Shown here piece after piece: positions 1 to 64,000 of a stretch of 64,000 bases of DNA. Made by a program: the position numbers and the translations under genes. This stretch comes from an uncultured Bacteroidales bacterium (GTDB taxonomy: Bacteria > Bacteroidota > Bacteroidia > Bacteroidales > Paludibacteraceae), in contig ONPG01000006.1 of assembly GCA_900319645.1 (NCBI GenBank), forward strand, positions 9,816 to 73,815, in the 5' to 3' direction. How positions within the stretch are numbered: the first letter of the stretch is position 1; every line of letters starts with the position of its first letter. The notes under the pieces are model-generated. The model saw only the letters and a program-made list of their open reading frames with translations. It did no database searches and was not told the DNA's origin.

Positions 1-1
1 G

Positions 2-169
2 AAGAAATTACAAGACTCGAAAGGAGATGCAACATTGGATGAATTGGCAAACTATTTGACAACTGAGGTCAACTTAAAATCTTTGGATCTTCATGAGAAA
101 GAGCAGATACCGAGCATCATTGCTTCTCCCCAAGTCCAAAACCAATGGCAGAACTGGAAACTAAAGTAG
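2..169 (+). CDS. C-terminal end of a caspase-family protein (partial, cut by window edge)
   Basis: Only the last 55 codons are present, ending at TAG 167-169. The final 44 residues (from LDELANYL to QNWKLK) are identical to the C-terminus of the complete LRR-caspase gene that starts at 235. The two DNA copies differ at ten of 135 positions, and every difference is synonymous. This makes it the end of a tandem paralogue rather than a random fragment. The residues just upstream (KKLQDSKGDAT) differ from the paralogue, so identity is confined to the tail in what can be seen. The catalytic part would lie left of the window. The gap to the next gene is 65 bases. Confidence 0.8.
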   Translation, partial: KKLQDSKGDATLDELANYLTTEVNLKSLDLHEKEQIPSIIASPQVQNQWQNWKLK

Positions 170-234
170 ATGATAATTTTACGATTTAAGCTCTTTCGCA
201 TAATTCTATACACATAAGTAATTAAAAAATCATT

Positions 235-2361
235 ATGAAACCGAATTTATTTACATTTTGCATTGCCTTGCTACTTGTCTGCGGACAGGTATTTGCCATT
301 GGCGGCAAGTGCGGAAATAATGTCAAATGGGTTCTCGATAATGGTAAACTCACTATCATAGGCACTGGCATCATGAAAGATTATGATTATAACGTCGAGA
401 AAAAAACTTCTAATGTTCCATGGTATAAACATCGTAAATCAATCACTTCTATAAAAATAAGCGAAGGAGTCACAAGCATTGGAAAGGATGCTTTCTGTGG
501 TTGCACAAGTTTAACATCTATCACTATTCCTAACAGCGTCACACGCATTGGAGATAGGGCATTTATACATTGCACTGGTTTGACCTATGTGACCATTCCT
601 AATAGCATTACAGCTATTGGATGGTGGGCTTTCAGTGGTTGCACAAGTATGACATCTATCACTATTCCTAACAGCGTCACAGTAATTGGAACAGGACATT
701 TCTATCGTTGCACAGGTTTGACATCTATCACTATTCCTAACAGCTTCACACGCATTAGTGATCGGGCTTTCGCCGGTTGTAGCGGTTTGACCTCTGTGAC
801 CATTCCAAATAGCGTCACAAGCATTGAATATAGGGCTTTCAGTGATTGCACCAGTTTGATCTCTGTGACGATTCCCAATAGTGTTACGAATATTGATGCT
901 GAGGCTTTCAGTGATTGCACAAGTATGACATCTATCACTATTCCTAACAGCGTCACATGCATTGGAGATAGGGCTTTCTCGGGTTGCATAAACCTTAAAG
1001 AGATCAAATATCCCAAAGGTTTAGACTTGTCCAAAGCAGATATCCCCTCAACTACCAAACTGATTGCAAATGATAGAAATATCATGTATTTTAGTGAATA
1101 TGCCAAGCCGATTGTTGAAAAAGCAATCAACGAATGGCAAGTTAAAGGAGAATTTGAGAAAATGTCGGATTGGCAAAAGCGAGTTAATGAAGTAACACGT
1201 AATACTAAAATCAGAGAATTAACTAAACAATGTGAGACGAACTATCTTCATAAATATTCTAATTCTCTAAAACTTAATGTGAGTTTGGGTGGTCAATATG
1301 ATGCTGAGAATGAAGTGTTTCTTCTTTCTGAATCACAATTTGGCAATATGTTAGTGCCTGTACCAATAAGCGAAGCAAGTGACTTTAAGCAAAATTGGTC
1401 TTCAGTAAAGTTAACCCCAAAATATTTTATAGAAGATGATAGACTTGCTATTGCTTCGTTGGATATTTTCTTTCCAACTCAGAACAAGCACTACACTTAC
1501 TCCAATCTATCATCTTTGACGTATGAATTAGCACAAGTCAATTATAATTTTGATCCAATCGAAATAGATATTGCAGGTGGTTCTAATTATAAAGGTCAGC
1601 AAACAATTCAAAAGCGTGAAATCAATATTGGAAAATCAGAGGTAGATTTAAACATTCCGACATCCAATATTATGAATAGCAATACAATTGTTTTAATCAT
1701 AGCTAATGAGAACTACCATTCCATGCCGCAAGTACCCTATGCCATCAATGATGGAAATATATTCAAAGAGTATTGTATCAAGACATTGGGAATACCAGAA
1801 GAAAACATCCTCTATCAATCCAATGCCACTTTAAACGGCATCCGTCAAAAAATAGACTTACTCCAGAAGAAAGCACATGCACGTGCAAATGCAAGAAAAG
1901 AGACCAATATCATTGCGTATTATACCGGTCACGGAGTGCCGGATATGAATACAAGAGGAGCATACTTGATGCCGACTGATGGATATGAAGAAAACATCTC
2001 TACCGGCTATAAACTTGATAACCTCTATCAGCAATTAGGACAATTACCGGCAAAGAGTATCACTGTCTTTTTGGATGCTTGTTTCTCCGGCGTAAATAGA
2101 AACGATGAGGCATTGGCTCAAAACAAGGGTGCCCGTTTGGTAGCCAAGAGTGGTATGCCGACAGGAAATATGGTAGTCTTTGCAGCATCGCAAGGTAATC
2201 AAACCGCCTTTGTAAATGACAAAGAGTTGGATGAATTGGCAAACTATTTGACAACTGAGGTCAACTTAAAATCTTTGGATCTTCATGAGAAGGAACAGAT
2301 ACCAAGCATCATTGCTTCTCCTCAGGTCCAAAACCAATGGCAAAATTGGAAATTGAAATAA
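235..2361 (+). CDS. Exported protein with BspA-type leucine-rich repeats and C-terminal caspase (C14) domain
   Basis: 708 residues. An N-terminal signal peptide (about 1-21, ending VFA) predicts export. Residues 25-69 resemble the usual cap before BspA-type LRR_5 repeats; about eight 23-residue repeats follow (70-254, core TIPNSVTxIGxxAFxxC). A middle region (about 285-470) is not assigned. The C-terminal part from about 484 is a caspase-like fold: YTGHG carries the candidate catalytic His566 and DACFSG the candidate Cys616. Both dyad residues are intact, so a proteolytic activity after Arg/Lys or Asp is plausible from the family, but the substrate is unknown. It heads a same-strand run with three other exported proteins and follows the end of a paralogue. 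BspA repeats usually serve protein or surface binding, so the LRR may present substrate or partner. Confidence 0.85.
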   Translation: MKPNLFTFCIALLLVCGQVFAIGGKCGNNVKWVLDNGKLTIIGTGIMKDYDYNVEKKTSNVPWYKHRKSITSIKISEGVTSIGKDAFCGCTSLTSITIPNSVTRIGDRAFIHCTGLTYVTIPNSITAIGWWAFSGCTSMTSITIPNSVTVIGTGHFYRCTGLTSITIPNSFTRISDRAFAGCSGLTSVTIPNSVTSIEYRAFSDCTSLISVTIPNSVTNIDAEAFSDCTSMTSITIPNSVTCIGDRAFSGCINLKEIKYPKGLDLSKADIPSTTKLIANDRNIMYFSEYAKPIVEKAINEWQVKGEFEKMSDWQKRVNEVTRNTKIRELTKQCETNYLHKYSNSLKLNVSLGGQYDAENEVFLLSESQFGNMLVPVPISEASDFKQNWSSVKLTPKYFIEDDRLAIASLDIFFPTQNKHYTYSNLSSLTYELAQVNYNFDPIEIDIAGGSNYKGQQTIQKREINIGKSEVDLNIPTSNIMNSNTIVLIIANENYHSMPQVPYAINDGNIFKEYCIKTLGIPEENILYQSNATLNGIRQKIDLLQKKAHARANARKETNIIAYYTGHGVPDMNTRGAYLMPTDGYEENISTGYKLDNLYQQLGQLPAKSITVFLDACFSGVNRNDEALAQNKGARLVAKSGMPTGNMVVFAASQGNQTAFVNDKELDELANYLTTEVNLKSLDLHEKEQIPSIIASPQVQNQWQNWKLK
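514..996 (+). repeat. Seven 69-bp tandem units encoding LRR_5 repeats
   Basis: Units start at 514, 583, 652, 721, 790, 859 and 928, each 23 codons. The word encoding TSITIPNS is nearly identical in DNA between units, while the codons facing the variable positions differ. A more diverged unit precedes them (from about 442). The high DNA identity permits unequal recombination and change in repeat number. Confidence 0.85.
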
Positions 2362-2405
2362 TTTTCAAATAATTTACATTATTAATCTTTAAAACAAAAA
2401 ACATT

Positions 2406-3041
2406 ATGAAAAGAATGTTAATGGCAGCTATGGCCTTATTTGTAGCAGTGGTAACAGTATGTGCAGCCCCTCCGAAAAATGACGATGCTTCTACTTGGAA
2501 ACGCTCTAAGAAGCAAGCAAAAGAACTTAGGCGAGAAGGCTGGAAAGTAGATGGAACTCGTACAATCGAAGAGTCTCTCTATTATTTCCACATGGAAGAG
2601 CAGAAAGATCCAAATAATCAAGGCTATACAGAACGTATTCAAGGTACTACAAGTGCTAAAACGATTAACCAAGCTAAACAGTGGGCTCATAATAATGCAG
2701 CTATATCCTATGCAAAGAGAGCGGGGCAATTCTTAAGAGGTCGTGTAAACGCAGAGATTAGCGCGGGTGTAGATGCTCCCTCTCTTGATAATTTCTATGA
2801 GGCGTATGAGTCCTTAGTGCAGAAGTTGATTCAAAATGAGTTAGGTATGCGCTTTGGATTATACCGAGAGAAATCAGATAAATCGATTGAGTATCAAGCA
2901 TGGTATATTATTAACGAGGATCAAGCTTCAAAAGCTCGTATCCGAGCTATGGAAAACATGCAAAAAGAGTCGGAATTTGCGCGCGAGCATGCAAAAGAGC
3001 TATCTGATTTTGTTCGCGAAGGATTTAAATTAGCAGAGTAG
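2406..3041 (+). CDS. Exported protein of unknown function
   Basis: 211 residues with a clear signal peptide (MKRMLMAAMALFVAVVTVCA, cleavage near AAP). The mature part is charged and mostly helical; residues 85-125 (TSAKTINQAKQWAHNNAAISYAKR) resemble the start of LPP20-like domains, in which a helix with repeated Ala is typical, but this is weak. No catalytic motif is seen. It lies 44 bases after the caspase gene and 16 bases before the DUF4384-like gene, so it is probably cotranscribed and part of the same exported system. Confidence 0.7.
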   Translation: MKRMLMAAMALFVAVVTVCAAPPKNDDASTWKRSKKQAKELRREGWKVDGTRTIEESLYYFHMEEQKDPNNQGYTERIQGTTSAKTINQAKQWAHNNAAISYAKRAGQFLRGRVNAEISAGVDAPSLDNFYEAYESLVQKLIQNELGMRFGLYREKSDKSIEYQAWYIINEDQASKARIRAMENMQKESEFAREHAKELSDFVREGFKLAE

Positions 3042-3057
3042 ATTTTTCCTTTTCATC

Positions 3058-3849
3058 ATGAATAAGCTATTCCCTATCATATTCAGCTTGTTATTTCTCA
3101 TGCCCTGTTATATAATGGGGCATGAGAAATCGCAAACGATAAAGAATGTACGTGGAGAATATGCTACGGCTCCGAACTCCAATGTCACACGCGCTGAAGC
3201 CGAAGAAAAAGCCAGAGAAAATGCAAAGCGTTTAGCTTTGAAAAAAGCATTTGGCACACAGGTGAATATATGGGACAAAATAGAAGTCTCATCCGCAGGA
3301 GAAAGTTTTAATAGTTTGTCAATTATACAAATAAGCGGAGAGATAGAAGAGTTTAATATCGTAGAAGAAGGGGTGGAAAAACATCCAGTCCACTCTTCGG
3401 AATTAATTTATTACTGCCTTGCGAATGTAAAAGTAAGGAGAGGTGTTGAACCTGATCCCAATTTTACAGCTGCAATAGATAACATACATGCGCACTATCG
3501 GTCTGGTGAATTATGTCAAATGGCTGTTCAACCCACCCAACGGGCGTATCTGAAAATTTTCTTATTTGAAAATTCGGAAGTTGGGTATTATTTGTATCCG
3601 GGTGGTGCTCATCATGGTATTTTAATGGAAGCAGATAAAACTGTTATAATTCCGCGGGAGATGGATCAGGACATTCAATTTTATACCAACAAAAAACGAG
3701 AAACAAACACGATCGTGGTTTTGCTGACCAAAGAAGAATATCCGTTTAACATGCTTAATCCCACTCGTGCTGACATTGATAAATTCATTGCACGTATTCC
3801 TAATAATAAGAAATATGTATCATACCATATGGTAGAGATTTCAAAATAA
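3058..3849 (+). CDS. Exported protein with LPP20/FlgT-like N-terminal part and DUF4384-like C-terminal part
   Basis: 263 residues. Signal peptide 1-21. Residues 45-130 (RAEAEEKARENAKRLALKKAFG, split here by reading only its start) resemble the alternating helix-strand domain of FlgT-N and LPP20 proteins. Residues 162-235 (YLKIFLFENSEVGYYLYPG) look like DUF4384, a beta-rich domain often found next to caspases in bacteria. The family has no known enzyme activity; a binding or scaffold role is inferred. The gene is 16 bases after the previous one and 9 bases before the transglutaminase-like gene, which supports a single transcript. Domain assignments rest on pattern recognition only. Confidence 0.65.
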   Translation: MNKLFPIIFSLLFLMPCYIMGHEKSQTIKNVRGEYATAPNSNVTRAEAEEKARENAKRLALKKAFGTQVNIWDKIEVSSAGESFNSLSIIQISGEIEEFNIVEEGVEKHPVHSSELIYYCLANVKVRRGVEPDPNFTAAIDNIHAHYRSGELCQMAVQPTQRAYLKIFLFENSEVGYYLYPGGAHHGILMEADKTVIIPREMDQDIQFYTNKKRETNTIVVLLTKEEYPFNMLNPTRADIDKFIARIPNNKKYVSYHMVEISK

Positions 3850-3858
3850 TAAGGATAA

Positions 3859-5325
3859 ATGAAAAAACTATTCGTATTACTAACTATCACCTTGATTTGT
3901 TTCCCAGTAATGGGACAAAAGCAAGATTCAATTTGGAACGCATACGTCTCCCACATGGATAATGAGTACGATGCGTATGTGCGGCAATTAGATAAAGCCT
4001 ATGAAAGCTATCTAGAAAAACTCAATGCCGAGTACGAAAATTATATGCGTAAATCATGGGAAGAATATACATCAATTACAGGCATTCCACGTCCCATAGA
4101 AGACATGCCTCCCATTATCTTTGATAAAGAAAATCATGAACATCGGTCTATAAAAGAAATTCCGGTTAAGATAACCCCGATTCCGACTCCTCAACCCCGC
4201 CCAAAACCGATAGCTCCCATAAAAGAAGACAATACGCCCAATAATAAAATTGAAATATTGTTCTACAATACACCTATTACGGTACGCAAACCAACTAATC
4301 TGTCATTTTCTATAAAAGAGTCTAGTAATAATAGTTTAGCAGATGCATGGAAGAGATTATCTAATGGCGATTTCAATAACCTCATTTATGACTGTATTGA
4401 GGTTAGAGAAGCTTATTCTCTTTCTGATTGGGCTTACTTGTCCTTCCTGCAATTATTATCAGAGAAATTATATGGGATTTCTAATGAAGCTGTTTTCTTA
4501 CATGCATATATTTACGCCCTGTCAGGTTATTCTATGCGTTTGGCATTAGGTCAAACAGGAAAACTATACATGTTAATTGAGAGCAATTATAAATTGTATG
4601 AAAGACTTTATTTTGAGATTGAAAATAGAGTATTCTACCCACTCAACTGCGAGGAACGACAACTATTTATATGCGATGCTCATTTTGAAGAGGAAAAGGC
4701 TTTAAATCTACAAATATTGAATGATCAGAAACTGAAATACGATGCATCAGAACAGAAAATTCTTATTTCTAATAAAGGAATAAAGTTGCAATGTGCAGTA
4801 AATAAAAATGCAGTAGATTTCTACAATACATATCCCGTAGGTCACGTAGGAGAAGATTTTGGCACTCGTTGGGCGATATACGCTAATACCCCTATGGATC
4901 AGAATATAAGTGAAACGCTCTATCCGCAAATACAAAAATGCATAGCGGGGAAAAACGAGGAAGAAGCCGCAAACATTATTTTAAATTGGATGCAAACCGC
5001 CTTTGAATATCAATTTGATGACAGTATATGGGGAGGTGACAGAGCCTTTTTCCCTGCTGAAACACTATATTACCCATATTGTGACTGTGAAGACCGGGCT
5101 ATTCTATTCTCACGTATCATACGTGATGTTCTTGGTTTGGATGTAGTTCTCTTATATTTCCCGGGGCATCTCGCTACTGCCGTGAAATTTAATACAGATG
5201 TCGAGGGTGATTTTCTAACTGTAGATAGTAAGAAATATATTATTTGTGATCCAACTTGTTTAGGTGCTCCTGTAGGAATGTCTTGTACAGAAGACAAAGA
5301 AGCAAAAGTTATTACATTATATTGA
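3859..5325 (+). CDS. Exported protein with C-terminal transglutaminase-like cysteine protease domain
   Basis: 488 residues. Signal peptide about 1-19 (VMGQ cleavage). Residues 22-72 are a heptad-like coiled coil rich in Tyr (YDAYVRQLDKAYESYLEKL). A proline-rich linker spans about 103-125 (PIPTPQPRPKPIAP). The middle part is unassigned. The C-terminal 95 residues match the transglutaminase-like fold: YCDCEDRA gives candidate Cys410, PGHLATAV gives His437 and CDPT gives Asp464, so the Cys-His-Asp triad is complete. Members act as cross-linkers, amidases or proteases. It closes the exported caspase run, so two different cysteine-protease folds are encoded together. The stop overlaps a possible TTG start of a short reading frame. 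Confidence 0.8.
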   Translation: MKKLFVLLTITLICFPVMGQKQDSIWNAYVSHMDNEYDAYVRQLDKAYESYLEKLNAEYENYMRKSWEEYTSITGIPRPIEDMPPIIFDKENHEHRSIKEIPVKITPIPTPQPRPKPIAPIKEDNTPNNKIEILFYNTPITVRKPTNLSFSIKESSNNSLADAWKRLSNGDFNNLIYDCIEVREAYSLSDWAYLSFLQLLSEKLYGISNEAVFLHAYIYALSGYSMRLALGQTGKLYMLIESNYKLYERLYFEIENRVFYPLNCEERQLFICDAHFEEEKALNLQILNDQKLKYDASEQKILISNKGIKLQCAVNKNAVDFYNTYPVGHVGEDFGTRWAIYANTPMDQNISETLYPQIQKCIAGKNEEEAANIILNWMQTAFEYQFDDSIWGGDRAFFPAETLYYPYCDCEDRAILFSRIIRDVLGLDVVLLYFPGHLATAVKFNTDVEGDFLTVDSKKYIICDPTCLGAPVGMSCTEDKEAKVITLY

Positions 5326-5465
5326 GAAATATTAGAAGAATTTTGGTCCTCTTAATGCAGCAATGTTATGCGCAAAACGCATGGGATAACTACCGGACTC
5401 AACTCCGTTATGCCAAAGACGCAGATGAAAAAGTTGCAATGTATCTTCATAGGGCAACCCAATAG
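5322..5465 (+). pseudogene. Short frame with signal-peptide-like start; probable gene remnant
   Basis: TTG at 5322-5324 overlaps the preceding stop TGA (5323-5325). It encodes 47 residues: a hydrophobic start (RRILVLLMQQCYAQ) and a polar part (NAWDNYRTQLRYAKDADEKV) before TAG. The profile is that of the first part of an exported protein, followed by nothing recognisable, so I read it as the 5' relic of a lost gene of the caspase cluster. A real 47-residue peptide cannot be excluded, because yidD in this window uses the same TTG/TGA overlap. Confidence 0.35.
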
Positions 5466-5668
5466 TGAAACTTGAATCAATATGTTCAACAGCCGTAATT
5501 CAATAACAATTATGAAACGCACACATTTTTTGGAATACTTTTAGTTAGAGCAATGCAACTATTGAATCGGATTGCCTGGTGGCGCTTAACTGCCACAAAA
5601 TAAGCCTACTTGTAGAATAATAACGAACTATTTGCAAAATGAGATAGAATGAAAATCTTAAAAATACA
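5466..5668. other. Intergenic, AT-rich, no supported gene
   Basis: About 200 bases between the remnant frame and the WG-like gene. A ten-codon frame at 5512-5544 is too short to support. TATTTG near 5630 loosely resembles a -7 box but lacks the full pattern. Confidence 0.4.
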
Positions 5669-6298
5669 ATGAAAAAAATCGTAAGTACATTATTGCTTTT
5701 TTGTTCTGTTATACTTTGTGCAACAGAGCATTGCATAGCTACCTATCAGAAGGGCGATGATGGTTTCGAATTCTATTTTCTGAAAGATACTATCCGAAAC
5801 ACTACAGGCATTATGCTCATGTCTGGAGATACACTCTTTCCTCCTATATATGGGAACGTATGCTATTATTGGAGGGGTAAAATAATGTCATACTTTTTAG
5901 TGCATGATTCACTATGTTATGCCGGAGTGTATACACGCAGTGGGGAGTGCATTATCCCGGAATCGAGAGGGTATGATGAGATATTGGATGTGTGGACTAG
6001 AAAATGTTTTGCGTGGAACTGTTACAAACTGAACGATACGGACATTCATTATATAAAAGAAGTGTGCGATTGGAAAGGAAATGTTGTGTTTAAACCCATA
6101 GAGCGATATGTGGAATGTTTGCCCATATATCAGGATCATCGTATGTACTTCATGGTGCGTAGTATCCGTAACACGTTGAACACTCATTATGTGGATATCA
6201 ACGGAAAAAGATGTTATGACTTGGACGAGCTTCCTAAGGAACAAAACCTATTACCATACGGAAGAGGAATGTTTAAAAGAATGAAAGGAAGGAAATAG
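5669..6298 (+). CDS. Exported protein with WG-repeat-like segments
   Basis: 209 residues with a signal peptide (MKKIVSTLLLFCSVILCAT). Later segments have the rhythm of WG repeats, which alternate short beta hairpins around a Gly turn, for example YTRSGECIIPESRGYDEI (about 89-106), CDWKGNVVFKPIERY (about 132-147) and VDINGKRCYDL. WG repeats are found in many Bacteroidota exported proteins and their role is mostly unknown. Eight cysteines are unusual for a small exported protein and suggest disulfides. It stands apart from its neighbours (343 bases upstream gap, 302 downstream). Base composition is AT-rich like the caspase cluster. Confidence 0.6.
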   Translation: MKKIVSTLLLFCSVILCATEHCIATYQKGDDGFEFYFLKDTIRNTTGIMLMSGDTLFPPIYGNVCYYWRGKIMSYFLVHDSLCYAGVYTRSGECIIPESRGYDEILDVWTRKCFAWNCYKLNDTDIHYIKEVCDWKGNVVFKPIERYVECLPIYQDHRMYFMVRSIRNTLNTHYVDINGKRCYDLDELPKEQNLLPYGRGMFKRMKGRK

Positions 6299-6600
6299 TT
6301 GAACAAGCCGGTTTAATTGTGTACTATATCATAGGTGTTCCTTTTAAGGAACTACTACAAACAGGCTTTATTATTGCGCATGGTCTAAAAATAAATCTAT
6401 AGATGTAATCATTAATTTTGATTATGCCACTGAACATCGAAAAAAATCTTGATGATCCTAAAAATCATCACGAAAACAAATGCTTGCTTTTCCCATTCCT
6501 TGTTGGATTTCGAAAAAGAAAATCCTCTCCCTACTGATAGATTTCCGTAGATCTTCCGCTCTATAGTTGTAAAAGTTTCACTAACTAAATCAACACAATT
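6299..6600. other. Intergenic with upstream element of the LRR gene
   Basis: No gene seen. A short inverted repeat (GTTCCTTTTAAGGAAC, 6338-6353) lies shortly after the upstream gene and could be a terminator or operator, but no T run follows. The right end carries the 40-base element described separately. Confidence 0.45.
6531..6570 (+). promoter_or_regulatory. 40-base upstream element, copy 1
   Basis: CTACTGATAGATT, then 15 unrelated bases, then CTCTATAGTTGT, ending 30 bases before the ATG at 6601. The same blocks with exactly the same spacing stand 27 bases before the WG-repeat gene at 7595. TATAGTTG differs from the TAnnTTTG box at one base, so the right block may be a -7 region and the left block a specific -33 or regulator site. 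Confidence 0.6.
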
Positions 6601-7053
6601 ATGAATAAAATGATTTTTTCTGTCCTGCTATTAGTTTGCACGATGGTAGCACAAGCGGCAGTAAAGCACGTGCAGTACAAAGGCTTGTCTTATTCGGTGG
6701 ACACCGAACTGCAAGTTGCACAATTGAGTCGTCAGACCGTTATTATCAAAGGTGACTTGCCTATTCCGGAACTGATCAAGTACAAAGACAAAGCGTCCGG
6801 TAAGTTTATCTCCGTACCGGTTACGTCCATTGCGGAGAGTGCTTTGGCAGGGCAGAAAAAACTGAAAAGCCTCTATATTCCGGCTTCCGTACAAGAGATA
6901 GGGGACTATGCTTTTGCTAATTGCAGACGTCTGCGGCATATTTATTTCGCCTCTTCCCTTGGCGCCAATGCAAACGAGATGAACTGGCTCTCCGGCACGA
7001 AAGCCAATGTCCATTTTGTCCTCATGCCCGGCGAATCTGTCAACATCCCTTAA
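6601..7053 (+). CDS. Small exported protein with one LRR_5 (BspA-type) repeat
   Basis: 150 residues. Signal peptide about 1-19 (VAQA). A beta-rich N-terminal part leads to SVPVTSIAESALAGQKKLKS and SLYIPASVQEIGDYAFANCRRL (about 75-118), which fit the 23-residue LRR_5 pattern seen in the LRR-caspase at the left end. The C-terminal SGTKANVHFVLMPGE is the kind of closing strand seen after such repeats. BspA repeats usually bind protein or surfaces; no enzyme domain is present. It is followed after 21 bases by a tyrosine phosphatase gene and is preceded by the 40-base element that it shares with the WG-repeat gene downstream. Confidence 0.7.
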   Translation: MNKMIFSVLLLVCTMVAQAAVKHVQYKGLSYSVDTELQVAQLSRQTVIIKGDLPIPELIKYKDKASGKFISVPVTSIAESALAGQKKLKSLYIPASVQEIGDYAFANCRRLRHIYFASSLGANANEMNWLSGTKANVHFVLMPGESVNIP

Positions 7054-7074
7054 ATAACTATAGGTATATGGTTT

Positions 7075-7515
7075 ATGAACATCCTTTTTATATGCACAGG
7101 AAACGTATCCCGTTCAGCAGTAGCGGAGTGTATATTGCGTACGATGGCGGAACGGGAAGGCAGGAGTGATATTATAGTTGCTTCTGCCGGAGTGCAGAAT
7201 CTATTTGGACAATCGTATGACCCGCAGATGATTGCTACTGCCGCCAAGTATGGCTATCAGATGGAGGGACATTCACGGTACATGACATCGGAGATGTTGC
7301 AGCAAGCGGATTTTATCTTTGTCATGGAGCACTATCACTATGTGCAGGTGCAGAAGGAACTGCCTTATGCCCAATGGTACAAACTCCATCAGATCACGAA
7401 ATACTGTTACGGCGATGAGTTTAATATAGAGGATCCGCTATACGATGACAAAGAATACGATTTCGCTTTTCATCAAATAGAGTCGTGCTGTAAGATAATT
7501 TTAAATCGAATGTAA
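7075..7515 (+). CDS. Low-molecular-weight protein-tyrosine phosphatase
   Basis: 146 residues, the normal length. It hydrolyses phosphotyrosine through a phosphocysteine. The P-loop is at the N-terminus: C7-T-G-N-V-S-R13-S gives C-x5-R. The general acid lies in EDPLYDD (Asp120). No signal peptide, so it acts in the cytoplasm. In Bacteroidota such enzymes often accompany capsule kinases, but none is visible here: neighbours are an exported LRR protein (21 bases upstream) and a WG-repeat protein. It may instead belong to arsenate-reductase-like relatives, though the P-loop fits phosphatases better. Confidence 0.88.
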   Translation: MNILFICTGNVSRSAVAECILRTMAEREGRSDIIVASAGVQNLFGQSYDPQMIATAAKYGYQMEGHSRYMTSEMLQQADFIFVMEHYHYVQVQKELPYAQWYKLHQITKYCYGDEFNIEDPLYDDKEYDFAFHQIESCCKIILNRM

Positions 7516-7527
7516 TAAAAAATCTTT

Positions 7528-7567
7528 CTACTGATAGATTACTTTACAATATTGCCTCTATAGTTGT
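7528..7567 (+). promoter_or_regulatory. 40-base upstream element, copy 2
   Basis: Same left block (13 bases) and right block (12 bases) as at 6531-6570, separated by 15 bases of different sequence. It ends 27 bases before the ATG at 7595. The upstream flank is also T/C-rich in both copies. Confidence 0.6.
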
Positions 7568-7594
7568 GAAGTTAATTTTAAAACCTTAAAGCAA

Positions 7595-8680
7595 ATGAAA
7601 ACTTGGAAGAAAATTTTAATCGTGGCATTATGTGTGCTGGCGATTGCAGCACTGGTATTCGCGTGCCTCATGGCGCAAGCCTATTATGACAAGTACCATA
7701 AAGTCAATTATTGGGAAACGCTTTCCAGGCGGGTATCGCCCAATATCCTTTTGGTCTATGGGTATCACGACATGAATGGTTTCGAGCAACTTAAAGACCT
7801 CCGCACCGGCAAATTCACGACCCCGGAACTGAATCATATCTTCATCAATGAGTATGATGCGGAGGACAGTTTGGTCGTCTTCCGAACCCATGACCGCTTG
7901 CGCGGCTACTTGAACGTCAATACCGGCAAGATCATCATTCCTGCCCGTTTTGACCGCGCATGGAACTTCAGCGAAGGGCTCGCAGGCGTACTGATCGACG
8001 GAGTGGTGTCCTTCATCAAGGAGGATGGGAAACCGGCTTTTGAACAGACTTTTCCGATCAATTATAATACGAATTATGAGGATGCTGCTTTCCAATTCCA
8101 CAATGGCCTTTGCGTCATGCGGACGATGGATGACAAATGGGGACTCATCAACACCCGAGGCGAGTGGACTGTCAATCCCATTTACAACGCCATTGACGCA
8201 CCCTACCACGGCTATCGTCGTGTCTATGACGGAGATCACTACGGACTCATTACGAATGATGGTTCTCTCGCTCTTCCGGTTGTCTATGATGATATCCGCC
8301 GTGAGTTAGCAGGAAACGGATGGGTATTGGTCAAGGACGGTTTGGCATGGCAAGTTGATTTCGATTTTCAGGTCACTGTGCCCTTCGTTCACGATGGCAT
8401 CCATACCTTGAGTTATATCGATTCTTACGATACATATGAGTATTACGACGAAGCCTCCGGCGAATACAAGACGCGCAAACAAACAGAACCTCGTTTCTTC
8501 CGCTTCGATATCGGTGGTGGCAGTGGCGTCATTGATGCCAATGGCAAAGTGATCATTCCTGCCATCTACTACAATGTGTACATCGTCAACGACCGCCTGT
8601 TCCAGGTCGAAGTAACCAGCAGCGGAGAACGGATTTTCCTTGATACCAAAGGCCGCTATGTCAGCAAATCCGGTATCTAA
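7595..8680 (+). CDS. Membrane-anchored WG-repeat protein
   Basis: 361 residues. A single N-terminal membrane segment (about 6-30, ILIVALCVLAIAALVFACLM) with positive residues before it predicts a large outer (periplasmic) part. The rest is a series of WG repeats: LRGYLNVNTGKIIIPARFD, KWGLINTRGEWTVNPIYN, HYGLITNDGSLALPVVYDD and GSGVIDANGKVIIPAIYYN. Each has the pattern Gly-strand-Asn/Asp-Gly-strand-Pro-hydrophobic-Tyr. WG proteins may form propeller-like folds; function is not known. It probably shares regulation with the LRR gene through the 40-base element. Confidence 0.75.
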   Translation: MKTWKKILIVALCVLAIAALVFACLMAQAYYDKYHKVNYWETLSRRVSPNILLVYGYHDMNGFEQLKDLRTGKFTTPELNHIFINEYDAEDSLVVFRTHDRLRGYLNVNTGKIIIPARFDRAWNFSEGLAGVLIDGVVSFIKEDGKPAFEQTFPINYNTNYEDAAFQFHNGLCVMRTMDDKWGLINTRGEWTVNPIYNAIDAPYHGYRRVYDGDHYGLITNDGSLALPVVYDDIRRELAGNGWVLVKDGLAWQVDFDFQVTVPFVHDGIHTLSYIDSYDTYEYYDEASGEYKTRKQTEPRFFRFDIGGGSGVIDANGKVIIPAIYYNVYIVNDRLFQVEVTSSGERIFLDTKGRYVSKSGI

Positions 8681-8682
8681 CA

Positions 8683-8758
8683 GAAAAAGAAAGCCGATAA
8701 AAGCATACGGCGAAGCAGATCGTTAGAGGCTTGCTTTGAAAAAGAAAGCCGATAAAAG
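8683..8758 (+). repeat. 21-base direct repeat pair
   Basis: Identical copies at 8683-8703 and 8738-8758, both A-rich with core AAAGCCGATAAAAG. The first copy starts two bases after the WG gene stop; a 34-base spacer separates them. Confidence 0.8.
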
Positions 8759-8789
8759 AAAAGAACCAAAAGAAAATTAATAAAGAAAA

Positions 8790-8875
8790 AGTCCGACCGA
8801 CTACAGCTACAAAGTAGCTGTGGACTACGCGCGCGAGCGCGGTCGGTCGGACTACGGTCGGACTATTTTTTTTTT
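8790..8875 (+). ncRNA. Possible structured RNA: three-way junction with U-tract
   Basis: Closing stem AGTCCGACCGAC (8790-8801) with GTCGGTCGGACT (8842-8853), 12 perfect pairs. Inside are hairpin A, TACAGCTAC (8802-8810) with GTAGCTGTG (8814-8822), loop AAA, and GC-rich hairpin B (8829-8841). A second GGTCGGAC (8856-8863) could compete for the left strand just before ten T (8866-8875). It could be a small RNA or an elaborate terminator of the WG gene. No promoter was recognised immediately upstream. Confidence 0.45.
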
Positions 8876-8913
8876 AGGAAGGGAAAAGGCACCTTCCCGG
8901 CTCATGGCTAAAC

Positions 8914-9000
8914 TGTTCATGGGAGATGGTCCCGTGATGGTCATGTCTTTGGCTCGTCGGACCAAGCACCGTACCATCACGGGACCATCTCCCATGAACA
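8914..9000. repeat. Perfect 28-base inverted repeat with 31-base loop
   Basis: Arms 8914-8941 and 8973-9000 are exact reverse complements (core CATGGGAGATGGTCCCGTGA). The loop has a small inner pairing (TTGG with CCAA). No T run follows, and there are no terminal direct repeats or transposase, so a terminator or insertion sequence is not indicated. Confidence 0.85.
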
Positions 9001-9120
9001 AGCAAACAACAACCGACTGAACTTTCCAACGAAAAAACACCCGAGGAGCGTGAATCTTTACTATCTGTTTCATCGGTTGACCCCAAAAACGTTCAACAGC
9101 AGACAAAAAAAAGAAAAAAA

Positions 9121-9152
9121 TTTGGTCATGTCAAAAAAATGTAGTAATTTTG
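9121..9152 (+). promoter_or_regulatory. Promoter of the giant surface-protein gene
   Basis: TTTG 9121-9124, 20 bases, TAATTTTG 9145-9152; predicted start near 9159, giving a leader of about 38 bases to ATG 9197. It is almost identical (29 of 32 bases) to the promoter at 18562-18593. Confidence 0.8.
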
Positions 9153-9196
9153 CGCGTTGCATAATTACAATTAATCAAACGATTGAAACAAATAAT

Positions 9197-12100
9197 ATGA
9201 ATAAGATGATTAAAAAATCTATTACTCTACTCATAGCTTTGCTGTGTGGTATTGTTGTGTTTGCGAACACTACTGTTTATTTGGCTCCCGGTGTATGGGA
9301 AACTGACGGAGCTAAATATGCGGTCTATTATTATGGCGGCAGTACTGAGCCTAATTTTACAAATTATATGACCGCTATTGGCGATTATTACAAAACCGAA
9401 GTACCGGACGATTGTACGAGTGTAATTTTTCTCCGCCTTAATCCTTTTGGAGGAATTGACTGGAATTCGGAATGGAATAGGGAAGAGGTGGCTCGTGAGG
9501 AAGGGAAAAACCTATACACCGTAACAAGTTGGAGTATGGGGGAATGGTCGGTATATGACGATGATAATACCAAAATAACGCTGACGATGTCCGATTATGC
9601 GGCAACGTCTTTTATGGCAAACGGCGTCACTATATCCACAGCAAAAGCAGGAGGACTAAATAATCCTGCATATAATAGCACAAACAAAGATTTGCGTGTG
9701 TATGCCAATGGTACACTGACCATATCGGCGGAGAAAGAGATAATAGGTCTTTCTTTCGGTCTTTCCTCACAAGGTCAGGTACGTTTGGCTTCGCTGACTT
9801 CTAATGTGGGACAGATGACAGTAAGCGGTAGTCCGGATTATCTCGTTCAATGGGAAGGATATTCCAACGAAATTGTCATCACGGTTGGAGCAAAAGCGGA
9901 TTACGGTTCGGATAAATCCAAAGCTGGTCAATTGTGTTTCTTAACCTTGGAAGTAACTTTTGCCTCAGATGTGAGCCATCCCAGAGAATATATGGGAGAA
10001 GTTAGTATTCATGACTTCATTGAGGGAAACGATAACCGAAATATTTACCAATTAACAGGCATAGTACACGACAAAAGTTCGGACGATAATTCCGGGCGAT
10101 TCACATTGGTGGATGAAACAGGTAGTATTTATGTAAATGGCCTTCTCACAGCAGATAGCGTTGCCAATGCTTTCGAAAGTTTGGATGTGGGAGTAGGCGA
10201 TACCCTGACAATTCGCGCAGTAAAAATGGTTCTCAATGGCGAACCGAGAATCAACAATGCGGTTTTTGTTTCCAGAAAAGTCAAAACCGGTTATTTCAAA
10301 CCTCTTGGTGACTATTTCCTCGTAGGCGGTTTCACGAACGGATGGGATTTGCAGCAGGCTGTCGAATTTGTGGATGTGAATGGGGTGTTGACAGCGAATG
10401 TGTCCAAGTTCAACGGTGCTTTCAAAATTACAAAGGGTAGAAGCTGGGACGCCAATTGGGGTAATACCAATAATCAAACTATTCAATTAGGAGAGAGATA
10501 TCCGCTGACTTATTTCGGAGAAAATATTCAATTAGACAATCCTCTAATCACATGTTATCGCAACGCGGTCTTTACGCTTGAGCAAAACAGAGCGGGAAAT
10601 TATTTTCTGACTCTTGTAGGGGGGCAATTGGAACCTCTTGAAGCGGATTGGTATCTTCCCAGCGAACAGGTGGCATGGGAATGTACAGAAGCAACCAAGA
10701 TGACTCCAATGCCCGGAAATGCCAATCAGTTCTTTATACGATTTGAAGAACTTTCCGGCAAGTTTAAATTATCCAGAGGTAATTGGGCTGTCGAATTTGG
10801 AGTGTCCGGTAATAGCAATGTGAAACTCAATACTCTATACTCGTTGTCGTCTGAAAACACAACCGTTCCAAAGGTTTCAGGAACCTTGCATGATGTAGTT
10901 GTGTTGGTTACAATTGATTACGAACATTCTATTGTGGAGATGGAAATCCTGCAGGAGGCGCAAGTTTATACCGTCCCTGCAACTCTATTCCCCACTTGGG
11001 AAGAGGGAGATTCCGTCCTTGTCAAACTCACTACCGCTTCTGGTGAATACTCCAGAACAGGCATGGAAAAAGGACAGAATGGTGTATATACTGCTCGCAT
11101 CATTCTGCCGGATCAGGACGTGACCTCACTTTCGTTTGTGCAACTGGATGACCAAGCTGCTGTCAAGGCGGAAAAAGAGGCTTTGCAAGGTGCTGTCACG
11201 GACAATGGAGAATGGACAAACCGTCTTTTTGCAACAATAGGAGAGACAGGTTATTGGATTCCACTTCCTTCCCGCCAAATTAGCATCACTGAAAACTCGG
11301 TAGTCTATTTCGACAACTCAGTGACGCAATGGGAAAATGCGTATCTCAGAGTGGGACGGTGTCAATCGCATGGTTATGGTTCCGATTGGTCACGGACATG
11401 GCCGATGCAGCACATCGACAATACGGATATTTGGTACGCGCAAGTGGATGTAGCTATAGCTGGAGAAGAGACATGGATGATCACTGATCAACAGGGGAAT
11501 AGCGGCGAAGGACAAAGCGTCTTTGCACTTCCTGAAGGGTGCAATATCATCATGCCTACGACTAATTCTATTGATAACTCCATTTGGATCATTGCCCGTT
11601 CAAATCAAACCCCGCAGGAGTATATCCTGTGGAACTATTGGACTTCCAAAAATAGATCGGCAATCTCACCTTCCTACTCATTAACGAATGTGCCTGATAC
11701 GCTTTATGAGGGAGAAAATATTCGCATCGGCGTACAAAGTTCTATCCCTTATAACAACACAAGGCGTTTTCAACTAAAGACTAATCCGAGTGATAGCAGA
11801 GTTTCCGCAACTCCCTCTCATTTGGATATGCCAGCCATGTCCACATACGGCGAGTTTGAAGTGTCGATTGCTAACGATACCGACCCCCTGAAAGATCATG
11901 CGGTGCGCTTTAGACTTCAGGAGAGCAATTTGGGTACTGTATATACATCCGATACGGTGTGGATCATCGACGACGATATACCCCAGATCAGTCTCTCTTT
12001 GTCCGTCAATTCCATTGCAGAAGATGCAGGAATGAGAAGTCTCACGGCTACTATTCGCAGGCATACCCTGCTGGATCGCTCCGTCACGGTACGATTGTCG

Positions 12101-15100
12101 GATAATGCCAGCGGAAATATCTACTATCACGAGAATCCCATCGTATTCCAAAATGGAGAAACCGAACGATCCGTCTCCTTGGGAATCATTGATAACACGC
12201 AGGCATATGGCAATACGGCTGTAACTGTTTCTGCAGCGGTTTATATGCCCTCATGCAACTGTACTGCCGAAGAGTCAACAGCAGGCTATGCAAGCCAGAC
12301 TTTGCTGATTCTGGACAATGATGAGCCTGCACTCTCTCTGTCAATCAACCATAATATGCTTTTGGAGGGCAAAGAGAATGTTGCAAGGCTGACTGTTTCC
12401 CGTAATACTCCTGTAGATACCGACTTGACCGTGAATGTGACGGTTGACCATCCGGAGGGAATAGTAATGCCGAGTACGATTACTATTCTGGCAGGATCAA
12501 GTAGTGCATCCTGTGACATTTCCGTGCAAAGAAACGGAGAGCCGGACGACAGTCATTCAGTAGTGTTCTCGGCAAGTTGTGAGGGCTTTTCCGGTGCTGT
12601 TTGCTATGCTATGGTGGTGGATCAGACATTACCGGATGCCATTGTAGAAATTCTATATGAGGGTAGTTCCACCTCTCTGGAAGTTAATCAGGAAGTGCCC
12701 GTCTCAATCAGGGTAGTAAACCAAGGTGCAGCCGGTTTGGCCAAAGGTGTGAGGGTCGAACTGCTCTCAACGGTAGGAATGGCAACACAGAACTTTGCGC
12801 TGGAGAATACGTTGCCAGAGGGAGATACTCTGCTGATTCCCGCTACGGTCACATTGCCCAATCGCGTAGGCAACTGTGGCTATTATGCGGTAGTGAATAG
12901 CGATCGCCAGGTGAAAGAACTGAATCACAACAACAACACTTCCTCTACGCTCCGCTTTACGGTTTTGCCGCCATTCTCAGTCACGGGCATGCAGGTGGAC
13001 AAACAATCGTACATGCCGGGTGACAGTGTGCACGTGTCCGGACATGCCGAGGGCAGTTTGGCCGCTAATGCTACTATCGAAATTTATGTAGTCAACAAAG
13101 GGTGGAGAACGTCATTCCGTGTTACATCTGACGCCAACGGCGATTTCCGTGGTGCATTCGCGCCGCAAGCCGGTCAATCCGGTCATTTCGCTATCGGAGC
13201 CTGCTTCCCCTCAGAGAATAGTTCTACAGAAATGACTGCGGCTGAGTTCTTCGGTATAGAGGCTCCGCGTACTCCTGCGACGTGCCAGATAATATCCGGT
13301 CATACCTACAATGGCTCCATCCGTGTAAAGAACACCGGTTCTTTGCCATTGCATAACGTCCGGGTAAGGCTTGATAACCAGCCGGAAAACTGCGAGATAC
13401 AATTTGCATCGTTGCCAACTCTTAATGCCAGCAGTTCGGCTAATCTGGATTTCTCATTGCTGTCCAATACTCCGACCGTGGGCAACGAATGGGAGAAAAT
13501 CAATATCTCCATCACCACAGATGAGACCCTCGAAGTTCCCAATGCCGTTTACTACTATTGCCAAAACCCTAAGGGACAACTGCAATGCTCCGTCAATGAG
13601 ATTCGGACCAATATCGCGGCTCGCGAAGTATCGAACATTATCTTCTATCTCAACAACACCGGCTTGGGAGAGACGGGAGAGATCACATTGGCTCTGCCTG
13701 ATTGGATGCAGTCGCTGACATCCTTGCAGATACCGTCTATACCCAGTGGAGAATATAGCCAAGTGGTGTTGCAAACGGTTCCAAACGAGATGTTTGAGCG
13801 AAACCTGAATGCGCCTATTGAGGGACAAATAGGTATCAATCCTACCAACTGCAAAGGAATGTCTCTGCCGTTCAGGCTAACGCCGGTATCAAACAACATA
13901 GGCACCCTGCATGTAGATGTGTGCGATGAGAACACCTACTACACGGTGGAGAAACCGCACTTGCAGAACGCACAGGTGCTCATCAAAAATGTTTCTACCG
14001 GAGCGGTAATCGAGCAGGGAGTTACGAATGAAAACGGAATCTATGAGATAAATCTGCCGGAAGGATACTATGGTATTCGTGTCTCGGCAAATGATCATGA
14101 CTCCTATAGCAATAATGTCTTTGTGCAGCCATCCGGAACTACGAACCTGACGGTCAACCTCAGTATCCGAGCTATCGAGATAGATTGGCAGGTTGTGGAA
14201 ACAGAAGTGGAAGATGAGTATGAGATTATCACCACTGTAAAATATGAGACCCAGGTTCCGAAGCCGGTAGTAGTGGTGGATGCCCCCTCGCGGATTGATG
14301 CGGATTTGTTGCAGGAAGGCGAATCGATGATGTACACGGTCAAAGTGACGAACCAGGGACTGATCCGGGCAGAGGATGTCACGGTTACCTTGCCGAGCGG
14401 CGGAAGCAGTTACACGTTTGAGGCATTGGCATATGGGGAACCGTTCAATTTGGAAGCAAAACAATCGGTTGAAATCCCTGTCAAAGTGACCCGCATTGAG
14501 CAACCGAACAATGCTCCAGCCAGAAAGAAACAAATCCACAACATCATTGAGTGCCAAGACAACATGTTAACGTTGTATTATTGGGATTGTGGAACCGATC
14601 GCAAATGGCATCAATACGGAGTACCTTTGATTTATGCGAAATGTGATGGAGACCCAACTCCGACGAGACCTACTGATGAAACAGGAGGAGGGTATGTTGA
14701 AAGACTGATAGAAATTTTCTGCCCGCAATGTTATTCGCTGCCTGGTACCGGCGGAGGTGGCGGTGGCGGCGGTGGCTATTACGGACCCGGCGACCGCGAG
14801 GAAACACCTATCGTTACAAAGGATGAGGGGTGTGAACCTTGCCAGAACCAGTTCATAATGAAAGTAATAAATTGTGGGTTGTCATTCACTCCGGCAGGCG
14901 GTTATTTGGATATGTTGAAAATGTTAGTAGGATGCTATAATGCAGCGCGGAAAGATTATGACGTGAATAATGATCTCATATCGGCAGTCGTAGCGTGTGC
15001 GGAAAGCCAGTGGGAACCTCTTGTTACAATGTTTAATGATAATGCTGAAGAAAGGTTAGTAGATCAATTAGAGGAGATTACCGGAGTTGAGGGATTGTCC

Positions 15101-18100
15101 GAGATGAGGGAAGGATTGGGAGTATTAAGAAATATTAGACAGTGTATTTCTGAATTAACAGCTCCTTGCAATCTAACGGCAGAGAATGCTGCTAATGCTC
15201 CTGCGCGTATTAGAGCGAACGCAGAAAACTATGATTATTCGGATGAACCGGAGTATCTGGCGCGTTTCAAGAGCCGGACAAAGATTATTTATGACGGTCT
15301 GAGCGAATATGAAAAATACATGAACCTCTATATAGATCCGGAGATGTTGGACTATATCAGCAACGCCGAATATGTGGATTTATTAAGAGTTTGGAGTATT
15401 GCCCTGACGGGAGACCTGGAAACAGAAACGCTTAACAATTACAGGCCAGCTGCGCTTCCTGATAATATGTGGGAGCACTTTGTGGAGCGTATGAGTAATA
15501 CCTATAGGTACATACATGGGGATAATACCGTCACGGAGAACTATATAAATCCGGATGAAGCCGTTTCCTGTTTACAGAAAATGAATGAATGTGAACAGCA
15601 AGCTGCGGAATATGGATATGCTTCTGCCGCTGAAATGCTGGAGCATGAATATGCCTTGCTCACCGAACGTCTGGAGAATAAATCGGAGAATGTATGCTCC
15701 ACCATCTCCTTGCAACTCGATCAGAAGATGACGATGACCCGTCAAGCCTTCCGAGGTACGCTCTCCGTATTTAACGGGCATGAGACAACCGCTATGACGG
15801 ATATTCATCTTACGTTGGATATTTATGATGCGAACGGAGTCAAAGCTACCGATAATAAGTTCCAAGTTTCGCTGGAAAGCCTTGACGGCATGAGTGGAGC
15901 AGCAGAACTGGAATCCGAAAACGGATGGACGATTGCCGCCAAGGAAACAGGAGTTGCAACCATTTTGTTTATCCCAACGAAATTTGCTGCTCCTACAGAA
16001 AGCATGGTCTATTCCTTCGGAGGTCAGTTGAGTTATACTGATCCGTTTACCAGGTTGACAGTGACGCGGGATCTCTATCCTGTACAACTGACGGTGAATC
16101 CGTCTCCGCAATTGCAACTTACCTATTTCATGCAGCGGGATGTGTTCTCGGATGATCCGCTCACTGATGAAGTGGAACCGGCTATGCCGACTGAGTTTGC
16201 TTTGCTGATCAATAATATCGGCTACGGGGACGCTGAAAATGTGCGGTTGACAACCAAAGAACCGAAGATTGTGGATAATGAAAAAGGATTGCTGATTGAT
16301 TTCCATATGTTGTATGCGCTACATAATGGAAACGCAAAAGCGTTGCCTCTTAACGAGAATATAGCTACGGATTTTGGCACGATTGCTGCGCAAGAGCAAT
16401 CGTATGCGCAGTGGTTCTTCGAGAGTTCGTTGCTCGGCCATTTTGTGGAATATGATGTGGCGTACACCCATCTGACAAGTTACGGTAATCCGGATTTGTC
16501 GCTGATAGACAATGTCTCGATCCATGAGATGATACACAGCATTGATATGCCTGCCACTAACCCGGCTCACGTTGGATGGCTTGTCAATGATGCCCTGGAC
16601 GCTAATCATCTGCCCGATGCGTTGTATAAGTCCGACGGCTCCATCCTTGATCTGCACGCGTCGAGCGATATGGCGTTGGAAGTAGTAAATGACTCAGTAG
16701 GTATTATCACTTGCACTCCGTCTGCCAATGGTTGGAATTATGGTGTGGTAGAGGCTCCTGATTTCGACGGACAGTTTATCAAGACGGTGACCCGCTTGTC
16801 CGATGAGGCTGCTATGAGTTTGCGCAATGTATGGCAAACACCGTGTATCCTGCGGGATGGAGCGGATCCGATTCATATCAACCGTATCCACGTGGCGGAT
16901 GAGATGACTGCCACCACATCCTATAGGATATTGTTCTCTGAACGATCTGTTTCTCAGGATTCGATCGTCATCAACGATGGCGAAACGCCTGAACTAGGAG
17001 ACCTCGGCGTGGGCACTAATTCCTATATCGTCATCGAACCCGGAGGCGGTTTGATCGCTCAGGAAAGCAATGAATGGTCCGGATCAATAACGCTGGTTAC
17101 CAATGGAAGCGAGTCCGGGCAAATCTACTCGGCGAATGATCTTGGCGAAGCATGGGATATTGTGATGGAATATGTCCTGAATCCTTCCGGAGCAACTGCT
17201 TCTCCTAATCTGTGGTATGCTTTTGCTGTGCCCTTTGAGGTGAGTGCAACCAATGGCATTTCGCGTGCTTGTGATGACAAGACATTGGTGGTAGGACAAG
17301 ATTATATGATTCTTGAGTTTAACGGTCAGGAACGTGCCAACAGCGGCAATGGCTGGCAACCAAAAATGAGTGGTTCGTTATACCCGGGACGTTTCTATAT
17401 GCTCGGCATCGACGGCAACTGCAACCGCTGGCTGTTCTCCAAGAAAGAAGGAGCCGAAGTTCTCAATTCCACGGCTATAACTAATTATCAGGCTGCTTCC
17501 GGAAATGGAGTACGCAACGGTTGGAACGGCTTGGGAAATACATTGCTGGAATATTCGCGTATGGATTTCGGCGAGTTGGATATTTTCTACCTCTATACCT
17601 ATAATAGTCTCGCCGGCAAATATAACTTGCTATTGGTGGAAAACAAGAATCTCTGTGTAGGACAGCCGTTCTTTATTCAAACAGGGATAGACGGTGTATG
17701 TACTTTCAGTAACTCTCGTGCCAACCACATGCCGGCTCTCTATGCCGGCAAGACGGAAAAACCGCGTATCCGTTTCACCCTGTCGGATGAACGTAAAAAG
17801 ACGGAAGATTACATGTATCTGACTTTCCACGATGATGCAGTAGCTTCTTATACGATCGGGCGTGATGTGGTACGAATGAGTACAGACTGCCGGACGGTTG
17901 CCCAATTATGGTGCTTGGCGGATGACGGAACGCAACTGAGTGCACATGGTATTGCCTATCCGACAACTGGTACGACCGTCAAACTGGGTATGTTTGCTCC
18001 TAACAAAGGTGAATATTTGCTGGATATCTCCACCAGCGTGACGGATGATTATACCATTGAACTGTTGTATCAAGGTACGCACGTGGCGATGCTCTTTGGC

Positions 18101-18298
18101 GGACAGCCGGTAGAGATTGACCTGAAAGCAGGCAACAACAATGATTACTCGCTTAGTATCCAGCGTAAGATGCCTACCGATCTGCCTGTGACAGGAGATA
18201 ACGACTCGCAAAACGATTGGTACGATATCCTTGGACGTAAAGCGCAGCAAGGAGAACAGGGTGTCTTCATACGAAGAGGAGAGAAAGTAGTTAAGTAA
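9197..18298 (+). CDS. Giant exported multidomain protein (3033 residues)
   Basis: The start at 9197 is chosen because a signal peptide follows (MNKMIKKSITLLIALLCGIV, cleaved near VFA) and the promoter lies upstream; the frame is open further upstream but would run through the promoter. Approximate order: N-terminal beta domain; OB-like segment (265-365); SusE/F-like modules (YFLVGGFTNGWDLQQ, 370-540) and another possible glucan-binding module (700-790); Calx-beta-like domains (930-1148); CARDB-like domain (1150-1265); further Ig-like segments; a carboxypeptidase-regulatory-like segment (1570-1660); a Gly-rich stretch with nine consecutive Gly near 1855; long helical and beta parts; a WYAFAVPFEV domain (about 2675) and a short tail with YDILGRKAQQG, as in many Bacteroidales exported proteins. 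Likely surface or secreted; glycan binding or adhesion is inferred. A 38-residue peptide gene follows after 16 bases. Confidence 0.8.
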   Translation: MNKMIKKSITLLIALLCGIVVFANTTVYLAPGVWETDGAKYAVYYYGGSTEPNFTNYMTAIGDYYKTEVPDDCTSVIFLRLNPFGGIDWNSEWNREEVAREEGKNLYTVTSWSMGEWSVYDDDNTKITLTMSDYAATSFMANGVTISTAKAGGLNNPAYNSTNKDLRVYANGTLTISAEKEIIGLSFGLSSQGQVRLASLTSNVGQMTVSGSPDYLVQWEGYSNEIVITVGAKADYGSDKSKAGQLCFLTLEVTFASDVSHPREYMGEVSIHDFIEGNDNRNIYQLTGIVHDKSSDDNSGRFTLVDETGSIYVNGLLTADSVANAFESLDVGVGDTLTIRAVKMVLNGEPRINNAVFVSRKVKTGYFKPLGDYFLVGGFTNGWDLQQAVEFVDVNGVLTANVSKFNGAFKITKGRSWDANWGNTNNQTIQLGERYPLTYFGENIQLDNPLITCYRNAVFTLEQNRAGNYFLTLVGGQLEPLEADWYLPSEQVAWECTEATKMTPMPGNANQFFIRFEELSGKFKLSRGNWAVEFGVSGNSNVKLNTLYSLSSENTTVPKVSGTLHDVVVLVTIDYEHSIVEMEILQEAQVYTVPATLFPTWEEGDSVLVKLTTASGEYSRTGMEKGQNGVYTARIILPDQDVTSLSFVQLDDQAAVKAEKEALQGAVTDNGEWTNRLFATIGETGYWIPLPSRQISITENSVVYFDNSVTQWENAYLRVGRCQSHGYGSDWSRTWPMQHIDNTDIWYAQVDVAIAGEETWMITDQQGNSGEGQSVFALPEGCNIIMPTTNSIDNSIWIIARSNQTPQEYILWNYWTSKNRSAISPSYSLTNVPDTLYEGENIRIGVQSSIPYNNTRRFQLKTNPSDSRVSATPSHLDMPAMSTYGEFEVSIANDTDPLKDHAVRFRLQESNLGTVYTSDTVWIIDDDIPQISLSLSVNSIAEDAGMRSLTATIRRHTLLDRSVTVRLSDNASGNIYYHENPIVFQNGETERSVSLGIIDNTQAYGNTAVTVSAAVYMPSCNCTAEESTAGYASQTLLILDNDEPALSLSINHNMLLEGKENVARLTVSRNTPVDTDLTVNVTVDHPEGIVMPSTITILAGSSSASCDISVQRNGEPDDSHSVVFSASCEGFSGAVCYAMVVDQTLPDAIVEILYEGSSTSLEVNQEVPVSIRVVNQGAAGLAKGVRVELLSTVGMATQNFALENTLPEGDTLLIPATVTLPNRVGNCGYYAVVNSDRQVKELNHNNNTSSTLRFTVLPPFSVTGMQVDKQSYMPGDSVHVSGHAEGSLAANATIEIYVVNKGWRTSFRVTSDANGDFRGAFAPQAGQSGHFAIGACFPSENSSTEMTAAEFFGIEAPRTPATCQIISGHTYNGSIRVKNTGSLPLHNVRVRLDNQPENCEIQFASLPTLNASSSANLDFSLLSNTPTVGNEWEKINISITTDETLEVPNAVYYYCQNPKGQLQCSVNEIRTNIAAREVSNIIFYLNNTGLGETGEITLALPDWMQSLTSLQIPSIPSGEYSQVVLQTVPNEMFERNLNAPIEGQIGINPTNCKGMSLPFRLTPVSNNIGTLHVDVCDENTYYTVEKPHLQNAQVLIKNVSTGAVIEQGVTNENGIYEINLPEGYYGIRVSANDHDSYSNNVFVQPSGTTNLTVNLSIRAIEIDWQVVETEVEDEYEIITTVKYETQVPKPVVVVDAPSRIDADLLQEGESMMYTVKVTNQGLIRAEDVTVTLPSGGSSYTFEALAYGEPFNLEAKQSVEIPVKVTRIEQPNNAPARKKQIHNIIECQDNMLTLYYWDCGTDRKWHQYGVPLIYAKCDGDPTPTRPTDETGGGYVERLIEIFCPQCYSLPGTGGGGGGGGGYYGPGDREETPIVTKDEGCEPCQNQFIMKVINCGLSFTPAGGYLDMLKMLVGCYNAARKDYDVNNDLISAVVACAESQWEPLVTMFNDNAEERLVDQLEEITGVEGLSEMREGLGVLRNIRQCISELTAPCNLTAENAANAPARIRANAENYDYSDEPEYLARFKSRTKIIYDGLSEYEKYMNLYIDPEMLDYISNAEYVDLLRVWSIALTGDLETETLNNYRPAALPDNMWEHFVERMSNTYRYIHGDNTVTENYINPDEAVSCLQKMNECEQQAAEYGYASAAEMLEHEYALLTERLENKSENVCSTISLQLDQKMTMTRQAFRGTLSVFNGHETTAMTDIHLTLDIYDANGVKATDNKFQVSLESLDGMSGAAELESENGWTIAAKETGVATILFIPTKFAAPTESMVYSFGGQLSYTDPFTRLTVTRDLYPVQLTVNPSPQLQLTYFMQRDVFSDDPLTDEVEPAMPTEFALLINNIGYGDAENVRLTTKEPKIVDNEKGLLIDFHMLYALHNGNAKALPLNENIATDFGTIAAQEQSYAQWFFESSLLGHFVEYDVAYTHLTSYGNPDLSLIDNVSIHEMIHSIDMPATNPAHVGWLVNDALDANHLPDALYKSDGSILDLHASSDMALEVVNDSVGIITCTPSANGWNYGVVEAPDFDGQFIKTVTRLSDEAAMSLRNVWQTPCILRDGADPIHINRIHVADEMTATTSYRILFSERSVSQDSIVINDGETPELGDLGVGTNSYIVIEPGGGLIAQESNEWSGSITLVTNGSESGQIYSANDLGEAWDIVMEYVLNPSGATASPNLWYAFAVPFEVSATNGISRACDDKTLVVGQDYMILEFNGQERANSGNGWQPKMSGSLYPGRFYMLGIDGNCNRWLFSKKEGAEVLNSTAITNYQAASGNGVRNGWNGLGNTLLEYSRMDFGELDIFYLYTYNSLAGKYNLLLVENKNLCVGQPFFIQTGIDGVCTFSNSRANHMPALYAGKTEKPRIRFTLSDERKKTEDYMYLTFHDDAVASYTIGRDVVRMSTDCRTVAQLWCLADDGTQLSAHGIAYPTTGTTVKLGMFAPNKGEYLLDISTSVTDDYTIELLYQGTHVAMLFGGQPVEIDLKAGNNNDYSLSIQRKMPTDLPVTGDNDSQNDWYDILGRKAQQGEQGVFIRRGEKVVK

Positions 18299-18314
18299 AA
18301 AGAAAGGAAAAAAT

Positions 18315-18431
18315 ATGCATACAACAAGCAAATCATCTAAAAAAACATACAACGCTCCGCATGTAGATGTCGTTAGCGTGGTAGGTGGAAATCTAATGTG
18401 GCCAACGTCTCTTCCCCCTTATCCGGGTTGA
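18315..18431 (+). CDS. Small peptide with KKTYxxP motif (38 residues)
   Basis: ATG 18315, TGA 18429-18431, 16 bases after the giant gene, with an A/G-rich stretch before the start. The peptide has SSKKTYNAPHVDVVSVVGG and a Pro-rich end (PTSLPPYPG). It has no signal peptide or membrane segment. The peptide gene after the beta-helix protein (59956-60105, reverse) begins MKKTYIQP and also ends Gly/Pro-rich. Short KKTYxxP peptides are recurrent in Bacteroidales and usually left unannotated; function unknown. Because both copies here follow large exported proteins, a shared role or coexpression is inferred. Confidence 0.55.
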   Translation: MHTTSKSSKKTYNAPHVDVVSVVGGNLMWPTSLPPYPG

Positions 18432-18485
18432 GTTAACGGCTAAAAGAAAACAGCCAATAGCCAATGGCTGATTACCAACAGCAAG

Positions 18486-18513
18486 AAAATCGCTCTTCGG
18501 GGCGATTTTTTTT
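18486..18513 (+). terminator. Intrinsic terminator with UUCG loop
   Basis: AAAATCGCTC (18486-18495), loop TTCG, GGGCGATTTT (18500-18509) with one G-U pair, T run to 18513. It ends the giant gene and small peptide transcript. Confidence 0.9.
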
Positions 18514-18561
18514 GTAAAAATCACCTGATTTGCACTTTTTTTGCAAAAAAAGCATAAAAAA

Positions 18562-18593
18562 TTTGGTCATATCAAAAAATTGTTGTAATTTTG
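18562..18593 (+). promoter_or_regulatory. Promoter upstream of tRNA-Glu and rpsT
   Basis: TTTG 18562-18565, 20 bases, TAATTTTG 18586-18593. Predicted start near 18600, so the transcript would include the first stem-loop repeat, tRNA-Glu, the second repeat and probably rpsT. Confidence 0.8.
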
Positions 18594-18610
18594 CACCCGC
18601 TTTTCGTCGG

Positions 18611-18667
18611 AAGTGACTCGCCGAAGTGAATCCGCGTGGCGGATTGAGGCGGCTCGCACTTCTTCCT
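18611..18667 (+). repeat. 57-base stem-loop element, copy 1 (before tRNA-Glu)
   Basis: Paired with the copy at 18808-18864; identical at all but about seven positions. It contains AATCCGC/GCGGATT (7-base stem, 3-base loop) inside outer AAGTG/CACTT pairing. Differences fall mainly in unpaired or loop positions, including the loop base next to the inner stem. Confidence 0.75.
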
Positions 18668-18729
18668 CTCCGCTTAAAACGCACTGCGTTAGCGCTTTAA
18701 TCGGTTGGGACACAACGCGAAAGCATTAC

Positions 18730-18801
18730 GGTGCCATCGTATAACGGTTAGTACTCAAGATTTTCATTCTTGCAATAGGGGTTCGATTCCCCTTGGCACT
18801 A
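18730..18801 (+). tRNA. tRNA-Glu (anticodon TTC)
   Basis: 72 bases. Acceptor GGTGCCA pairs with TGGCACT (first pair G-U). Anticodon stem CAAGA/TCTTG encloses loop TTTTCAT, giving anticodon TTC. T arm AGGGG-TTCGATT-CCCCT. The discriminator is A; CCA is not fully encoded. It is flanked by two copies of a stem-loop repeat and followed by rpsT. Confidence 0.93.
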
Positions 18802-18807
18802 CATCGA

Positions 18808-18864
18808 AAGTGGCTCGCCTATGTGAATCCGCCTGGCGGATTGAGGCGGCTCGCACTTTCTCCT
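18808..18864 (+). repeat. 57-base stem-loop element, copy 2 (after tRNA-Glu)
   Basis: Second copy of the element at 18611-18667, starting six bases after the tRNA. Another hairpin follows: CAACG-x-TGCGAAC (18867-18879) with GTTCGCA-x-CGTTG (18885-18897). Together they could mark the tRNA 3' end for processing or form part of the rpsT leader. Confidence 0.7.
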
Positions 18865-18897
18865 TTCAACGCTGCGAACCATGAGTTCGCATCGTTG

Positions 18898-19050
18898 GAG
18901 GATTGAGGAGCAAAAAATCGAAAAAAATAGACCTTCCCTAAAGTAAAATCCGGAGGCAAATCCTCTCAATGCCAATGGAGATTAACCAATCGCCCGGAGT
19001 TGTAGCCGAGAAACATAGCACACCGAGGGCACAAAAAAACAACAAACAAG
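18898..19050 (+). other. Leader of rpsT
   Basis: About 150 bases between the hairpin and rpsT with a G/A-rich part and no gene. Ribosomal protein leaders often bind their own product, but I cannot assign a known structure here. Confidence 0.35.
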
Positions 19051-19305
19051 ATGGCAAATCATAAATCATCTTTGAAGCGTATCCGTCAGACGGCCGCTCG
19101 CAAAGCACACAATCATTACTACGCTAAAACCGCACGTAACGCTGTGCGCGACCTGCGTAAGACGACTGACAAAGCTGCAGCAAGTGCTGCACTGCCGAAA
19201 GTAAGCTCGATGCTCGACAAACTGGCAAAACGTCACATTATCCACGTGAACAAAGCAGCCAACCTCAAATCGAAACTGGCACGTTTTGTGAACAAACTCG
19301 GATAA
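19051..19305 (+). CDS. rpsT: 30S ribosomal protein S20
   Basis: 84 residues, the normal length. S20 binds 16S rRNA early in 30S assembly. The start [21 protein letters not shown] and the Lys/Arg/Ala-rich helices ([24 protein letters not shown]) are typical. It lies 250 bases downstream of tRNA-Glu with no recognised promoter of its own, so cotranscription is likely. A terminator follows after 57 bases. Confidence 0.97.
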
Positions 19306-19362
19306 GTGTCTGAGCAAACCGAACGAACCAACGGATCATACGCTGGACGAAAAAGGTCAACG

Positions 19363-19391
19363 GAGTCTTCCTCACGGGAGACTCTTTTTTT
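19363..19391 (+). terminator. Terminator of rpsT, with duplicated 3' half
   Basis: GAGTCT (19363-19368) pairs with AGACTC (19379-19384), T run 19385-19391. The 3' half (ACGGGAGACTC plus T run) occurs again at 19402-19417, where it could pair with the same 5' arm. Confidence 0.8.
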
Positions 19392-19490
19392 GTATTGTCT
19401 AACGGGAGACTCTTTTTTAATAATTTGATGGGTTTGTGAACAAAAGAAACGAATGTTGTGAAAAAAATGCAAAAAAAAATGTACGATTAT

Positions 19491-19521
19491 TTTGGTATTT
19501 CGCAAAAAAGTAGTAACTTTG
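19491..19521 (+). promoter_or_regulatory. Promoter of the AraC-family regulator
   Basis: TTTG 19491-19494, 19 bases, TAACTTTG 19514-19521; start predicted near 19528, leader about 20 bases. Confidence 0.75.
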
Positions 19522-19547
19522 CAGCGTAATTTATACTTTTTGTTAAG

Positions 19548-20393
19548 ATGAAAGAGAATAATATACCTATCGTAGATTGTCCTTACGGCGATTATATGAT
19601 CGGCGATGCGAGCGGCAAACTGATGAACGAGTACGGCCGGTATCCTTGTAAAATCAAGTGCGGAGTCTATGCTATGCTGGTTCGTGGCACGGCTCATGCG
19701 ACGATCAATGTGACGGAATATGATTTCAAAGCCAACGACATCCTGCTGCTGGAGCCGGGTAGTTTTCTGCTTATCCGTGAGTTTTCGGAGGATGCTTTGG
19801 TTTACTGGGTGGTGTTCGGCAGTGCGTTCCTGGAGAAACACACGTTCAACAATCGTATGTCGCTGACGGCGTTGCAGTTACATTCGCCGGTGATCAGTAT
19901 CAACGAGGAGCGCAGCAAAGTGCTGATCAGTATGTATAACACGCTCATCGAGGCGATGAACACACGTCCGTCGATGCTGAACAGCGAGAAGATGGTACAT
20001 ATCTTCAATCTGTTGCAGACATCCTATACGGCTTACGCGAAGGAGCAGGATGCGTACGTGGTGCGACCGTTGGACCGGAAGACGGAGATCTATCAGGACT
20101 ATTGCCAGTTGGTGCTGCAGCACTACCACGAGTGGCACCACGTGAACCAATATGCCGACGCGATGCGTATTACCTTGCCTCACCTGTGCTCCACGATCAA
20201 GTCGGTAGGCGGCAGAACGGCGGGTGACATCATCATCGAGGCGATCCTGACGGACGCCAAGTCGCAGTTGAAGATCACGAACATGCAAATCAAGGAGATA
20301 GCTCTCAACTTGGGATTTGACAACGTAGCGTTCTTCAACCGGTTCTTCAAGGCGCACGTAGGCGTGACACCTAAAGTATATCGTAACGGGTAA
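19548..20393 (+). CDS. AraC-family transcriptional regulator
   Basis: 281 residues. The N-terminal part (about 25-150) is a cupin-like sensing domain with GTAHATINVTEYDFKANDILLLEPGSF. The C-terminal part (about 180-280) is the double helix-turn-helix of AraC proteins, with MQIKEIALNLGFDNVAFFNRFF and the closing GVTPKVYRNG. It probably binds a small ligand and activates transcription; the target is unknown. The neighbours are rpsT and a convergent rRNA methyltransferase gene, neither a typical AraC target. Its stop is three bases from the convergent stop. Confidence 0.9.
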   Translation: MKENNIPIVDCPYGDYMIGDASGKLMNEYGRYPCKIKCGVYAMLVRGTAHATINVTEYDFKANDILLLEPGSFLLIREFSEDALVYWVVFGSAFLEKHTFNNRMSLTALQLHSPVISINEERSKVLISMYNTLIEAMNTRPSMLNSEKMVHIFNLLQTSYTAYAKEQDAYVVRPLDRKTEIYQDYCQLVLQHYHEWHHVNQYADAMRITLPHLCSTIKSVGGRTAGDIIIEAILTDAKSQLKITNMQIKEIALNLGFDNVAFFNRFFKAHVGVTPKVYRNG

Positions 20394-20396
20394 GAC

Positions 20397-21752
20397 TCAG
20401 AGTTTGCGGATTCGCCACTCGTTGGGGTAGAGGTTGTTCTGTCGGTTGCCGACGTTCTTGGCAAAGCCGAGCGGCACCCCTTCGTAGGTGAGCAGCAGCA
20501 GTCCGAGCGGGACATTGGTCAGATTAAGCGCCTCGGTGCGCAGATAGGAACGCGCCTGCTCGAGCGTGAGCGGCACGTTGGGGAAGGCCTCCTTGCGGAG
20601 GTCTTTCGCCATACTTAGGCTGTGTTGCGGTGCGATGGTTTTTCCTCTTTCTTCGCCGAGTCCGAAGCCGGTGGAGATACAGGTGAGGCAGTCCGCCAGT
20701 GCGTCAATCAGTTCCTTGTAGCGCAAGGGGTAGGCCGTGGCAAACCGGTCGGTATAACGGAGTGCCCAGTCGTCAGGGTGTTGCAGCCAGGACCGCATAA
20801 TCTCGGTATATTGGGGATTAGCCATCGACTGCTGGCTGTTGGATTTCTTGTTTTTGGCGGCTTTGGGTTGGAAGGGTTTGAAGAACTCGTCGTGTTTGCG
20901 TAGTGCGCAGACGTAGAACCCTTCTCCTTTGGCGCGGTGGGGATAGAAATGATAACCGACGCTTCCCTCTACGATACCCCAGGATCTGTCGTAGTCCACG
21001 GGCATAATATCCGCTCCGAGGCTCTCCGCCATCCACTCGACGTTTTTCTCGTTTTCCTCGGCGTTGAAGGTGCAGGTGGAGTAGATGAGCAGACCTCCGG
21101 GCTTGAGTGCATCCCAGACATCCATGAGAATAGCCCGTTGCCGCTCCGCACATTTGCGCACCGCCGCCAGGCTCCACTCGTTGCGCGCCTGCTCATCCTT
21201 GCGGAACATTCCTTCTCCGGAGCAGGGAGCATCCACCAGAATACAATCGAACAAGTTGGTGCACAACTCGCCGTATTCGGCGGGTGTGTTGTGGGTGACC
21301 ACGGTGTTGCCGTTTCCCCATTTCTGGATGTTCTCGCTGAGGATAAAGACCCGTTGGCGAACGACCTCATTGCTGAGGAGCAGTCCGTCGCGTCCGAGAT
21401 ATTCGCTGATGAGCGTGCTTTTGCCTCCCGGCGCAGCGCAGAGGTCCAGCACTACCGAAGAGGGGTCAAGATACTGCTCGAGCACCTGCTGTATGAACAT
21501 CGAACTTGCCTCCTGCACGTAGTAGCAACCGGCATGGAAGAGCGGGTCCAGCGTGAACTGCGGACGTTCGGAGAGATAATATCCGTCCACATGCCACGGC
21601 ACCTCATCGGTGTCGCAGTCAAAAGTCAGCACATCCAGTTTGGAATTGAGGCGAATAGAGGTCACGGGGTCGGTCTGCAAAGCCCGCAGCAACAACTCCG
21701 CCTCCACGCCCATTTGCTGGCGCATACTGTCTATGAAATCAACAGGCAACAT
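20397..21752 (-). CDS. rsmF: rRNA (cytosine-C5)-methyltransferase, RsmF/NOL1-NOP2-Sun family
   Basis: 451 residues from the ATG at 21752. It methylates C5 of cytosine in rRNA with S-adenosylmethionine. The cofactor motif is VLDLCAAPGGKSTLISEYL; VDAPCSGEGMFRKD and LIYSTCTFNAEEN carry the two conserved cysteines. The C-terminal part (from about 310) is the extra RNA-binding domain of RsmF-like proteins. The start at MLPVDFIDSMRQQMG matches the family; the open frame upstream reads through the promoter. The predicted transcription start lies only 0-5 bases before this ATG, so the mRNA may be leaderless. The family includes RsmB, but the C-terminal domain favours RsmF. Confidence 0.88.
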   Translation of the reverse strand: MLPVDFIDSMRQQMGVEAELLLRALQTDPVTSIRLNSKLDVLTFDCDTDEVPWHVDGYYLSERPQFTLDPLFHAGCYYVQEASSMFIQQVLEQYLDPSSVVLDLCAAPGGKSTLISEYLGRDGLLLSNEVVRQRVFILSENIQKWGNGNTVVTHNTPAEYGELCTNLFDCILVDAPCSGEGMFRKDEQARNEWSLAAVRKCAERQRAILMDVWDALKPGGLLIYSTCTFNAEENEKNVEWMAESLGADIMPVDYDRSWGIVEGSVGYHFYPHRAKGEGFYVCALRKHDEFFKPFQPKAAKNKKSNSQQSMANPQYTEIMRSWLQHPDDWALRYTDRFATAYPLRYKELIDALADCLTCISTGFGLGEERGKTIAPQHSLSMAKDLRKEAFPNVPLTLEQARSYLRTEALNLTNVPLGLLLLTYEGVPLGFAKNVGNRQNNLYPNEWRIRKL

Positions 21753-21761
21753 AATCGGGTG

Positions 21762-21793
21762 CAAAGTTACTGCTTTTTTTTGATATAGCCAAA
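21762..21793 (-). promoter_or_regulatory. Promoter of rsmF
   Basis: Reverse strand: TTTG (21793-21790), 20 bases, TAACTTTG (21769-21762). The start codon is ten bases after the -7 box. Confidence 0.8.
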
Positions 21794-21837
21794 TTTTTAT
21801 GAAAAAATAATGCAATGTGTAAAAATTGGCGAATAAA

Positions 21838-21869
21838 TTTGCAGATGTGAAAAATTTGTTGTATCTTTG
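21838..21869 (+). promoter_or_regulatory. Promoter of rfbA
   Basis: TTTG 21838-21841, 20 bases, TATCTTTG 21862-21869. Divergent from the rsmF promoter. Confidence 0.8.
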
Positions 21870-21906
21870 TGCACGAAATGAATAATGTCAAAAAATCTAC
21901 ATTTTT

Positions 21907-22815
21907 ATGAAAGGAATCATTTTAGCAGGCGGAAGCGCCACACGTTTGTATCCGTTGAGCAAAGCGATCAGCAAACAGATTATGCCGGTCTATGACAAGC
22001 CGATGATTTATTACCCCCTGTCGGCCCTGATGATGGCAGGGATTCGTGAGGTGCTGGTGATCAGTACTCCGCGCGATCTGCCGATGTTTGAGGATCTGTT
22101 AGGCGACGGAAACCGTCTGGGAATGAAACTGGAGTATAAAGTTCAGTTGGTGCCGAACGGACTGGCGCAGGCTTTTGTGCTGGGCAAAGAGTTTCTGAAC
22201 GGCGAGCCGGGTTGTCTGATTCTGGGCGATAATATGTTCTACGGCCAGCATTTCAGCCGCATGCTCAAGGATGCGGTAGCGGAAGTGGAGACGCAGGGCG
22301 GTGCCTGCATCTTCGGCTACGAAGTAGCAGATCCGCGTGCGTACGGCGTGGTGGAGTTCAAGAAAGTGCAAGACGAAGCGCAAGGAACCAAGGAGGCACT
22401 GCAGGTGCTGAGTCTGGAGGAGAAGCCGGAGCATCCGAAGAGCCATTACGCCGTACCGGGTTTGTATTTCTACGACGCGCAGGTGTGCGAAAAGGCGGCA
22501 GCGCTGAAACCCAGTGCCCGCGGAGAATATGAGATCACGGATCTGAACAAGAGTTATCTGGCGGACGGGACCCTCAAAGTGAAGTTGTTCAGCCGCGGAT
22601 TTGCGTGGCTCGATACGGGTAACTGCGACAGTCTGTTAGAGGCGGGTAATTTCATCGCTACCATCCAGAACCGTCAGGGTTTCTACGTAAGTTGTATCGA
22701 GGAGATCGCCTGGCGCAACGGCTGGATCAGCAGCGACAAACTGGCTCAGTTGGGACACGAGATGAAGACCGCTTACGGTCGGTATCTGGAGCGCCTGGCG
22801 GAGAAGGGAAATTGA
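21907..22815 (+). CDS. rfbA: Glucose-1-phosphate thymidylyltransferase
   Basis: 302 residues, usual length. It makes dTDP-glucose from dTTP and glucose-1-phosphate, the first step to dTDP-L-rhamnose. Seen: nucleotide-binding LAGGSATRLYPLS (6-18; Ala replaces the usual second Gly of GGSGTRL), KQIMPVYDKPMIYYPLS, metal-binding GDNMFYG (about 109) and LEEKPEHPKSHYAVPGLYFYD. The gene stands alone with its own promoter; rfbB is 32 kb away (54862), and rfbC/rfbD are not in the window, so the dTDP-sugar genes are dispersed. Short reiterated words follow directly after the stop. Confidence 0.93.
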   Translation: MKGIILAGGSATRLYPLSKAISKQIMPVYDKPMIYYPLSALMMAGIREVLVISTPRDLPMFEDLLGDGNRLGMKLEYKVQLVPNGLAQAFVLGKEFLNGEPGCLILGDNMFYGQHFSRMLKDAVAEVETQGGACIFGYEVADPRAYGVVEFKKVQDEAQGTKEALQVLSLEEKPEHPKSHYAVPGLYFYDAQVCEKAAALKPSARGEYEITDLNKSYLADGTLKVKLFSRGFAWLDTGNCDSLLEAGNFIATIQNRQGFYVSCIEEIAWRNGWISSDKLAQLGHEMKTAYGRYLERLAEKGN

Positions 22816-23035
22816 CAATGGACAATGGACAATGGACAATGGACAAAAAAAGATGCGAAGAGGGGGCTATATCGGCTTTGGCATTGGCTTTGGCAATGGC
22901 TTTGGCAATGGCACGGGCGGCGCGGAAAAGCTGCGAAGGGGGCCTATCCCGATATTGGCTCGATATTGGCTCGATAATGGACCGATAAAATTGAAAGCTG
23001 AAAACTGAAAGTTGAAAGCTGAAAACTGACAATTA
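22814..23035. repeat. Reiterated short words (four kinds in one gap)
   Basis: From left to right: GACAATG words (22814-22850), TTGGCAATGGC words (22876-22918), CGATATTGGCT words (22949-22985) and GAAAGCTGAAAACTG words (22990-23030). They fill the gap between rfbA and the hybrid regulator. No promoter of the standard kind is visible among them. Confidence 0.8.
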
Positions 23036-23047
23036 ATACTTAATACT

Positions 23048-26000
23048 ATGAAACGGTTATTCACATGTGCACTGGTGTGCACGATGATGTTCACCGCCAT
23101 GGCGCATGAGCATTATGTGGTTCGGCACTATTCTATCAAAGACGGAATGAGCCAGAACACGGTAATGGCAATCTTGCAAGACCGCCAAGGGTTTATGTGG
23201 TTCGGCACGTGGGACGGTCTGAACCGCTTTGACGGTTATAGTTTCGAGGTTTATAAAGCCATGAACAACGGCGTGGAAGCGCACGTGAACAACCGTGTGG
23301 ATCTTATCTACGAGGATAGTGAAGAGCAGTTGTGGTGGGCTACGTACGACGGCCATTTCTACCGCATGGACAAGAGCCGCAAGCTGACTTCGGAGGTGAC
23401 CTACGACGACCTTCCCACGGAGTTCCTGAGCAAGATGGAGGAGAAAGAGTTGCGGACGAAAGTGGATCAGCGCGGTGTTATCTGGCAGGCGGATGACCAA
23501 CAGGGCATCATGCGTTACCGTTTCGGTCAGTGGAAACGTTTTACTCCTCCGTTAGACAGCCGCTATGCCGGTCGTTTGCGCGAGCATTTCTTCATTCTTG
23601 AGGATCGCAACGGCCGTACGTGGGTCAATCCGACGGGTGGCGGTTGGAGTTATTACGACTACGAGAAAGACGAGTTGGTCTATCCGCTGACAGATGTGAC
23701 GAATATGATTCACGCCGCGTATATCGACCGTGACGGATTGATGTGGGTGTCCACCTACGACGGTGGTGTGGACTGCATCAATATGGAGCCTACTCCCTAC
23801 AAACTGTACGACATGCGCCATTCGAAGGACGAGAACGGCGAGGTGCGTGCTTTCGCCCAAACACGTGACGGCAAGGTGACGCCGTTGCTGAAATCAGAGG
23901 GAGGTATTTATGCCGCCAAGGATACGCGCCACGGAATGCTCTACGGCGCGAAAGGCAAAGGTCTCTATGAGGCGGCTACGGGTAAGACTATCGCCACCAA
24001 CCACCCTGATGTGTACGACATCGAAGAGGCCGCCGACGGAGCTTTGTGCGTAGCCACGTACGGAGGAGGAGTGAACATCATCCGTTGGAACGAAGCTTCC
24101 GGCGAATGGGATAAGCCCGAGATAGTGGGCAACGGAATGAAGGTGCGCGATATAGAGATTGTGGATAACATCCTCTGGTGCGGAACAACCACGGGTGTGC
24201 TGCGTATCAACATGGACACCAAGGAGAGTAAGATTATCCCGAGTTACGACGTGCGTGCGATCTATTACAGCCAGAGCAAACTGTGGCTCGGCACTTTCGG
24301 CGGCGGACTGAATATGTTGGATCCGAAAGATCCGAAGATGGAGATTGTTCATATAGAGACCTACCACGATATTATCCTCAGTATGGCGGGAGACGGCAAG
24401 AACCTGTGGTTCAGCAGCGAGAGCGACATCGCGCAGCTGGATCTGGAGACAGGCGACCTGTATTACTATGACGCGCTGGACGGAATGGACAATACCTATT
24501 TCACGGAGGCGGAGGCATTGCGCACCCGTCAGGGAGTAATCCTTTTCGGTTATAACGAAGGTTACTGCGCGTTCGAGCCCTCTCGAGTGTCGCGCAACAC
24601 CTATATGCCGCCGATGCGAATCACCCGCGTGGTGTCGCAGGACGAGGAGCTGGAGGGAGACACCATCATGATCCACAACGGCGCCAGCATCAGCGTGGAG
24701 TTTGCCGCAATGGATTATATAGGAGCCGACCGGATCGTGTATGCCTACAAGATGGATGGTATAGACAAAGACTGGAGCCGTTACCAGGTTTCCCGCCGCG
24801 TGACCTACACCCATCTGCCTTACGGCAAATACCTTTTCCACGTCCGCTCCACCAACCGCGAAGGAGCGGAGGCGGACAATGAGAAAACGCTGTTTATCAT
24901 TGTGGAACGTCCTATGTGGCTGTCGTGGTGGGCGCTGACCCTGTATGCGCTGGGTCTCATCTGCCTGATAGTAATCGGCACATATATCGTGATTACCTAC
25001 AACAAACTCCGTCAGAAAGTGGAGGTGGAGCAGCAGGTGACGGACATCAAACTGCGTTTCTTCACCAACGTCAGTCACGAGCTCCGTACGCCGCTGACGC
25101 TGATTATCGCTCCGGTGGAGAACATCCTGCAAAACGAGCGTGTCAGCCAAAGCGTACGCAGCCAGCTGGAGATCGTGCTGAGCAACAGCCAGCGAATGCT
25201 CCGGATGGTCAACCAGTTGTTGGAGTTCCGTAAGATACAGAACCAGAAAAAACGATTGAAAGTGCAGCAGACGCTGCTGAGCGATCTGGTGGCGGAGACG
25301 AGTGCGAATTTCCAGAAAGAAGCGGACGACAAGCATATTCAGTTCAGCATCGAGAACCGCGCGAAGGACTCCACGGTTTGGGTGGACCGAGCCGGAATGG
25401 ACACTATCGTGTGGAACCTGCTCAGCAATGCGTTCAAGTTCACGCCCGCTGGCAAGGCGATACGTGTGATCATTGACTCCAAGCCGGGATTTGTGACGCT
25501 GGCGGTTGAGGATGAAGGAATAGGTATTCCGATGGAGAAACGCAATGTGCTGTTCGAACGGTTCAAGAACAACAACGAGTTGGGCGGCACCGTGATGGGC
25601 GGAACTGGTATCGGTCTCAACCTCGTCAAAGAGCTGGTGGACCTGCATCACGGTCACATCGACGTGGAGAGCGAAGTCAACAAGGGAACCACGTTCACTA
25701 TCCTGCTCCACACAGGCAAAGAGCATTTCGGACAGGAGGTGGAGTTTGTAGCCGACGACGCGACAATGCACAGTCTCGGAGCCAGCTCCCCGACCCTGGA
25801 GGACAAGTTGGACATATTGGAAAAAGAGCAGGATAACCGCCGTACTATCCTGGTCGTAGATGACAATGCCGACATGCGGCAGTTCCTCTCATCCATCCTT
25901 GCCGCCGAGTACAATGTGAAGACGGCGGAGAACGGCGAAAAAGCCAAGCAGATTATCCAAACGACGCAGCTTGACCTCATCATCACCGATCTGATGATGC

Positions 26001-26638
26001 CCAAGGTGGACGGACTGGAGCTGACACGATATGTCAAGACGAATGCGGATCTGGATCATATTCCGGTTATTCTGCTGACCGCCAAGACCGCCATCGAGAG
26101 CCGCTTGCAAGCCATGCAGATAGGAGCTGACGACTATGTGACCAAGCCGTTTGAGCCCGAATACCTGCGTGCGCGCGTACATAATATTATTGCACAGCGC
26201 GAGCAGTTGGAGGAGAGTTACCGCCAGCGCCTGATGCGTCTGGAGCCTCAGAAAGGCGAAGAACAGTTGCCGGGAGATGCGTTCCTCGCCAAACTGCTCA
26301 ATATCATGAACAAGGAGATGGAGAACAACACTCTGACCGTGGAGGATCTGGTGGAGGAAATGGGAATGGGCAGAACGGTGTTCTTCAACAAACTGAAGAG
26401 TATGACCGGTCTCAGTCCGGTGGAGTTCATCCGCGAGATGCGTATCAAGCGTGCGGCTCAGTTGCTGGAAGACAGGCGGTATAACATCACCGAGGTCACC
26501 TATATGGTAGGAATGAATGACTCCCGCTATTTCGCCAAGTGCTTCAAAGCAACCTACGGCGTGACTCCGAGCGAATACCGCCGCCAATGTATCAAAAACC
26601 AGGATGAAGGAAGCGGTAAGTTGACACTTGGTAATTGA
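23048..26638 (+). CDS. Hybrid two-component system regulator (sensor kinase, receiver and AraC output in one protein)
   Basis: 1196 residues. Signal peptide 1-19; two-bladed-propeller sensor part with Reg_prop repeats (MWFGTWDGLNRFDGYSF, MWVSTYDGGV, LWLGTFGGGL) to about 520; Y_Y_Y domain (about 530-620); membrane segment (about 622-650); HisKA with NVSHELRTPLTL (His677); ATPase with DEGIGIP and GGTGIGLNLVKELV; receiver with VVDDNADMR and ITDLMMPKVDG (Asp981); AraC helix-turn-helix at the C-terminus (VTYMVGMNDSRYFAKCF). All key residues are intact. The sensor would bind an oligosaccharide in the periplasm and the protein activates polysaccharide-use genes, but no SusC/SusD pair is nearby, so the target lies elsewhere. 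Confidence 0.95.
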   Translation: MKRLFTCALVCTMMFTAMAHEHYVVRHYSIKDGMSQNTVMAILQDRQGFMWFGTWDGLNRFDGYSFEVYKAMNNGVEAHVNNRVDLIYEDSEEQLWWATYDGHFYRMDKSRKLTSEVTYDDLPTEFLSKMEEKELRTKVDQRGVIWQADDQQGIMRYRFGQWKRFTPPLDSRYAGRLREHFFILEDRNGRTWVNPTGGGWSYYDYEKDELVYPLTDVTNMIHAAYIDRDGLMWVSTYDGGVDCINMEPTPYKLYDMRHSKDENGEVRAFAQTRDGKVTPLLKSEGGIYAAKDTRHGMLYGAKGKGLYEAATGKTIATNHPDVYDIEEAADGALCVATYGGGVNIIRWNEASGEWDKPEIVGNGMKVRDIEIVDNILWCGTTTGVLRINMDTKESKIIPSYDVRAIYYSQSKLWLGTFGGGLNMLDPKDPKMEIVHIETYHDIILSMAGDGKNLWFSSESDIAQLDLETGDLYYYDALDGMDNTYFTEAEALRTRQGVILFGYNEGYCAFEPSRVSRNTYMPPMRITRVVSQDEELEGDTIMIHNGASISVEFAAMDYIGADRIVYAYKMDGIDKDWSRYQVSRRVTYTHLPYGKYLFHVRSTNREGAEADNEKTLFIIVERPMWLSWWALTLYALGLICLIVIGTYIVITYNKLRQKVEVEQQVTDIKLRFFTNVSHELRTPLTLIIAPVENILQNERVSQSVRSQLEIVLSNSQRMLRMVNQLLEFRKIQNQKKRLKVQQTLLSDLVAETSANFQKEADDKHIQFSIENRAKDSTVWVDRAGMDTIVWNLLSNAFKFTPAGKAIRVIIDSKPGFVTLAVEDEGIGIPMEKRNVLFERFKNNNELGGTVMGGTGIGLNLVKELVDLHHGHIDVESEVNKGTTFTILLHTGKEHFGQEVEFVADDATMHSLGASSPTLEDKLDILEKEQDNRRTILVVDDNADMRQFLSSILAAEYNVKTAENGEKAKQIIQTTQLDLIITDLMMPKVDGLELTRYVKTNADLDHIPVILLTAKTAIESRLQAMQIGADDYVTKPFEPEYLRARVHNIIAQREQLEESYRQRLMRLEPQKGEEQLPGDAFLAKLLNIMNKEMENNTLTVEDLVEEMGMGRTVFFNKLKSMTGLSPVEFIREMRIKRAAQLLEDRRYNITEVTYMVGMNDSRYFAKCFKATYGVTPSEYRRQCIKNQDEGSGKLTLGN

Positions 26639-26641
26639 CAG

Positions 26642-27163
26642 GTGACTATAGACAGGTTCATAGGATTATGGGTGGTGGTGTGTGTGACTGCAGGTTGCAG
26701 CCATCAGGCGCCGCAACGGCCTTCCACACGAATGGGACAGGCTCCCGAGCCTGATTCCACCCAACTGGCGTTGATCGAACTCCACCATCATCTGGCTCTT
26801 GCCGCCGACGAGGAGATAACGAGGTTCGTACAGGCCAGCGGAGAGAACTATGCTTTGTATGACAACCACACCTGGCTGCTGATAACCGACAAAGGAGACG
26901 AAGACCGACCGCTCATGGACGGCGAAGAGAAAGAGATGCACCTGAAGGTGTACGATCTTCGCGGACGGCTGTTGGAAGACACCCGGCGCCGGTACCGGAT
27001 AGGAAAAATGGAGCTACCTGTTTGTATAGAACATAACATGGAGCCTCTCCGAAGCCACTCCCGGGTGAAAATACTGGCGCCGTGGTATGCCGCTTTCGGC
27101 GCGCAAGGTACATCCGGCGTACCGCCTTACACAAACGTAATGATTGATTTAGAAATACAATAA
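26642..27163 (+). CDS. Lipoprotein with FKBP-type peptidyl-prolyl isomerase-like domain
   Basis: 173 residues, GTG start three bases after the hybrid regulator. Lipobox VTAGC (Cys19) after a hydrophobic stretch predicts lipidation. The region 75-173 follows the FKBP plan: MHLKVYDLRG, then the late APWYAAFGAQGTSGVPPYTNVMIDLEI, similar to the FKBP ending. Several active-site aromatics of FKBP cannot be matched, so activity is uncertain. Similar lipoproteins occur beside DUF4827 in Bacteroidales. The start is in the same GTGAC context as the previous gene's reiterated words; no alternative start precedes the lipobox. Confidence 0.65.
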   Translation: MTIDRFIGLWVVVCVTAGCSHQAPQRPSTRMGQAPEPDSTQLALIELHHHLALAADEEITRFVQASGENYALYDNHTWLLITDKGDEDRPLMDGEEKEMHLKVYDLRGRLLEDTRRRYRIGKMELPVCIEHNMEPLRSHSRVKILAPWYAAFGAQGTSGVPPYTNVMIDLEIQ

Positions 27164-27733
27164 ATGAAAAGAAACCTTTTTTACACATTTTTCCTTTTGG
27201 CAGGCGTGGTGCTTGTGGGTACCGCCTGCAACTCCAACACCTACGCACGTCTGCGCGCGCAGGAAGACAAGATTATCGCCAATTATCTGAGCCGCAACAA
27301 CCTGCAGATACACACCACGCTGCCCGGCGACGACCAGTGGGGTGAGCGCGACTACTACAAAGTGCCGGGTTACGACAACCTCTATTTCCACCTCATCAGC
27401 CGAGGAGACTCGGTCTGGATGAATCCCGACAGTATAGAGGAAGACATGACCGTGATGCCTAACGAGGAGATAATCATGCGGTACAAGAAATATGAGTTGA
27501 CCGAAGGAGCCGACACGATCAGCTACTGGACGACGCTCGATGAACCGTATCCGTACGAGTTCCACTATCTCAATCTGACCGACTGCGAGGCGCAAGGGTG
27601 GCACGAAGCGGTCAGGCTGATGAGATACCCCAACTCGCAATGTATCATGATCGTGCCCAGCAAGCAAGGGTTCACTGCCGACCAGATGTCGGTGACGCCG
27701 TATGGCTATATTATGAAATTTAAAACAAAGTAA
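27164..27733 (+). CDS. DUF4827 lipoprotein
   Basis: 189 residues. Lipobox VGTAC (Cys22). Residues 25-185 match my recollection of DUF4827, a family usually adjacent to glmM in Bacteroidales; its beta-rich end (SVTPYGYIMKFKTK) resembles FKBP-like proteins. Function unknown; periplasmic lipid-anchored location is predicted. The start codon directly follows the stop of the FKBP-like gene, and glmM starts four bases after it, so the three genes are probably translated from one mRNA. Confidence 0.75.
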   Translation: MKRNLFYTFFLLAGVVLVGTACNSNTYARLRAQEDKIIANYLSRNNLQIHTTLPGDDQWGERDYYKVPGYDNLYFHLISRGDSVWMNPDSIEEDMTVMPNEEIIMRYKKYELTEGADTISYWTTLDEPYPYEFHYLNLTDCEAQGWHEAVRLMRYPNSQCIMIVPSKQGFTADQMSVTPYGYIMKFKTK

Positions 27734-27737
27734 AGAT

Positions 27738-29123
27738 ATGAGTTTGGTAAAAAGTATTTCCGGCATCCGCGGAACGATAGGCGGACGTGTGGGAGAGGGA
27801 TTGAATCCCGTAGATATAGTTCGTTTCACAGCAGCTTATGCCACCCAGCGTCGTGCGGCGCTGCCGGATAACAAAACGATTGTAGTAGGCCGTGACGCTC
27901 GTCTGAGCGGTTCGATGGTGGAGCATATCGTCTGCGGTACGCTCATGGGAATGGGCTATAACGTGGTGAACATCGGTTTGGCTACCACGCCGACCACCGA
28001 GTTGGCGGTAACGGGCGAGAAAGCTGCCGGAGGTATTATCCTGACTGCCAGCCACAACCCCAAGCAATGGAACGCTCTCAAACTCCTGAACGAGCGGGGC
28101 GAGTTCCTCAACGATGCTGAGGGAAAGGGAGTGCTGGCTATAGCCGAGAAAGAGGATTTCGTGTTTGCCGAGGTGGACGAATTGGGACATATGTCCTGCA
28201 AGGACTATCTGCCCTATCACGTGGAGCAAGTGCTGAAACTGAAACTGGTGGACAAAGAGGCGATTGAGAAAGCGGGATTCGCCGTGGCTATCGACTGTGT
28301 CAACTCGGTAGGCGGACTGGCTATCCCCGCTATGCTGCGTGCGCTGGGCGTGAAGAACATCATCGAACTCAACTGCACACCCAACGGCCGTTTCCCGCAC
28401 AATCCCGAGCCGCTGCCGCAGCACCTGACGGAGATCAGCACCCTGCTCAAACAAGGCAAAGCCGATGTGGGTTTCGTGGTGGATCCGGATGTGGACCGTC
28501 TGGCACTCGTCTGCGAGAACGGCGAGATGTTCGGCGAGGAATATACGCTGGTGAGTGTGGCGGACTATGTGCTGAGCCACACACCCGGCAACACGGTCAG
28601 CAATATGTCTTCCAGCCGTGCGCTGAGCGATGTGACGCGTGCGCACGGAGGTCACTACAGCGCCTCGGCTGTGGGCGAAGTGAACGTGGTGGCGGAGATG
28701 AAAGCCACGAATGCCATTATCGGCGGAGAAGGCAACGGCGGTGTGATCTATCCCGAGTGCCATTACGGACGTGACGCACTGGTAGGCGTGGCTCTCTTCC
28801 TGAGCCATCTGGCGCATAGCGGCAAGAAAGTGAGTGAGATACGCAAGGCTCTGCCCGAATACTGCATCAGCAAGAACCGTATTGACCTCACGCCGGATAT
28901 CGATGTCGATAAGACCCTGGAGGCGGTCAAAGAGCAATACCGCAACGAGCGTGTCAACGACCGCGACGGCGTGAAGATCGATTTTGCGGAAGGGTGGGTA
29001 CACCTGCGCAAGAGTAACACCGAGCCGATCATCCGTGTCTATTCGGAGGCGGCTACGATGGATGAAGCCAATGCGCTGGCGCAGCGAGTGATTGACGTGG
29101 TGAACAAGGTAAATGCCCGGTAA
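27738..29123 (+). CDS. glmM: Phosphoglucosamine mutase
   Basis: 461 residues, typical. It converts glucosamine-6-phosphate to glucosamine-1-phosphate for UDP-GlcNAc, peptidoglycan and lipid A. Seen: GIRGT at the N-terminus; TASHNP with phosphoserine Ser105; metal-binding DPDVDR (Asp249, Asp251, Asp253); sugar-binding GEGNGG; phosphate-binding RKSNTEP. Close relatives are phosphoglucomutases/phosphomannomutases; the Bacteroidales context with DUF4827 favours GlmM. Confidence 0.88.
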   Translation: MSLVKSISGIRGTIGGRVGEGLNPVDIVRFTAAYATQRRAALPDNKTIVVGRDARLSGSMVEHIVCGTLMGMGYNVVNIGLATTPTTELAVTGEKAAGGIILTASHNPKQWNALKLLNERGEFLNDAEGKGVLAIAEKEDFVFAEVDELGHMSCKDYLPYHVEQVLKLKLVDKEAIEKAGFAVAIDCVNSVGGLAIPAMLRALGVKNIIELNCTPNGRFPHNPEPLPQHLTEISTLLKQGKADVGFVVDPDVDRLALVCENGEMFGEEYTLVSVADYVLSHTPGNTVSNMSSSRALSDVTRAHGGHYSASAVGEVNVVAEMKATNAIIGGEGNGGVIYPECHYGRDALVGVALFLSHLAHSGKKVSEIRKALPEYCISKNRIDLTPDIDVDKTLEAVKEQYRNERVNDRDGVKIDFAEGWVHLRKSNTEPIIRVYSEAATMDEANALAQRVIDVVNKVNAR

Positions 29124-29127
29124 ACGG

Positions 29128-29886
29128 ATGGAGAAGCGACTGAATATCCTCGTTGTCAACGACGACGGCTGGGGAACGGCGGGCATCCGTCTGCTGGCGA
29201 GAGAGATGACCAAAATCGGCAAAGTGACGGTGGTGGCACCTGACGGTCCGCGCAGCGGGTTCGGAGCTTGCCTGACCACCGGCAAAGGTCTTTTCCTGCA
29301 CAAGATAGATGAGCGGGACCTGAACGGAGCCGAGGTGTATATCACCAACGGTACGCCGGCTGACTGCGTCAAACTGGCACGCGACGTGCTCTTCCGAGAC
29401 GGGAAGATCGACCTCGTCGTCAGCGGTATCAATCACGGTACCAACGTAGGCATCAACACGATCTACTCCGGCACGATGGGAGCCTGTTTCTGCGCCGCAG
29501 AGCACGATATCCCGGCTATCGGATGGTCGATCAACAGCCACGCTATGGATGTCGATCTGCATTGGCTGCAACCGATGTTGGCGGAGGTGACCCAACACCT
29601 GATAGACGAAGGTTTTGCGCCGCGGATGTGTTATAATATCAACGCACCCATAGGCGAGATCGAAGGTATCCAGTGGACGCGTCAGGGCCGTTGCCACTGG
29701 GAGAAAGAGATGGAGCCGGTCGCCAATGAGCAATCACCGGACACCAACGACCAATTATATCAGCTCGCCGGAGTCTTCGTCAACGATGAACCGGAGGCGG
29801 AAGATACCGACCTCTGGGCGGTGGATCATCAGAAGATTTCCGTCACGCCCTGTTCCATCGATTTTACTTATTATGAGGCGCTTTGA
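29128..29886 (+). CDS. surE: 5'/3'-nucleotidase SurE
   Basis: 252 residues from ATG 29128, four bases after glmM; an ATG at 29113 inside glmM is less likely. It removes phosphate from nucleoside monophosphates. Metal-binding VNDDGW near the N-terminus, VVAPDGPRSG, TNGTPADCVKLA and VSGINHGTNVG are all present. An odd loop (VANEQSPDTNDQLYQL, about 200-215) is encoded by a reiterated word also found in rnpA ([11 protein letters not shown]). The end overlaps the next gene by 14 bases. Confidence 0.93.
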   Translation: MEKRLNILVVNDDGWGTAGIRLLAREMTKIGKVTVVAPDGPRSGFGACLTTGKGLFLHKIDERDLNGAEVYITNGTPADCVKLARDVLFRDGKIDLVVSGINHGTNVGINTIYSGTMGACFCAAEHDIPAIGWSINSHAMDVDLHWLQPMLAEVTQHLIDEGFAPRMCYNINAPIGEIEGIQWTRQGRCHWEKEMEPVANEQSPDTNDQLYQLAGVFVNDEPEAEDTDLWAVDHQKISVTPCSIDFTYYEAL

Positions 29887-30151
29887 CCGTTACTGGATCG
29901 GTTTTCTGCTCGGACTCGTTCTGCCCGCAGCGTTCATGTTCTGGTATATCGAAGGGCATAACTTGTGGTATGCCCTTCGTGCGTTGAACTGGCAGGCGAG
30001 TGGAGTATTGAGCAAACTGCTGTTAGTGAGTGTTTTTCCGGATCTGGCGCTGATGTTCGTTTTCTATACCACTGATACCTGGCGTCTGAGCAAAGGCATC
30101 CTAATGGGTTCCTTCCCGTATCTGATAGCCTCCGTCGCCGTCTCGGTGTAG
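29873..30151 (+). CDS. Small membrane protein
   Basis: 92 residues, ATG overlapping the end of surE by 14 bases in another frame. Three hydrophobic segments (about 9-27, 43-63, 75-92) predict an inner membrane protein. The N-terminal MRRFDRYWIGFLLGLVLP fits a first membrane segment with positive residues inside. Not recognised as a named family. Translational coupling with surE is likely. Convergent psuG starts its stop 25 bases further. Confidence 0.7.
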   Translation: MRRFDRYWIGFLLGLVLPAAFMFWYIEGHNLWYALRALNWQASGVLSKLLLVSVFPDLALMFVFYTTDTWRLSKGILMGSFPYLIASVAVSV

Positions 30152-30176
30152 TGTGTAAAAAGAACGGGCGAGCACG

Positions 30177-31085
30177 TTAGCACAGGCAACGTGCAGTGCG
30201 GGCAGCCAAACGGGCGTTGTTGAGTACGAGCTGGATGTTCGCCGCCAGGCTGTCACCGCCGGTGAGGTCTTTGACGCGCGCGAGTAAGAAAGGTGTACAC
30301 GCTTTGCCGTGTATGCCTTTTTCGTTCATCTCACGGAGTGCCTGTTCGATAGCGGCATTGATAACGTCCGCCGGCATGGAGTACTCCTCGGGGATAGGAT
30401 TGGTGACCAGCATGCCGCCTTTGAGTCCGCACGCCTCTTTGGCGCGGAAAGCGGCAGCCAGTTCTTCGGGGGTGTCAATACGGTAATCCACGCCGAAACC
30501 GCTGTGGCGGGTGTAGAAAGCCGGCAGTTCGTCGGTGCCGAAACCGATAACCGGCACCCCTTTGGTCTCCAGATACTCGAGTGTCAAGCCCAGATCGAGA
30601 ATCGATTTGGCACCTGCGCAGATGACGATGACGGGAGTCTGAGCCAGTTCCTCGAGGTCGGCGGAGATATCAAACGTCTGCTGTGCGCCGCGGTGTACGC
30701 CGCCGATACCTCCGGTGGCAAAGACCTTGATTCCCGCCATGGCGGCGATGATCATCGTGGTGGTGACAGTAGTAGCACCATCCTCACCTCGGGCGATGAG
30801 CACAGGCAGGTCACGCCGCGATGCTTTCGTCACAGCCTGACCTTTCCTGCCCAGATACTCAATCTCCTCGGCCGTACATCCTGCTTTGAGTCTGCCGCCG
30901 ATAATGGCGATAGTAGCCGGCACGGCGCCGTGGTCGCGAATGGTTTGCTCTACGCGCAGTGCCGTCTCCACGTTCTGGGGATAAGGCATTCCGTGACTGA
31001 TGATAGTGGATTCGAGTGCCACTACCGGTTGGCCGTTATGAAGCGCCTCCTGCACTTCCGGCGAAAGAGAGAGATAGGAAGACAT
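30177..31085 (-). CDS. psuG: Pseudouridine-5'-phosphate glycosidase
   Basis: 302 residues from ATG 31085 (MSSYLSLSPEVQEAL). It cleaves pseudouridine-5'-phosphate to uracil and ribose-5-phosphate. Typical parts: PVVALESTIISHGMPYPQN, GAVPATIAIIGG, TTVTTTMIIAAMAGIKVFATGGIGGVHR (start quoted only in part), and SILDLGLTLEYLETKGVPV. The frame stays open upstream but there it consists of reiterated words (VNRPIVNRPI), so this is leader rather than coding. No pseudouridine kinase is adjacent. DeoC and RpiB, which also act on pentose phosphates, are elsewhere in the window. Confidence 0.92.
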   Translation of the reverse strand: MSSYLSLSPEVQEALHNGQPVVALESTIISHGMPYPQNVETALRVEQTIRDHGAVPATIAIIGGRLKAGCTAEEIEYLGRKGQAVTKASRRDLPVLIARGEDGATTVTTTMIIAAMAGIKVFATGGIGGVHRGAQQTFDISADLEELAQTPVIVICAGAKSILDLGLTLEYLETKGVPVIGFGTDELPAFYTRHSGFGVDYRIDTPEELAAAFRAKEACGLKGGMLVTNPIPEEYSMPADVINAAIEQALREMNEKGIHGKACTPFLLARVKDLTGGDSLAANIQLVLNNARLAARTARCLC

Positions 31086-31192
31086 AAATATATTTACGAT
31101 TGGACGATTTACGATTTTACAATTTGCGATTGGACGATTTACAATTGGACGATTTACGATTGGACGATTTACAATTTTACAATTTGCGACCA
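31086..31192 (-). repeat. Reiterated-word leader of psuG
   Basis: The predicted 5' untranslated region is built of GACGATTTACGATTG and ACAATTG words repeated about eight times. The same words occur at 32390-32450 and 41800-41860. Confidence 0.75.
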
Positions 31193-31224
31193 CAAAGGTA
31201 CAATAAAAAATTGACACATGCAAA
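31193..31224 (-). promoter_or_regulatory. Promoter of psuG
   Basis: Reverse strand TTTG (31224-31221), 20 bases, TACCTTTG (31200-31193). The leader of about 100 bases consists of reiterated words. Confidence 0.8.
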
Positions 31225-31301
31225 TTTTGTGTCATTTTTTTTTAGGGAGGTTTACAAATCAAGCAAATGAAACGAAGCTATGCGGCGCAGGGGATAGAGA
31301 T

Positions 31302-31328
31302 AAAAAAAAGAAGGTTGTCTCCCTTCTT
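31302..31328 (-). terminator. Second tandem terminator
   Basis: Reverse strand AAGAAGG, loop GAGACAA, CCTTCTT, then T run (31307-31302). Repeats the GGGAGACAACCTTC sequence of the first terminator. Confidence 0.7.
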
Positions 31329-31360
31329 GGACTTTTGTTGTTCCTGCGAACAACGAAAGA

Positions 31361-31435
31361 TAAAAAAAAAGAAGGTTGTCTCCCGACAACCCAATCTTTT
31401 TACTTAACCTTAAATCTAATACCATGAAAAACACG
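31361..31435 (-). ncRNA. Putative small RNA of about 75 bases
   Basis: A canonical promoter (-7 box 31446-31439) predicts a start near 31432-31435. A strong terminator (GGTTGTC 31391-31385, loop GGGA, GACAACC 31380-31374, then TTC and nine T) ends the transcript near 31361. Between them is a short A/T-rich stretch. It resembles the layout of the Rfam Bacteroidales-1 RNA (promoter to terminator), but I cannot confirm membership. Confidence 0.5.
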
Positions 31436-31438
31436 GTG

Positions 31439-31470
31439 CAAAGGTACTGCTTTTTTTTGACCCCACCAAA
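31439..31470 (-). promoter_or_regulatory. Promoter of the putative small RNA
   Basis: Reverse strand TTTG (31470-31467), 20 bases, TACCTTTG (31446-31439). Confidence 0.8.
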
Positions 31471-31706
31471 TATTTTGCAAAAAATATGTTATAAAACATA
31501 AAAATGTAAAGTCGGGTTGTCAAAACAGCGTTGTAATTTTCGGATTATGTATCATTCTTTATGATTCTTCCTCCCATCGGGTCTGTTCACGCAGTGCTCC
31601 GTTTTCAGTCGTTTGAGGGTCCAATCCATGGTCTTTCTCGATACCACATCCTTACCACTACGCAGGGTTGCTTAAACTAATTGCCATGTGGGGTGTTTTT
31701 GCGAGA

Positions 31707-32384
31707 TCACTCATCCAAGAGATCGGGTCTTCTGGCTTTGGTATGTTCTACGGCTTGTTCGTAGAGCCATTCTTCTATCTTAGCCTGATGACCGGAGAGA
31801 AGTATCTCGGGCACTTTCCATCCTTTGTAGTCCGCGGGCCGGGTATAGACCCCGGGTTCGAGCAGCCCGTCCTGGAACGAATCGTTGAGTGCGGACTCGA
31901 CGTCACCGAGTGCTCCGGGCAACAAGCGTACGATAGCGTCGGTCATCATCGCAGCCGGCAGTTCGCCTCCCGTCAGGACAAAATCGCCAATCGTATATTC
32001 CTTGGTGATCAGATGATCGCGCACGCGTTGGTCCACCCCTTTGTAATGACCACAAAGGATAATGATATTCTCCGCGAGCGAGAGCCGGTTCGCCTCTTTC
32101 TGGGTGAAGCGTTCGCCATCGGGTGCGGTGAAGATGATCTCGTCGTAGTGACGCTCGGAGGTGAGGTGGGTGATGAGTCGGTCGATAGGCTCGATCTGCA
32201 AGACCATCCCTGCGCCGAAACCGAAGGCGTAGTCGTCCACTTTGCGGTGTTTGTCGAGTGTCCAGTCACGCAGGTTGTGCACATAGATCTCGCACAGTCC
32301 TTTGGACTTGGCACGTTGGATAATGGAATGGTTAAGGGGCGATTCCAGCAGTTCCGGGCAGCATGTGATGATATCGATACGCAT
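31707..32384 (-). CDS. trmD: tRNA (guanine-37-N1)-methyltransferase
   Basis: 225 residues, typical. It methylates G37 next to the anticodon of tRNAs reading CUN, CCN and CGG, and prevents frameshifting. SPOUT trefoil-knot features: [36 protein letters not shown] (usually VDDxPFGGGxGM), [13 protein letters not shown] and [21 protein letters not shown]. The gene is separated from yidD by 75 bases of GACGATTT words; it may be the last gene of the long operon or have its own start. Confidence 0.94.
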
Positions 32385-32455
32385 AAATAAATTGACGATT
32401 TGACGATTTACGAAGGACGATTTATTGACGATTTAACTATTTAACGTGACTTGTC
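32385..32455. repeat. GACGATTT words between yidD and trmD
   Basis: ATTGACGATTTGACGATTTACGA and variants (cited in part) fill the 75-base gap. Same word family as 31086-31192 and 41800-41860. Confidence 0.7.
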
Positions 32456-32459
32456 ACTA

Positions 32460-32735
32460 TTAGGGCACGGGGTCGTATCCGCTTCCGCCCCAGGGATGGC
32501 AGCGTAGTATGCGCTTGATGCCGAGCCATCCGCCTTTGAAAATTCCGTATTTGAGCACCGCTTCCACCATATACTGGCTGCAAGTGGGTGTATAGCGGCA
32601 GGAGGGCGGCGTCAGCGGAGATATGAAGATACGATAGAAATAGACAGGAAGAAGGAAAACTTTACGGATGAAAGTTTTCCATGGGGCATTATCTATTGGC
32701 AATGGTTGCTTTTCCACAGTCAAATTAATTATCAA
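32460..32735 (-). CDS. yidD: Membrane protein insertion efficiency factor YidD
   Basis: 91 residues with a TTG start at 32735-32733 that overlaps the stop of rnpA (TGA 32734-32732). It helps YidC insert membrane proteins. Family core: [27 protein letters not shown], with SCRYTPTCS, and [24 protein letters not shown]. The N-terminal 20 residues ([17 protein letters not shown]) are unlike the family and look like translated reiterated words, so the functional start could be internal, for example GTG at codon 7. The rnpA-yidD order is conserved widely. Confidence 0.92.
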
Positions 32736-33112
32736 TTCTCTATTATTTTCCTGAGTGCCTTGCGGACGGCTTTCTCGATGGTAGGATAGTCGCGCAGTTC
32801 CTTGTCCATGTAGTTGAACGCAATCAGGAAATGAGGGGTATTGCTGTTCTCGCTGTCGGGAGTCAGGATCTGCTTGTTCAGCCGATACGCCTCCCTCATG
32901 AGCCGTCGGAGGCGGTTTCTGTCCACCGCATGTTTGAACAGCGATTTGGGAGCCCAGACGAGTATCTGGTTGGTCGCGGGTGATTGCTCATCCGTGACGG
33001 GTTGGTAGGTGACCCGCAGCGGCCAGACCACAAAGCGTTTGCCCTCTTTGTAGAGCTGTTGGATACGTATCTGCCCGCAGAGTTTGCTATGTTTAGGAAA
33101 ACTGTGATTCAA
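32732..33112 (-). CDS. rnpA: Ribonuclease P protein component
   Basis: 126 residues. Protein subunit that helps the RNase P RNA trim tRNA 5' ends. The RNR motif is clear ([16 protein letters not shown], about 68-83), preceded by [13 protein letters not shown]. An odd loop [11 protein letters not shown] (about 38-48) is encoded by a reiterated word shared with surE. hemD lies 14 bases upstream. Confidence 0.93.
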
Positions 33113-33126
33113 CTGTCAATTATCCA

Positions 33127-33876
33127 TTATCCATTATTCTTGTCCAGATAGTCGGCGATAGCCATAGGCAGTGAGGCGAACTCGTGTCCGGGTCCGGCAG
33201 TGATATCCACGCGATAGCCTGCTTCATCCAGGGCATTGATGGTGCCCTCTCCGAAAGCGGCAATCAGGGTCTTTCCCTGTTTCCAATCGGGGAAATTCTC
33301 CAGAATTGACTTGACTCCCGCCGGCGTGAAGAGAGCCAGCATATCGTAGTCGAAGGGTTTGTCTTCCGGCCAGGCGGTGGTAACTGTACGATACATGATA
33401 GCCGGCTGCACCTCGATATTGTTGGCGGCAAACATATTGATCTGGTCGTCGTTGTGGATATCCGACAGCACCATCAGGTATCTCTCGTTGGGACGGCGGT
33501 GCATTGCCGGCAGCAGATCCTCGAACTTGTTGGTGCCCTCCGGGAAGAACACTTTGCGCTTGCGGTACTGGATATATTTCTGGAGGTAGAGTCCCACCTG
33601 GTCGGACACACAATAGTAGTGCATCGACTCCGGCACATTGAACCTCAGTTCCTCGCACAAGCGGAAATAGTGGTCAGCCCCCAGTTTGGAGTTGAGAATC
33701 ACCGCGGTGTAGTCCGCAGGGTTGACGCGCTGCTGGCGGAACTCCTTGGCGTTCAGCCCTTCGATATGAATGAACTGATAGAAATCGCACTGTACCCCGT
33801 ATTGCTCCTCCAAACGGGTATAAGGGTTGTGCGCCATCGTAGGGCGCGGTTGGGAAAACAAAATCTTTTTTATCAT
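33127..33876 (-). CDS. hemD: Uroporphyrinogen-III synthase
   Basis: 249 residues. It closes hydroxymethylbilane to uroporphyrinogen III in haem and corrinoid synthesis. HemD proteins are poorly conserved; here the two-lobe plan is visible: ILFSQPRP at the start, AVILNSKLGADHYFRL, YCVSDQVGLYLQKY, later YRTVTTAWPEDKPFDYDMLALFTPAGVKSILENFP and IAAFGEGTINALDEAGYRVDITAG (parts of longer stretches). The adjacency to DUF4271 is usual for Bacteroidales and supports the call. Its ATG is four bases after the DUF4271 stop. Confidence 0.85.
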   Translation of the reverse strand: MIKKILFSQPRPTMAHNPYTRLEEQYGVQCDFYQFIHIEGLNAKEFRQQRVNPADYTAVILNSKLGADHYFRLCEELRFNVPESMHYYCVSDQVGLYLQKYIQYRKRKVFFPEGTNKFEDLLPAMHRRPNERYLMVLSDIHNDDQINMFAANNIEVQPAIMYRTVTTAWPEDKPFDYDMLALFTPAGVKSILENFPDWKQGKTLIAAFGEGTINALDEAGYRVDITAGPGHEFASLPMAIADYLDKNNG

Positions 33877-33880
33877 ATAA

Positions 33881-34537
33881 TTAATTCATCATTTTCAGCA
33901 TCACTACCACGGGAAGGCTCCAGGGCAACACTTCCAGTGTCAGCACATAAATCAATATATAGACTATCGCCTTGGCTCCAGTCATGTATATCTGTGCCAG
34001 ACGATAGGTTATCAGTCCTATAAATAGCCCCGCAAAGCCCACTGCCACCCATCGGCTCATGGTGATGTTACCTATCAGGGGCAGCACCAGCAGCACCGGA
34101 TAAAGCCCGAGGCAAAGCATTGTGACGATATTGGCGTAGTGCAAGGTGACACCCATTGCCCTGTATTTCAAGCCGAAGGTGTAATCGACAATCTGGTTGC
34201 AGAGCATTTTTGTCACCGCCACGGCCATCAGCAAGCCTACGGCTACGCCGTAGAGCATCAGTCCTTCAAGCGCTGTGCCGAACCGGTCTTTCACCACCAG
34301 CACGAGCATCAGCGCAATCGTTCCGAACCGGAAGAGCGTAGCCGTGAGTTGTCCGGGGAAGTTGTCGGGTGTCTGTTTGTACATCCGCTCGCTTCGCGAG
34401 AACACCACAGCCGTGGTAGCGGTCATCACTCCGGGCTGGAAGACTTCGCTCAGTACGGCGCAGCCTGCCAGCAGCAGCATCGCCCAGCTGTACCAGCCGA
34501 CGCTATAGAGGGTTACTATGTGTTCTACTGCGTCCAT
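33881..34537 (-). CDS. DUF4271 integral membrane protein
   Basis: 218 residues from ATG 34537, whose first base is part of the stop of the upstream U32 gene (TAATG overlap). Five or six hydrophobic segments (for example WYSWAMLLLAGCAVLSEVF, FGTIALMLVLVV, LEGLMLYGVAVGLLMAVAV). DUF4271 is a Bacteroidota family of unknown function that commonly precedes hemD, as here. A longer frame upstream is not used because it overlaps the U32 gene. Confidence 0.8.
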   Translation of the reverse strand: MDAVEHIVTLYSVGWYSWAMLLLAGCAVLSEVFQPGVMTATTAVVFSRSERMYKQTPDNFPGQLTATLFRFGTIALMLVLVVKDRFGTALEGLMLYGVAVGLLMAVAVTKMLCNQIVDYTFGLKYRAMGVTLHYANIVTMLCLGLYPVLLVLPLIGNITMSRWVAVGFAGLFIGLITYRLAQIYMTGAKAIVYILIYVLTLEVLPWSLPVVVMLKMMN

Positions 34538-35796
34538 TATTCCCAAATGAACATCTTGTCGCCGCGGTGGATGATCTTGTCGGTTTTGAGCGAGAAGAAC
34601 TCCCCCTGACGGACTTGGTTGACCGGTTTTCCGTCGGCATTGCGCAGCCCTGTAGCTTCGCACTCATACACGCCGGTGGTCTCGCCGGTGACGAGCAGCG
34701 ACTGGCCTTCCGTGATCGACTCTACGGCTTCCACAACGAACTCCGCCACATTCAGTTTCTTGAAGAAATTGGTACATTTGGCGGCGTAGATCTTCTTGCG
34801 TGTAGCTTTGTTGCCGTACTCGTGTGTCCATTCGCCAAGTTTCTGTCCTTGGTAGTAACCGTCCCAGAATCCTCGGTTGAAGACGCGGCTGAGTCGTTCG
34901 TTCCACGCAGCTATCTTAGGCTCGATGATGTCGTTGCGGCTGTATTCACCGTTCTGCCACGCCTCTACCGCCTCGCGGTAGCAACGCACCACTGTGTCCA
35001 CATATTCGGCTCCGCGTGCACGGCCTTCGATCTTCAGCACCCGCACACCTGCATCCAGCATCTTGTTCAGGAAATGGATGGTTTTAAGGTCTTTGGGCGA
35101 CATGATATACTGGTTGTCGATATCCAGTTCGAGGTCCGAGGATTTGTCTTTGACCGTATAGCCCCTCCGGCAGACTTGGACACAGGCTCCGCGGTTGGCG
35201 CTGAGGCCGTAGTTGTTCAAACTCAGATAGCATTTGCCGCTGACTGCCATACAGAGGGCGCCGTGGCAAAACATCTCGATACGCAGCAGTTCGCCTTTGG
35301 GTCCGCGTATCTGCTGGTCCTGAACGTCGCGATAGATAGACGCCACCTGGTCCATGTTCAGTTCGCGTGCCAGCACCACCACATCGGCGAACTGCGCGTA
35401 GAACTTCAGCGCTTCGGTGTTGGCGATGTTGAGCTGGGTGGAGAGATGCACTTCCACACCTTGGCTGACGGCGTACTGCATCACGGCAATGTCGCTGGCG
35501 ATAATAGCGTCCAACCCCGCTGCACGGGCGTTATCTACTATCTCCCGCATCAGCGGCAGGTCTTCGGGATACATGACGGTGTTGAGCGTCAGGTAGGTCT
35601 TCACCTGTGCTTCGCGGCAGATACGGACAATAGTGTGGAGGTCGTCGGTCGTGAAATTGACGGAACTGCGGGCACGCATGTTCAGGTGCTCGATACCGAA
35701 ATACACACTGGTAGCTCCGGCCTGTATAGCCGCAGTCAGCGATTCCCAGCACCCCACGGGTGCCATAATCTCAATATGAGATGGGGGATTGGTCAT
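34537..35796 (-). CDS. U32 family peptidase-like protein (TrhP/YegQ-related)
   Basis: 419 residues. U32 proteins related to TrhP take part in prephenate-dependent 5-hydroxyuridine formation at tRNA position 34; despite the name most are not proteases. Seen: IMAPVGCWESLTAAIQAGA, AIIASDIAVMQYA, the U32 signature EMFCHGALCMAVSGKCYLS with cysteines and RGACVQVCRRGY that may ligate an Fe-S cluster. C-terminal beta domain with GRARGAEYVDTVVRCYREAV. The start lies in a reiterated word (AATCACCCAT-like) that also encodes MTNPP. It could also be RlhA-like, which acts on 23S rRNA. Confidence 0.85.
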   Translation of the reverse strand: MTNPPSHIEIMAPVGCWESLTAAIQAGATSVYFGIEHLNMRARSSVNFTTDDLHTIVRICREAQVKTYLTLNTVMYPEDLPLMREIVDNARAAGLDAIIASDIAVMQYAVSQGVEVHLSTQLNIANTEALKFYAQFADVVVLARELNMDQVASIYRDVQDQQIRGPKGELLRIEMFCHGALCMAVSGKCYLSLNNYGLSANRGACVQVCRRGYTVKDKSSDLELDIDNQYIMSPKDLKTIHFLNKMLDAGVRVLKIEGRARGAEYVDTVVRCYREAVEAWQNGEYSRNDIIEPKIAAWNERLSRVFNRGFWDGYYQGQKLGEWTHEYGNKATRKKIYAAKCTNFFKKLNVAEFVVEAVESITEGQSLLVTGETTGVYECEATGLRNADGKPVNQVRQGEFFSLKTDKIIHRGDKMFIWE

Positions 35797-35813
35797 TGCT
35801 TATGGGTGATTGC

Positions 35814-36818
35814 TTATTGCTTGTTGTTGAGAAGGTACTCCGCTATCTGAACGGCGTTGAGGGCGGCGCCTTTGCGTATCTGGTCGCTCACGCACCAGAA
35901 ACTCAGTCCGTTTTCGTCGGTGAGGTCTTGGCGTACTCTGCCTACAAACACCTCGTCTCTCCCGCTGAGGAACAGCGGCATCGGGTATTTCTTCTCCGCC
36001 GGTTCGTCGATCAGCACGCATCCTTTGGCGTTGGCGAAAGCCTGTCTGGCTTCCTCCGTGCTTATCGGCCGTTCGGTCTCGACCCACACACTCTCGCTGT
36101 GGGCGCGGAGGGAAGGTACGCGGACACAGGTGGCACTCACGCGGATGTCCGAATGCATGATTTTGCGTGTCTCGTTGTGCATTTTCATTTCCTCTTTAGT
36201 GTAACCGTTGTCGGTGAACACGTCAATATGAGGAATCACGTTGTACGCCAATTGGTAGGCGAATTTCTCCACGGTCACTGTTTCGCCGTTGAGGATCTGC
36301 CGGTATTGGTTCTCTAACTCTTTCATAGCTTGCGCTCCGGCACCGGAGGCAGCCTGATAGGTGGAGACGTGTACGCGGCGTATATGGCTGAGTTGCTCGA
36401 TCGCCTGCAGCGCCACTACCATCTGGATGGTGGTGCAGTTGGGGTTGGCGATGATGTTACGCGGACGGTTCAGTGCATCCGCTGCGTTCACCTCGGGTAC
36501 GACCAGAGGCACATCTTCGTCCAAACGGAAAGCGGAAGAGTTGTCGATCATCACCGCTCCGTAGCGCGTGATTGTCTGTGCGTACTCGCGTGACACGCCT
36601 GCGCCCGCGGAGACAAAAGCAATATCGACGCCCTTGAAAGCGTCGTTATGCTCCAGCCGCTCTACTTCGTATTCACGACCGCGGAACATATACTTCTTCC
36701 CCTCCGAACGCTGCGACCCGAAGAGTCGCAACGTGGAGATAGGGAAATTGCGTTGGTCAAGGACTTTCAGCAGTTCCTGACCCACGGCGCCCGAAGCGCC
36801 GACGATGGCTATGTTCAT
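35814..36818 (-). CDS. asd: Aspartate-semialdehyde dehydrogenase
   Basis: 334 residues, typical. It reduces aspartyl phosphate with NADPH toward lysine, threonine, methionine and diaminopimelate. Seen: NADP-binding [18 protein letters not shown] with catalytic Cys128, [10 protein letters not shown] and a later [12 protein letters not shown]. The last residues NNKQ read into the reiterated words that fill the 17-base gap to the U32 gene. The wHTH gene is three bases upstream. Confidence 0.95.
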
Positions 36819-36821
36819 ATA

Positions 36822-37016
36822 TTAAGCCAATGCAATGATGGTGTCAGCCTCTGCTTCGGTAAAGTTGATTTTACCTTCGCGAGCCAGCCAACCGAGAGCC
36901 AGAAAAAGATCCTCGTTTTTCAGCTTGGTCGCTTTCTTCAGAGCTTTGATGCCTTGAGCACCATTCTGCAGGGCGTTCCAAAGGAGACCTGCATTCTCGC
37001 CGATTTTTGTAATCAT
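36822..37016 (-). CDS. Winged-helix domain protein (DUF2582 family)
   Basis: 64 residues from ATG 37016 (MITKIGENAGLLWNALQNG). The pattern IGENAG-LWNAL-x-KALKKATKL-x-LALGWLAREGKI fits the short winged-helix DUF2582. Likely DNA-binding but without a known target. The frame is open upstream to 37091, where it shows no family similarity. Three bases before asd, so part of the acpP-fabF-asd operon. Confidence 0.8.
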   Translation of the reverse strand: MITKIGENAGLLWNALQNGAQGIKALKKATKLKNEDLFLALGWLAREGKINFTEAEADTIIALA

Positions 37017-37078
37017 AATACCTTTTGTTTTAGTTAAACAATGACTAATACGGGCGTTTTCAAGGGTCGCCCATTTCC

Positions 37079-38338
37079 CTAATTCTCCCATTTCTTGAAC
37101 ACCAGGCAGGCGTTGTGTCCGCCGAAACCGAAGGTGTTGCTGAGGGCATAATGGATATTTCGTTTCTGTGCTTTGCCGAATGTGAAATTGATTCGGTAGT
37201 CGATTTGTTCATCCACGTCGTCCGGGTCGTGGTTGATAGTGGGCGGTATCACTCCGTCTTTGAGTGCCATGATACAGGTGAGCGCCTCTACTGCGCCGGT
37301 AGCGCCGATCAGGTGTCCGGTCATCGACTTGGTGGAGTCGAGGTTCATCTCATAGACGTGGTCGCCGAAGACGCGCTGGATAGCCTGCACTTCGGCTACG
37401 TCTCCCAGCGGCGTACTTGTGCCGTGGGTGTTGATGAAATCGATCTGGTCGGGCTGCAATCCCGCATCCTTGACTGCTTGTCGCATCACGCGTTCTGCTC
37501 CCTTGCCGTCCGGGTCGGGAGCGGTCATGTGGTAGGCATCGGAGGTCATTCCCACGCCGATCATCTCGGCGTAGATCTTCGCTCCGCGTGCTTTGGCGTG
37601 CTCGTATTCCTCGAGGATCAGACAGGCGGCTCCTTCGCCCAGCACAAATCCGTCACGCGATTTGGAGAACGGACGGCTGGCAGTCTCGGGCGAGTCGTTG
37701 CGGGTGGAGAGAGCGTGCATGGAGTTGAAGCCTCCGATACCCGTATAGGTCACATCTGCGTCGGCTCCGCCGGTGAGCAGCACATCCGCGTGTCCGAGAC
37801 GGATCTGGTCGAACGCCGAAGCTACGGCGTGGGAAGAGGAGGAGCAGGCAGTCGATACCGAATAGCTCGGACCGCCCAAGCCGAAGCGGATAGAAATCAT
37901 TCCGGCTGCGATGCTCGGAATGGCTTTGGGGATCATGAACGGATTGAAATGCGGCACACCGTCGCCTTTGGCGTAATCGATGATGTCGCCCTCCATTGAC
38001 TGCAAGCCACCCATTCCGCTGCCCCAGATGACACCCACGCGGCTGCGGTCCTCGGTCTCCAGATCCAACCCGCTGTCCTTGAGCGCTTCGTCTGCCACGC
38101 AGATGGAGAACTGGGTATAGCGGTCCATCCTGCGTACTTCCTTGCGGTCGATAATAACGGTAGGGTCGAAGTTCTTCACTTCGCCCGCAAACTGGGTCTT
38201 GAACAAACTGGCGTCGAAAGATGTGATTGGAGCAATGCCGTTCTTGCCTGCCACTAACGCTTGCCATGTTTCGGAAGCGGAGTTACCTACAGGAGTCACT
38301 GCCCCTAAGCCGGTTATTACTACACGTTTCAGTTGCAT
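37079..38338 (-). CDS. fabF: 3-oxoacyl-[acyl-carrier-protein] synthase II
   Basis: 419 residues from ATG 38338 (MQLKRVVITGLGAVTPVGN). It extends acyl-ACP with malonyl-ACP. The triad is visible: Cys165 in VSTACSSSSHA, His305 in INTHGTSTPLGD and His342 in TGHLIGATGA. acpP is just upstream, the usual partner; a strong hairpin lies between them. Confidence 0.96.
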   Translation of the reverse strand: MQLKRVVITGLGAVTPVGNSASETWQALVAGKNGIAPITSFDASLFKTQFAGEVKNFDPTVIIDRKEVRRMDRYTQFSICVADEALKDSGLDLETEDRSRVGVIWGSGMGGLQSMEGDIIDYAKGDGVPHFNPFMIPKAIPSIAAGMISIRFGLGGPSYSVSTACSSSSHAVASAFDQIRLGHADVLLTGGADADVTYTGIGGFNSMHALSTRNDSPETASRPFSKSRDGFVLGEGAACLILEEYEHAKARGAKIYAEMIGVGMTSDAYHMTAPDPDGKGAERVMRQAVKDAGLQPDQIDFINTHGTSTPLGDVAEVQAIQRVFGDHVYEMNLDSTKSMTGHLIGATGAVEALTCIMALKDGVIPPTINHDPDDVDEQIDYRINFTFGKAQKRNIHYALSNTFGFGGHNACLVFKKWEN

Positions 38339-38359
38339 AAAACAAGGGATTGTAAATAT

Positions 38360-38404
38360 ATGGTTTACGAGTTTACAGATTTTACCCGTAAACTCGTAAA
38401 CCAT
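38360..38404 (-). promoter_or_regulatory. Strong hairpin between acpP and fabF
   Basis: Perfect 17-base inverted repeat, 38360-38376 with 38388-38404 (core GGTTTACGAGTTTAC), 11-base loop. There is no long T run after it on either strand. In the acpP-fabF mRNA it could stabilise the acpP 3' end and lower fabF expression. Confidence 0.7.
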
Positions 38405-38418
38405 GTTGTAGAAACAAA

Positions 38419-38655
38419 TTACTTCGTTGCGTTCTCAACATAAGCGATAGCGTCGCCTACGGTAGCAATCTTCTGAGTGTCCTCGTCGGGGATAGAGATA
38501 CCGAATTCTTTCTCAAACTCCATGATCATCTCTACGGTATCCAGCGAATCAGCACCCAGATCGGTCTGGAAATTAGCCTCGTTAGTTACTTGAGACTCCT
38601 CTACACCAAGCTTATCAACGATGATTGCTTTTACTTTTGCGTCAATTCCTGCCAT
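38419..38655 (-). CDS. acpP: Acyl carrier protein
   Basis: 78 residues, acidic. The phosphopantetheine site is Ser37 in [15 protein letters not shown]. Carries acyl chains in fatty acid synthesis. First gene of a nine-gene reverse-strand run with its own promoter. Confidence 0.97.
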
Positions 38656-38743
38656 AATAATTAATTGGTTAAATAAGTTAATATTTATGTTTTTCTAATG
38701 AATCTTTTTAATGATTTATTTCCGCGTATTTCGGAAAACGGCA

Positions 38744-38775
38744 CAAAGTTACTGCTTTTTTCTGAAATACGCAAA
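38744..38775 (-). promoter_or_regulatory. Promoter of the acpP operon
   Basis: Reverse strand TTTG (38775-38772), 20 bases, TAACTTTG (38751-38744). The leader is about 80 bases. Confidence 0.82.
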
Positions 38776-38785
38776 TTTTTTTGTA

Positions 38786-39664
38786 TTATTTTATTGTTTT
38801 GTCACATAAATTAAGCATTATTCTACCTAAATAGGCTCCGCTCTTGCCCATTTGGCAGAGAGGAATACTGTCTCCGTCGAGATTGGCGACGCGCAAACGG
38901 TCGTACATTTGATGGGTGTGTCCGCCTATAATGACGTCAATGCCACGGGTGTTCTGCGCCATGGCAACATCGCACACTCCGTCGCCGGGTTTGGTATAGG
39001 TGCCGAGGTGGCTGAGACAGATGACCACATCGCAATTCCTGGCGCGCAGCAGGTCGGCCGTTTGTTGCGCCACGGCGTAGGGGTGGCGATAGACGGCGGG
39101 TTGGAAATTCTTGTTGGCTATCAGTCCTTTGGGGTCGCAGCCCAGACCGAAGATACCTATCTTGAGTCCGGCGCGTCGTATGATCGTATAGGGTTGGACG
39201 ATTTTCTCCAGGGCTGTGCCGGTGAAATCATAGTTGGCGCAGAGGACCGGGAACTTCGCTCCCCGGAGCACGGCAGCCAGTGTGTCGAGGCCGTTGTCGA
39301 ACTCGTGGTTGCCGAGTGTGACGGCGTCGTAACCCATCCTGTTCATCGCGTCTATCTCCACGCGTCCGTGGTAGAAATTGAAATACGGTGTACCCTGACA
39401 GAAATCACCGGCATCCAGCAGCAGCAGATCCGGGTCCGCCTTGCGTTCCTCAGCGATGAGACCCATTCGACGTGCGTAGCCGCCTTGGCCGTTGGCTTTG
39501 GGCTCGATCTGCGAGTGGGTGTCGTTGGTGTGCAGGATAGTCAGATGGTCCGCCTTCGGCGTACAGGACACCAAAAGGACAATGTACAAAGTACAAAGGA
39601 CAAAGGACAATGTACAAAGGACAAAGGACAAAGGTCTAAGGACTGCGTGCAATAGATTTCTCAT
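38786..39664 (-). CDS. Metallophosphatase lipoprotein (5'-nucleotidase N-terminal half)
   Basis: 292 residues from ATG 39664. The catalytic half of UshA-type nucleotidases is complete: HTNDTHS, DAGDFCQG, GNHEFDNG, LSHLG and GGHTHQM ligate two metals. The C-terminal substrate-binding half is missing; in Bacteroides it is often a separate gene, but none is adjacent. Lipobox LLVSC near residue 33. The signal region RPLSFVLCTLSFVLCTLYIV is encoded by reiterated TTTGTCC/TTTGTAC words (39565-39643), described as a finding. mutL is 25 bases upstream. Confidence 0.88.
   Translation of the reverse strand: MRNLLHAVLRPLSFVLCTLSFVLCTLYIVLLVSCTPKADHLTILHTNDTHSQIEPKANGQGGYARRMGLIAEERKADPDLLLLDAGDFCQGTPYFNFYHGRVEIDAMNRMGYDAVTLGNHEFDNGLDTLAAVLRGAKFPVLCANYDFTGTALEKIVQPYTIIRRAGLKIGIFGLGCDPKGLIANKNFQPAVYRHPYAVAQQTADLLRARNCDVVICLSHLGTYTKPGDGVCDVAMAQNTRGIDVIIGGHTHQMYDRLRVANLDGDSIPLCQMGKSGAYLGRIMLNLCDKTIK
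39565..39643 (-). repeat. Reiterated words coding for a signal peptide
   Basis: On the + strand: GGACAATGTACAAAG and ACAAAGGACAA words, about seven in 79 bases. On the coding strand they read CTTTGTCC/CTTTGTAC and give LSFVLCT repeats of the metallophosphatase signal peptide. Confidence 0.85.
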
Positions 39665-39689
39665 ATAATTATCGATTGTCAATTCTCAA

Positions 39690-41507
39690 TTAAAACCGTT
39701 TCCCGATTTCTTCGTCCGTGAGGACGGAAACGATGGTTTTTCCGTCGGGTGTATGGCGGTATTGAGGCAGACGGAGCAACGACTGCACCAGATGCAGCCG
39801 CTCGTCCGCACTCAGATGTTTTCCGTAGGGAATAGCGATGCTTTCCGCCAGGGCGAGTGCTATCTGGTGCTGCCACTCCTCGCGTGCGCCCGCGCCGCGC
39901 TCGCGTACCTCTGTTAATATATGTTGCAATACGGGTAGGGCGGACTGGTTAGCCAGTTGCGACGGGATACCTTGTACCGAATAGCTGTCCGGGGTCAGTT
40001 GCTCCAGGTCGAAACCGATAGCCCTTAGGTCAGGCAGGAGCGTAGCGATCAGCACCATTTCGTCCGCCGGGAGGTGAAGCACTTCGGGGAAGAGGAGCTG
40101 CTGCATCGCGCCTTGGTCTTGCCGGATTTGGTCGGACAGCTGCGCGTAGAGCACCGCCACGTGGGCGCGGTGCTGGTTGATAAGCCACAGACCGTTCTCA
40201 CCGGACATCAGGATATATTTGTCGGCGTACTGCCAAAGGCTGTCGGCGGTGAGTGTCTCGCCATCGGCAGCGGGTTGCGGCACCTCCGGCTCCATCCGGT
40301 CCGGGTAGATCACGCTCTGTTTTGGGGACGCGGGTGTGGCGTATAGTTGATCCCAACCTTTGACCGACGGCTGCCTGTTGGCGAAGCTTTCGCGGGTGTG
40401 GAAGGGGTTGTAGTTCGGGTCTATAGTCACCTGCGGCGCCGAAGCAGGACGGTTGGTGGGCATCGGGATGTCGATGCTGCCGCGGGTGTCGAAATCTATT
40501 TGCGGAGCCAGGGTGAACTTACCCAACGCTTCGCGAACCGACGCCATCAGGATCTGGAAGATTGTCTGTTCGTCGGCGAACTTGATTTCGGTTTTGGTAG
40601 GGTGGATATTGACATCTATCGCTTCCGGCGAGATGTCGAAATAGATAAAGAAAGACGGCTGGTACTCGCCCGGGAGCATTCCTGAGTAGGCGGTCAGCAC
40701 TGCTTTCTGGAAATAGGGGTGACGCATATAGCGTCCGTTGACGAAGAAATACTGTTCGGCTTTGCGGGTGGTGTTCTCCGGTTTGGAGACAAAGCCGCGT
40801 ATAGACACCAGTTCGGTGTCGGTGCTTATCTCAACGAGGTTGGCTGTGAATGAGTTGCGTGAGGGGTTACCGAAGATAGCCTCGATACGCTGTTTCTCGG
40901 AGCCTGAAGGCAGTTCGAGGAGAATCTCGTCGTTGTGGACGAACGTGAAATGGGTTTTTGGATAGACCAACACGATGCGGTAGAACTCGGTCAGCAGGTT
41001 GCGCAGTTCGGTCTGGTCGGTCTTGAGAAACTTACGTCTCACGGGGACGTTGAAAAAGAGGTTGCTGACCTTGATGTTGGTTCCTACGGGGCAGCTGCAC
41101 ACTTCCTGGCGGATGACATCCGAGCCGTGTATCTCCAAGAGTGTACCAGTCTCGTCCTCGGCGCGGCGGGTCTGCATCTCCACTTGCGACACCGCACATA
41201 TCGACGGCAGTGCTTCGCCTCGGAAGCCCATCGTACGGAGCGAGAAGAGATCCTGTGCCTGACGGATTTTGCTGGTGGCGTGACGCTCGAAAGCCAGCCG
41301 GGCGTCGCTCTCGCTCATTCCGCAGCCGTTGTCAATCACTTGGAGCACCGTTCTCCCCGCATCACGCACCAGCACCTGGATGCGCGTGGCTCCGGCATCC
41401 AGACTGTTCTCTACCAACTCTTTCAGACACGACGCAGGGCGTTGGATCACCTCGCCTGCTGCTATCTGGTTGGCGACGTTGTCGGGTAGAAGATGAATGA
41501 CATCCAT
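39690..41507 (-). CDS. mutL: DNA mismatch repair protein MutL
   Basis: 605 residues. N-terminal GHKL ATPase: AAGEVIQRPASCLKELVENSLDAG, DNGCGMS, GFRGEALPSI and KFLKTDQTE are all present. The C-terminal dimer part begins after a linker at about 330-400. The usual endonuclease motif DQHAAHERxxYE reads NQHRAHVAVLYAQL, lacking the Asp and Glu ligands, and the last motif is TPDGKTIV rather than CPHGRP. Nicking activity is therefore doubtful. The metallophosphatase follows after 25 bases. Confidence 0.93.
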   Translation of the reverse strand: MDVIHLLPDNVANQIAAGEVIQRPASCLKELVENSLDAGATRIQVLVRDAGRTVLQVIDNGCGMSESDARLAFERHATSKIRQAQDLFSLRTMGFRGEALPSICAVSQVEMQTRRAEDETGTLLEIHGSDVIRQEVCSCPVGTNIKVSNLFFNVPVRRKFLKTDQTELRNLLTEFYRIVLVYPKTHFTFVHNDEILLELPSGSEKQRIEAIFGNPSRNSFTANLVEISTDTELVSIRGFVSKPENTTRKAEQYFFVNGRYMRHPYFQKAVLTAYSGMLPGEYQPSFFIYFDISPEAIDVNIHPTKTEIKFADEQTIFQILMASVREALGKFTLAPQIDFDTRGSIDIPMPTNRPASAPQVTIDPNYNPFHTRESFANRQPSVKGWDQLYATPASPKQSVIYPDRMEPEVPQPAADGETLTADSLWQYADKYILMSGENGLWLINQHRAHVAVLYAQLSDQIRQDQGAMQQLLFPEVLHLPADEMVLIATLLPDLRAIGFDLEQLTPDSYSVQGIPSQLANQSALPVLQHILTEVRERGAGAREEWQHQIALALAESIAIPYGKHLSADERLHLVQSLLRLPQYRHTPDGKTIVSVLTDEEIGKRF

Positions 41508-41559
41508 AGGAAGGGACTAAGGGACGATGGACAATGGACAATGGACGATGTCGTATTCT

Positions 41560-41796
41560 TTAGGACAGCACCCAGACAAAGAGCAGGAGCATCAGTAGGA
41601 TAGCAAGGAGGAAACCGAGGCGCGATTTCTTGCGGCGCCGCAGTTCGCTCATGTTTTTCTCGTGCTCTTCGCGGAACGAGCCGTGATGAAGACGCGCAAG
41701 TTTTTTATCCTTGCGCGCCTCCTTCTCCGGGTCGTAATAGATGGGACGATAGTCCCACTCTCGGGGTTTTTGTACTTTAGGGAAAAGTACGGACAT
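41560..41796 (-). CDS. Small C-terminally membrane-anchored protein
   Basis: 78 residues. The first 55 residues are strongly charged (KEARKDKKLARLHHGSFREEHEKN, shown in part) and residues 59-77 are a hydrophobic segment (LGFLLAILLMLLLFVWVL), so it is a tail-anchored protein. Not assigned to a named family; similar small genes near mutL occur in Bacteroidales. A reiterated-word stretch precedes its start. Confidence 0.7.
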   Translation of the reverse strand: MSVLFPKVQKPREWDYRPIYYDPEKEARKDKKLARLHHGSFREEHEKNMSELRRRKKSRLGFLLAILLMLLLFVWVLS

Positions 41797-41864
41797 TAGT
41801 TGATTTACGATTTAACGATTTACGATTTACGATTTGCCATGCGGCGTCAATCGTCAATCGTTCA
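41797..41864. repeat. GATTTACGATT words
   Basis: Several GATTTACGATT and CAATCGTCAATCGTTC words between the OmpA/TPR gene and the small tail-anchored gene. Same word family as in the psuG leader. Confidence 0.7.
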
Positions 41865-43553
41865 TTATTTAACGATAGCCTTGAAATCGTCTTCCTCAGC
41901 AAATTTCGAGAACTCGATATCAGCTTTAGCGCGGGCCTTGAGCGAAGCGTCCTGCTTAACGGCATTGCGGAGGTTAGCGAAGACGTTTGCTTTATCGTTG
42001 GTGCGTGCAGCTACAACAGCTTTGAGGTAAGCGGTAGTCGCGTTCGGCTCTTTGACGTTGTCCAGGGTCTTGCGTGCAGCAGCGTAGTCCTCGTTGAGGA
42101 TCTGCTGAACGGCAGCGTTGTTGGTAGCTTTCTCACCGTAAGCGTTCTTAGCGGCTGCGTAGTCACCCTTCATCGTGTAGAGGGTACCCAGTGCCGAGTT
42201 GAGGTCAGCCTTGGTGCCGGCTGCTTTGCCCAGATAAGCCTCTGCTTTGTCCAGGTCACCGTCAGCCATAGCAGCTACACCGGCGTTGTAGTTCACGTCC
42301 GGATCGTTCGGCTGGAGCTCCAGAGCCTTGGCGTAGCAACGGCGTGCCTCGGCTACGTTGCCGTCCTGGAAGTAGAGCTCACCCATGTTGTTGTAAGCGC
42401 GGTAGTCACCGTAGAGCTCGGCTGCTTTGGTGTAGATAACCATTTTCTCGCCGTTGTTGTCGGTGAGGGTGGCAGCGTACAGCAACTCCTCAACATTCAG
42501 TTGAGCGGGGTCGTTCTTAGCCAGTGCGCGGATCTCGTCGTCGCTCTTACCGATCAGGTCGGTGGTCAGGATCAGACGGCTGCGGCGCAGAGCGGGGAGG
42601 ATCTCGCTGGCGATGGTCTTATAGACTGCGCTCAGGTTCTTGATCTGTGCCTCACGCTCCTCGGGATCGCTATACATCGACAGCACGCGCAGAACCAACT
42701 CTTTGTCCTGGATGTTGCTGTTCTCCATTGCTTTCTGGAAACCTTCCCAGTCCTCAGCGGTGATATTGGCCTCGATGGTGTTGTTCACTTTGTTTTTCTT
42801 GAGAGTCTGCTGCAGGAATTTCTGCGAAGCGCTCTGACGGTTCTTAGCCAGTTTCTCGTTGAGGGCCATACCGCCATCCGGAGAAGCGTAACCGCTTACC
42901 TCCAGTTTGTTGATCTCCTTGCGGTCGTTCTCTTTAGCGTCCTTGATAGCAGCCTGCAGGGCTTTCATATCAGCGGAACCGGTCTCCGACGAACGGAGGT
43001 TAGCCTGCTGGATGAGGAAGCGGATGTCTGCCTCGGTGTTCTCTTGGATAATACGCTGGAACTTGTCGGGGGTAACAGCCGGCTTGTTGTCCTCAGCCTT
43101 GGCGAGTTCGCTGGTAGCCATTACACCGTCCGCAATCTTGAGGTCAGGGATCTCGATCTCTTTCTTGCCAACGGTAGCTTTGAAGCGCAGATACAGCTCC
43201 GACTCCTTCATTTCCGGTACGTAGTTGAAAGCGCAGTGCTGGCTGTATTTGCCACCTGCTTTGTAGTTCACGGTCTTGCCGTTCTCTTTGGCGCTCTCGC
43301 CTACGTAGGTGACAGGCTCACCAACAGCCTCCTGGCCGTTGTTGTATTTCAGCACAGGGGTCACTACCAACACACCTTTCTTTGCAAATTTCTTTGCAGG
43401 GAAAGTACCGGTGATGTCTGCGTTGATCTTGTCGCCGACTTTCTCGAGCGGACTCGGGTTAACTTGGATTTGCTCCGGTTGCGGCAGCGTCTTGCTGCAC
43501 GATGCCAACACTGCTACTGCGGCAATGAGGCTAAGAAATAAACTTTTCTTCAT
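41865..43553 (-). CDS. Lipoprotein with OmpA-like and TPR domains
   Basis: 562 residues from ATG 43553. Lipobox VLASC (Cys19). Beta-rich N-terminal part with QVNPSPLEKVGDKI and LVVTPVLKYNNGQEAVG; an OmpA-like peptidoglycan-binding segment around 217-255 (LEVSGYASPDGGMALNEKLAKNRQ in part); TPR repeats from about 370 (YNNMGELYFQDGNVAEARRCY, ALELQPNDPDVNYNAGV) to 540. Likely outer-membrane or periplasmic, linked to peptidoglycan. The family is common in Bacteroidales; a role in cell-envelope assembly is inferred. Strong own promoter and high GC3 suggest high expression. Confidence 0.85.
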   Translation of the reverse strand: MKKSLFLSLIAAVAVLASCSKTLPQPEQIQVNPSPLEKVGDKINADITGTFPAKKFAKKGVLVVTPVLKYNNGQEAVGEPVTYVGESAKENGKTVNYKAGGKYSQHCAFNYVPEMKESELYLRFKATVGKKEIEIPDLKIADGVMATSELAKAEDNKPAVTPDKFQRIIQENTEADIRFLIQQANLRSSETGSADMKALQAAIKDAKENDRKEINKLEVSGYASPDGGMALNEKLAKNRQSASQKFLQQTLKKNKVNNTIEANITAEDWEGFQKAMENSNIQDKELVLRVLSMYSDPEEREAQIKNLSAVYKTIASEILPALRRSRLILTTDLIGKSDDEIRALAKNDPAQLNVEELLYAATLTDNNGEKMVIYTKAAELYGDYRAYNNMGELYFQDGNVAEARRCYAKALELQPNDPDVNYNAGVAAMADGDLDKAEAYLGKAAGTKADLNSALGTLYTMKGDYAAAKNAYGEKATNNAAVQQILNEDYAAARKTLDNVKEPNATTAYLKAVVAARTNDKANVFANLRNAVKQDASLKARAKADIEFSKFAEEDDFKAIVK

Positions 43554-43654
43554 ATGCATAAAAATAGTTTTGATATGTAGTTTGCTCTTCGTTCTTGCGT
43601 TCCAAACGGTATAGGCTACGGGGAGTCTTTACCCGATTCTACGCAATTCGGCTG

Positions 43655-43686
43655 CAAAGATACAACATTTTTTTGATATACGCAAG
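43655..43686 (-). promoter_or_regulatory. Promoter of the OmpA/TPR lipoprotein
   Basis: Reverse strand CTTG (43686-43683), 20 bases, TATCTTTG (43662-43655). The leader is about 95 bases. Confidence 0.75.
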
Positions 43687-43930
43687 ATTTTTATATTTTT
43701 TTTCTGAAAAAGTGCTATTTAGTGTCCAGTTTTGATTTGTTTTTGTGATTAAATGCCTTGCGAAGAGGGGTGAATTGCGAAGGAAAAGGGGATACCTATC
43801 CCGATATTGGCCCGATATTGGACTGATTATGGAACGATATTCAATGGATTATTGGAAGGCGCTTCAAACGGAAAGATAAATCGGCTAATTGGATGAATTC
43901 TGCGGATCTGAGGACAAAAAATCAACAAAA

Positions 43931-43962
43931 TTTGCACAATTGAAAAAAAAGTTGTAATTTTG
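43931..43962 (+). promoter_or_regulatory. Promoter of small lipoprotein gene
   Basis: TTTG 43931-43934, 20 bases, TAATTTTG 43955-43962. Confidence 0.8.
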
Positions 43963-43991
43963 CAGGTCATTTTTACACAAAAGCAGAGTAT

Positions 43992-44516
43992 ATGCAAATA
44001 ACGAACATGAGGAAAACAGGAATCCTTCTTTTGGCGGTGCTGCTCGCAGTGGGTTGCAACAAACCGTCCCGTGTGGAGCAGTACAAGCAGGAGAAACACC
44101 TGCGTGATAGTGCAGCCCTCGCGGATCAGCAGCGAACGCTCGAATACTACCAGTCGCAGTGCGACCGGATGATGCCCAAGGCGGATTCGCTGCTGAGGTA
44201 TTTCAAATACGAGAAAAACGAGAAGTATCAGGACCAAGGTTACTACGTCGTCAAGCCCTATGCCTTCAAGGGTCAGCACTCGGAGCTGCGGGTGATGGTT
44301 CGCGAAGACGGCACGGAGATGCTGGTCTATAAAGGCGGCAAACGCCTCACGGAAGAGCAGAAGAACGAGTGGCTTGCCAAAGGCGAACCATCGACCCTCT
44401 GCGCCAAAGATCTGCAGGTGATCATCTCCGATATCAAGGAGACGGAGAAACGTATCAGACAGACCTCGCTTGAGGTGCAGAAATATCAAATCCGGCTGCA
44501 AAAGAACCAAAAATGA
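43992..44516 (+). CDS. Lipoprotein of unknown function
   Basis: 174 residues; an ATG at 44007 (MRKTGILLLAVLLAVGC) is an equally good start. Lipobox LAVGC (Cys22 from the first ATG). The mature part is helical and charged (RVEQYKQEKHLRDSAALADQQRTLEYYQ), with a compact beta part around 70-120 (GYYVVKPYAFKGQHSELRVMV), and a closing coiled coil (ISDIKETEKRIRQTSLEVQK). Not recognised. Own promoter, likely monocistronic. Confidence 0.75.
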   Translation: MQITNMRKTGILLLAVLLAVGCNKPSRVEQYKQEKHLRDSAALADQQRTLEYYQSQCDRMMPKADSLLRYFKYEKNEKYQDQGYYVVKPYAFKGQHSELRVMVREDGTEMLVYKGGKRLTEEQKNEWLAKGEPSTLCAKDLQVIISDIKETEKRIRQTSLEVQKYQIRLQKNQK

Positions 44517-44554
44517 CGAATAATGCATTAAAAATGCGAATTACGCGCCAAAAA

Positions 44555-44586
44555 TTTGCAGGAACGGAAAAAAAGCAGTACTTTTG
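44555..44586 (+). promoter_or_regulatory. Promoter of the SRPBCC-psd run
   Basis: TTTG 44555-44558, 20 bases, TACTTTTG 44579-44586; leader about 47 bases. Confidence 0.8.
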
Positions 44587-44639
44587 TAGCGTGAAATAAC
44601 CTCACCAATCAGCAATTACAAATGATCAATCATTAAATT

Positions 44640-45071
44640 ATGTCGGAAAGCAAATACGAAAGCAAAATCACCTCCTCATCTTGCTCGGCTGCGCAGATAT
44701 ACAACGTGCTGGGTAACCTGAGTAATCTGGAGCGCGTGCGTGACCTGATTCCGAAAGACAAGATACAGGAGATGGAGATTCAGCCGGACTACGTACGCAT
44801 CAAAGTGGACGGCCTGGGGCAGAAAATCACGATCGCTATCGTGGACCGTATCGAGAACGACACGGTTAAGTTCGGTATTGAGGGAGCACCGATGGACGCG
44901 AATTTCTGGATTCAGCTGAAGGAGATCTCGCCTACCGATACCCGTATCCGTCTGACCATCAAAGCCGACATCCCGATGATGTTCCGAATGATGATCGGCT
45001 CGAAACTGCAGCAAGGGCTGGATCAGGCAGCTGATATGCTGGCGCAATTCCCTTACAGCCAGTGGGCTTGA
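44640..45071 (+). CDS. SRPBCC (START/Bet v1-like) family protein
   Basis: 143 residues, no signal peptide. The pattern YESKITSSSCSAAQIYNVLGNLSNLERV at the N-terminus, central strands (YVRIKVDGLGQKITIAIVDR) and long last helix (MMIGSKLQQGLDQAADMLAQF) fit the helix-grip SRPBCC fold. Such proteins bind hydrophobic ligands or act in polyketide-like or lipid pathways; the specific role is unknown. The stop is directly followed by a triple hairpin array, then psd. Confidence 0.75.
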   Translation: MSESKYESKITSSSCSAAQIYNVLGNLSNLERVRDLIPKDKIQEMEIQPDYVRIKVDGLGQKITIAIVDRIENDTVKFGIEGAPMDANFWIQLKEISPTDTRIRLTIKADIPMMFRMMIGSKLQQGLDQAADMLAQFPYSQWA

Positions 45072-45153
45072 TGGTCGCTACGCGACGTTAGACGGTTAAA
45101 ATGGTCGCTGAGGCGACGTTAAAATAGTAAAGATGGTCGCTGAAGCGACGTTA
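45071..45153 (+). repeat. Three tandem hairpin units
   Basis: Copies at 45071-45090, 45101-45121 and 45133-45153 read ATGGTCGCT-xx-GCGACGTTA. Each folds as GTCGC/GCGAC with a 3-4 base loop; loops vary (TAC, TGAG, TGAA) while stems do not. The first copy starts on the last base of the SRPBCC stop codon; the last ends 10 bases before psd. Confidence 0.85.
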
Positions 45154-45163
45154 AATAGTTATT

Positions 45164-45841
45164 ATGAAAAAATTTCGTATTCACCGTGAAGGCCGGGCAT
45201 TGATATGCGGAACCGTGCTTCTCTTGTTTATCATCAATGTAGCACTCTTTATGCTTCACCCGGCGGAGTGGATTCTTGCCATCTCGCTGGTAGTCACCTC
45301 GTTATTGATGGTGTTTGTCACCTATTTCTTCCGCAACCCTGTGCGGGTGCTGGAGATAGACGACCCGGATTTCATCATCGCTCCGGCGGACGGACGCGTG
45401 GTAGTGATTGAGCCGACCGAGGAGAACGAGTATTTCCACGATCAGAGACTGCAGGTGTCTATCTTTATGTCGCCCTTTAACGTGCATGCCAACTGGTATC
45501 CCATCGAGGGAACGATACTCGTCTCGGAGCACCAGAAAGGTCATCACAAAGGAGCGTGGTTGCCTAAATCCAGCACAGAGAACGAGCGTTCGCTGGTGGT
45601 GATAGAGACGCCGTCCAAACTGCAGATTGCCGTTCGTCAGGTGGCTGGAGCGATGGCACGCCGCATCGTCACGTACGCCAAACCCGGACATCAGGCGCAT
45701 AGGAATACCCACCTCGGTTTTATCAAATTAGGCTCACGCGTGGATATGTATCTGCCCCTCAATACGGAGATGTTTGTGGAGGTGGGCGACGCCGTGCGAG
45801 GTAACGAGACTATTATCGGACGGCTGACAGTTGATAATTGA
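45164..45841 (+). CDS. psd: Phosphatidylserine decarboxylase
   Basis: 225 residues, the short form. It decarboxylates phosphatidylserine to phosphatidylethanolamine and cleaves itself to form a pyruvoyl group; the cleavage site is LGS with Ser191. Two hydrophobic segments (about 13-31 and 36-55) anchor it. FIIAPADGRVV, MSPFNVHANWYP and AKPGHQAHRNTHLGFIKLG are typical. The last residues TVDN read into reiterated words (GTTGATAATTGATAATTG) that follow the stop. Confidence 0.93.
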   Translation: MKKFRIHREGRALICGTVLLLFIINVALFMLHPAEWILAISLVVTSLLMVFVTYFFRNPVRVLEIDDPDFIIAPADGRVVVIEPTEENEYFHDQRLQVSIFMSPFNVHANWYPIEGTILVSEHQKGHHKGAWLPKSSTENERSLVVIETPSKLQIAVRQVAGAMARRIVTYAKPGHQAHRNTHLGFIKLGSRVDMYLPLNTEMFVEVGDAVRGNETIIGRLTVDN

Positions 45842-45864
45842 TAATTGACTAAAATATTATTGCT

Positions 45865-46743
45865 ATGAACTTTGAAGAACTCTTTGCACAGTACCCCTGC
45901 CCGTTCACAGATGAACAAGTCAAGGCACAAGTAGCTGAGATCGAAGCGAAACATTTCGCTGAGAACAACAACGTAGAGGTGTGGAAGCAATGCCTCCATC
46001 AGATCGACTACACCACACTCTCCGCAGATGACACCGTCGCCAAGGTGGAGAAAATGGCGAACGCGGTCAATAATTTCGAGAAAGATTTTCCGGGTATCCC
46101 CAACGTAGCCGCTATCTGCGTCTATCCCGCCATGGCGGAATATGTACGCAAGGCACTCAAGGACCCGAAATTCAATATTGCCTGCGTGAGCGGTGTGTTC
46201 CCCTCTTCACAGAGTTTTCTGGAGGTCAAGGTGGCGGAGACAGCCCTCGCTTTGAGAGCCGGTGCTACGGAGATAGATATCGTGTTGTCGGTTGGTAAGT
46301 TCCTGGAGGGACGCTACCAGGACTGCTTCGACGAGATTGCCGAACTCAAAGCCGTTTGCGGTGACCACCACTTGAAAGTGATTCTCGAGACCGGTCTGCT
46401 GCAGAACGTAGAGAATATCTGGAAAGCATCGATCCTCTCGATGGCTGCCGGAGCTGATTTCATCAAGACATCGACCGGTAAGATAGCCGTCAACGCTACG
46501 CCGGAAGCTACGTTTGTGATGTGCAACGCTATCAAGGCTTGGAGGGAGAAAACAGGCGAGAAGAAATGCTACAAACCCGCAGGAGGCGTTTCTACCACCG
46601 AAGAGGCTGTGCAGCACTATACGCTCGTCAAGGAGATCCTCGGCGAAGAATGGCTTAACAACGAGTCCTTCCGCTTCGGTGCCAGCCGTTTGGCGAACAA
46701 CCTCCTCAGCTCGATTGTAGGAAAGGAAACCAAATATTTTTGA
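45865..46743 (+). CDS. deoC: Deoxyribose-phosphate aldolase
   Basis: 292 residues, the longer DeoC type. It splits 2-deoxyribose-5-phosphate to glyceraldehyde-3-phosphate and acetaldehyde. Schiff-base Lys201 in GADFIKTSTGK; YKPAGGVSTTEEA carries the second Lys; ATEIDIVLSVGKFLEG and CVYPAM are typical. It is 23 bases after psd and may be cotranscribed. Confidence 0.95.
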   Translation: MNFEELFAQYPCPFTDEQVKAQVAEIEAKHFAENNNVEVWKQCLHQIDYTTLSADDTVAKVEKMANAVNNFEKDFPGIPNVAAICVYPAMAEYVRKALKDPKFNIACVSGVFPSSQSFLEVKVAETALALRAGATEIDIVLSVGKFLEGRYQDCFDEIAELKAVCGDHHLKVILETGLLQNVENIWKASILSMAAGADFIKTSTGKIAVNATPEATFVMCNAIKAWREKTGEKKCYKPAGGVSTTEEAVQHYTLVKEILGEEWLNNESFRFGASRLANNLLSSIVGKETKYF

Positions 46744-46754
46744 TAACTGACAAT

Positions 46755-46836
46755 TTCAAGATATCGGTATTTCGATATATCGACATATCGAACCAAGGTC
46801 AATGCCAAGGCCAACGCCAAGGCCAATGCCAAAATC
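46755..46836. repeat. Two kinds of reiterated words before the fused flavoprotein gene
   Basis: TATCGGTATTTCGATATATC-type words (46758-46792), then AAGGCCAACGCC-type words (46797-46836). The second kind is the complement of the TTGGCAATGGC words at 22876-22918. Confidence 0.75.
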
Positions 46837-46849
46837 GTACATCTATTTT

Positions 46850-49186
46850 ATGAATAAGATTCTTTCTAAGAGATTTTTCTCGGAGAATGTAGCGGAGCTT
46901 GTTGTTGAGGCTCCGCTCATTGCGCGTAGTCGTCGTGCCGGCCATTTCGTGATCGTCCGTGTGGACGACCGCTCGGAGCGAATGCCGCTCACTATCGCCG
47001 GTGCCGACGTGGAGAAAGGCACTATCACGCTGGTGGTTCAGCAGATAGGCGTTTCTTCGCACAAACTGCTGGCACTCAATCCCGGTGATACGATCCACGA
47101 CGTGGTAGGTCCGCTGGGCAAAGCTACGCGTATTGAGAACTACGGCACCGTGGTATGTGCCTGCGGAGGAGTGGGAGCTGCGCCTATGCTGCCTATCGCC
47201 GAAGCGCTCAAGAAAGCCGGTAACCGCGTGATCACCGTGCTGGCTGCCCGCAACAAAGACCTGATTATCCTGAAAGACGAACTGGCGCAGTGGTCGGACG
47301 AACTGATTGTGATGACCGACGACGGTTCGATGGGCAAACAGGGCGTGGTAACCGTGGGCGTAGAGGAAGTGATCAACCGCGAGACCGTCAACAAATGTAT
47401 CACGATCGGTCCGGCAATTATGATGAAATTCGTATCGCTGACCACCGCCAAGTATAATATCCCCACCGAGGCGTCGCTCAACACCATTATGGTGGACGGA
47501 ACGGGAATGTGCGGTGCGTGCCGCGTGACGGTGGGCGGCAAGACCAAGTTCGTCTGTGTCGATGGACCGGAGTTTGACGCTCACGGCGTGGACTGGGACG
47601 AGATGCTGAGCCGTCTGCGTTCCTACAAAGCCGAAGAGACCGAAGCAATGGAAGCCTATAAACAGCAGTCCGTCTGTGCTCAGAATGCGGTCAAAGACGA
47701 AAACGAGTCGAAAACGAGTCGAAAACGAGACGAAAACGAATCGGGTGAAAGACCTGCCTCAATCGAAGTAGCACCCTATGAGGGCAAACCCAAAGACCGC
47801 GTGGCTATCCCGCGTGTGGAGATGCCGGAGTTGCGTCCCGAAGTGCGTGTCAAATCGCTGCACGAAGAGGTCAATCAGGGGCTCACTTTCGAGCAGGCAA
47901 TTATGGAATCGCACCGCTGCCTCAACTGCAAGAACCCCACGTGTGTGCAGGGATGCCCGGTGAACATCAATATCCCCGGATTCATCAAGACCCTCGAGAA
48001 AGGCGATATCCTCGGCGCCGCAGAGATCATCAAACAGAGTTCGTCGCTGCCTGCCGTCTGCGGACGTGTCTGCCCGCAGGAGAAGCAGTGTGAGAGCCAG
48101 TGTATCCACCTCAAAATGGGCAAACAGGCGGTGGCTATCGGTTACCTCGAGCGTTTTGTAGCGGATTACTACAATCAGAGTAATCAGAGTAATCCGAGTA
48201 ATCAGAATACTCCGACAGGTTCCAAGATCGCCGTAGTGGGTTCCGGTCCTGCCGGACTGACTTTCGCCGGCGACGCTGCTAAATACGGCTACGAGGTACA
48301 CGTGTTTGAAGCGCTCCACGAGATAGGCGGTGTGCTCAAATACGGTATCCCTGAGTTCCGTCTTCCCAACACGATTGTCGATAAGGAGATCGATGGTCTG
48401 CGTGCCCTCGGTGTGCAGTTCCACACCGACACAATCGTCGGCAAGACAATCTCCGTAGCCGAATTGGAGGAGCAAGGCTTCAAGGGAATCTTCGTCGGCT
48501 CGGGAGCCGGGCTACCCAGATTCATGAATATCCCGGGCGAGAACCTCAACGGTGTGCTCTCGTGCAACGAATACCTCACACGTGTCAACCTCATGGATGC
48601 TTCCAATCCTGCGACTGACACACCGCTTCTCTACGGCAAGAACGTAGCGGTTATCGGAGGCGGCAATACGGCGATGGATGCCGTTCGTACCGCCAAACGT
48701 CTCGGCGCAGAGCGCGCAATGATCGTCTATCGCCGTAGCGAGGAGGAGATGCCTGCGCGTGTGGAGGAAGTGAAACACGCCAAACAGGAAGGTATTGAGT
48801 TCCTCACGCTGCATAATCCTATTGAATATCACGCGGACGCGAACGGGCGCGTGTGTGAGGCGGTGCTCCAAGTGATGGAGCTGGGCGAGCCGGACGAATC
48901 CGGACGCCGCAGTCCGGTGCCCGTAGAAGGCAAGACGGTCACTATCCCTGTGGATCTGGTGATTGTAGCTGTTGGCGTGAGTCCCAACCCGCTGATTCCT
49001 TCGTCGGTGGCCGGACTGGAGATCAGCAAGAAAGGTACGATCATCGTCAACGACCAGATGCAGTCGGCTCTCCCGACACTCTTCGCCGGAGGCGATATCG
49101 TCCGTGGCGGTGCCACAGTAATCCTGGCTATGTCCGACGGTCGCAAAGCCGCCGCTGCCATGCACGCCGAACTGAGCAAGGCATAA
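46850..49186 (+). CDS. Fused NfnA-NfnB-like flavoprotein (ferredoxin-NADP/glutamate synthase small-subunit type)
   Basis: 778 residues from ATG 46850. The first about 260 residues are an NfnA/PyrK-like FAD and NAD domain with a [2Fe-2S] site (MCGACRVTVGGKTKFVCVDG). A variable linker (about 285-305, NESKTSRKRDENES) joins the NfnB/GltD-like part: two Fe-S motifs (CLNCKNPTCVQGCPVNI, CGRVCPQEKQCESQC), then FAD and NADPH sites (VVGSGPAGLTFAG, VIGGGNTAMDAV). NfnAB bifurcates electrons between NADH, ferredoxin and NADPH. In Bacteroidales this fusion is often annotated as bifunctional DHODH B-subunit/glutamate synthase. A second linker (NQSNQSNPSNQN, near 445) is built of reiterated words. Confidence 0.9.
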   Translation: MNKILSKRFFSENVAELVVEAPLIARSRRAGHFVIVRVDDRSERMPLTIAGADVEKGTITLVVQQIGVSSHKLLALNPGDTIHDVVGPLGKATRIENYGTVVCACGGVGAAPMLPIAEALKKAGNRVITVLAARNKDLIILKDELAQWSDELIVMTDDGSMGKQGVVTVGVEEVINRETVNKCITIGPAIMMKFVSLTTAKYNIPTEASLNTIMVDGTGMCGACRVTVGGKTKFVCVDGPEFDAHGVDWDEMLSRLRSYKAEETEAMEAYKQQSVCAQNAVKDENESKTSRKRDENESGERPASIEVAPYEGKPKDRVAIPRVEMPELRPEVRVKSLHEEVNQGLTFEQAIMESHRCLNCKNPTCVQGCPVNINIPGFIKTLEKGDILGAAEIIKQSSSLPAVCGRVCPQEKQCESQCIHLKMGKQAVAIGYLERFVADYYNQSNQSNPSNQNTPTGSKIAVVGSGPAGLTFAGDAAKYGYEVHVFEALHEIGGVLKYGIPEFRLPNTIVDKEIDGLRALGVQFHTDTIVGKTISVAELEEQGFKGIFVGSGAGLPRFMNIPGENLNGVLSCNEYLTRVNLMDASNPATDTPLLYGKNVAVIGGGNTAMDAVRTAKRLGAERAMIVYRRSEEEMPARVEEVKHAKQEGIEFLTLHNPIEYHADANGRVCEAVLQVMELGEPDESGRRSPVPVEGKTVTIPVDLVIVAVGVSPNPLIPSSVAGLEISKKGTIIVNDQMQSALPTLFAGGDIVRGGATVILAMSDGRKAAAAMHAELSKA

Positions 49187-49206
49187 ACGGTTAGGGAACA
49201 GCCAAC

Positions 49207-49244
49207 AAAAAAATGACGTGAATGAAAACTCACGTCATTTTTTT
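49207..49244. terminator. Bidirectional terminator between the flavoprotein gene and efp
   Basis: AAAAAAATGACGTGA (49207-49221), 8-base loop, TCACGTCATTTTTTT (49230-49244). A and T runs on both sides serve both strands. efp is convergent. Confidence 0.93.
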
Positions 49245-49295
49245 GTTATCCAATGCCGCACACGAAAGGTGAATCCGGCAATGGATAATAACTGC

Positions 49296-49859
49296 TTAGC
49301 GAACGCGCTCGCAGTAGCTGCCGTCGCGGGTGTCCACACGTACGATCTCGCCCTCGTTGATGAACAGAGGCACGCGGATCTCGGCACCGGTCTCCAAAGT
49401 AGCCGGTTTGAGGGTGTTGGTAGCGGTGTCGCCTTTCAGACCCGGCTCGGTATAGGTGATAGCCAACTCTACCTTGGTCGGCAACTCAGCAAAGAGGATC
49501 GTTTCCGACGAAGCGTCAGAAACAACCTCGCAGGTCATTCCCTCTTTCAGGAAATCCACACCGGTAATGAGGTCGTGAGCGATAGGCACTTGCTCGAAGC
49601 TCTCGTTGTTCATGAAGATGTAGTCGGCACCCTCTTTGTAAAGGAACTGATACGGGCGGCGCTCTACGCGAACATCCTCCAGCTTCTCTCCGATATTGAA
49701 GCGGCGCTCCAATACGCGGCCATCTACTACATCTTTGAATTTAACACGCATAATCGTGTTTCCTTTACCCGGTTTTACGTGCAGGAACTCGATTACGAAA
49801 TACAGACGGCCGTCCATGCGGATACATACGCCGTTTTTGATGTCTTGACTGTTGATCAT
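49296..49859 (-). CDS. efp: Elongation factor P
   Basis: 187 residues, three beta-barrel domains. It rescues ribosomes stalled at polyproline. The modified-tip Lys is Lys32 in KPGKGNTIMR. Ends with DTRDGSYCERVR, close to the usual TRTGEYxxRA. No efp-modifying gene is adjacent. Confidence 0.96.
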   Translation of the reverse strand: MINSQDIKNGVCIRMDGRLYFVIEFLHVKPGKGNTIMRVKFKDVVDGRVLERRFNIGEKLEDVRVERRPYQFLYKEGADYIFMNNESFEQVPIAHDLITGVDFLKEGMTCEVVSDASSETILFAELPTKVELAITYTEPGLKGDTATNTLKPATLETGAEIRVPLFINEGEIVRVDTRDGSYCERVR

Positions 49860-49928
49860 ATGAATAAAAAATTAAAAATTCTAAATCAAAAATGAAGGAA
49901 TAAAGTATGTAAATTCATTTTCAGGCTG

Positions 49929-49960
49929 CAAAGTTACAATATTTTTTCCAAATATACAAG
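49929..49960 (-). promoter_or_regulatory. Promoter of efp
   Basis: Reverse strand CTTG (49960-49957), 20 bases, TAACTTTG (49936-49929). Confidence 0.75.
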
Positions 49961-49975
49961 AAAATCGCAATAAAT

Positions 49976-50007
49976 CTTGCATATATGCGAAATTTTTAGT
50001 AATTTTG
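49976..50007 (+). promoter_or_regulatory. Promoter of the MarC gene
   Basis: CTTG 49976-49979, 20 bases, TAATTTTG 50000-50007. It starts 15 bases from the efp promoter, divergent. Confidence 0.75.
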
Positions 50008-50028
50008 CACACTGAAATTTACAAAATT

Positions 50029-50625
50029 ATGGAAACACTACGTGAATTTTTTGGTCCGTTTGATATTTGGCAGGTTATTTCTTCGTTCGTCTTTCTGATT
50101 GCTATCATCGATCCGTTCGGCAATATCCCGATCACGATAGCGATGCAGGAGAAGGGTATCAAGATCAACGCAGCCAAAGTGTGTATAGCCAGTATTATTA
50201 TCCTCTTAGCCTTCCTGTTCTTGGGCGAATGGATATTGAAACTCTTCGGCGTGCAGATCGAGTATTTCGCTATCGCCGGTGGTTTTATTATCTTTCTGAT
50301 GGCGTTGGAAATGATACTGGACATCACTATTTTCAAAACCGACCTGGAGGGCGAAGGGTCTATTGTGCCGTTAGCCTTCCCGATGTACGCCGGTCCGGGT
50401 GCGTTCACCGCGCTGCTGGCTATCACGGCGGAGTATAGTATCGGCAACCTCTGTATATCACTTTTTGTCTGTATCTTAGTGGTCTATTTTGTGCTGATCG
50501 GTACCAACTGGCTGACCAAATATCTGGGGCAGACGTCGTTGTATATTATCCGTAAGTTCTTTGGAATCATCGTGTTGGCTATCGCCTGCAAACTGATGTT
50601 CGGCAATATGGCGGCGATATTTTAA
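50029..50625 (+). CDS. MarC-family integral membrane protein
   Basis: 198 residues from ATG 50029 (METLREFFGPFDIWQVISSF). Six hydrophobic segments with the MarC/UPF0056 pattern: AIIDPFGNIPI after the first segment, EYFAIAGGFIIFLMALEM, and PLAFPMYAGPGAFTALLAI. The family is of unknown function despite its name. An ATG at 50005 would lie in the -7 box and is not used. rpiB follows after 32 bases. Confidence 0.88.
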   Translation: METLREFFGPFDIWQVISSFVFLIAIIDPFGNIPITIAMQEKGIKINAAKVCIASIIILLAFLFLGEWILKLFGVQIEYFAIAGGFIIFLMALEMILDITIFKTDLEGEGSIVPLAFPMYAGPGAFTALLAITAEYSIGNLCISLFVCILVVYFVLIGTNWLTKYLGQTSLYIIRKFFGIIVLAIACKLMFGNMAAIF

Positions 50626-50657
50626 GAAGCATAAAATTACAAATTACGAATTCAAAT

Positions 50658-51107
50658 ATGAAACAATTTAGTGAAATGACCATAGCGTTGGCAAGTGACC
50701 ACGCAGGTTTTCCCTTGAAACAGAAAGTGCAGTTGTTCCTCGAGGACAACGGAGCACGTGTGAAGGATTTCGGTTGCTACTCCGAGGAGAGTTGCGATTA
50801 TCCTGATTTTGCCCACCCGCTTGCAGCGGCGGTAGAGAATGGCGAATACGAGTTCGGAATAGTTATCTGCTCTACCGGCAACGGCATCTGTATGACCGCC
50901 AACAAGCACCAGGGTGTACGTGCTGCGCTGTGCTGGGACACCAAACTGGCTGAACTGGCCCGTCAGCACAACAACGCCAATGTGCTCGGTCTGCCGGCTA
51001 ATTTTATCTCTGCGCCCAAGGCGTTGGATATCGTCCGCACGTTCTTCCAAACGGATTTTGAAGGTGGCCGTCATGAGCGCCGCGTGGAGAAAATCGCGAT
51101 TCATTAA
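50658..51107 (+). CDS. rpiB: Ribose-5-phosphate isomerase B
   Basis: 149 residues. It interconverts ribose-5-phosphate and ribulose-5-phosphate. Typical ALASDHAGFPLKQKVQ, DFGCYS, and the active-site loop VICSTGNGICMTANKHQGVRAALC. Ends with FEGGRHERRVEKI. A start at the second Met (50676) is also possible. The next gene overlaps by 35 bases in another frame. Confidence 0.94.
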   Translation: MKQFSEMTIALASDHAGFPLKQKVQLFLEDNGARVKDFGCYSEESCDYPDFAHPLAAAVENGEYEFGIVICSTGNGICMTANKHQGVRAALCWDTKLAELARQHNNANVLGLPANFISAPKALDIVRTFFQTDFEGGRHERRVEKIAIH

Positions 51108-52065
51108 TGCGGTCCGTTGTTACGGATCTTACGCGCTGAGCCGGCTGGGTATAGTGCGCTTTGCCCACCGTCCGGTTTTTGTGAGCGTCGAGCCGGCTTC
51201 GGTCTGCCAGTTGCGTTGCCCGGAGTGCCCGGTGGGGAGCGGCAAAGCGCACGCAGAGACGCAGGGCAAGGCGAAGGAAGCGGGGCGGGACACGCGGTTG
51301 ATGTCCGACGCTGTTTGGCAAAGGACATTGGAGGAAATCAGTCCGTTTGCGCACACCGTGCAGTTCTATTTTCAGGGTGAACCCCTGCTTCACCCGCGTC
51401 TGCCGCAGATGATAGCACAGGCGCACGCAGAAGGACTCTACACGATCGTCTCTACCAACGCCCAGACGATGACCGAGGATCTGGCGGAAGCTTTGGTGAA
51501 AGCGGGACTGAGCCGTATCATCGTTTCGATGGACGGTCTAAGCCAGGAGTCGTACGGGGCTTACCGTATAGGCGGAGAGGTCGAGCGGTGCAAACAGGCT
51601 ATACGATGGTTGCACGCCGCCAAGCAACGGCTGCACGGCACTACGACCATCGAATTGCAATGTCTGCGGCTCAAGACCAACGAGCACGAGTGGGCGGCGC
51701 TTAGGAGGCTGTATCGGCAACTTGGAGCCGACCGGCTGACCCTCAAAACCGCACAACTGTACGACTACGCGCAAGGTCATCCGCTGATGCCTTCCGACGA
51801 ACACTATAGCCGTTACGTCAAGGGACCCGACGGACGCTATCACCGCAAGCCCTTGCGCAAAGGGTGTCTCCGTGTCTGGAGCGGATGTGTGGTCACCACT
51901 ACGGGTGACGTACTGCCGTGCTGCTACGACAAATCGCACGCGCACGCGTACGGAAATATAATGAACGCGCACATAGGCGAACTCTTTGCCGGCGAAAAAG
52001 CGATGGCTTTCCGGCGCGAGACGCTGCGCGAGAAACCGGCTATATGCCAAGAATGTTGGAAATAG
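51073..52065 (+). CDS. Radical SAM/SPASM-domain protein
   Basis: 330 residues, with a start at 51073 (MSAAWRKSRFINAVRC) inside the end of rpiB; no later good start precedes the motif. The cluster motif CQLRCPEC (Cys45, 49, 52) is followed by VQFYFQGEPLLHPRLPQMI and IVSMDGLSQESY. The C-terminal SPASM-like part has CLRVWSGCVVTTTGDVLPCCYDK and CQECW, for one more Fe-S cluster. SPASM proteins often modify peptides or help mature enzymes; here no peptide substrate is near. The stretch KAHAETQGKAKEAGRD (58-73) is an unusual charged insert just after the cluster motif. Confidence 0.88.
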   Translation: MSAAWRKSRFINAVRCYGSYALSRLGIVRFAHRPVFVSVEPASVCQLRCPECPVGSGKAHAETQGKAKEAGRDTRLMSDAVWQRTLEEISPFAHTVQFYFQGEPLLHPRLPQMIAQAHAEGLYTIVSTNAQTMTEDLAEALVKAGLSRIIVSMDGLSQESYGAYRIGGEVERCKQAIRWLHAAKQRLHGTTTIELQCLRLKTNEHEWAALRRLYRQLGADRLTLKTAQLYDYAQGHPLMPSDEHYSRYVKGPDGRYHRKPLRKGCLRVWSGCVVTTTGDVLPCCYDKSHAHAYGNIMNAHIGELFAGEKAMAFRRETLREKPAICQECWK

Positions 52066-52079
52066 GTGAAAACTGAAAG

Positions 52080-52700
52080 GTGAAAATTGAAAGGTTCATA
52101 GTGGGAAGTTTCGGGACGAACATGTATGTGGCTTCCGACGAGACGGGCGCAGCGTGGCTGATCGACCCGGCTTGCAGCACGCCCTACGAGCAGCAACAGT
52201 TGCTCAAATATCTGGAAGCGAACCACTTGCAAATCACGTCTATCGTGGCTACGCACGGTCATCTGGATCATCTGTGGGGCGCTCCGTGGGCGACACGCTG
52301 TTTCGGTCTGCCCGTGCTGATGCACGAGGCGGATATTCCGATGGCGCAGCAGATGGCGAAGCAGTACAACCTCTTTGGTATCAACGCTACGCCTGAACCG
52401 TTCCCGATAGAAGCGCTGTCTCCCTCTCTTTCGGAGAGGGAAGGGGAGAGGTTCCCCTTTACGGTGATTCACACGCCCGGACACACGCAAGGCGGTGTTT
52501 GTCTCTACCACCCGCAGGAGCAGGTGCTTTTCTCGGGAGACACGCTCTTCTGCTGCGGCTACGGCCGGACAGACCTGTCAGGCGGCAACACGGCGCAACT
52601 GATCCGTTCGCTTGAACAACTCTTTACCCTCCCGCCTGCCACGCGAGTCTATCCCGGGCACGGCGAATCAACCACTATCGGCGCGGAAGCGCGCTACTAA
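52080..52700 (+). CDS. MBL-fold metallo-hydrolase
   Basis: 206 residues, GTG start at 52080. Metal-binding THGHLDH (His59, His61, Asp63, His64), then HTPGHTQGGV, FSGDTLF and YPGHGES complete the sites of glyoxalase II-like hydrolases. Substrate unknown. Residues 113-124 (LSPSLSEREGER) are encoded by an inserted hairpin sequence. The first codons (MKIERF) coincide with GAAAATTGAAAGG words that also lie just upstream, so the gene starts inside a reiterated-word stretch. Confidence 0.88.
   Translation: MKIERFIVGSFGTNMYVASDETGAAWLIDPACSTPYEQQQLLKYLEANHLQITSIVATHGHLDHLWGAPWATRCFGLPVLMHEADIPMAQQMAKQYNLFGINATPEPFPIEALSPSLSEREGERFPFTVIHTPGHTQGGVCLYHPQEQVLFSGDTLFCCGYGRTDLSGGNTAQLIRSLEQLFTLPPATRVYPGHGESTTIGAEARY
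52422..52440 (+). repeat. Palindromic insert within the MBL hydrolase gene
   Basis: CCCTCTC (52422-52428), loop TTTCG, GAGAGGG (52434-52440), followed by a second purine-rich GAAGGGGAGAGG. It lies in frame and encodes a loop before the HTPGHT motif. Confidence 0.7.
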
Positions 52701-52715
52701 TCATCCTCTGAGAAA

Positions 52716-54098
52716 TTGAATATCTTAGCTACTATATTGCTTACTATCTCGCTCCTGACGGGCAACGCTATTACCGGTCAGGCGAATATGTCTGTGCTTG
52801 TGCAGAATATGACCACAGGCGAAGTGATTGACGAATACCGCTCCGGCTACGTAGTGCCGCCGGCGTCTGTGATGAAACTGCTGACCACAGCAGCGGCGCT
52901 GCAACTGTTAGGCGACGATTTCCGCTTTCCCACGACGCTTGAGCACACAGGCACCGTGACCAATGGTGTGCTGCACGGCGATCTCTATATCCGCGGCAAC
53001 TGCGACCCCAGTCTTGGAACCAAAGGCAAACAGGCGTTCCTCTACCAGTGGATCAAAGCCCTGCGGGCGTACGGTATCCAACGTATCGACGGAGCTGTGA
53101 TAGCCGATATGACGATGCTGGACGGCGATGCGCAGAACCCCAACTGGCTTTGCGAAGATGCAGGGAACTACTACGCTCCCGGTATCTTCGCCCTCAACTA
53201 CTACGACAATACAATGAATATCGTGCTCCGCAGCGGACCGGTGGGAACGCCGGCGGTGGTGATGAACACCGAGCCGAAGGTGGACGATATCCGTTTTATC
53301 AACCATATTCGTTGCGGGACGATCACTTACGATGGCGCTTTTGTCACCGGTCTGCCGTATAGCCACGAGCGCTACCTGACCGGCTCCGTGCCTTCCAACT
53401 TAGGTACGTTCGGCGTCAAAGGCGACCTGCCTAATCCAGGACTTTTGCTGGCAAAACATTTCACAATGCGCCTGCGCGAACAGGGGATAGCCGTGGAGCG
53501 CGAGGCGAATTATATAGCCGACTACAACCCGCTAACGCCACCCCGCACGCTCATCTATACCCACTATTCCGAACCGCTGGGCGAACTGATCCGCGAGACG
53601 AACGTCAACAGCAACAACCTCTACGCGGAGTCGCTCTTCCGCTATTTGGGTACGCGTTACGGCCTGCCGGGCACTATCCACAACAGCCAGGAGATGCTGC
53701 GGGACTATTGGCGCAGACGTGGCATCAATGTGCAGAACGCAATCATCAAAGACGGTTGCGGTCTGGCGCCCCAGGACGCCGTGAGCGCCAAGACTTTCGT
53801 ACAACTGCTGAATTATATGGCACGCAGTCCGTACGCCGAGGCGTGGTTCCGCTCGCTCCCTGTCAGCGGAGAGACGGGTACACTCAAATCGCTTTGTGCC
53901 GGAACGGAACTGCAAGGGCGTATTCACGCCAAGAGCGGTACGATAGCCGGAACCAAGAATTTCGCAGGCTATATTGATATGCCGAGCGGCGACCGTTGGG
54001 CCTTTGCCGTGCTCGTCAATAGTGCACCCGGCAAGGCGAAGAATATACAATACGTGATTCAACAATACCTTTTGGATGTATATCGCAGAAACCAATAG
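52716..54098 (+). CDS. dacB: D-alanyl-D-alanine carboxypeptidase/endopeptidase (PBP4 type)
   Basis: 460 residues, TTG start at 52716 followed by a signal peptide (MNILATILLTISLLTGNAI). It trims or hydrolyses peptidoglycan peptides in the periplasm. Catalytic SVMK (Ser51, Lys54), SNN in NVNSNNLYAESL and HAKSGT (KSG instead of the usual KTG). A large insert between the motifs is typical of PBP4. birA overlaps its end by 23 bases. Confidence 0.92.
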   Translation: MNILATILLTISLLTGNAITGQANMSVLVQNMTTGEVIDEYRSGYVVPPASVMKLLTTAAALQLLGDDFRFPTTLEHTGTVTNGVLHGDLYIRGNCDPSLGTKGKQAFLYQWIKALRAYGIQRIDGAVIADMTMLDGDAQNPNWLCEDAGNYYAPGIFALNYYDNTMNIVLRSGPVGTPAVVMNTEPKVDDIRFINHIRCGTITYDGAFVTGLPYSHERYLTGSVPSNLGTFGVKGDLPNPGLLLAKHFTMRLREQGIAVEREANYIADYNPLTPPRTLIYTHYSEPLGELIRETNVNSNNLYAESLFRYLGTRYGLPGTIHNSQEMLRDYWRRRGINVQNAIIKDGCGLAPQDAVSAKTFVQLLNYMARSPYAEAWFRSLPVSGETGTLKSLCAGTELQGRIHAKSGTIAGTKNFAGYIDMPSGDRWAFAVLVNSAPGKAKNIQYVIQQYLLDVYRRNQ

Positions 54099-54828
54099 TA
54101 CCAACACGCTCCTGCGGGAAATGCTCGCCCAAGGCAGCTGGCCGGCATCGGAACGCTGGCTCCGCGCCGGATTCCAGACCGCCGGACGCGGTCAGACGGG
54201 CAACGGATGGGAGTCCGAGGCGGGCAAGAATCTCCTCTTCTCCGTCCTGCTGGATCCGACTGATTGCCTTTTCGACCTCAATATACTCGTTTCGGTGGCT
54301 GTGCACAAGATGCTTAATGGGCAATTATCCACTCTTCAATCTCAGTTATCCATTAAGTGGCCGAACGACATCTATTGGCAGGACCGGAAGATAGCCGGAA
54401 TCCTGATTGAGAACGCATTGATCGGTAGCCGTGTCTGTTATACGATAGGCGGAGTGGGCGTGAATATCAACCAGACGGAGTTCGTCTCGGGCGCACCTAA
54501 TCCCGTCTCGCTGAAGCAGATCACCGGTCGCGATTATGACTTGGAGGAACTGATGACGCTGTTTCTGAACACACTGGACGAGGTGCAATCTTGGAACCGT
54601 GACGAGCAGTGGGCGTACTATCGTGCGCACCTCTACCGGCGCGAGGGATACCATCCGTTTGTGGAGCGCGAGGTGAATGAGACGCCCACGATGAATGCCG
54701 ACGCTTCGGCACAAGGGCAGTTCCTCGCACGGATTCAGGATATCCTGCCCTCCGGCGAGATTGTCCTCCAAACGCCCAACGGCGAACAGAGGAAATACCA
54801 CTTCAAGCAAATACGATACGTATTGTGA
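54076..54828 (+). CDS. birA: Biotin--[acetyl-CoA-carboxylase] ligase
   Basis: 250 residues, without the N-terminal DNA-binding domain, so it is an enzyme only. It makes biotinyl-AMP and transfers biotin to the carboxyl carrier protein. Seen: STNT near the start, GRGQTGNGW (38-45), KWPNDIYW (94-101), KIAGILIE and GVGVNIN. Between the helix ending HKML and KWPND is an odd insert NGQLSTLQSQLSI (81-93), encoded by reiterated words (CAATTATCCA, CAGTTATCCAT). Confidence 0.92.
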   Translation: MYIAETNSTNTLLREMLAQGSWPASERWLRAGFQTAGRGQTGNGWESEAGKNLLFSVLLDPTDCLFDLNILVSVAVHKMLNGQLSTLQSQLSIKWPNDIYWQDRKIAGILIENALIGSRVCYTIGGVGVNINQTEFVSGAPNPVSLKQITGRDYDLEELMTLFLNTLDEVQSWNRDEQWAYYRAHLYRREGYHPFVEREVNETPTMNADASAQGQFLARIQDILPSGEIVLQTPNGEQRKYHFKQIRYVL

Positions 54829-54861
54829 TTTTTAATTTGTAATTTCTAATTTCTTATCTAT

Positions 54862-55995
54862 ATGCAATCTATCATTATTACCGGCGGAGCCGGATTTATC
54901 GGAAGCCACGTAGTGCGCCTTTTTGTCAACAAGTACCCCGAGTACCGCATCATCAATGTGGACAAACTGACTTATGCCGGCAACCTGGCGAACCTTAAGG
55001 ACATCGAGGAGAAGCCCAACTACCGCTTTGTGCGTGCGGATATCTGCGATTTCGACACTATCTATGCGTTGATGCAGGAGGAGCACGTGACGGGAGTTAT
55101 CCACTTGGCAGCAGAGAGCCACGTGGACCGTTCGATCAAGGATCCCTTCACTTTTGCGCGTACCAACGTAATGGGTACGCTCTCGATGCTCCAGGCTGCC
55201 AAACTCTATTGGGAGTCGCTTCCGGAGAAGTTCGAGGGCAAGCGTTTCTATCATATCTCGACCGACGAAGTCTATGGTGCGCTCCAGCTGACCCACCCGG
55301 AGGGTATCGAACCGCCGTTCACCACCAAGGCCTCTTCCGCCGAGCATCATCTGGCGTATGGCGAGGACTTTTTCTACGAGACCACCAAGTACAATCCTCA
55401 CTCGCCGTACTCGGCTTCCAAAGCTTCGTCCGACCATTTCGTGCGGGCTTTCCACGACACCTACGGGATGCCGACTATCGTCACCAACTGCTCGAACAAC
55501 TACGGACCTTATCAGTTCCCCGAGAAACTGATTCCGCTCTTTATCAACAATATCCGTCATCGCAAACCGCTGCCTGTCTATGGCAAGGGCGAGAACGTAC
55601 GCGACTGGCTCTTTGTGGAGGACCACGCACGCGCTATAGACCTGATTTTCCATAAAGGTACGATAGCCGAGACCTATAACATCGGCGGATTCAACGAGTG
55701 GAAGAATATCGATATCATCCGTACGGTCATCAACACCGTGGATCGTCTGTTAGGTCGTCCCGAAGGGGCGGATCTGGATCTGATCACGTACGTGACCGAC
55801 CGCGCCGGACACGATATGCGCTACGCCATCGACTCTACCAAGCTGCAAAAAGAACTCGGTTGGGAGCCTTCGCTGCAGTTTGAAGAGGGTATCGAGAAAA
55901 CCGTGCGCTGGTATCTCGACAACCAGGCTTGGCTCGATAACATTACCTCCGGCGACTACGAGCGCTACTACGATGATATGTATAAAAACCGTTAA
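54862..55995 (+). CDS. rfbB: dTDP-glucose 4,6-dehydratase
   Basis: 377 residues. Second step to dTDP-rhamnose and related sugars. NAD-binding TGGAGFIGSHVV at the start, HLAAESHVDRS, STDEVYG (catalytic Thr-Asp-Glu) and YSASKASSDHF (Tyr-x3-Lys). The gene is separated from rfbA by 32 kb and no other dTDP-sugar gene is near. Confidence 0.95.
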   Translation: MQSIIITGGAGFIGSHVVRLFVNKYPEYRIINVDKLTYAGNLANLKDIEEKPNYRFVRADICDFDTIYALMQEEHVTGVIHLAAESHVDRSIKDPFTFARTNVMGTLSMLQAAKLYWESLPEKFEGKRFYHISTDEVYGALQLTHPEGIEPPFTTKASSAEHHLAYGEDFFYETTKYNPHSPYSASKASSDHFVRAFHDTYGMPTIVTNCSNNYGPYQFPEKLIPLFINNIRHRKPLPVYGKGENVRDWLFVEDHARAIDLIFHKGTIAETYNIGGFNEWKNIDIIRTVINTVDRLLGRPEGADLDLITYVTDRAGHDMRYAIDSTKLQKELGWEPSLQFEEGIEKTVRWYLDNQAWLDNITSGDYERYYDDMYKNR

Positions 55996-56014
55996 TAATC
56001 AAATAGCTGCTACT

Positions 56015-57553
56015 ATGAAAACAAAACTCACTTTTCTCATGGCGTGTCTTTGCACTTTTGTGCTGACAGCCCATGCGGTGGTGGTCTCCTATACGCCGGA
56101 CAACACCACAGTTTTCAAAAACCCCGAACGCGGTTTTACCGAAGAACTCAACGGTAAGGTGACCGAGAGCAGTCCTTACCGCGTCAAGAACCACATCAGT
56201 TCCAATTGGGGCAAAAAAGACTGCATGACGATGCCCGTAGTACTGTATAACTTCGGCAATTTCAAGGACAAAGACCTGCCGGACAAGATCCTCAGCGGCT
56301 TTGACGAGGACATGCAGACATTGCGCGAGATGGGTCTCAAATGTGTGTTGCGTTTCGCCTATACCGAGCGGGAGAGCGACAAGAAAGACGCCAAGCCCGA
56401 GTGGGTCAAACGTCATCTGGAGCAACTCAAACCGCATCTGGCTGCCAACGCGGATGTCATCTATGTGCTGGAGGCGGGTTTTGTAGGCGTGTGGGGTGAG
56501 TGGTATTACTCCGAGAACTACGGCAACGAGACCCAGCACGTGACCGCCAACCGCCGCAAGGTGATTGAGTATTTGTTTGAGAACGCACCGGCGGACCGTT
56601 TTATCCTTTTCCGCTACCCGATGATTCAGCAGGAGTACCTGAACGACAAGCAGCCCTTGACGGAAGCAGAAGGTTTCAGCGGTTCGCAGAAAGCGCGAAT
56701 GGGTTGCCACAACGACGCTTTCCTGCACAACTGGGGCAATATGGGTACGTACGCCAGCGACGACAAATCCGACGATCCCGAGATGCGTCAGTATGTAGCC
56801 ACCCAGACGCTATATGTGCCGAACGGCGGCGAGACAAATATCGATGACGACGACAACTTGGCGAAGAAAATGTACACCAAGGCGCCCTCGGAGATGGCTA
56901 CGTACCACTGGTCGTTCTGCGGCTCCACGTACGCAGAGCCGGTTACCAGCCGTTGGCGTAGCAGCGGGCTCTTTGACACCCTCAACGTCTATATGGGTTA
57001 TCGCTACAACCTGCACTCGGCGCAGTTCTCTGACCAGGCTGCTCCGGGCGGCAAGGCGAACGTGGTGATCACTATCCGCAACGTCGGCTACGCTCCTCTC
57101 TACAATGAGCGTCCGGTGTACCTCGTGCTCAAAGGAGCAGGAAACCTATCTTCTCTATATACGATACCTTTGCAGGCAGACCCGCGTCGCTGGTTGCCCA
57201 ACGGAGCGTGGAGCCTCATCCGTGAGCAGGTGGACATCCCGCAGCACGTCCTGAAGGGAACCTATCACCTCTATCTCTGGATGCCAGATAAATACGAGTC
57301 TATCCAAAACGACCCGCGATACGCCGTACGTTTTGCCAACCAGAACGTCTGGGACGAGAATACCGGCTACAACGATTTGGGAGCAGAGATCACTATTACT
57401 TCCTCTGCCTCTAAAGATCCCGGTGAACTGCCCGCAGGGCTGAATACCGCCACGGCGGAAACCCGTTCCAGCAAAATCATGGAAAACGGCAATGTGTTTG
57501 TCCTCACTTCGGACAACCGGAAATATTCTGTAAACGGTCAGATGGCCAAATAA
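56015..57553 (+). CDS. Exported DUF4874/DUF4832 protein
   Basis: 512 residues from ATG 56015 with a signal peptide (MKTKLTFLMACLCTFVLTAHA). FKNPERGFTEEL at the start of the mature part is the DUF4874 mark; the middle (HNDAFLHNWGNMGTY, about 235) and the beta-rich end fit DUF4832. Both domains occur in secreted Bacteroidota proteins linked to glycans; activity is unproven. The tail (ENGNVFVLTSDNRKYSVNGQ) resembles the short tail of the giant and beta-helix proteins in this window. The start follows rfbB by 19 bases. Confidence 0.8.
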   Translation: MKTKLTFLMACLCTFVLTAHAVVVSYTPDNTTVFKNPERGFTEELNGKVTESSPYRVKNHISSNWGKKDCMTMPVVLYNFGNFKDKDLPDKILSGFDEDMQTLREMGLKCVLRFAYTERESDKKDAKPEWVKRHLEQLKPHLAANADVIYVLEAGFVGVWGEWYYSENYGNETQHVTANRRKVIEYLFENAPADRFILFRYPMIQQEYLNDKQPLTEAEGFSGSQKARMGCHNDAFLHNWGNMGTYASDDKSDDPEMRQYVATQTLYVPNGGETNIDDDDNLAKKMYTKAPSEMATYHWSFCGSTYAEPVTSRWRSSGLFDTLNVYMGYRYNLHSAQFSDQAAPGGKANVVITIRNVGYAPLYNERPVYLVLKGAGNLSSLYTIPLQADPRRWLPNGAWSLIREQVDIPQHVLKGTYHLYLWMPDKYESIQNDPRYAVRFANQNVWDENTGYNDLGAEITITSSASKDPGELPAGLNTATAETRSSKIMENGNVFVLTSDNRKYSVNGQMAK

Positions 57554-57567
57554 ATACGAAATTACAA

Positions 57568-58191
57568 ATGATAAATACTGTTGTCTTTGATTTGGGCGGC
57601 GTGATCATCAACCTGAATGTGCCGCGTTGCGTGGAGAATTTCAAGCGAATAATGGGTGAATCGAATGTGCGGAACATCCTTGGTATCGACGACGAAGGCG
57701 AAGGAGTGGTAGCCGTGAGTGCCGCCACCAAGCAACTTATGCACGATTACGAATACGGAAACATCTCCACCGAGGACTTCCTCCAAACGGTTCTGTCTTA
57801 TTGCCACGCCGGCACCACGATAGATGAGGTGCGTGCGGCGTGGCTCAGTATGTTGGACGAGCTGCCGCAAGACCGCCTCGATTACATCGCTTCTCTGCGT
57901 CAGGCGGGATACAAGACCGTCCTGCTCTCCAACTCCAACTCGCTCCACTGGGATCCTATCTGGGAGCAATACAACCTGGGTTCCTATTTCGATGCGGTTT
58001 TTGCTTCCCACCACCTGCACATGGCGAAACCCAACCGCGAGATCTTCGAACACGTGGTTCACGAGGCGCAAATTGACTGCGACAAGACCATCTATGTCGA
58101 TGATCTGGAGAAGAACCGTGCCGCCGGTGAGAAATACGCCGGATGGCAGACAGTAGCAAGTATCGATGAACTCAAAAAACGGATTCCGTAA
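57568..58191 (+). CDS. HAD-superfamily phosphatase
   Basis: 207 residues. Nucleophile in VVFDLGGVI (Asp8; the second Asp of DxD is Gly, as in YihX-like enzymes), motif II LLSNSN, motif III Lys in AKPNREIF and motif IV YVDDLEKN. YihX-like enzymes act on sugar phosphates such as glucose-1-phosphate. The next two genes (kinase-like and CBM9-like) suit a small sugar-phosphate module. Confidence 0.88.
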   Translation: MINTVVFDLGGVIINLNVPRCVENFKRIMGESNVRNILGIDDEGEGVVAVSAATKQLMHDYEYGNISTEDFLQTVLSYCHAGTTIDEVRAAWLSMLDELPQDRLDYIASLRQAGYKTVLLSNSNSLHWDPIWEQYNLGSYFDAVFASHHLHMAKPNREIFEHVVHEAQIDCDKTIYVDDLEKNRAAGEKYAGWQTVASIDELKKRIP

Positions 58192-58236
58192 CCCCAAAAC
58201 TATCCAAACACTTACCCCCCAAAACTCTCATATCAC

Positions 58237-59310
58237 ATGAAAGAGATACTTTCTCATTTCGCTATCCCTAACGAGGTAGCCGAACCCGAGCCTTTGCGTA
58301 TCGGTTTTATCAACGACTCGTTTGTTGTGCGATCCAAGCGTATCGGCGAGAAATCCTATTGTCTGCAACGTATCAACCACCATATCTTCAAGGATGTGGA
58401 GGGATTGATGCGCAATATACAGTTGGTCACTACCCACATCCGCCGCAAGCTGGAGGAGGCGGGCGAAAAGGATGTTGATCGCAAGGTGCTCCAACTGGTT
58501 CCCACCCACACCGGCAAGTTCTACTACGAGACACCCGAAGGCGATTACTGGCGTTTGTATGTGCTGGTCGAACCGGCTACGTCGCAGGAGAAAGTGACGC
58601 CCGCATCGGCGCGTCTGACCGGAGAGGCCTTCGGCCGGTTCCAACGCCAATTGGCGGATCTGCCGTTCGGCGAGTTGTGCGAATCGATTCCTAATTTCCA
58701 TAATATGGAGTTTCGTCTGCAGCAGTTGGACGAGGCGCTTGCAGCGGATCCCGTGGGACGCAAGGCCGCTTGTACGGACATCATCGATGCTATTAACAGC
58801 CGCCGAGAGGAGATGTGCCTGGCGGAACGGCTCTTTCGCGAGGGCAAACTGCCGAAGCATATCAACCATTGTGACACCAAGGTCAATAACGTCCTTTTTG
58901 ACGAAGAGGGCAAACCGATTTGTATCGTCGATCTGGACACCGTTATGCCGGGATTTGTTTTCAGCGACTTCGGCGATTTCATGCGTACGGCGGCGAACAC
59001 AGGCGCAGAGGATGATCCTATCCTTGACAATATTCGAGTCGATCTTGAGGTTTTCGAGGCCTATGCGCGTGGTTACCTCAAGGAGGCTACTTTCCTCACG
59101 GAGGTGGAGAAAGAGCTCCTGCCTTACGGTTGCCGACTCCTGACCTATATGCAGACCGTGCGGTTCTTTACCGACTGGATCAACGGCGACACCTATTACA
59201 AGATCGCCTATCCCGAGCACAACATCGTCCGCACTCGTGCGCAACTCCGCCTTTTGGAGGAGCAGGAGAAATCCCGTCCGCAGATGGAACAAATTATTGC
59301 AGCCTTATGA
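58237..59310 (+). CDS. Aminoglycoside-phosphotransferase-fold sugar kinase (NahK-like)
   Basis: 357 residues. The APH fold is shown by HCDTKVNNVLFD (catalytic Asp213) and IVDLDTVMPG (Mg-binding Asp). The N-terminal lobe begins EPLRIGFINDSFVV. Relatives in Bacteroidota and Bifidobacterium include N-acetylhexosamine 1-kinase (NahK); a sugar substrate is more likely than an antibiotic. Coupled to the next gene by an ATGA overlap. Confidence 0.8.
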   Translation: MKEILSHFAIPNEVAEPEPLRIGFINDSFVVRSKRIGEKSYCLQRINHHIFKDVEGLMRNIQLVTTHIRRKLEEAGEKDVDRKVLQLVPTHTGKFYYETPEGDYWRLYVLVEPATSQEKVTPASARLTGEAFGRFQRQLADLPFGELCESIPNFHNMEFRLQQLDEALAADPVGRKAACTDIIDAINSRREEMCLAERLFREGKLPKHINHCDTKVNNVLFDEEGKPICIVDLDTVMPGFVFSDFGDFMRTAANTGAEDDPILDNIRVDLEVFEAYARGYLKEATFLTEVEKELLPYGCRLLTYMQTVRFFTDWINGDTYYKIAYPEHNIVRTRAQLRLLEEQEKSRPQMEQIIAAL

Positions 59311-59876
59311 TATACAAGATAGATCAAGTCAACTGGCGGGAAGGGTTTCCGGTGATGCCGGAAGTGACGGTAGAGGTGAATAATACGGCGGAGGAACTGC
59401 TGCTCCGTTACCGCGTGAAGGGTGAACAACTGCGGGCGGTGACGACGGAAGATCAGGGGCCTGTGTGGGAAGACAGTTGTGTGGAGTTCTTCTGCCAAGT
59501 GCCGGGAGAAGCGTACTACTATAATTTCGAGTGCAACTGTATCGGCGCGATGGTAGCATCGCGAAGGAAAGGCAGAGCCGACGACGTACAGCCGTTCGCA
59601 GCAGAGGAGATGGCGCGTATCGGACGCAAGTGCTCTTTCCCGAGAGTGGCGTTTGAAGAGCGGGACGGCGTGTTTGAGTGGCAGGTGGAACTGGAGATTC
59701 CTTTGGATTTGATTTTCAGGAACAGAAAGCCGGATTTCCCGCAAACGCTCAAGGCTAATTTCTACAAGTGTGCCGACAAGACCAAGAAACCTCATTTCCT
59801 CAGTTGGCAGCCTATTCCGCTACCCAAACCGGATTTCCACTGTCCTCAGTTCTTCGGAGAAATCACTCTGGAATAG
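59307..59876 (+). CDS. Carbohydrate-binding family 9-like protein
   Basis: 189 residues; ATG 59307 overlaps the previous stop (ATGA). Matches the CBM9-like pattern with VWEDSCVEFFCQVPG, YYNFECNCIGAMVASRR and FLSWQPIPLPKPDFHCPQFFG. No signal peptide, so it would act in the cytoplasm, unusual for a glycan-binding protein but common for this family. Coexpression with a NahK-like kinase and HAD phosphatase suggests a sugar-phosphate salvage step. Confidence 0.8.
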   Translation: MIYKIDQVNWREGFPVMPEVTVEVNNTAEELLLRYRVKGEQLRAVTTEDQGPVWEDSCVEFFCQVPGEAYYYNFECNCIGAMVASRRKGRADDVQPFAAEEMARIGRKCSFPRVAFEERDGVFEWQVELEIPLDLIFRNRKPDFPQTLKANFYKCADKTKKPHFLSWQPIPLPKPDFHCPQFFGEITLE

Positions 59877-59900
59877 AACGGGTGTGTCAACTATTTGAGA

Positions 59901-59940
59901 CCAAGAGGGTGTGCCAAAACGAATTGGCACACCCTCTTGG
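59901..59940. terminator. Strong inverted repeat between convergent genes
   Basis: Perfect 17-base arms, 59901-59917 and 59924-59940 (core GAGGGTGTGCCAA), 6-base loop AACGAA. The T run after it is short on both strands, but position between convergent genes supports a shared terminator. Confidence 0.75.
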
Positions 59941-59955
59941 TATTTTGCGCTATGA

Positions 59956-60105
59956 TTACAGCGGCAGTTGGTCAGGATCGCTGGTGGGATCGCCGTATCC
60001 TCCTAAACCTAATCCGGAGTTGCCGTGAACAGAACCCACGCAGATGTTGTACGCAAACACGACAGGAAGTGTCATTGTTTCGGGTTGAATATAGGTCTTT
60101 TTCAT
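59956..60105 (-). CDS. Small peptide with KKTYxxP motif (49 residues)
   Basis: ATG 60105-60103, TAA 59958-59956, 52 bases after the beta-helix gene on the same strand. It starts MKKTYIQPETMTLPVV, has one Cys (NICVGS), a Gly-rich middle (GNSGLGLGGYGDP) and an acidic/Pro end (SDPDQLPL). No signal peptide. Related in its start to the 38-residue peptide at 18315. Such peptides are frequent in Bacteroidales; function unknown. The Gly-rich tail with one Cys makes a ribosomal peptide precursor thinkable, but no maturation gene is near. Confidence 0.6.
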   Translation of the reverse strand: MKKTYIQPETMTLPVVFAYNICVGSVHGNSGLGLGGYGDPTSDPDQLPL

Positions 60106-60157
60106 ATGTCTCGAAGTTTTAAGGGTTAACAGTTTCGTGTTTCTTATATCTTATTTC

Positions 60158-63100
60158 TTATTGTACTCTGGCTCCGGTCATATTGTAGATCACTCCGTCG
60201 CGGAGGATGTAGAGTTGACCGTTTCTGAGCACTTTGCGTGCGTTGTTCGGCGTCTCGATAGGTTGGATGTCGGTCGGCATTTTATTGCGTTCGCTCAGGC
60301 GCATTCCTTTCAGGGCGCGTGGCGAATGGAGTGCGCTTGGCAGGTCGTGGATGACGAACCATGCGCGCAATCCCGGCATCGCGTAGTCCACCGACAGGAA
60401 ATACAGTTTGTCGTACGCTCCCACATAGAGCAGATCCTCGCTGGCTGTGATATTTTTCTTCACGAACGAACCTACGAAATCAGCGTTGGTCTTGCTTGTG
60501 CTGACAGCAGCAGCTACAGAGAACTGAACGTCTATGAATATCGGGTTGGCGATTTCGCTTGAAGGCTTAATCAGCACAGGTGTGCCCTGATAGATGTCCG
60601 AAGCCGGGTTGATGGTCAGGTCTAACACTTGGTCCTCAATAGTAGCCTCGCCTAAGGTGAAGACTTGTACATCCGAGCCGAAGACATCTTTCAGTTTTGT
60701 TTCGCTTACGGCAAACGGCAGGCAGAATGTGTTGTACATACCGCCTCTGAACGAACGGATGATTTGTACATCGTATTGATTACCATCGTTCACTTTGCTT
60801 GCCCAAGCGGAGTTATCCGTGGCATTTTCGTCGAGGGTAACAACACCCGCCGGTTCTGTTACTACCAAGCTGGTGAGATGCCCCTTCGAGTAACTATAAG
60901 TATTCTCAACTTTCACGAAGTAAGTTCCGGAAGCAAGGTTGAAATAGTGCTTAATGGTTTTATTTCCGGTTCCCGGATTAGCCTCAAAGTATTCAAGTTC
61001 ATTCTTGCTGTTGTCCAAAATGGTTATTTTGTAGCTTTGCTCATTTGTGCTGGTAACGCCCATCGTAAAGAGGAAAAGTCCATTGTGACCGGTTGTTACT
61101 TCCCATTGTGCCCATTGACCACGAGGATCGGTGTCTCCAATTGTATTGAAATAAAGCATTCCGTCGGTGATGTGTGCTTTGGGGCTCAATACGGCATTGG
61201 AGAAATTGAGGGTGTTTGGCAGCGCAGTAGAAGTAGCAACAACCGGCGCGAAGGTGACAGAAGCGATTTTAGCTGCTGAACCGCTTACGGGGTTGGTTAC
61301 TTTGACTACGTAGTTCTTTCCGCCAACAAGGTTAACACGTCCTATTTCGATGTCAAGGGCGTCACCTGTTGTCTCTGAATAACTTTCCTGAACCGTAGCA
61401 ACAGGATCCGCTGCTTCATCTTCGTAAATGGCAACAGTACAGCGGTGGGCGTTGGTAGTATTGATACGCATGGAGATATCATAGAATTTTGTTTCCGAAG
61501 TAGCAATATTCCATTTGATCCAAGAATCTGCACTATTCCAACTGCTATAAGTGATTGTGCCATCCGCACGTGTTGCACCGGTGTTGAACCAAGCATCTGC
61601 TACGTTGAGTGTGGTGTTGGCATCTGCTGCTACCGGAACAACGGCTCCTCCGAGATAGGAGAGGGTGATGCTGTTGATCTTAGCAGATGACCAACCTGTG
61701 AGGTTAAATAATTTAATGGTATAATTACCCGCAGCAGGAAGTACAATTGAACTCGGTAAGGCAATGTCTCCACTTGCACTTGATTGACTTGCTTCAGCAA
61801 CTTCACCAATACTATTGCCTTCGGCATCAATAATTTCAACTTTGAATTTATGACCCGAAGCATTTTCTGCGTTCATATTCAATGTTGCTCCTATTGCACA
61901 AGCTCTGGTGGCCGTAATTTTCCAAGTGGCTGTACCACACTCGGATTTGTCGTTATAGTACAAATAGTCGTTTGTACCATCATACCAAATATTTCCGGCA
62001 ATAACAGCCTTTCCCCCGACAAATGCATAGGGAGTAGCGAAATCGGTAGAGGGAAGTGTTTCAGCAGAGTACCAACGCGGGTCGCCGAGGTCGGAACCAT
62101 CGGTAGCGGCACTACGTGCGGGAGAGAGTTCCATAGTAACCCAGTTGCCGGCGAGTGAGAAATCACCATTTGCGGCATCAGTGAAGAGTGGATTGGAAGC
62201 ATTGCAATTAGTTATTATCAAACCTGAACGAGAAGGAATGCCTATATTACTATCTTTCGTATAGTTGTACATAATACAGTTCGTAACCGTAGTTCCTGCG
62301 CTCAGACCTGAAGGAACATATACTGTTCTTTGGCTACCTGTACTTTCCGGCATCGCAAAAATACAATTGGAAACAACCGCGTTTGGTGAAGCTACTTTTA
62401 CTGTTCCATAATCGGTATTTTTAACTATACAATTATAGAACGTGCAGTGATCAACCGTAAAGGATCCTGCTGCTGTTTTTGATTCAACAACACCTGCCGA
62501 AAGACTGCTTGCATTGATATTCTTAAAAGTACAGTTCGCTACCGATATATCATTATCGGCAGTATTTTCTAAAAAGATAGCACTACTTGTGATGTCGTAG
62601 AATGTGCAATTGTTAATAGCGCAAGAACCTATACTCGCGCCACTTGACTCATGAATAGCAGTGGAACTATTATTCGCAAAATCACATCCCGAGATTGCAA
62701 GGCTGGTAATAGTTCCCGAACCATAATTATCTATCGCAGGATCAGTCGTTAAGCTCTCGAATTGGCTATTTGTAATACTTAAAGACCCTATAGTTCCTTG
62801 GTTGATAACTGCTCTATTTGAGTTGTTATGAAAATAACAATTTGTAATGATTATGGCATTTGCATTCTTGCCACTCGGTATAGATACACAATATTTACTT
62901 AATGAGCAGAATTCGCAATCTTCAAATTCAAGCACATTAGCTGCATCATCATAAAGGTGAAAATAATTATCATAGGAAGATAGATTTGTTCCGTCAAACT
63001 TTACACCAATAAATTTAGCATTAACAGCTTCTCTAACTTGGAAGGGAACTTCGTACTTAATAACTGGATGTTTACCCTCAATCGCTCTAAAGGTGATGTG

Positions 63101-63310
63101 TTTACCACTTCTGAGTTTTGTATAATCAACCCCATCTTTTTTTACATTGAAGTAAGGAGTAGCATCATCCAAATAGATGGTTTCGCCATCTCCAACGGCT
63201 ATGACAGCTGCTGAAAGAGAATTTTCAACTGATGGATCAGGATACTGATCCGCTGCATTTACCAACAACGATAGTGCTAATGCGGGGAGGAGAAGAAAAA
63301 GTTTTCTCAT
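60158..63310 (-). CDS. Exported right-handed beta-helix protein with CBM-like domains (1050 residues)
   Basis: Signal peptide 1-19 (MRKLFLLLPALALSLLVNA). Residues about 30-400 are a beta-helix of the DUF4957/DUF5123 type found in Bacteroidales polysaccharide-lyase-like proteins, with repeated NCTFYN, NCYFHNN and NCIFA turns. Three beta-sandwich segments follow (about 420-560, 570-690, 700-835), each with a ILKxVxxxxGxYxIKLxN-like strand order and probably glycan-binding. GGMYNTFCLPFAV (about 878) and the tail RNGQLYILRDGVIYNMTGARV (part) are shared by many Bacteroidales exported proteins; the giant protein has the same kind of end. No catalytic motif confirmed. A small peptide gene follows. 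Confidence 0.8.
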   Translation of the reverse strand: MRKLFLLLPALALSLLVNAADQYPDPSVENSLSAAVIAVGDGETIYLDDATPYFNVKKDGVDYTKLRSGKHITFRAIEGKHPVIKYEVPFQVREAVNAKFIGVKFDGTNLSSYDNYFHLYDDAANVLEFEDCEFCSLSKYCVSIPSGKNANAIIITNCYFHNNSNRAVINQGTIGSLSITNSQFESLTTDPAIDNYGSGTITSLAISGCDFANNSSTAIHESSGASIGSCAINNCTFYDITSSAIFLENTADNDISVANCTFKNINASSLSAGVVESKTAAGSFTVDHCTFYNCIVKNTDYGTVKVASPNAVVSNCIFAMPESTGSQRTVYVPSGLSAGTTVTNCIMYNYTKDSNIGIPSRSGLIITNCNASNPLFTDAANGDFSLAGNWVTMELSPARSAATDGSDLGDPRWYSAETLPSTDFATPYAFVGGKAVIAGNIWYDGTNDYLYYNDKSECGTATWKITATRACAIGATLNMNAENASGHKFKVEIIDAEGNSIGEVAEASQSSASGDIALPSSIVLPAAGNYTIKLFNLTGWSSAKINSITLSYLGGAVVPVAADANTTLNVADAWFNTGATRADGTITYSSWNSADSWIKWNIATSETKFYDISMRINTTNAHRCTVAIYEDEAADPVATVQESYSETTGDALDIEIGRVNLVGGKNYVVKVTNPVSGSAAKIASVTFAPVVATSTALPNTLNFSNAVLSPKAHITDGMLYFNTIGDTDPRGQWAQWEVTTGHNGLFLFTMGVTSTNEQSYKITILDNSKNELEYFEANPGTGNKTIKHYFNLASGTYFVKVENTYSYSKGHLTSLVVTEPAGVVTLDENATDNSAWASKVNDGNQYDVQIIRSFRGGMYNTFCLPFAVSETKLKDVFGSDVQVFTLGEATIEDQVLDLTINPASDIYQGTPVLIKPSSEIANPIFIDVQFSVAAAVSTSKTNADFVGSFVKKNITASEDLLYVGAYDKLYFLSVDYAMPGLRAWFVIHDLPSALHSPRALKGMRLSERNKMPTDIQPIETPNNARKVLRNGQLYILRDGVIYNMTGARVQ

Positions 63311-63584
63311 AGTATTGATAGTTTTTTTAGTTAATTATTCGTGTTTAAGGTGGTGATGGAAGGATTTTTTCCAAAAACCGCGGCAAAATTACTAAAATAT
63401 ATTGAACGTGCGCCTATACGCGCAGATGTTTTGCAACACACACAACGTGTTTTGGCTCTTCCGAAGGTGCTTTGCGGTGTTATAACAGACACACAATCAG
63501 CGTGTACTGGGAATTGGAACTTTCTTTCGAAAAGCGTTTCGCAACCTTTCGAAACTTGGGACTGGCGGAAACGGAAAGGAAAAC

Positions 63585-63755
63585 GGAAAAATGAAAACTG
63601 AAAACGGAAAAGGAAACTGAAAACTGAAAGGGGCTCCGACATACTATGCCGGAGATTATATAAACACTCCGCGTGGGGCCAAGGAAATTGAAAACGGAAA
63701 CGGAAAACTGAAAACGGAAAACTGAAAAGGGAAAGGAAACTGAAAGGGGAAAGGA
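63585..63755 (+). repeat. GAAAACTGAAAACGG word array
   Basis: More than ten variants of GAAAACTGAAA and GAAAACGGAAA in two blocks separated by the unique stretch 63633-63680. Related words occur before the hybrid regulator (22990-23030) and at the start of the MBL gene (52066-52090). Confidence 0.8.
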
Positions 63756-63833
63756 AGATGGAGGAGTGCACTCACAGGAATCGGGGGCTTTTTTTATGTC
63801 TCTCTCTCGTTTTTCTCCCGTAGCTCTTCCGAT

Positions 63834-63888
63834 AATCACCCATGAATCACCCATGAATCACCCATGAATCACCCATGAATCACCCATT
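63834..63888 (+). repeat. Five tandem 11-base units AATCACCCATG
   Basis: Units at 63834, 63845, 63856, 63867 and 63878; the last ends in T instead of G. The word AATCACCCAT also occurs (reverse) in the asd-U32 gap near 35800-35815. Confidence 0.9.
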
Positions 63889-64000
63889 GTTAACTGATAA
63901 ATGAAAACTGAAAACTGAAAGGAAATATATGATTTATGATTTAAGATTTATGATTGAAGATTGGAGATTGGAGGGGAAGTTTGCGAAATAGGCGAATGAC

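Follow-up and report, generated by a model that had tools for sequence, protein, structure and literature searches.

Heptanucleotide repeat words in DNA encoding predicted signal-peptide cores in one genus of Paludibacteraceae

The hydrophobic core of a predicted lipoprotein signal peptide from an uncultured Bacteroidales bacterium (Paludibacteraceae) is translated from an imperfect tandem array of 7-bp words, and we consider it probable that existing signal-peptide cores in this genus have been overwritten at the DNA level by such heptamer words, with the hydrophobic strand kept by selection. The period originates at the DNA level, the words recur in the signal peptides of many protein families and use all reading frames, they turn over between relatives and are sorted by strand, and this word type is nearly restricted to one genus among the genomes searched. 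Judging by their sequence, the run-encoded peptides would work in export.

The window, i.e., the whole stretch of 64,000 nucleotides that was analysed, carries on its minus strand a gene for a metallophosphatase lipoprotein of 292 amino acids (38786..39664). According to its translation, the protein has a calcineurin-like domain (PF00149, E-value 1.7e-15); it also resembles UshA (135.8 bits, far under the family cut-off of 600), and its single match in its own genome, which is 84.2% complete, is itself. The gene upstream reads by eye as a probable MutL. The signal-peptide coding DNA, from the ATG to the lipobox Cys, comprises 34 codons (39563..39664, minus strand; translation and a regular-expression lipobox), and its core coincides with a period-7 run (39574..39643, minus strand) with the coding-strand words TTTGTCC, TTTGTAC, and ATTGTCC. 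Tandem Repeats Finder (TRF) describes this array as 10.0 copies of a 7-bp unit with 82% matches or, alternatively, as 2.2 copies of a 28-bp unit with 96% matches. In the frame leading from the ATG at 39664 to the stop at 38786, the run yields the peptide MRNLLHAVLRPLSFVLCTLSFVLCTLYIVLLVSC, in which a positive n-region, a hydrophobic core, and a lipobox Cys are all present; the lipobox at the end of the signal peptide, which an earlier note on this DNA had pointed out, was called by eye and by a regular expression combined with hydropathy, and the signal peptide is thus a predicted one. The core is unusually long for a lipoprotein signal peptide, and 33 residues precede the Cys, compared to a median of 18 (range 15–33) in 42 orthologues that share at least 80% identity and have an aligned Cys, among which L033 and L054 also have long signal peptides. 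A second, weak period-7 run of the AATTATC type (39667..39692; TRF score 31, 73% matches) lies in the gap that separates the upstream gene from the start codon. The first gene caller picked a later start codon and thereby assigned the main run to an intergenic gap; a second caller, scanning for signal peptides near the start, recovered the signal peptide. No sign of a MITE-like element (RU, RPE) was seen at the run, as inverted repeats of at least 10 bp are absent from 39480–39760.

The earlier note had regarded the core as a direct translation of repeat DNA, and this reading holds: the TRF array lies inside the segment that it described, and the period-7 score of the signal-peptide DNA, 32, is reached by none of 2000 synonymous recodings, whose mean is 5.5. 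The repeat itself is therefore confirmed, but its unit is 7 bp, not the 8-letter words that had been quoted. Among the 81 signal peptides of the family (80 orthologues and the window), eight have a score that none of 2000 recodings reaches; scores of at least 12 are seen at period 7 in nine and at period 14 in two, and at no other period from 2 to 15, while the majority of the 81 have no period signal. The words are read in all three phases (58, 59, and 72 cases). Moreover, orthologues may carry them in shifted frames, e.g., L160 and L176, 87% identical in the compared part, have FVLCTL and FCTLYLV, respectively, and likewise L219 and L227, also at 87% identity.

The tendency of the runs towards signal peptides was estimated on unbiased samples, namely, 464 kb of genome G000 and 400 kb of genome G035 of the genus, with 262 kb of control genomes from two other families, using simple scripts to find genes and signal peptides and a score threshold of 10. 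Pooled over G000 and G035, eight out of 148 signal peptides contain runs, compared to none out of 163 internal membrane helices (p 0.002) and seven out of 2532 other coding windows (p 3e-7). For G000 and G035, respectively, the counts are 5/73 and 3/75 for signal peptides (0.03 and 0.05 expected from recoding), 0/86 and 0/77 for internal membrane helices, and 2/1312 and 5/1220 for internal coding windows; the small excess in the coding windows of G035 is not specific to period 7, because six windows score as high at other periods, compared to five at period 7. The control genomes gave no runs in 36 signal peptides, 60 helices, and 692 coding windows, and the difference between the pooled signal peptides and these 36, taken alone, is not significant (p 0.36). 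A scan restricted to lipoproteins found two high-scoring ones out of 26 in G000 (0.02 expected) and 15 out of 133 in 80 loci (0.23 expected), all 15 being the metallophosphatase gene.

Words of the same type as those of the core also form non-coding runs, as the earlier note had observed. In the window, a GGACAAT run (41522..41550, word matches at 41529–41542; TRF and gene calls) is called intergenic, and an AATGGAC run (22810..22846, word matches at 22820–22847; TRF and gene calls) lies at the 3′ end of a called gene and beyond; overall, 14 word matches with at most two mismatches were observed in the window against 0.5 expected, eight of them inside the signal-peptide run. Genome-wide, there are 58 three-word GKACAAW matches, overlapping ones counted, and none for the reversed control. 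In 464 kb, runs with scores of at least 16 number 45 at period 7, 26 at period 14, and 16 at period 11, with at most eight at any other period from 4 to 15 and none in the Markov control. The 7-bp tandem unit thus occurs at many genomic places, well above chance, as is characteristic of dispersed heptanucleotide repeats. Many runs are located in intergenic DNA or at gene 3′ ends, and the genome contains further heptamer word types, AATTGAC, AACTGAA, and CTTTCGA among them. A composite tract resembling TTTGTACTTTGTACATTGTCCCTTTGTAC, which combines 7-nt with 8-nt steps, is found repeatedly inside and outside signal peptides, and the presence of the 8-nt step in both settings hints at copying between tracts. 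Three-word counts for TTGTAC and TTGTCC are, respectively, 0 and 35 in G004, 19 and 1 in G034, and 12 and 53 in G000. We make no claim that signal peptides share their word dialect with the remainder of the genome, since the non-coding words of G000 are mostly TTGTCC, whereas its signal peptides mostly have TTGTAC.

We then consider recurrence across 61 genomes, 37 of the genus and 24 of other families of the order. A pattern consisting of ATGA, 5–35 bases, and two words matched 26 out of 37 genomes of the genus and one out of 24 of the other families (137 rows in 27 of the 61 genomes); a stricter three-word pattern matched four out of 13 genomes of the genus and one out of 137 others of the family. 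The control pattern with AGTA, matching 57 rows in 21 of the 61 genomes, is not clean, as some of its rows lie at signal peptides of the ATGA pattern. All 116 distinct places from the ATGA search were looked at. The open reading frames (ORFs) from the ATG are lipoprotein-like at 26 of them and similar to signal peptidase I substrates at 32 (a few of these, L156, L170, and L193, being doubtful), have a hydrophobic N-terminus at four, are of another kind at one, and are shorter than 90 codons at 53, including L257, which looks like a signal peptide cut by the contig end. In four of the 63 longer ORFs the start is unsure, because 40 or more open codons precede it. Other signal peptides of this kind, for which the earlier note had suggested a search, are therefore present in the same genome and genus, 62 out of 116 places having signal-peptide-like or hydrophobic N-termini. 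Sixty of these 62 are available over at least 120 residues and fall into 42 protein clusters; 16 out of 20 proteins scanned had Pfam matches, to families including solute-binding, SusD, HlyD, TPR, OmpH-like, OstA-like, GDSL lipase, M49 peptidase, alginate-lyase, and fimbrillin-like proteins. These other word-built signal peptides consist of two or three words each. In L003 (G000 C3:33372), a likely word-built lipoprotein signal peptide, MKAKANAKANAANAFLSIVHRPLSFVHCTLLLCTFLCGC, the n-region itself is repetitive.

The turnover of the words was traced in metallophosphatase orthologues from the best 80 of 92 relatives, assemblies of Paludibacteraceae and other Bacteroidales, many of them of ruminant origin according to their titles. 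The tree has 80 rows, that is, 79 orthologues and the window (L110 was left out, being without the anchor motif used), and by word pattern 13 of them, the window included, are labelled TTGTMC, six ATTC, four TATC/TTTC, and 57 none. On the mature-domain tree, well-supported branches force at least four, two, and three changes of the three word labels, respectively. With support 100/97, for instance, L039 (TATC) groups as sister to L034 and L038, both TTGTMC, and the start and the lipobox are kept. The word type hardly clusters on the tree, as shuffles scored as low in 219/500, 50/500, and 500/500 cases; we take this as fast turnover, although part of it may be noise from the labelling patterns, which are imperfect (L060, with score 11, is labelled none). 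The nearest orthologue, L031 (79%), has the core LYLVLCPFVF, close to YLVLCPFVF and YIVLCPF of the TTGTMC relatives, in other codons and with no period (p 0.46 in the recoding test), which is evidence against a recent origin. The earlier note had named orthologues with the same residues in unrelated codons as the sign of a protein-level origin; L031 goes part of the way towards this. We read L031 as a possible older word run eroded under protein selection, and in the metallophosphatase gene the residues may also predate the run.

The two strands are used differently. Of the 116 places with the pyrimidine-strand pattern, 59 begin an ORF that is 90 codons or longer and is preceded by fewer than 40 open codons; of 28 purine-strand loci, one does so (Fisher p 1e-6, a value that is slightly too strong, given that a few of these 28 loci overlap). 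The purine pattern matched 68 rows in 20 of the 61 genomes, and the comparison covers the 28 loci returned. Of the other 54 places among the 116, 44 are in opposite-strand frames open for at least 150 codons, where the words often read as hydrophilic peptides, e.g., DNGQWTMDNGQW or DVQSDDVQCTK, many of them approximately 30 residues before the stop. A census of G000 and G035 comprised 158 runs with scores of at least 12. Long open frames, many of which may not be genes, contain 81 of them; after exclusion of 12 that precede the first ATG, the sense reading is more hydrophobic than the antisense one for 10 out of 11 runs within the first 30 codons and for 24 out of 58 further on.

By eye, L153, L182, L225, L226, L236, and L243 have hydrophilic linkers, encoded by the same words on the opposite strand, such as EDVQSDDVQCTKVIENGVLYIIRDG, some 29–32 residues before the stop, followed by what we take to be a C-terminal sorting segment. 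In L191, L197, L221, and L248, which look like housekeeping enzymes or regulators (MurG-like, methyltransferase-like, response-regulator-like, and Mur-ligase-like, respectively), word-made hydrophilic segments such as QRTKDKGQK appear as if they were surface loops. As a tentative reading, word writing could be a genome-wide process in the genus that leaves words at permissive sites, the pyrimidine strand providing signal-peptide cores and the purine strand providing hydrophilic loops as well as linkers that precede C-terminal segments. If so, the repeats would keep both export signals and linkers in steady supply, and their peptides would not depend on the frame, since 7 and 3 share no factor.

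The overwriting of cores could proceed as follows. Native heptamer words would enter the DNA that encodes the hydrophobic core in a signal peptide already present, probably written by slippage together with copying between tracts, and then grow or replace the core. The pyrimidine-rich strand (TTTGTMC and kin) would be read as a hydrophobic cyclic heptapeptide, e.g., LSFVLCT, which is the same in all three frames, because 3 does not divide 7; since it is hydrophobic in every frame, many phases and many lengths that keep the downstream frame would still give a usable core. Selection would hold the start, the charged n-region, and the cleavage site, with the letters of the core coming from the repeat.

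Other origins of the runs have to be weighed against these data. In a phase-variable switch, the addition or removal of one 7-bp unit would shift the frame after the signal peptide and turn the lipoprotein on or off, in analogy to the CTCTT repeat of opa, which is likewise non-triplet and inside the leader (PMC3960869); we consider such a switch unlikely, given that the 7-bp units are imperfect (82% matches, as opposed to 96% for the 28-bp unit), that only two or three words make up each of the other word-built signal peptides, and that these belong to very mixed protein families. The words might instead be a binding site or another mRNA or DNA signal near the coding start, with the hydrophobic peptide as a by-product, and T-rich heptamers near starts have indeed been proposed as binding sites (PMC4679880); strand and position track hydrophobicity, however, and many runs are intergenic or at 3′ ends, which renders this explanation very unlikely. 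We give almost no credence to convergence of proteins, whereby cores rich in Leu, Phe, Val, Cys, Ser, and Thr would look repeated by chance or through selection on residues: the LYLVLCPFVF of L031, so like the TTGTMC relatives in spite of its other codons, would suit it, but it is disfavoured by the recoding test, the use of three phases, the frame-shifted orthologues, and the fact that only periods 7 and 14 stand out.

The earlier note had seen in the run a direct route for new signal peptides. In its strict form, where a non-coding repeat became the start of the gene and created an export signal, this is highly improbable, even with the weak run just upstream of the start (39667–39692) in its favour, as close orthologues without a run have ordinary signal peptides. 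Only three out of 62 signal-peptide matches have an upstream run with a score of at least 10 within 80 bases, which also speaks against an extension of such runs into the gene from upstream. In the close orthologues seen, the position of the signal peptide is unchanged whether or not a run is present; thus, the claim of new signal peptides is unsupported and the runs appear to rewrite existing signals. No case of a run creating export was found among the metallophosphatase orthologues and the 62 signal-peptide matches. What counts against overwriting of existing cores by heptamer words, the explanation that we favour, is that 57 out of 80 tree rows have no run according to the label patterns, and that all 15 high-scoring lipoproteins in the 80 loci are one gene. 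To these points are added the codons of L031, the non-significant comparison with the control genomes, the periods other than 7 in the coding windows of G035, and the differing word types of signal peptides and non-coding DNA in G000.

Among known repeats, STRRs are heptamers, and repeats of this type reportedly occur in cyanobacterial RNase P RNA. The closest known systems appear to be the Neisseria opa leaders and the enterobacterial RU-2, and by analogy the present case behaves like a blend of both. The opa system has CTCTT leader repeats in one gene family, with one perfect 5-bp unit switching expression (PMC3960869), and RU-2 is a 168-bp dispersed mobile sequence forming part of predicted signal peptides at few loci (PMC2759123). 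The runs described here share with opa the short non-triplet tandem unit in the 5′ leader-coding region, but they are made of imperfect 7-bp words, and occur in many unrelated genes and also in non-coding DNA; unlike RU-2, they consist of 7-bp words in dozens of genes and all frames. Dispersed heptanucleotide repeats, namely, TAACTGA (PMC4679880) and G-rich heptamers of Xanthomonas and Nostoc (PMC4692102), are similar in having a 7-bp unit at many places, mostly outside genes, but in these papers each has one fixed word, whereas here there are several word types, enriched in signal-peptide DNA. Borg tandem repeats inside ORFs (PMC9879509) and Rickettsia palindromic elements in genes (RPEs; PMC10969869) likewise turn repeat DNA in open frames into new peptide segments; however, the former have units divisible by 3 and mostly yield disordered regions, and the latter are ~150 bp long, in contrast to the non-triplet 7-bp words. 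New relative to opa and RU-2 are the many families, the non-triplet unit used in all frames, and the near-restriction to one genus. No paper on heptamer-built signal peptides was found in open-access PMC text among the matches listed.

These runs may thus present a case in which many exported proteins of one genus owe functional segments to simple repeats. It is an old idea that signal peptides need little beyond hydrophobicity. This idea becomes testable here, as the same words occur in three frames in dozens of genes, and sister species form natural before-and-after pairs. At the same time, similar signal peptides in these genomes need not imply common protein descent.

TRF also found other repeats in the window, namely, a perfect 11-bp tandem array of 4.9 copies, AATCACCCATG (63834–63887), beside which several 7-bp arrays lie at 63569–63973, and a 69-bp repeat of 7.5 copies (469–988), presumably part of a leucine-rich-repeat surface protein.
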